Assembly: GCF_000198775.1 (NCBI RefSeq)
Contig: NC_014722.1
Coordinates: 1,194,241 to 1,205,606, forward strand
Source of the DNA: Mycetohabitans rhizoxinica HKI 454
GTDB taxonomy: Bacteria > Pseudomonadota > Gammaproteobacteria > Burkholderiales > Burkholderiaceae
Reading direction: 5' to 3'
DNA length: 11,366 bases
Position 1 is the first letter of the stretch. Each line of letters starts with the position of its first letter. A program made the translations under genes and the position numbers. Below are positions 1 through 11,366 of this stretch, piece by piece. The notes below the pieces were generated by a model. That model saw nothing but the letters and a program-made list of their open reading frames with translations. It did not search any database and had not been told where the DNA came from.

Positions 1-360
1 AAAGCGAAGTTAAGTAAAGGGTCGGGGGATTTTTTTTCCGACTGTCCGTCTTTTTAGGCGGAATAGAACAAAAATGACAGAGGGGTATCACGACCCGCTC
101 GGCCAATCGGCAAGACGAAAGGATGTTGTGAGGGCTTTGCGTTAAAGACCATTTTTCCGTACAGGCCCACGGGGTTTTCTACTGGTATAAAAAAGGTGGC
201 GCAAAGGACAGTACGGGGCTGACCAAGATCCGGCTGTGCGTTCCAACTCGCGCAAAGATAGAAGTGCGGGCTCGACAGCGTAGAAAAGGTGAAAGTGATC
301 TCAACCAATCACACGCTCCGTGCTCTCGTCGGCCAGACACCGCTCCTCGCCCTATCGTGA
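1..360. other. No gene recognised
   Basis: I see no convincing gene here. An 84-codon minus-strand frame (54-308) has no recognisable motif. Positions 21-42 hold a small inverted repeat (GTCGG...CCGAC) around a T-run, and 46-62 a short imperfect inverted repeat around CTTTTTAG; either could be a weak terminator hairpin, but neither follows an identifiable gene. Confidence 0.4.
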
Positions 361-367
361 GCCGCCG

Positions 368-968
368 ATGCCCCGCACTGGCACAGTTTCTACGCGCCGC
401 ATACGCGGTGACCGGTAGGCATGCATGGCATGCGTACCTATCAGCGGCTAGATGCGGCCGCCGGTATTGCTAGACAGCCGAGTACCGCGACGATCCAGCG
501 TGTGATCGGGCATGTGCGGGCGTGGGTTGTGTTACCCGCGGCGCCCGTGGGCACCGCGCAAGGTGGCGGTGCCCTCAACCGAGCCGGCGGCCAACATTCA
601 AATGAAATTGCGCTTGCAGACCGCTGAGCAGGCGCTGGCCGACGCGTATCGGCGTATGCAGCAGCTAGAGCAGGACAATCAAGCGTTGCAGCAGCAGTTG
701 GGGCAGACCAAGGGCATGGCGCAAGCGGCCCAGCACGCGCTCGATGCGCACGTCGCGCCATTGCGTGCGACCATCGACGCAGGCCAACACGCGGCGCAAG
801 CGTTGACACCGGCTGGCCGCCACTGAGCAGTTTCTCAAAGTGCAAAACGATGCGGTGCGCTAGCAGATTGGCGCCAGCGCGCCGAGGCGCTCACCGAACA
901 GGTCCGGCAGCAGGCCGGGTGGATCAAGACGCTACGTCGGCAGCTTGCCGTGCAGGCCGAAAAGTGTA
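368..968 (+). pseudogene. Broken KfrA-like coiled-coil plasmid DNA-binding protein
   Basis: The best-preserved stretch (about 600-826) encodes a Gln/Ala-rich coiled coil, starting MKLRLQTAEQALADAYRRM and continuing with heptad-like QLEQDNQALQQQL. It stops at TGA 824-826, but similar coiled-coil coding resumes in the next frame (TEQFLKVQNDAVR, from 822) and again in the first frame (DWRQRAEALTEQVRQQAGW, from 866). Upstream, in yet another frame (about 440-512), lies PSTATIQRVIGH, which resembles the helix-turn-helix of the KfrA N-terminal domain; MPRTGTVSTRRIR from ATG 368 could be the original start. KfrA proteins are plasmid-encoded regulators with an N-terminal DNA-binding domain and a long C-terminal coiled coil. 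At least three frame changes are needed, so I read this as a pseudogene. The family is inferred from architecture; another coiled-coil DNA-binding protein is possible. Confidence 0.45.
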
Positions 969-1091
969 GTTTCGATTTAACGAGCAACGCATACCTAATG
1001 GGTCGCCGTACCGCGTGCTGGCTCTCAGCCTAGTGATCCACAGCCGGTTCAGGATAGCAAGGGCAGTTGGCACATCGCCTTGCATGGCTAA

Positions 1092-1211
1092 GGTACGGAT
1101 TCGGTTTTCCGTATTCCAGCGCTCATCATATTGTTGTGCGGTGGCGACAAGTCGATGCAACAACGGGACATTAAGCGAGCCTTGATGCTTGCTGTTAAAT
1201 TGAGGGATTAG
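1092..1211 (+). pseudogene. C-terminal remnant of HigB/RelE-type addiction-module toxin
   Basis: The frame ending at TAG 1209-1211 reads LIILLCGGDKSMQQRDIKRA and then LMLAVKLRD. This is the conserved C-terminal signature (LLCGGDKs-Q--DI-RA) of the small phage-Gp49/HigB-like mRNA-interferase toxins paired with HigA-type antidotes. An in-frame TAA at 1089-1091 closes the frame upstream. In the neighbouring frame, VRIRF followed by SVFQR (about 1092-1121) resembles the preceding family segment (ELRIxxGxGYRVYFQR), suggesting a frameshift plus small deletions. No full N-terminal half is recognisable in 970-1090. The stop lies one base before the antitoxin start, the normal operon spacing for this pair. 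The toxin is therefore almost certainly inactive. Confidence 0.65.
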
Positions 1212-1212
1212 C

Positions 1213-1509
1213 ATGGGAATTAAGACGACACCTTTCGATGCGGCTGACTATCTTGACGTGTCCGAAGCGCAAGCTGAGTATCTTCGCGTCTCGTTCGAAA
1301 CGGGCGACGCGGCCGACATTCAAGAGGCCATCGGTACCGTCGCGCGTGCGCGCGGCATGACGCAAGTTGCGCGCGCGGCGGGGGTCGGCCGTGAAAGCTT
1401 GTATAAGGCACTGGATGAGCAAGGCAATCCAGAGTTCGCGACCATTTTAAGTGTCGTGCGTGCGCTTGGGCTGAAAATCACCGTCACGCCTGCCTACGAT
1501 TATGCTTGA
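1213..1509 (+). CDS. HigA-like addiction-module antidote protein
   Basis: A 98-residue protein beginning MGIKTTPFDAADYLDVSEAQ, which matches the N-terminal pattern of the 'putative addiction module antidote' family (M-LKTTPFD-AEYLD). The middle (about residues 44-68: ARARGMTQVARAAGVGRESL) is the XRE/Cro-type helix-turn-helix, and the end (GNPEFATILSVVRALGLKI) is the family's C-terminal helix. In this family the antidote binds the cognate RelE/HigB-like toxin and represses the operon promoter. A GAGGG ribosome binding site at 1202-1206, inside the toxin tail, fits ATG 1213. The gene is intact although its toxin partner is reduced to a C-terminal fragment, making it an orphan antidote. Function could now be autoregulation, protection against a related toxin elsewhere, or none. 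Confidence 0.85.
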   Translation: MGIKTTPFDAADYLDVSEAQAEYLRVSFETGDAADIQEAIGTVARARGMTQVARAAGVGRESLYKALDEQGNPEFATILSVVRALGLKITVTPAYDYA

Positions 1510-1551
1510 TACCGATTCGGTATCTTTCTAGCTTGCACGCCCGAAAAGGAA

Positions 1552-1580
1552 TCGGCGCAACACGCGCCGAGCTTGGTTTT
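1552..1580 (+). terminator. Hairpin terminator after the antitoxin gene
   Basis: A perfect 7-bp inverted repeat TCGGCGC/GCGCCGA with a 5-nt loop (AACAC) is followed by GCTTGGTTTTG. It lies 43 bp after the antitoxin stop and has the form of a weak Rho-independent terminator. The T-run is short and interrupted, so efficiency is uncertain. Confidence 0.5.
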
Positions 1581-1800
1581 GTGCATGATGCAGCTAGGTG
1601 GCGATAAGTGCGATTTACACTAACTTAGCTTTAGCCGCCGAACACCTCATCAGCGCGGATCATGTCGCGTGCCCGGATTCACCGGCTCTTGCCATTTTTT
1701 TGCATTGCAGTCAACGACTATGAGGCCTGTGAATCTGCGCAAAAACACATTGTGCGCTAATCTCGTCTGCTTGCTCTCCAACTGGGGCCGTCTAAAGAGA

Positions 1801-1957
1801 CTATACCGGCTCTGCCGGCTGCGCAGAATGGACGACCAAAAGCGTTTTGATCTGCGGTAGCGCTTTTTCCCATTGTTCCGCAGGAACTGCATCAAGCCGT
1901 TCCGCCTTAATAAGTTCCAACACCGCCTTTTGATTCCGTTCTCGTTGGCGTTTCTCC
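1801..1957 (-). pseudogene. C-terminal fragment of an unknown gene cut by the IS66 end
   Basis: Reading leftward from the IS66 terminus, an open frame encodes about 51 residues: EKRQRERNQKAVLELIKAER then LDAVPAEQWEKALPQIKTLL, ending VVHSAQPAEPV. It is charged and helical in character and does not match a family I recognise. The frame continues rightward into IS sequence, where it is only a shadow of the pRiA4b ORF-3 gene, so the genuine part ends at the GTAAGCG border at 1958. The likeliest reading is the tail of a host or plasmid gene interrupted by IS66 insertion. The matching N-terminal part is not in the window, because the far end of the IS66 element has been lost. Confidence 0.4.
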
Positions 1958-1986
1958 GTAAGCGTCGTCCCAAGGCCGCATTGACG
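1958..1986. repeat. IS66-type terminal inverted repeat (left end)
   Basis: The sequence begins GTAAGCGTCGTCCCAAGG. IS66-family elements characteristically end in 5'-GTAAGCG. It lies 30 bp beyond the stop codon of the last gene of the element and points inward, as expected for the end downstream of tnpC. The family makes 8-bp target duplications, so GTTTCTCC (1950-1957) would be one copy. The opposite terminal repeat is absent because the tnpA side was removed. Confidence 0.65.
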
Positions 1987-1987
1987 T

Positions 1988-2596
1988 TCAGAATTTGACT
2001 TCGAAAAGCCGTTGATTTGCGAGGTCGAGATCGAACGCATCGGGATCGAAGCTGCCGCCGCACCACTTGAGGAAGTGGTTATGTTCCTCATGCGAGGGAT
2101 CGATGATTGCATCGAGAAAGTCGATGTATCCGGGGGCTCCGCCGACGTCCTCCGGCGGGCATGCGTTGCGTCCGTCTAGGCACAAAGGCGAGCGAAGTTG
2201 CGCATTGGCGGGCAACGCCTTTTCGACCTTGATGCGATGCTGCCAGTTGTCGCCGTAGTCGTAAATGTAGGTGAATGACTTCAGCGCGCCCAACGCTTTG
2301 ACTAGCGTGACCCTGGCTTCATCCAGCATCGGCGGATCGCTCGGGTAGTCAGGGTCCGGTTCGCCGTAGTGGGTATTGCGGAACACGAATTCATGCGCAT
2401 GGCCGCCTTCCCATCCCATCGCTAGTAGCAATATGACGTGAAGCTTTCGTAGCCTAATTGAACCGGGCACCACGATTTGCCGCCAGATTGCCGGTTTGAT
2501 GTGCTGTAGCTCGACACGCAGCACATAGTCGGGGGCTGGCGAGGTGATGGAACGTAAGGCGCTTTTGCGGGATGGGGCCATTGGAGTCGCTCTCAT
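1988..2596 (-). CDS. Plasmid pRiA4b ORF-3 family protein, IS66 passenger
   Basis: A 202-residue protein from ATG 2594-2596. Family signatures in order are KPAIWRQIVVPGSIRLRKLH (about 37-56), MGWEGGHAHEF, the aromatic FTYIYDYGDNWQHRI segment, CPPEDVGGAPGY and the closing FDPDAFDLDLANQRL. Family members are of unresolved biochemical function and are often annotated on plasmids and near transposons. The start overlaps the tnpC stop as ATGA (2593-2596), indicating translational coupling. The stop lies 30 bp from the IS66 terminal repeat, so the gene is inside the element and mobilised with it. An alternative start at 2638 would lie deep inside tnpC and is less likely. The frame is undamaged and every conserved block is present, suggesting maintenance or recent arrival. 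Confidence 0.85.
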   Translation of the reverse strand: MRATPMAPSRKSALRSITSPAPDYVLRVELQHIKPAIWRQIVVPGSIRLRKLHVILLLAMGWEGGHAHEFVFRNTHYGEPDPDYPSDPPMLDEARVTLVKALGALKSFTYIYDYGDNWQHRIKVEKALPANAQLRSPLCLDGRNACPPEDVGGAPGYIDFLDAIIDPSHEEHNHFLKWCGGSFDPDAFDLDLANQRLFEVKF

Positions 2597-4158
2597 GCGG
2601 CTTGCTGCTCGACGTGCTCCGTGGGCACCACGCGCCATGGAAGTAACTCGTCGATGTGGTTGATGGGATGATCGGCGACGCGCTCGAACACCGCGCGCAG
2701 GTAGGCAAATGGCTCGACACCGTTCAGGCGTGCCGTTCCGATCAAGCTATAGATCACCGCCGCACTGTGGCCTCCTGCGTCCGAGCCTGCGAACAGATAG
2801 TTGCGCCTGCCGAGCACGAGTGGCCGGATAGCTCGCTCAGCGGTGTTATTGTCCACTTCGATGCGTCCGTCTTCGCAGTACCGCGTGAGCGCTCGCCAAT
2901 GCGTCAGCGAGTACTTAATCACCTTGGCCAGACCTGACTTCACCGAGATTTGCGACAGTGTATGTTCGAGCCAGGCCTTTAGGCTGAGGAGCAAAAACTC
3001 GCAGCGTTGCTGACGAACCGATAGACGTTCGTCAGGTGTCTGGCCGCGAATTTCGCGCTCAACGGCGTACAAGGCGCCGATTCGGCGCAGCGCTTGCTCG
3101 GCGATCGTAGAATGGTCTAACTCGTACAGATCGTAGAACTTACGACGAGCGTGCGCCCAACACGCAGCCTCGACGATCGTGCCGTCGCGATACAGCGCGT
3201 CATACCCGCTATAGGCATCTGCTTGCAAGATTCCGCTGTAGCCCATCAGATGTTCGCGTGGTCTCTCACCCTTGCGGTCAGCAGAGTACCGATACCAAAC
3301 GGCGGGCGGGGCGCGACTTGCGGCGGAACGCTCGTCCCTCACGTAGGTCCACAATCGTGCTGTGCGCATTTTTCCGCGCCCCGGCTCCAGCACAGGCAAG
3401 GGCGTGTCGTCGGTATGAATCTTTTCGCCTTCGCGCACGTAGCGTCCCAGTGCATCAGCCAACGGCTGTAGCAACTCAGCCGCCTCGCGTACCCACGAGG
3501 CCAGGGTTGCACGATTCAGTTCAATGCCGGCACGTCGATAGATACCCGCTTGCCGATACAACGCAGTGTGATCAGCGTACTTGGCGGTGACCACCTGGGC
3601 GAGTAGTCCAGCACCAGCCATGCCTCGCGTGATCGGCCTTGAAGGAGCAGCCTCCTGAACCACCATCGCACAACGTGAGCAACTTAGCTTTGGCCGTACG
3701 TGCCGCAGGACTTTAAAGTAGTCCGGCACGTAGTCGAGCATTTCGGACACGTCCTCGCCGAGCGCGCGCATCTTTGCGCCGCACTTCGGGCAGCCGCAAT
3801 TCGTCGGCGCATGCACGATCGTTTCGCGCGGCAGATGGGCGGGCAATTGCCTTGGTTTGCGGCGCAGGGAAATAACCTTTGGTGTGCCCGTTGCCTCAAG
3901 GCCTGCGTCTTCGTCAGACAACTTTGCCGCGGCAGGAACGTCAAAGTCTTGTTCGGGTATCGGCAGATCGCAGAGTGCGAGCTGCAGCTGACCCATCAAT
4001 TCCGCTACGCGCTTGGATGAACGCCCGTACTGCCAGCGTTTCAGGCGTGCGATTTCGGACAGCAGTCGCGCAATAGTTTCGTCGCGCGAGGCGATGATGC
4101 GCTTCAGTGCGTCAATGTCATCGGGCAGATGGCCGGCATGCTCGGCAGTGTAAAGCAT
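2593..4158 (-). CDS. tnpC: IS66-family transposase TnpC
   Basis: A 521-residue DDE transposase, full length for the family. Residues 12-45 form a leucine-zipper-like helix (DDIDALKRIIASRDETIARL). A zinc-finger domain follows, with CPKC (123-126) and CSRC (160-163). The catalytic triad is probably D250 or D251 (KIHTDDTPLP), D314 (LQADAYSGYD) and E441 (NNTAERAIRP). The C-terminal IS66 domain ends SLIGTARLNGVEPFAYL and then HIDELLPWRV. I chose ATG 4156-4158 (MLYTAEHAGHL) over the longer frame from 4308 because the extra residues overlap tnpB and look non-coding, while this start is 32 nt after the tnpB stop. TnpC catalyses strand cleavage and transfer, normally together with TnpA and TnpB, both missing or broken here. 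Confidence 0.95.
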   Translation of the reverse strand: MLYTAEHAGHLPDDIDALKRIIASRDETIARLLSEIARLKRWQYGRSSKRVAELMGQLQLALCDLPIPEQDFDVPAAAKLSDEDAGLEATGTPKVISLRRKPRQLPAHLPRETIVHAPTNCGCPKCGAKMRALGEDVSEMLDYVPDYFKVLRHVRPKLSCSRCAMVVQEAAPSRPITRGMAGAGLLAQVVTAKYADHTALYRQAGIYRRAGIELNRATLASWVREAAELLQPLADALGRYVREGEKIHTDDTPLPVLEPGRGKMRTARLWTYVRDERSAASRAPPAVWYRYSADRKGERPREHLMGYSGILQADAYSGYDALYRDGTIVEAACWAHARRKFYDLYELDHSTIAEQALRRIGALYAVEREIRGQTPDERLSVRQQRCEFLLLSLKAWLEHTLSQISVKSGLAKVIKYSLTHWRALTRYCEDGRIEVDNNTAERAIRPLVLGRRNYLFAGSDAGGHSAAVIYSLIGTARLNGVEPFAYLRAVFERVADHPINHIDELLPWRVVPTEHVEQQAA

Positions 4159-4190
4159 GCTCGTGTACCTGTGAGTGCCGGAGCACCGCC

Positions 4191-4388
4191 TCATGCGGCG
4201 CGTGTGGGCTGCCACGTTCGTTCGGGATGTCGCCAATCGATGCCCTCCAGAAGCATGGAGAGTTGGGCTGGTGAGAGGTGGACGCTGCCCGAACTCGCTT
4301 GAGGCCATACAAAGCGTCCTTGCTCCAGACGCTTCGCATACAGGTTCATGCCGTCACCGCTCCACCATAGGACTTTGATAAGGTCACC
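4191..4388 (-). pseudogene. tnpB: IS66 TnpB accessory protein, C-terminal part
   Basis: The minus-strand frame encodes 65 residues starting at the conserved GDLIKVLWW and continuing YAKRLEQGRFVWPQ, LSPAQLSMLLEGIDW and RHPERTWQP, the standard C-terminal half of IS66 TnpB. Upstream of GDL the reading (MLNVVWL) no longer matches TnpB and belongs to the inserted recombinase unit. The missing upstream residues HVFVFRARRG are encoded at 7013-7042. TnpB is an accessory protein needed for efficient IS66 transposition; this copy is inactivated. Confidence 0.9.
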
Positions 4389-4400
4389 GAGCCACACGAC
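4382..4400. other. Left attachment junction (attL-like)
   Basis: TnpB coding sequence GGTCACC meets element sequence GAGCCACACGACATTC. The crossover lies within CCG at 4387-4389. CACACGAC (4393-4400) is repeated near the right end. Boundaries follow from reconstruction of the tnpB frame, not from a known site consensus. Confidence 0.6.
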
Positions 4401-4414
4401 ATTCAACATACCGT

Positions 4415-4894
4415 TTGCAAGTGGCGATCATCGCGTATCCGTGGCATCCAGCGCACGGTCAGCAATTCCGAGTAGTACGGCGTAGCGGGCGCCGAGGAAA
4501 CCAGCTAGTTCATCTTGATGTGCCGGGCGGCCTCTCACGCGAACTACCCGTGTGGATGCTAGATGCGTCAATATGCTCGACGATGTCCCTTGGCTCACCC
4601 CAATTGAGCCTGTCAGCTCTGAACGAACTGCGCGCCAATCTGCACACCCGAGCACTGCAGCCGACTATGGGTGGATCATCGAAACTCTTCAGCACGGAGG
4701 GCAATTTCTATGACGCGGGTAAACAGCACAGAGCAAGGCATACAACTGCCTTTGATACTGGAGAGCGATCCAGCATGGAACAAAAGCCTCGTGGGCAATC
4801 GACGCGACGAGTTGATAGTGGCGCTGGCAGATCTACTACTGGAAGCACTGGGCAAAGTGCAGAGACAGGCACGCGATCAAGGAGATCTCAATGA
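4415..4894 (+). CDS. DUF5372-like short protein upstream of recombinase
   Basis: The frame opens after a TAA at 4379-4381; candidate starts are TTG 4415 and GTG 4421. The first roughly 80 residues read VAIIAYPWHPAHGQQFRVV, then LSRELPVWMLDASICSTM and SLSALNELRANL. The YPWHPxxGQxFxV opening resembles DUF5372-type proteins found just ahead of recombinases and transposases; its role is unknown. Past about residue 98 the frame overlaps the next gene, and the residues there are low-complexity (Arg, Ser, Thr, Gly) and look like read-through, so the original stop may have been lost. The protein would be expected to act with the recombinase encoded downstream, but that is inference from gene order. 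Confidence 0.55.
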   Translation: MQVAIIAYPWHPAHGQQFRVVRRSGRRGNQLVHLDVPGGLSRELPVWMLDASICSTMSLGSPQLSLSALNELRANLHTRALQPTMGGSSKLFSTEGNFYDAGKQHRARHTTAFDTGERSSMEQKPRGQSTRRVDSGAGRSTTGSTGQSAETGTRSRRSQ

Positions 4895-4913
4895 GCCAGA
4901 AGATCATGTCTGA
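4710..4913 (+). CDS. Small conserved protein preceding the serine recombinase
   Basis: A 67-residue protein from ATG 4710, preceded by GGAGG (4696-4700) at 9 nt spacing, a better start than 4671. It reads MTRVNSTEQGIQLPLILESD, then DELIVALADLLLEALGKVQR and ends LNEPEDHV: a short LPL strand-like motif followed by an amphipathic helix. I recall similar small frames directly upstream of this recombinase subfamily, but no function is established. Its last 23 nt overlap the recombinase start at 4891, which suggests translational coupling and a possible partner or directionality role. Confidence 0.7.
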   Translation: MTRVNSTEQGIQLPLILESDPAWNKSLVGNRRDELIVALADLLLEALGKVQRQARDQGDLNEPEDHV

Positions 4914-6985
4914 CCACCTTGGCCGCGGCGCCATCGTATACGTGCGCCAGTCGACCCTAAGTCAGGTTGCCGAACATAAGGAGAGCCAGCGTCGCCAATA
5001 TGCACTCGCTGATTTTGCACGTGGGTTGGGTTTTGCATCGGTCTTGACTATCGACGATGATCTCGGCCGTTCCGGTTCGGGGGCTGTCGATCGGCCCGGC
5101 TTCCAGAAACTGGTGGCTGCGGTGTGTGCAGGATCTGTCGGTGCGGTGTTCTGTCTCGAAGCATCCAGGCTTGCACGAAACGGTAGAGATTGGCACCACC
5201 TGGTTGATTTATGTGCGCTCGTTGGCACACTCGTTATTGATCACGATGGCGTCTATGATCCGCGACTCATCAACGACCGGCTCCTGCTCGGTTTGAAGGG
5301 CACAATGTCGGAATACGAGTTGAGCCTGCTACGGCAACGCGGACTGGCCGCGCGCGATTCGAAGGCTAGTCGCGGCGAATTGCGTTTCGCCTTGCCACCG
5401 GGCTATTGCTGGAACGAACTGGGGAAGATAGAGATGGACCCGGGCGAGCGGGTAAGTGGCGCGATCAGTCTCGTGTTTGCCAAGTTCAGACAGCTCGGTA
5501 GTGCTCGCCAAGTCTTGCTGTGGGCCATACAATCGCAGACAAGTTTCCCCGTCATGCGTAACGGTGTTGCGGGTGTGCGGATCGACTGGAAGCTGCCGGC
5601 ATACCACACTGTTATCCAGATATTGCAGCATCCGATGTACGCCGGCGCGTATGTGTTTGGCCGCAAAGCGCAACGTACATTGGTTGTTGACGGGCATGTC
5701 CGGAAGACGTCAGGTCATTCGAAGGCCATGAAGGACTGGAACGTTCTACTACGGAACAACCATCCCGGCTATATAACGTGGGACCAGTTCGAAGAACATC
5801 AACGCATGATCTGCGAGAATGCACACATGAAGAAACGGGCATCCCGTAAATCCGCCAGAGGTGGGCGAGCGTTGCTGACCGGCCTGGTACGTTGTGGGCG
5901 CTGCGCATCGAATGATGCGCGTGACGTATGGCATGCGGGCCGGCCACGCTCATCGTTACCATTGCCGGGGAGATCAGGAGCGTGCCGCAAACTGGGTTTG
6001 CATCGGGATTGGCGGCGTACGTATCGATCAGGCTGTCGCAGCCTTGATTCTGGAAGCCGTTTCCCCTCATGCCGTGGAGGCTGCAATACTCGCCGCGCAT
6101 CATGCTAACGCTGCTGGGGACGATGTAAAGCGTGCGCTGCAACTCGAACTCGAAGATGCGCACTACGAGGTCTCACTGGCTGCGCGCCGGTACGAGGCGG
6201 TAGATCCTACAAAAAGGCTCGTCGCTCGTGAACTCGAAGCGCGGTGGAACGCAGCATTGGAGCGGGTAGCGCAGCTCGAAGAGCGGCTCTCACAGTTTGA
6301 CGCCGAAGCGGCATCGCGTCCAAGGATCGACGAAGCCGGACTCATGGCGCTCGCTGCCGATTTGCAGTTAGCGTGGAATGCACCCGATACGGACGCTCGT
6401 ACCAAACAACGCTTGACTCGCATCCTCATTCAAGAGGTGGTAATCGATCTTGATGACGACGCAAACGAAGCCGTGGTCACAGTTCACTGGACCGGAGGTC
6501 GACATACCGAGGCCCGCGTGCCCCGCACGAGCGTGGGGCGCTACCCCAGTGACCGTTACCCGAGCCCCGTAGAGGTCTTGCGCAAGCTCGGCGGCTATTG
6601 GACAGATCTCGATCTAGCGGTCACCATGAATCGTATGAGATGTAAGACAGCGCACGGGCAGTCATGGACCGTTGTGCGCGTCGCCGAACTACGCAAGCGT
6701 CTGGGGATTGAGCCTTTCGATCCAACCGCTCCGCACATCGAAACAATCAGCGTAGAAGAAGCCTCGCGGCGATTGAATATCTACACGAGCTCGGTTCATC
6801 GACTGATTCGCGAAGGCGTTCTGCCTACAACTCAGCTCATGCCTTCCGCACCATGGCAGATTCCGGTTGCCGCCCTCGACTCTGAGGCCGTCAGGCAAGG
6901 CGTGATCGCTATCAAGGAACGGCGGCCACCTCATTTCAAGACCCGACAGGACGCCGAGAAGTCGCTCAAGCTGCCTGGATTTTAA
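4891..6985 (+). pseudogene. Large serine recombinase with one frameshift
   Basis: The first 340 codons contain a resolvase-type catalytic domain: YVRQST with probable nucleophile Ser21, DDDLGRSGSG, EASRLARNGRDW with Arg93 and Arg96, and GTMSEYELSLLRQRG. The recombinase DNA-binding domain follows (about 165-290), then the zinc-ribbon start LVRCGRC. Immediately afterwards the frame changes: RCGRC ends at 5904, while MMRVTYGMRAGHAHRYHCRG resumes at 5912 in the next frame. That frame runs through a coiled coil and a C-terminal region to TAA 6983-6985. Dropping one base near 5905-5911 gives a 697-residue protein, typical of this subfamily. The C-terminal ISVEEASRRLNIYTSSVHRL is a probable helix-turn-helix. 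The frameshift would remove the second zinc-ribbon half and all downstream DNA-binding parts. A sequencing error cannot be excluded. Confidence 0.85.
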
Positions 6986-7003
6986 CCAGAGGATGCACTA
7001 TGT

Positions 7004-7018
7004 CACACGACTCCCGCG
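7004..7018. other. Right attachment junction (attR-like)
   Basis: Element sequence CACACGACTC ends at the shared CCG (7014-7016), after which the minus strand reads TnpB residues upwards from RRG. The CACACGAC copy at 7004-7011 is a direct repeat of that at 4393-4400. In a closed circle the two copies would lie 16 bp apart, start to start, flanking the core. Confidence 0.6.
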
Positions 7019-7042
7019 GCGTGCGCGAAACACGAACACATG
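7013..7042 (-). pseudogene. tnpB: IS66 TnpB, internal fragment upstream of the insertion
   Basis: The minus strand codes HVFVFRARRG, the segment that directly precedes GDLIKVLWW in IS66 TnpB proteins. It ends where the recombinase unit begins (CCC at 7013-7015 codes the shared Gly) and is cut on the other side by the IS3-family left end at 7045. Only ten codons remain, but the fit with the downstream half at 4191-4388 is exact and in frame. Confidence 0.8.
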
Positions 7043-7044
7043 CA

Positions 7045-7230
7045 TGAACCGACCCCGGAAAGCTGGACGCTAACCTCTCGGGGGGTTATGGGCAGGTACA
7101 CCGAGCAGCAGAAGCTGCGAGTAGTTGAGGATTATTTTTCGTGTCAGTCGGGCCTGAAGACTGTCGCCAAGCGGCATGATGTCGATATTTCTGCGGTGCG
7201 CAGCTGGGTGGCGGCATATCGCGAACATGG
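7045..7230 (+). mobile_element. IS3-family left end with truncated orfA
   Basis: The left terminus begins TGAACCGACCCCGGAAAG, the TG-starting form usual for IS3-family ends, 43 bp ahead of the orfA start. The element interrupts tnpB of the IS66 copy. Homology is lost at about 7227, after which the vapBC control region begins; orfB and the right end are absent. Confidence 0.65.
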
Positions 7231-7243
7231 GGACCCGTCCTGA
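7088..7243 (+). pseudogene. IS3-family OrfA, N-terminal fragment
   Basis: From ATG 7088 the frame reads MGRYTEQQKLRVVEDYFSCQ, then LKTVAKRHDVDISAVRSWVA and AYREHG, the helix-turn-helix DNA-binding region of IS3/IS150-type OrfA. The last residues (DPS, stop 7241-7243) come from unrelated sequence past the truncation. OrfA normally supplies end binding and is joined to OrfB by frameshifting; neither the leucine zipper nor OrfB survives here. Confidence 0.75.
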
Positions 7244-7259
7244 TTCCTGGGCTCCGAGT

Positions 7260-7288
7260 TTGACAGAGATGGACCTCCATCATATTAT
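7260..7288 (+). promoter_or_regulatory. vapBC promoter
   Basis: TTGACA (7260-7265) and TATTAT (7283-7288) are separated by 17 bp, close to the sigma-70 consensus. Transcription would start near 7294-7296, inside the palindrome that follows, 30 nt or less ahead of the vapB start. Confidence 0.65.
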
Positions 7289-7302
7289 GACCATATGGTC
7301 AT
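7287..7302. promoter_or_regulatory. Perfect palindrome, likely VapB/VapBC operator
   Basis: ATGACCATATGGTCAT is an exact 16-bp palindrome. It overlaps the end of the -10 hexamer and the expected start of transcription and precedes vapB. Toxin-antitoxin antitoxins of this type bind palindromes at this position to autorepress, so operator function is a strong inference. Confidence 0.7.
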
Positions 7303-7322
7303 TTTTAATGGTTGAGATCCTC

Positions 7323-7559
7323 GTGAAAACCTTTACTGTCGTTGAAGCCAAGTCTCATTTCTCAGCCCTGTTGGTTGAGATAGAGGCCGGCGAGGAAATT
7401 GCTATCACCCGCCATGGGAAAATTGTGGCGCGGATGGTCCCCAATCACCCAAGCGTCGCGGCCGACGCTTTCCGTGACTTCTGGTCAAGCCAGGATGGTA
7501 TTGATCTGCAAGCTCCGGAGGATAGCCCAGCCGAGGCCGTAGCCTCGATGGACAATTAG
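7323..7559 (+). CDS. vapB: VapB antitoxin, Phd/YefM type
   Basis: From GTG 7323 the product is 78 residues, opening MKTFTVVEAKSHFSALLVEI (GTG read as Met) and then EAGEEIAITRHGKIVARMVP, the N-terminal Phd/YefM DNA-binding fold. The acidic tail (DGIDLQAPEDSPAEAVASMD) would be the toxin-neutralising segment. ATG 7308, in frame 15 nt earlier, is an alternative, but family proteins begin at the KTFTV position. No strong ribosome binding site is visible ahead of either start. The stop is 3 nt before vapC, so the two are cotranscribed. The antitoxin binds VapC and, with it, the operator at 7287-7302. Confidence 0.9.
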   Translation: MKTFTVVEAKSHFSALLVEIEAGEEIAITRHGKIVARMVPNHPSVAADAFRDFWSSQDGIDLQAPEDSPAEAVASMDN

Positions 7560-7562
7560 TCC

Positions 7563-7976
7563 ATGGCCGCGCTCTACCTGCTGGATATCAACATTTTGAT
7601 TGCCGCTTTGAAAGGGCATCCAGACATACAGCAGCGGCTAGAAACTCTGCCGCTCAGTAGCATGCGCCTATCGGTGATTGTGCTTGGAGAGTTGGAATTT
7701 GGCGCGGAGAAAAGCGCTCATAGTGAGCGCAACCGCGCCCGTCTCGCCACTCTGGCGCAACGGCTGCCCCTCGTTGGCTTCGATGCTGAGACCACCCGCT
7801 ACTATGCGCGGGTGAGGGCCTTTCTAGAGCGGCAAGGAACTCCAATCGGGGCCAATGACACATGGATCGCCGCCCAGGCGCTAGCCATCAAAGCCACACT
7901 CGTAACGGATAACGAACGCGAGTTTTCCCGCGTGCCGGATCTGTCACTAGAAAACTGGCTGGCAAGAGGGCAATGA
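7563..7976 (+). CDS. vapC: VapC toxin, PIN-domain ribonuclease
   Basis: A 137-residue PIN-domain protein. The metal-binding acidic residues are all visible: Asp8 in LLDINILIAALKG, Glu43 in VLGELEFGAEKS, Asp99 in GANDTWIAAQA and Asp116 in LVTDNEREFSRV. Length and motif spacing are those of an intact VapC, a Mg-dependent endoribonuclease that often cleaves initiator tRNA or rRNA; the target here is unknown. It directly follows vapB, giving a complete toxin-antitoxin operon, the only undamaged two-gene system in this part of the window. Downstream, 7977-8061 holds no gene. Confidence 0.92.
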   Translation: MAALYLLDINILIAALKGHPDIQQRLETLPLSSMRLSVIVLGELEFGAEKSAHSERNRARLATLAQRLPLVGFDAETTRYYARVRAFLERQGTPIGANDTWIAAQALAIKATLVTDNEREFSRVPDLSLENWLARGQ

Positions 7977-8061
7977 AGTCGCGAATTCACTTCCTGACCT
8001 AGATTGATCGGAGCTTGATAATATCTGGGATGATTAGAGCTGGGTGTGAAAAATTTTAAAC

Positions 8062-8139
8062 GGGCTTAGGGAGTGTCATTAATTCAAAAAAACGACAGAG
8101 GCGGCCAAGTAGATGGCACCAAGGAAGGCCGAAGCAGTC
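8062..8139 (-). pseudogene. IS5-family transposase C-terminal tail and IS end
   Basis: Minus-strand codons up to TAA 8079-8081 read TASAFLGAIYLAASVVFLN, which resembles the hydrophobic C-terminal helix of IS5-group transposases. Just beyond the stop, GGGCTTAGGGAGTGTC (from 8062) looks like an IS5-type terminal repeat. The coding stretch ends abruptly at 8138-8139, where an IS3-family left end starts, so this is the remnant of an IS5 copy destroyed by later insertion. The family call rests on a short match. Confidence 0.5.
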
Positions 8140-8272
8140 TGAACTGCCTCGGGTTTGGGGGACGCTCGTATTCTTGAGAGAATCGAGCCGTGAACAAGAA
8201 GCCAAGCAAGTTTTCTCCGGAAGTCCGAGAGCGCGTAGTGCGCCTGGTGCGCGAGCAGCGTAGCGAGTCGGA
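8140..8272 (+). mobile_element. Second IS3-family left end with truncated orfA
   Basis: TGAACTGCCTCGGGTTTGGG begins an IS3-type left terminus; a GTG start follows at 8190, the usual 50-bp distance. The frame gives MNKKPSKFSPEVRERVVRLV then REQR, the N-terminus of an OrfA of the IS407-like kind, and loses homology near 8272. The remaining in-frame residues to 8340 do not match OrfA. It is a different element from the one at 7045, since the OrfA sequences are unrelated at this level. Confidence 0.65.
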
Positions 8273-8444
8273 CCTGAACAATTTACCAAGGCTTGTGCAG
8301 CAAGGCACGGAAGCTGAAACGGTATTGTGGAAATTGCAAGAGGCAGGCATATTGGTGTGAGTTTCCTGCAAATTTCGACGAGGGTTGAATTGTATTAGCT
8401 GGAACTCGATCTGACAGGTAGTTGGACCGATAGTGTGGAGACGA

Positions 8445-9191
8445 TCAATGCGAAATGAGTTTCTCCTTGGCAAGATCCAGTGAATCGAGGAAGGTGCGTA
8501 TGGGTGTCTTGCCGTAACACCACCGCCCTTGATGTTCCCGTTTATTGTTGTACTGATCGAGCCACGCATCAAGGTCCGTCTGCAGAACGTGGATCGATTT
8601 GTAGATCTTTTTGCGGAACGTGACCCGATAGAACTCGTTGAGCATGGTCTTGTGCAGCCGCTCGACGATTCCGTTGGTCTGCGGCGACTTGGCCTTTGTG
8701 CGGGTATGGTCGATATCCTCTACGGCCAAATACAGCTCGTATTCGTGATGTTCGGGGTTGCCGCAGTATTGCGTGCCGCGATCAGTCAGTACGCGCAACA
8801 GCGGGATACCGAAGCTGTCAAAGAATGGAACGACGCGATCATTGAGCAGGTCGGCCGCGGGCAAAGACGTTTTGCGCTCGTAAAGCTTGGCGAACGCCAC
8901 CTTCGAGTAGGTATCGACGAAGGTCTGTTGATAAATGCGACCTACGCCCTTAAGACTGCCGACATAGAACGTGTTGTCCTGCGCGCCACAGTAGCCGGGA
9001 CATTCGGACTCGAATTCGCCGTGTGCTTTCTTTTTGCGCTTGGCGCGTTCCAGCGCAACGAGCTGGGCCTCGGTCAGCACCAGCCCTTGCTGGGCGGATT
9101 TGGCTTCCAGGGCCTTCAGGCGCTTGGGCATGATCTTCAAATCGTGGCGCAGCCAGATGCTACGGACACCCTGTGGCGAAACGCACAGGCC
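8445..9191 (-). pseudogene. IS481-family transposase lacking its N-terminus
   Basis: The open frame with ATG at 9140 covers 231 residues, but homologous coding extends to about 9191 ([20 protein letters not shown]). It shows [20 protein letters not shown], the integrase core with [14 protein letters not shown] (first Asp), [13 protein letters not shown] (second Asp) and [15 protein letters not shown] (catalytic Glu), and ends [20 protein letters not shown]. The N-terminal helix-turn-helix region is missing, replaced at about 9191 by sequence coding on the other strand for an IS110-type fragment. The catalytic domain is intact, but DNA-binding parts are gone, so the protein is not expected to transpose. 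The element end beyond 8445 was not identified; 8273-8444 contains no recognised gene. Confidence 0.85.
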
Positions 9192-9440
9192 CTCGTCAAG
9201 AGCAACAAGAACGACTTTGTGAATGCCGAGGCGTCTGCGAGGTGGCTTCGTGCCCGTCCATGCGCTTTGTCACGTCGAAGCGTCCGCGCCTACATGCAGC
9301 GGCTTGAGCACCAAAGCGGCCGATTGGCCTGTTGGGTGCGCACCATGCTCACGCGACGATATTCCAATGTGGGGGCGGGCTCATTGCACCAGATAATGAG
9401 CCAAGCTCGGCCATCGCTGTCTACTCATACTAACCTCTGG
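9192..9440 (+). pseudogene. IS110-family transposase debris
   Basis: From 9192 the plus strand reads [14 protein letters not shown], matching the KSNKND(x)xDAEAI block of the IS110 DEDD catalytic domain, with Asn in place of one acidic residue. In the next frame [17 protein letters not shown] resembles the sequence that follows it in full-length transposases (EAxxRPSMRFVPxK). Then RLEHQSGRLACWVRTMLTRR and YSNV resemble the C-terminal region. The central part is deleted and at least one frameshift is needed. Coding fades out by about 9440; 9441-9566 holds nothing recognisable. Confidence 0.55.
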
Positions 9441-9566
9441 CAAATCCGTCGATGTTAGGTGTCCGCTTCATCCTTCGAGGTCGGGCAAAGTCCGATGAGT
9501 CACTCTCAAGAATGCAAGCCTCCACCAAATCCGGTGCGGTTTAGGGAGCTATCGGCAGAGGTGTTT

Positions 9567-10196
9567 CTATGAGGCGATCACTATCTTGCCAAGTCGAGAC
9601 ATGGGTCCCAACTCACTGGGCAAAAGATTCTGATACGTGATATGGACGTTGAATTGTGAACAAATCCGTAGCGGATGTTCAAGCTTTGGGTTTTGATCAC
9701 CTCGCACGTAGAGGTGAATGATTTTGGCGTAGTCAGGGTAGTAAGTCGAGTACGCTAGTACTTGCCCAAGAGCATGCTTCCATCTAATGAAGCTCTTTAT
9801 CTCCACAACGGCGGAGGGAAGTAGCAAATCGACAAATCCAACAGGGGTGTAAACTTCAGCGTGTCCGTCTGGATGGCATACGGACAACATATCTCGAATG
9901 CCGCATTCGAGCATGTAACCTTCTGGAACGTACTTGAAATAGCGATCAGCAACTGCCGACGTTGCAAAGTAGTAGCCGTACTTGTGACGCACCTTACTAT
10001 TCAAGTCTACCTTATAAAGTTGCCTGAAGTGTTGCACAATCTGATCGCCTACGCGTATCGCTTGGTTTTCTCGAAAGAGGAGATCAAAGACGCCGCCGCA
10101 GCCCAATTGTCGGCCAGCGTATAACCAACGGGAAGGATGAATCGTTAGAAGGCCGTCCTGGGCTTTTTCTTCGTAAAGAGCATATAGATCAATCAT
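9567..10196 (-). CDS. PD-(D/E)XK nuclease-fold protein of unknown role
   Basis: A 209-residue protein from ATG 10194-10196 (MIDLYALYEEKAQDG). The C-terminal half has the PD-(D/E)XK signature: Glu98 in MLECGIRDML, Asp123 in GFVDLLLPS, Glu132-x-Lys134 in VVEIKS, then WKHALGQVLAYSTYYPDY, where Gln145 and Tyr149 form the QxxxY helix often found in this fold. The N-terminal half (VFDLLFRENQ...HKYGYYFATS) is unfamiliar. The frame is intact and visibly lower in GC than the surrounding IS debris, suggesting separate acquisition. A TTG start at 10247 would add 17 residues without support. No partner gene is adjacent; IS110 remains lie downstream and IS3 remains upstream. It could be a standalone nuclease, a defence effector, or a recombination-related enzyme. 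The fold is fairly sure; the function is unknown. Confidence 0.7.
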   Translation of the reverse strand: MIDLYALYEEKAQDGLLTIHPSRWLYAGRQLGCGGVFDLLFRENQAIRVGDQIVQHFRQLYKVDLNSKVRHKYGYYFATSAVADRYFKYVPEGYMLECGIRDMLSVCHPDGHAEVYTPVGFVDLLLPSAVVEIKSFIRWKHALGQVLAYSTYYPDYAKIIHLYVRGDQNPKLEHPLRICSQFNVHITYQNLLPSELGPMSRLGKIVIAS

Positions 10197-10381
10197 ATTG
10201 AGATAACGAGCTTCTGATGATGTCGGGGCGGCGGCTGTTCGCCGCAATCATGGGTCGCGCAGCTTGAGTCCGGCTGGCTGCCACACATGTAGCTAACCTT
10301 ACCTCGCTGAGCGCACCATCCGTAGGTTAGCGGTCTCGCCGGTTTTCGGTTGATGCAGTGGCCGGAATGGGCCCAGGTTTT

Positions 10382-10615
10382 CTAAAGCAGATCACCCTGT
10401 CGCTGCAGAAAGATCTGGATGCAGCGATCACCATAGCGCGGATATTGCGCCGATAGAAGGTTCATCGCCTCCAGCACCGATGCATCGCGTACCGCAAGCT
10501 TCGATGCGTAATGCAGTGCCGATCCCGCAACCGAAATTAGCGCGCATGCACGCTGCTTCGATAGGCTTCGTGCATTCGCGTAGGCGACCTGCTGGCGGCG
10601 GGTGCACATGCCCAC
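10382..10615 (-). pseudogene. IS3-family OrfB, N-terminal fragment
   Basis: Minus-strand codons give RRQQVAYANARSLSKQRACA, then LISVAGSALHYASKLAVRDA, VLEAMNLLSAQYPRYGDRCI and QIFLQRQGDLL before a stop. This is the N-terminal HTH_21-type region of IS3 OrfB (family pattern RRACxLxxxxRSxLxYxSRL...YPRYGYRRI). The DDE integrase core is missing. The frame is offset from orfA, as usual for IS3 elements, where OrfA and OrfB are joined by programmed frameshifting. Beyond 10382, the 185 bp up to the next gene show TGGCCGGAATGGG (about 10361-10373), loosely like IS21-type end repeats, but nothing firm. Confidence 0.75.
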
Positions 10616-10845
10616 CGTTTTTTTGCGTTGATCTCCTTCATCACCTCCAGTTCAAGATCCCGTTCCGCTAGCATTTTCTTCAGTCGAGCATTCTCCTGCT
10701 CGAGTTGCTTCAGATGCTTTACATCGGCGGCGTTCAGGCTACCGAAATGCTGCCGCCAGTTATAGATTGCCTACTCGCTGATCCCATGCTTCTTCGCCAC
10801 CTCGGCGACCGGCATCTTGCCTGCCTCAAGGCCGTCTGCTGTGCC
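10600..10845 (-). pseudogene. IS3-family OrfA remnant with internal stop
   Basis: The frame reads EAGKMPVAEVAKKHGISE, an in-frame TAG, then AIYNWRQHFGSLNAADVKHL, KQLEQENARLKKMLAERDLE and LEVMKEINAKK. These are the helix-turn-helix and leucine zipper of IS3/IS51-type OrfA; the TAG stands where related proteins have Gln or another codon. The N-terminus is missing past about 10843, where the element abuts the antitoxin fragment. OrfA would dimerise through the zipper and bind the element ends, but this copy cannot make a full protein. Confidence 0.75.
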
Positions 10846-10861
10846 TTAAATAGCGCAGTGA

Positions 10862-11041
10862 TATAGCCTTACCCGCACCCAAATGAGCCAGACGCAAGCA
10901 GCCGAGCTCCTTGGCGTGACTCAGCCGCATGCTTCTGACTTGATGCGCGGCAAGATCAATTTATTTGGCCTTGATGCTTTGGTGAATATGGCGACGGCCG
11001 CTAGATTGCACATCGAAATGCAGGTACTCGAAGTAGCCTGA
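10862..11041 (+). pseudogene. XRE-family antitoxin fragment
   Basis: The open frame after TGA 10859-10861 reads YSLTRTQMSQTQAAELLGVT, QPHASDLMRGKINLFGLDAL and VNMATAARLHIEMQVLEVA. This matches the C-terminal two thirds of small XRE helix-turn-helix proteins of the HigA2 kind (TQxQAAxLLGVTQPxVSDLxRGKIxxFSLDxL). Such proteins are antitoxins encoded after a RelE/HigB-type toxin; here both the toxin and the antitoxin N-terminus are gone, replaced by the IS3 remnant. ATG 10883 could start a 52-residue protein that keeps the recognition helix, but no good ribosome binding site is seen. Confidence 0.7.
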
Positions 11042-11199
11042 TCTACCGTTTCCCTTTGTACGGGGATAAGCAAGCCCACGGAGGCCGAGCAGCTGATCCT
11101 GTGGGCCATCGTCGAATTTTTACCGGCGCAATAGCAATTGAGGGGCTCAGCGTCCGTGCCGCGTCCGACGTTCGGCGACGCAAGCGTGGACCTCTCGCA

Positions 11200-11253
11200 T
11201 TCGCTGAAAAAATGGAAAAGTGCTTGCCGACTGGGGATCGGTCTGCGTATAAT
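11200..11253 (+). promoter_or_regulatory. Strong sigma-70 promoter with UP-like element
   Basis: TTGCCG (11224-11229) and a perfect TATAAT (11248-11253) are 18 bp apart. Immediately upstream, 11204-11220 is A-rich (GAAAAAATGGAAAAG), like an UP element. The arrangement resembles Burkholderia rrn promoters as I remember them. The start of transcription would be about 11260. Confidence 0.6.
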
Positions 11254-11366
11254 CTCGTTCTCTGCTGATGACGAAAGCAGCGTTGTTCGAAGTCGAGCAC
11301 GTTGTGACATCTGCAGAAGTTCGTGAGGTTTTCGTTGAAACGAAAAAACGGATCAAAAAAGACTTC
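11254..11366 (+). other. Probable stable-RNA leader region
   Basis: No protein frame is convincing here. A hairpin CTGCT/AGCAG (11262-11280, 9-nt loop) lies just after the predicted transcription start. Positions 11326-11366 are A-rich (GAAACGAAAAAACGGATC) and run into GACTTC at the window edge, which could lead into a second promoter. This fits the leader of an rRNA or tRNA operon beginning outside the window, but no RNA gene itself is visible. Confidence 0.4.

Follow-up and report, generated by a model that had tools for sequence, protein, structure and literature searches.

Structure and boundaries of the locus

The window analysed here is a stretch of 11,366 nt from Mycetohabitans rhizoxinica HKI 454 (NC_014722.1), whose positions serve as coordinates throughout. 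Within it, an IS66 tnpB gene is split between its RRG and D codons (RRG|D) by a unit that carries a serine recombinase. The features of the unit and of its host insertion sequence (IS) are as follows.

4389..7015, no strand: mobile unit, 2,627 bp including one core copy (joint set against the intact tnpB of the same genome, core from relatives)
4387..4388, no strand: left core dinucleotide CC (attL), at the same position in relatives L102-L104
7014..7015, no strand: right copy of the core, CC (attR), at 14 nt from the A of the ATG within TGCACTATGTCAC
4389..4412, plus strand: left element end GAGCCACACGACATTCAACATACC, kept among the nearest relatives
6994..7013, plus strand: right element end TGCACTATGTCACACGACTC, kept among the nearest relatives
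4191..4388, minus strand: C-terminal part of the host IS66 tnpB (PF05717, TnpB_IS66, profile positions 44-100 of 101, E 1e-19)
7014..7043, minus strand: remnant of the N-terminal side of tnpB, about 10 codons, then truncated (100% over 30 bp to the intact tnpB L002, no match beyond)
2593..4308, minus strand: tnpC (DDE transposase) of the host IS66 (PF03050, E 7e-103)
4415..4894, plus strand: element gene 1, DUF5372-like protein (PF17342, E 0.012, below cut-off)
4710..4913, plus strand: element gene 2, a 67-aa protein without family, overlapping the recombinase start
4891..6108, plus strand: recombinase piece 1, with Resolvase (PF00239, E 3e-21) and Recombinase (PF07508, E 1e-9) domains
5894..6985, plus strand: recombinase piece 2, in a different frame, with a C-terminal helix-turn-helix (HTH_17, E 4e-4, below cut-off)

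The first-pass annotation had read minus-strand tnpB on both flanks, as GDLIKVLWW downward from 4388 and as HVFVFRARRG at 7013-7042, and had proposed that cutting out some 2.6 kb between two CCG triplets would rebuild the gene in frame. Both peptides read as described, and the genome itself holds the exact empty site: an uninterrupted tnpB (L002, at C2:1186990), 11.6 kb from the split copy, aligns with window positions 4001-4389 at 93.6% (389 bp) and 7014-7043 at 100% (30 bp), and the two alignment blocks join at the predicted joint. The triplet CCG is indeed repeated at both joints, but the base after CC is A in relatives L102-L104, so the shared core narrows to the dinucleotide CC. An 8-bp CACACGAC near both ends (4393-4400 and 7004-7011) was rejected as the crossover, as it would not restore the tnpB frame and is inexact in L102-L104. 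A frameshifted tnpB elsewhere in this genome (C2:1833070) was likewise dismissed as an excision scar, its frame changing several codons further on.

The recombinase frame of the window copy is broken near 5894-5904, and its two pieces align, each in its own frame, with residues 1-338 and 335-697 of a relative 697 aa long; the protein is 696-697 aa long in L033, L035, L093 and L097. On the right flank the match to intact tnpB stops at 7043. With its recombinase frameshifted and its host IS truncated, the window copy looks dead, and to judge from its sequence it is decayed and probably inactive.

A Pfam scan placed the resolvase catalytic domain at the N-terminus (residues 14-163), and the serine of the motif YVRQS, which we take to be the catalytic one, is invariant in all 12 aligned recombinases. 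The zinc ribbon PF13408 is present in the intact relative L097; none was matched by the scan in the window recombinase, whose frame is lost about there. The top NCBIfam model was XisF (E 1e-18 to 1e-19, 67-70 bits against an equivalog cut-off of 375), which matched over the shared catalytic part and, at that score, does not place the protein in the XisF family; weak Ccr matches were also among the NCBIfam hits, and the nearest solved structures include YokA and TnpX. Of the small genes, DUF5372 lies upstream of the recombinase at E 3e-28 in the distant relative L078, and we found no open-licence paper on this domain. Gene 2 had no match in Pfam, and a similar small ORF occupies the same place in L033, L035, L097 and L100. 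A Tn3-type transposon was rejected on the finding of no DDE transposase in five ORFs scanned inside 4389-7015, an IS607-type serine transposon because the catalytic domain is N-terminal and not preceded by a DNA-binding domain, and a prophage because no relatives appeared among 50,697 phage records at E 1e-20.

A single codon of IS66 tnpB as target

Relatives were drawn from the best 80 of 301 genome-contig matches, from 60 of about 86 other listed places and from 8 plasmid loci picked among the closest of 455 plasmid records, while another eight loci (L033-L040) were left out of all counts as duplicates of named records. Close relatives were defined by a recombinase identity of at least 63.5% (n=69), a cut chosen post hoc, after seeing where the tnpB flanks stop, and sitting in a gap between 61.6% and 64.1%; so divided, tnpB is broken at the same codon in 62 of the 69, two of which (L143 and L152) were labelled manually after reading the junctions. 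Among the 72 family members below the cut, retrieved by the same searches, none is inserted there, and 16 have no assigned target. In the whole set this applies to 23 of 141 loci, some of which Pfam helped with on one side or not at all. The loci are partly non-independent, with 63 distinct target flank pairs among the 69 close ones, and L078, L080 and L081 are one and the same insertion. In the recombinase tree, a clade of 62 rows with an SH-aLRT of 99 takes in all 58 tnpB-targeting rows, and its other four rows are unassigned. The check proposed earlier, whether flanks repeatedly read TnpB at RRG/DLI, thus has a positive outcome, and the earlier idea that the unit may be site-specific for IS66 tnpB is supported.

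TnpB reads through the joint in 22 distinct joined sites, in all of which the core takes up positions one and two of codon x (GGN, GCN, CGN or AAA) in a consensus RR-x-D. The target suggested by the first-pass annotation, the codons RRGDLI, therefore holds as to position, but RR-x-D (R, K or Q, then R-x-D) is a consensus, followed in 16 of the 22 sites and departed from in six. Where tnpB flanks the element on either side in the same strand (30 loci), the cores, read separately for each end, are identical in 26, the exceptions being L106, L132, L133 and L136; over all 45 readable loci they are identical in 34 and differ in 11.

Element core equals target core, and the core sets the orientation: over the 26 agreeing loci, GG occurs in sense orientation (10), CC in antisense (6) and AA in sense (1), while a palindromic core allows both ways (CG, 2 sense and 3 antisense; GC, 2 and 2). 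Because the codon is GGN, the GG/CC rule is in part a given, and it is the palindromic cases that carry weight. The pair L140/L157, of the lineage of L100, is inserted in reversed orientation at the same base pair.

Units lying in unrelated flanks had been named in advance as evidence against the proposal; these are few, no tnpB being readable on either side in 4 of the 69 close relatives (L114, L123, L153 and L177). Since the cores match at both ends of L114 and L123, these two look, from their junctions, like real insertions elsewhere.

Loaded and empty IS66 copies

In Mesorhizobium huakuii 583, one IS66 occurs both loaded (L100) and empty (L182), with 99.5-99.8% identity and a size difference of 2,611 bp; across empty copies of this IS66 the identity ranges from 99.5 to 99.9%. 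A Bradyrhizobium IS66 has 93%-identical empty copies (H214 and H215, two pieces, 2.5 kb). Over 2,619 bp the L097 element is 99.7% identical to that of L149, but each occupies a different IS66 and the two face opposite ways. A loaded IS66 of 5.1 kb recurs in L094 and L125, each time with a different exact 8-bp duplication, although the element could instead have inserted twice, independently, into that IS66. The circular junction suggested as a further check did not turn up: the rejoined attP pattern of the window lineage (circular or tandem), allowing zero mismatches, was found in 0 of 398 family genomes.

Taken together, these sequence comparisons make it very probable that a small element of the large serine recombinase type uses the conserved RR-x-D coding site of IS66 tnpB as its attB, spreading from IS66 to IS66 and aboard loaded IS66 copies. 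As read from the joints, integration is precise, with about 2.6 kb added and no duplication beyond the 2-bp core. The element would leave as a circle, its attP rejoined through the core, and the recombinase would pair this attP with the attB of another tnpB; a directionality factor may be among the two small proteins. Two routes of spread would be open to the element: its own recombinase could carry it from one IS66 to the next, and transposition of a loaded IS66, for which intact copies might provide TnpB in trans, could bring it to new places. The window copy would be a decayed member of this clade.

It is very unlikely that the element is instead a programmed interrupter like the fdxN element, which would silence IS66 and restore tnpB on precise exit to the benefit of both partners: the joints are precise and XisF is the top model, but that match falls below its cut-off and covers the shared catalytic part, and the spread over many hosts and IS66s looks parasitic. 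Very unlikely, too, is a loosely specific recombinase striking tnpB only because IS66 is common. The insertions L114 and L123, the six off-consensus sites and the existence of multi-targeting large serine recombinases (PMC10083194) would fit such behaviour, but the same codon is hit in 62 of 69 close relatives and never in the 72 distant members, even though one of their clades uses IS66 tnpC. That the recombinase genes are passengers of one IS66 lineage, with a split tnpB as its normal build, is extremely improbable: loaded copies do have proper ends and 8-bp duplications, but near-identical empty IS66 copies, with a loaded and an empty one in a single strain, the empty Bradyrhizobium copies, the near-identical elements in different IS66s and opposite orientations, and the 22 distinct two-sided target sites argue against it.

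A wider family and known systems

The precise use of IS66 tnpB as attB would then mark one clade of a wider family, of which other clades mostly occupy recurring sites in transposition genes: IS66 tnpC, IS21 istB and istA, and the reverse transcriptase of group II introns. The distant clade that also uses IS66 sits at tnpC, never at the tnpB codon, and one family member lies inside an error-prone DNA polymerase gene. We lean towards regarding these as a widespread family of tiny serine recombinase elements specialised on other mobile elements, each clade landing on one critical coding motif, conserved in DNA, of a transposition gene (TnpB RR-x-D, TnpC, the IstB nucleotide-binding loop, IstA and two sites in the group II intron reverse transcriptase), hitchhiking also when its carrier jumps and braking that carrier by breaking the gene.

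The gene in which this recombinase lineage is at home moves itself, occurs in repeated copies and can presumably be lost without harm; its sites are therefore numerous and travel between species. Such a target would explain the presence of the tnpB-type element in Pseudomonadota and also in MAGs labelled Verrucomicrobiota, Acidobacteriota and Actinomycetota, labels that can be wrong. With close relatives at the same tnpB spot in many bacteria, the element seems to be a specialist parasite of jumping genes. One may also ask whether elements of this kind hold IS66, IS21 and group II introns in check. The clades moreover offer a ready-made set of related enzymes, each with its own narrowly delimited attB, from which one could learn how serine recombinases read DNA. 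Our literature searches, limited to open-licence papers, recognised no account of a recombinase element in IS66 tnpB.

The features of large serine recombinases are present: a PF00239 resolvase domain with the invariant serine, followed by the Recombinase domain and a zinc ribbon (the latter in L097), and a 2-bp core. TnpX of Tn4451, YokA of SPbeta and CcrABC of SCC share the Resolvase, Recombinase and zinc ribbon domains, and their elements the 2-bp core and lack of target duplication. Those elements target a host gene or a loose site, whereas here there are three small genes, no recognised cargo and a transposition gene as target. The fdxN element with XisF is alike in its precise interruption of a gene; the gene it splits belongs to the host, and it excises during development. 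RmInt1, a group II intron housed in ISRm2011-2 in rhizobia, is likewise a mobile element lodged in an insertion sequence, but moves by RNA-based retrohoming rather than by a recombinase. IS4321 and IS5075 are also specific for another mobile element, through Tn21-type terminal repeats; their transposase is of a different type, and a terminal repeat rather than a coding site is their target. The serine integrase of phiRv1 similarly has a repeated, possibly mobile sequence as attB, phiRv1 being a prophage that uses one repeat family, REP13E12. In the survey of Durrant et al. (2022; PMC10083194), many serine recombinase clusters are keyed to a single conserved gene site, and the targets named in the parts of it drawn on here are magnesium chelatase, prolyl isomerase and competence genes, not transposase genes; the element described here resembles these clusters in its one conserved gene site, and differs in that its target is a transposition gene.

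The element and its host IS66

The 2,627-bp element (4389-7015) lies within the tnpB of an IS66 insertion sequence, of which the following parts remain in the window:

2593-4308, minus strand: tnpC of IS66, the host insertion sequence of the element
up to 4388, minus strand: C-terminal part of the IS66 tnpB
to 7043, minus strand: remainder of tnpB beyond the element, about 10 codons, ending where the tnpB match stops

The genome (3.75 Mb in three contigs, the window being on the 2.755-Mb contig C2) carries an uninterrupted tnpB 11.6 kb upstream. By sequence comparison, this intact gene joins window positions 4001-4389 (93.6% identity) to 7014-7043 (100%), and the insert length is therefore 2,627 bp. 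The empty site that the first-pass annotation had predicted, in which removal of the element rebuilds tnpB, has thus now been observed in the same genome. A third IS66 tnpB (L186, C2:1833070) is frameshifted, away from the target codon, and no second copy of the element was found in this genome.

The element contains three overlapping plus-strand genes. The first encodes a DUF5372-like protein, with a weak match in the window copy (E 0.012) and a stronger one upstream of the recombinase in the distant relative L078 (E 3e-28); the second encodes a 67-aa protein with no family match. The third is the large serine recombinase, whose length is 696-697 aa in L033, L035, L093 and L097. The window copy has Resolvase and Recombinase domains and a reading frame broken near 5894-5904, and the intact relative L097 adds a zinc ribbon and a C-terminal HTH, the latter below cut-off. 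Matches among solved structures include YokA and TnpX, while the best NCBIfam model is XisF, with a score far under that model's cut-off. In other clades (L076, L078, L091) the upstream part is longer, extending to around position -800 or -1270 relative to the start of the recombinase, and holds the DUF5372 gene in L078 and an HTH protein gene in L091.

An 8-bp direct repeat, CACACGAC, occurs at 4393-4400 and 7004-7011, just within both element ends, and is inexact in L102-L104. Beyond the element, fragments of other insertion sequences were seen at 7040-7243 (plus strand, HTH_Tnp_1), starting approximately at the truncation point of the host tnpB, and at 8445-9140 (minus strand, rve integrase core). 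By eye, two adjoining ORFs at 7176-7976 (plus strand) resemble a Phd-type antitoxin and PIN-domain toxin pair.

Site specificity, core and orientation

Relatives were sought with the first 333 recombinase residues. Within the family, 42 of 398 genomes matched (E 1e-60), as did 455 plasmid records (E 1e-40); in species genomes, 301 of 333 candidate stretches matched, 80 of the 301 being among the matches listed, and no match was found in 50,697 phage records (E 1e-20). We examined 149 loci, or 141 after removal of eight duplicates.

The proposal that the flanks of relatives would repeatedly read TnpB at the same codon was borne out in 62 of 69 close relatives (7 unassigned) versus none of the 72 others (16 unassigned), close relatives being those with at least 63.5% recombinase identity, a cut set after seeing the data. 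Among the 69, tnpB flanked the element on both sides in 35, on one side in 28 and on neither in 6. The two pieces lay on the same strand in 34 of the 35 and on opposite strands in L130. One-sided loci were assigned by break position, with L143 and L152 labelled by hand. Of the six, L151 and L154, read by eye, have N runs on one side and tnpB on the other; in L114, L123, L153 and L177 no tnpB was readable on either side. The two copies L152 and L153 of Candidatus Paraburkholderia kirkii are 100% identical and have flanks that do not match, as if the copies had recombined, and the right flank of L153 resembles another serine recombinase gene. In the distant relative L089, tnpB is broken at another place.

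The core, the dinucleotide common to both element ends, was read separately at each end via its distance from the conserved end sequence. Of the 45 loci at which both ends could be read, 34 gave the same dinucleotide twice; among the 30 of these with same-strand tnpB on both sides, 26 did so (22 distinct targets). The four mismatches among the 30 were L132, L133, L136 and L106, the last also when read by eye. At all 22 distinct sites the core coincides with the first two positions of codon x in the consensus RR-x-D, with R, K or Q followed by R-x-D in 16 and deviations in six. TnpB reads through the joint in all 22 joined targets. L099 differs from its twin L098 by one base in length, further upstream.

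In serine integrases the core is expected to set orientation. Over the 26 loci, non-palindromic cores were GG (10, sense), CC (6, antisense) and AA (1), whereas palindromic cores occurred both ways (CG, 2 sense and 3 antisense; GC, 2 and 2); orientation therefore follows the core. At the level of sequence, we demonstrate a precise joint, a core, an orientation rule and target specificity.

Movement between IS66 copies and its probable movement with them

In Mesorhizobium huakuii 583, one IS66 is present both loaded with the element (L100, plasmid p_1) and empty (L182, plasmid p_3); the copies are 99.5-99.8% identical and differ in length by 2,611 bp. At the same base pair, Mesorhizobium sp. 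AR07 (L140, L157) carries the L100 lineage in reversed orientation. The elements at L097 and L149 share 99.7% identity and lie in different IS66s.

Soybean Bradyrhizobium plasmids carry a loaded IS66 of 5.1 kb (L094, L125), 99.5% identical and with ends GTAAGCGGCAA, each flanked by an exact 8-bp duplication, different between the two. The element could have inserted twice, independently; the simplest reading of these duplications is that the loaded IS itself transposed. Among the matches listed (60 of 189), this loaded IS66 is in two records, nine (H204-H212) hold the element and little else at 97.3-99.4%, and in two (H214, H215) a 93%-identical IS66 lacks the element.

The element would pass through a circular intermediate, a directionality factor probably assisting the recombinase; a loaded IS66 may receive help in trans, and the element may act as a brake on IS66. 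The attP (rejoined ends) of the window lineage was not found as an exact pattern in the 398 genomes of the family.

The wider family and known elements

At 73 of the 141 loci, the recombinase has pieces of a single protein on its two sides, and these pieces complement each other in profile coordinates.

Targets split on both sides of the recombinase (n = 73), with break positions in profile coordinates
TnpB: 35 (34 close relatives and L089)
IstB: 14; break near 103-110 in 13 of 14 (in L171 the left piece begins later)
RT: 14; break at 217-220 in 7 and at 149-155 in 7
TnpC: 5; break at 426-433 in 3 of the 4 apart from L085
IstA: 4; break at 207-211 in 3 of 4 (L169 near 109)
IS4: 1

L085, counted under TnpC, is nested: a recombinase element lies in a group II intron RT and the intron in an IS66 tnpC. 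Pfam confirms two-sided IstB, RVT_1 and IS1380-type splits (L041, L043, L160, L161, L063, L064, L068, L166), and of 13 loci scanned with Rfam, 9 contained group II intron RNA. One genome (G325) holds five related copies (L063-L067) of about 2.7 kb, 99.9-100% identical where aligned (L065 partly), in two kinds of group II intron RT.

In a tree of 133 sequences, built by a quick method and with long branches flagged, all 58 tnpB rows fell within one 62-row clade (SH-aLRT 99), its remaining rows having no assigned target. Each RT site formed one clade (SH-aLRT 100). TnpC formed one clade that includes one row without an assigned target; IstB appeared in two places. In L061 a family member splits a gene for an error-prone DNA polymerase, which is not a mobile target, L167 adjoins an outer-membrane-type gene and 23 of 141 loci are unassigned; it therefore cannot be claimed that transposition genes are the only targets.

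In listings of open-licence papers, and in passages of PMC10083194 and PMC3281130, we found no transposition-gene target class, clade-by-clade target specialisation or element hitchhiking on its carrier. Elements of this general kind, in which a large serine recombinase uses a conserved coding sequence as its attB (target site), are already known.
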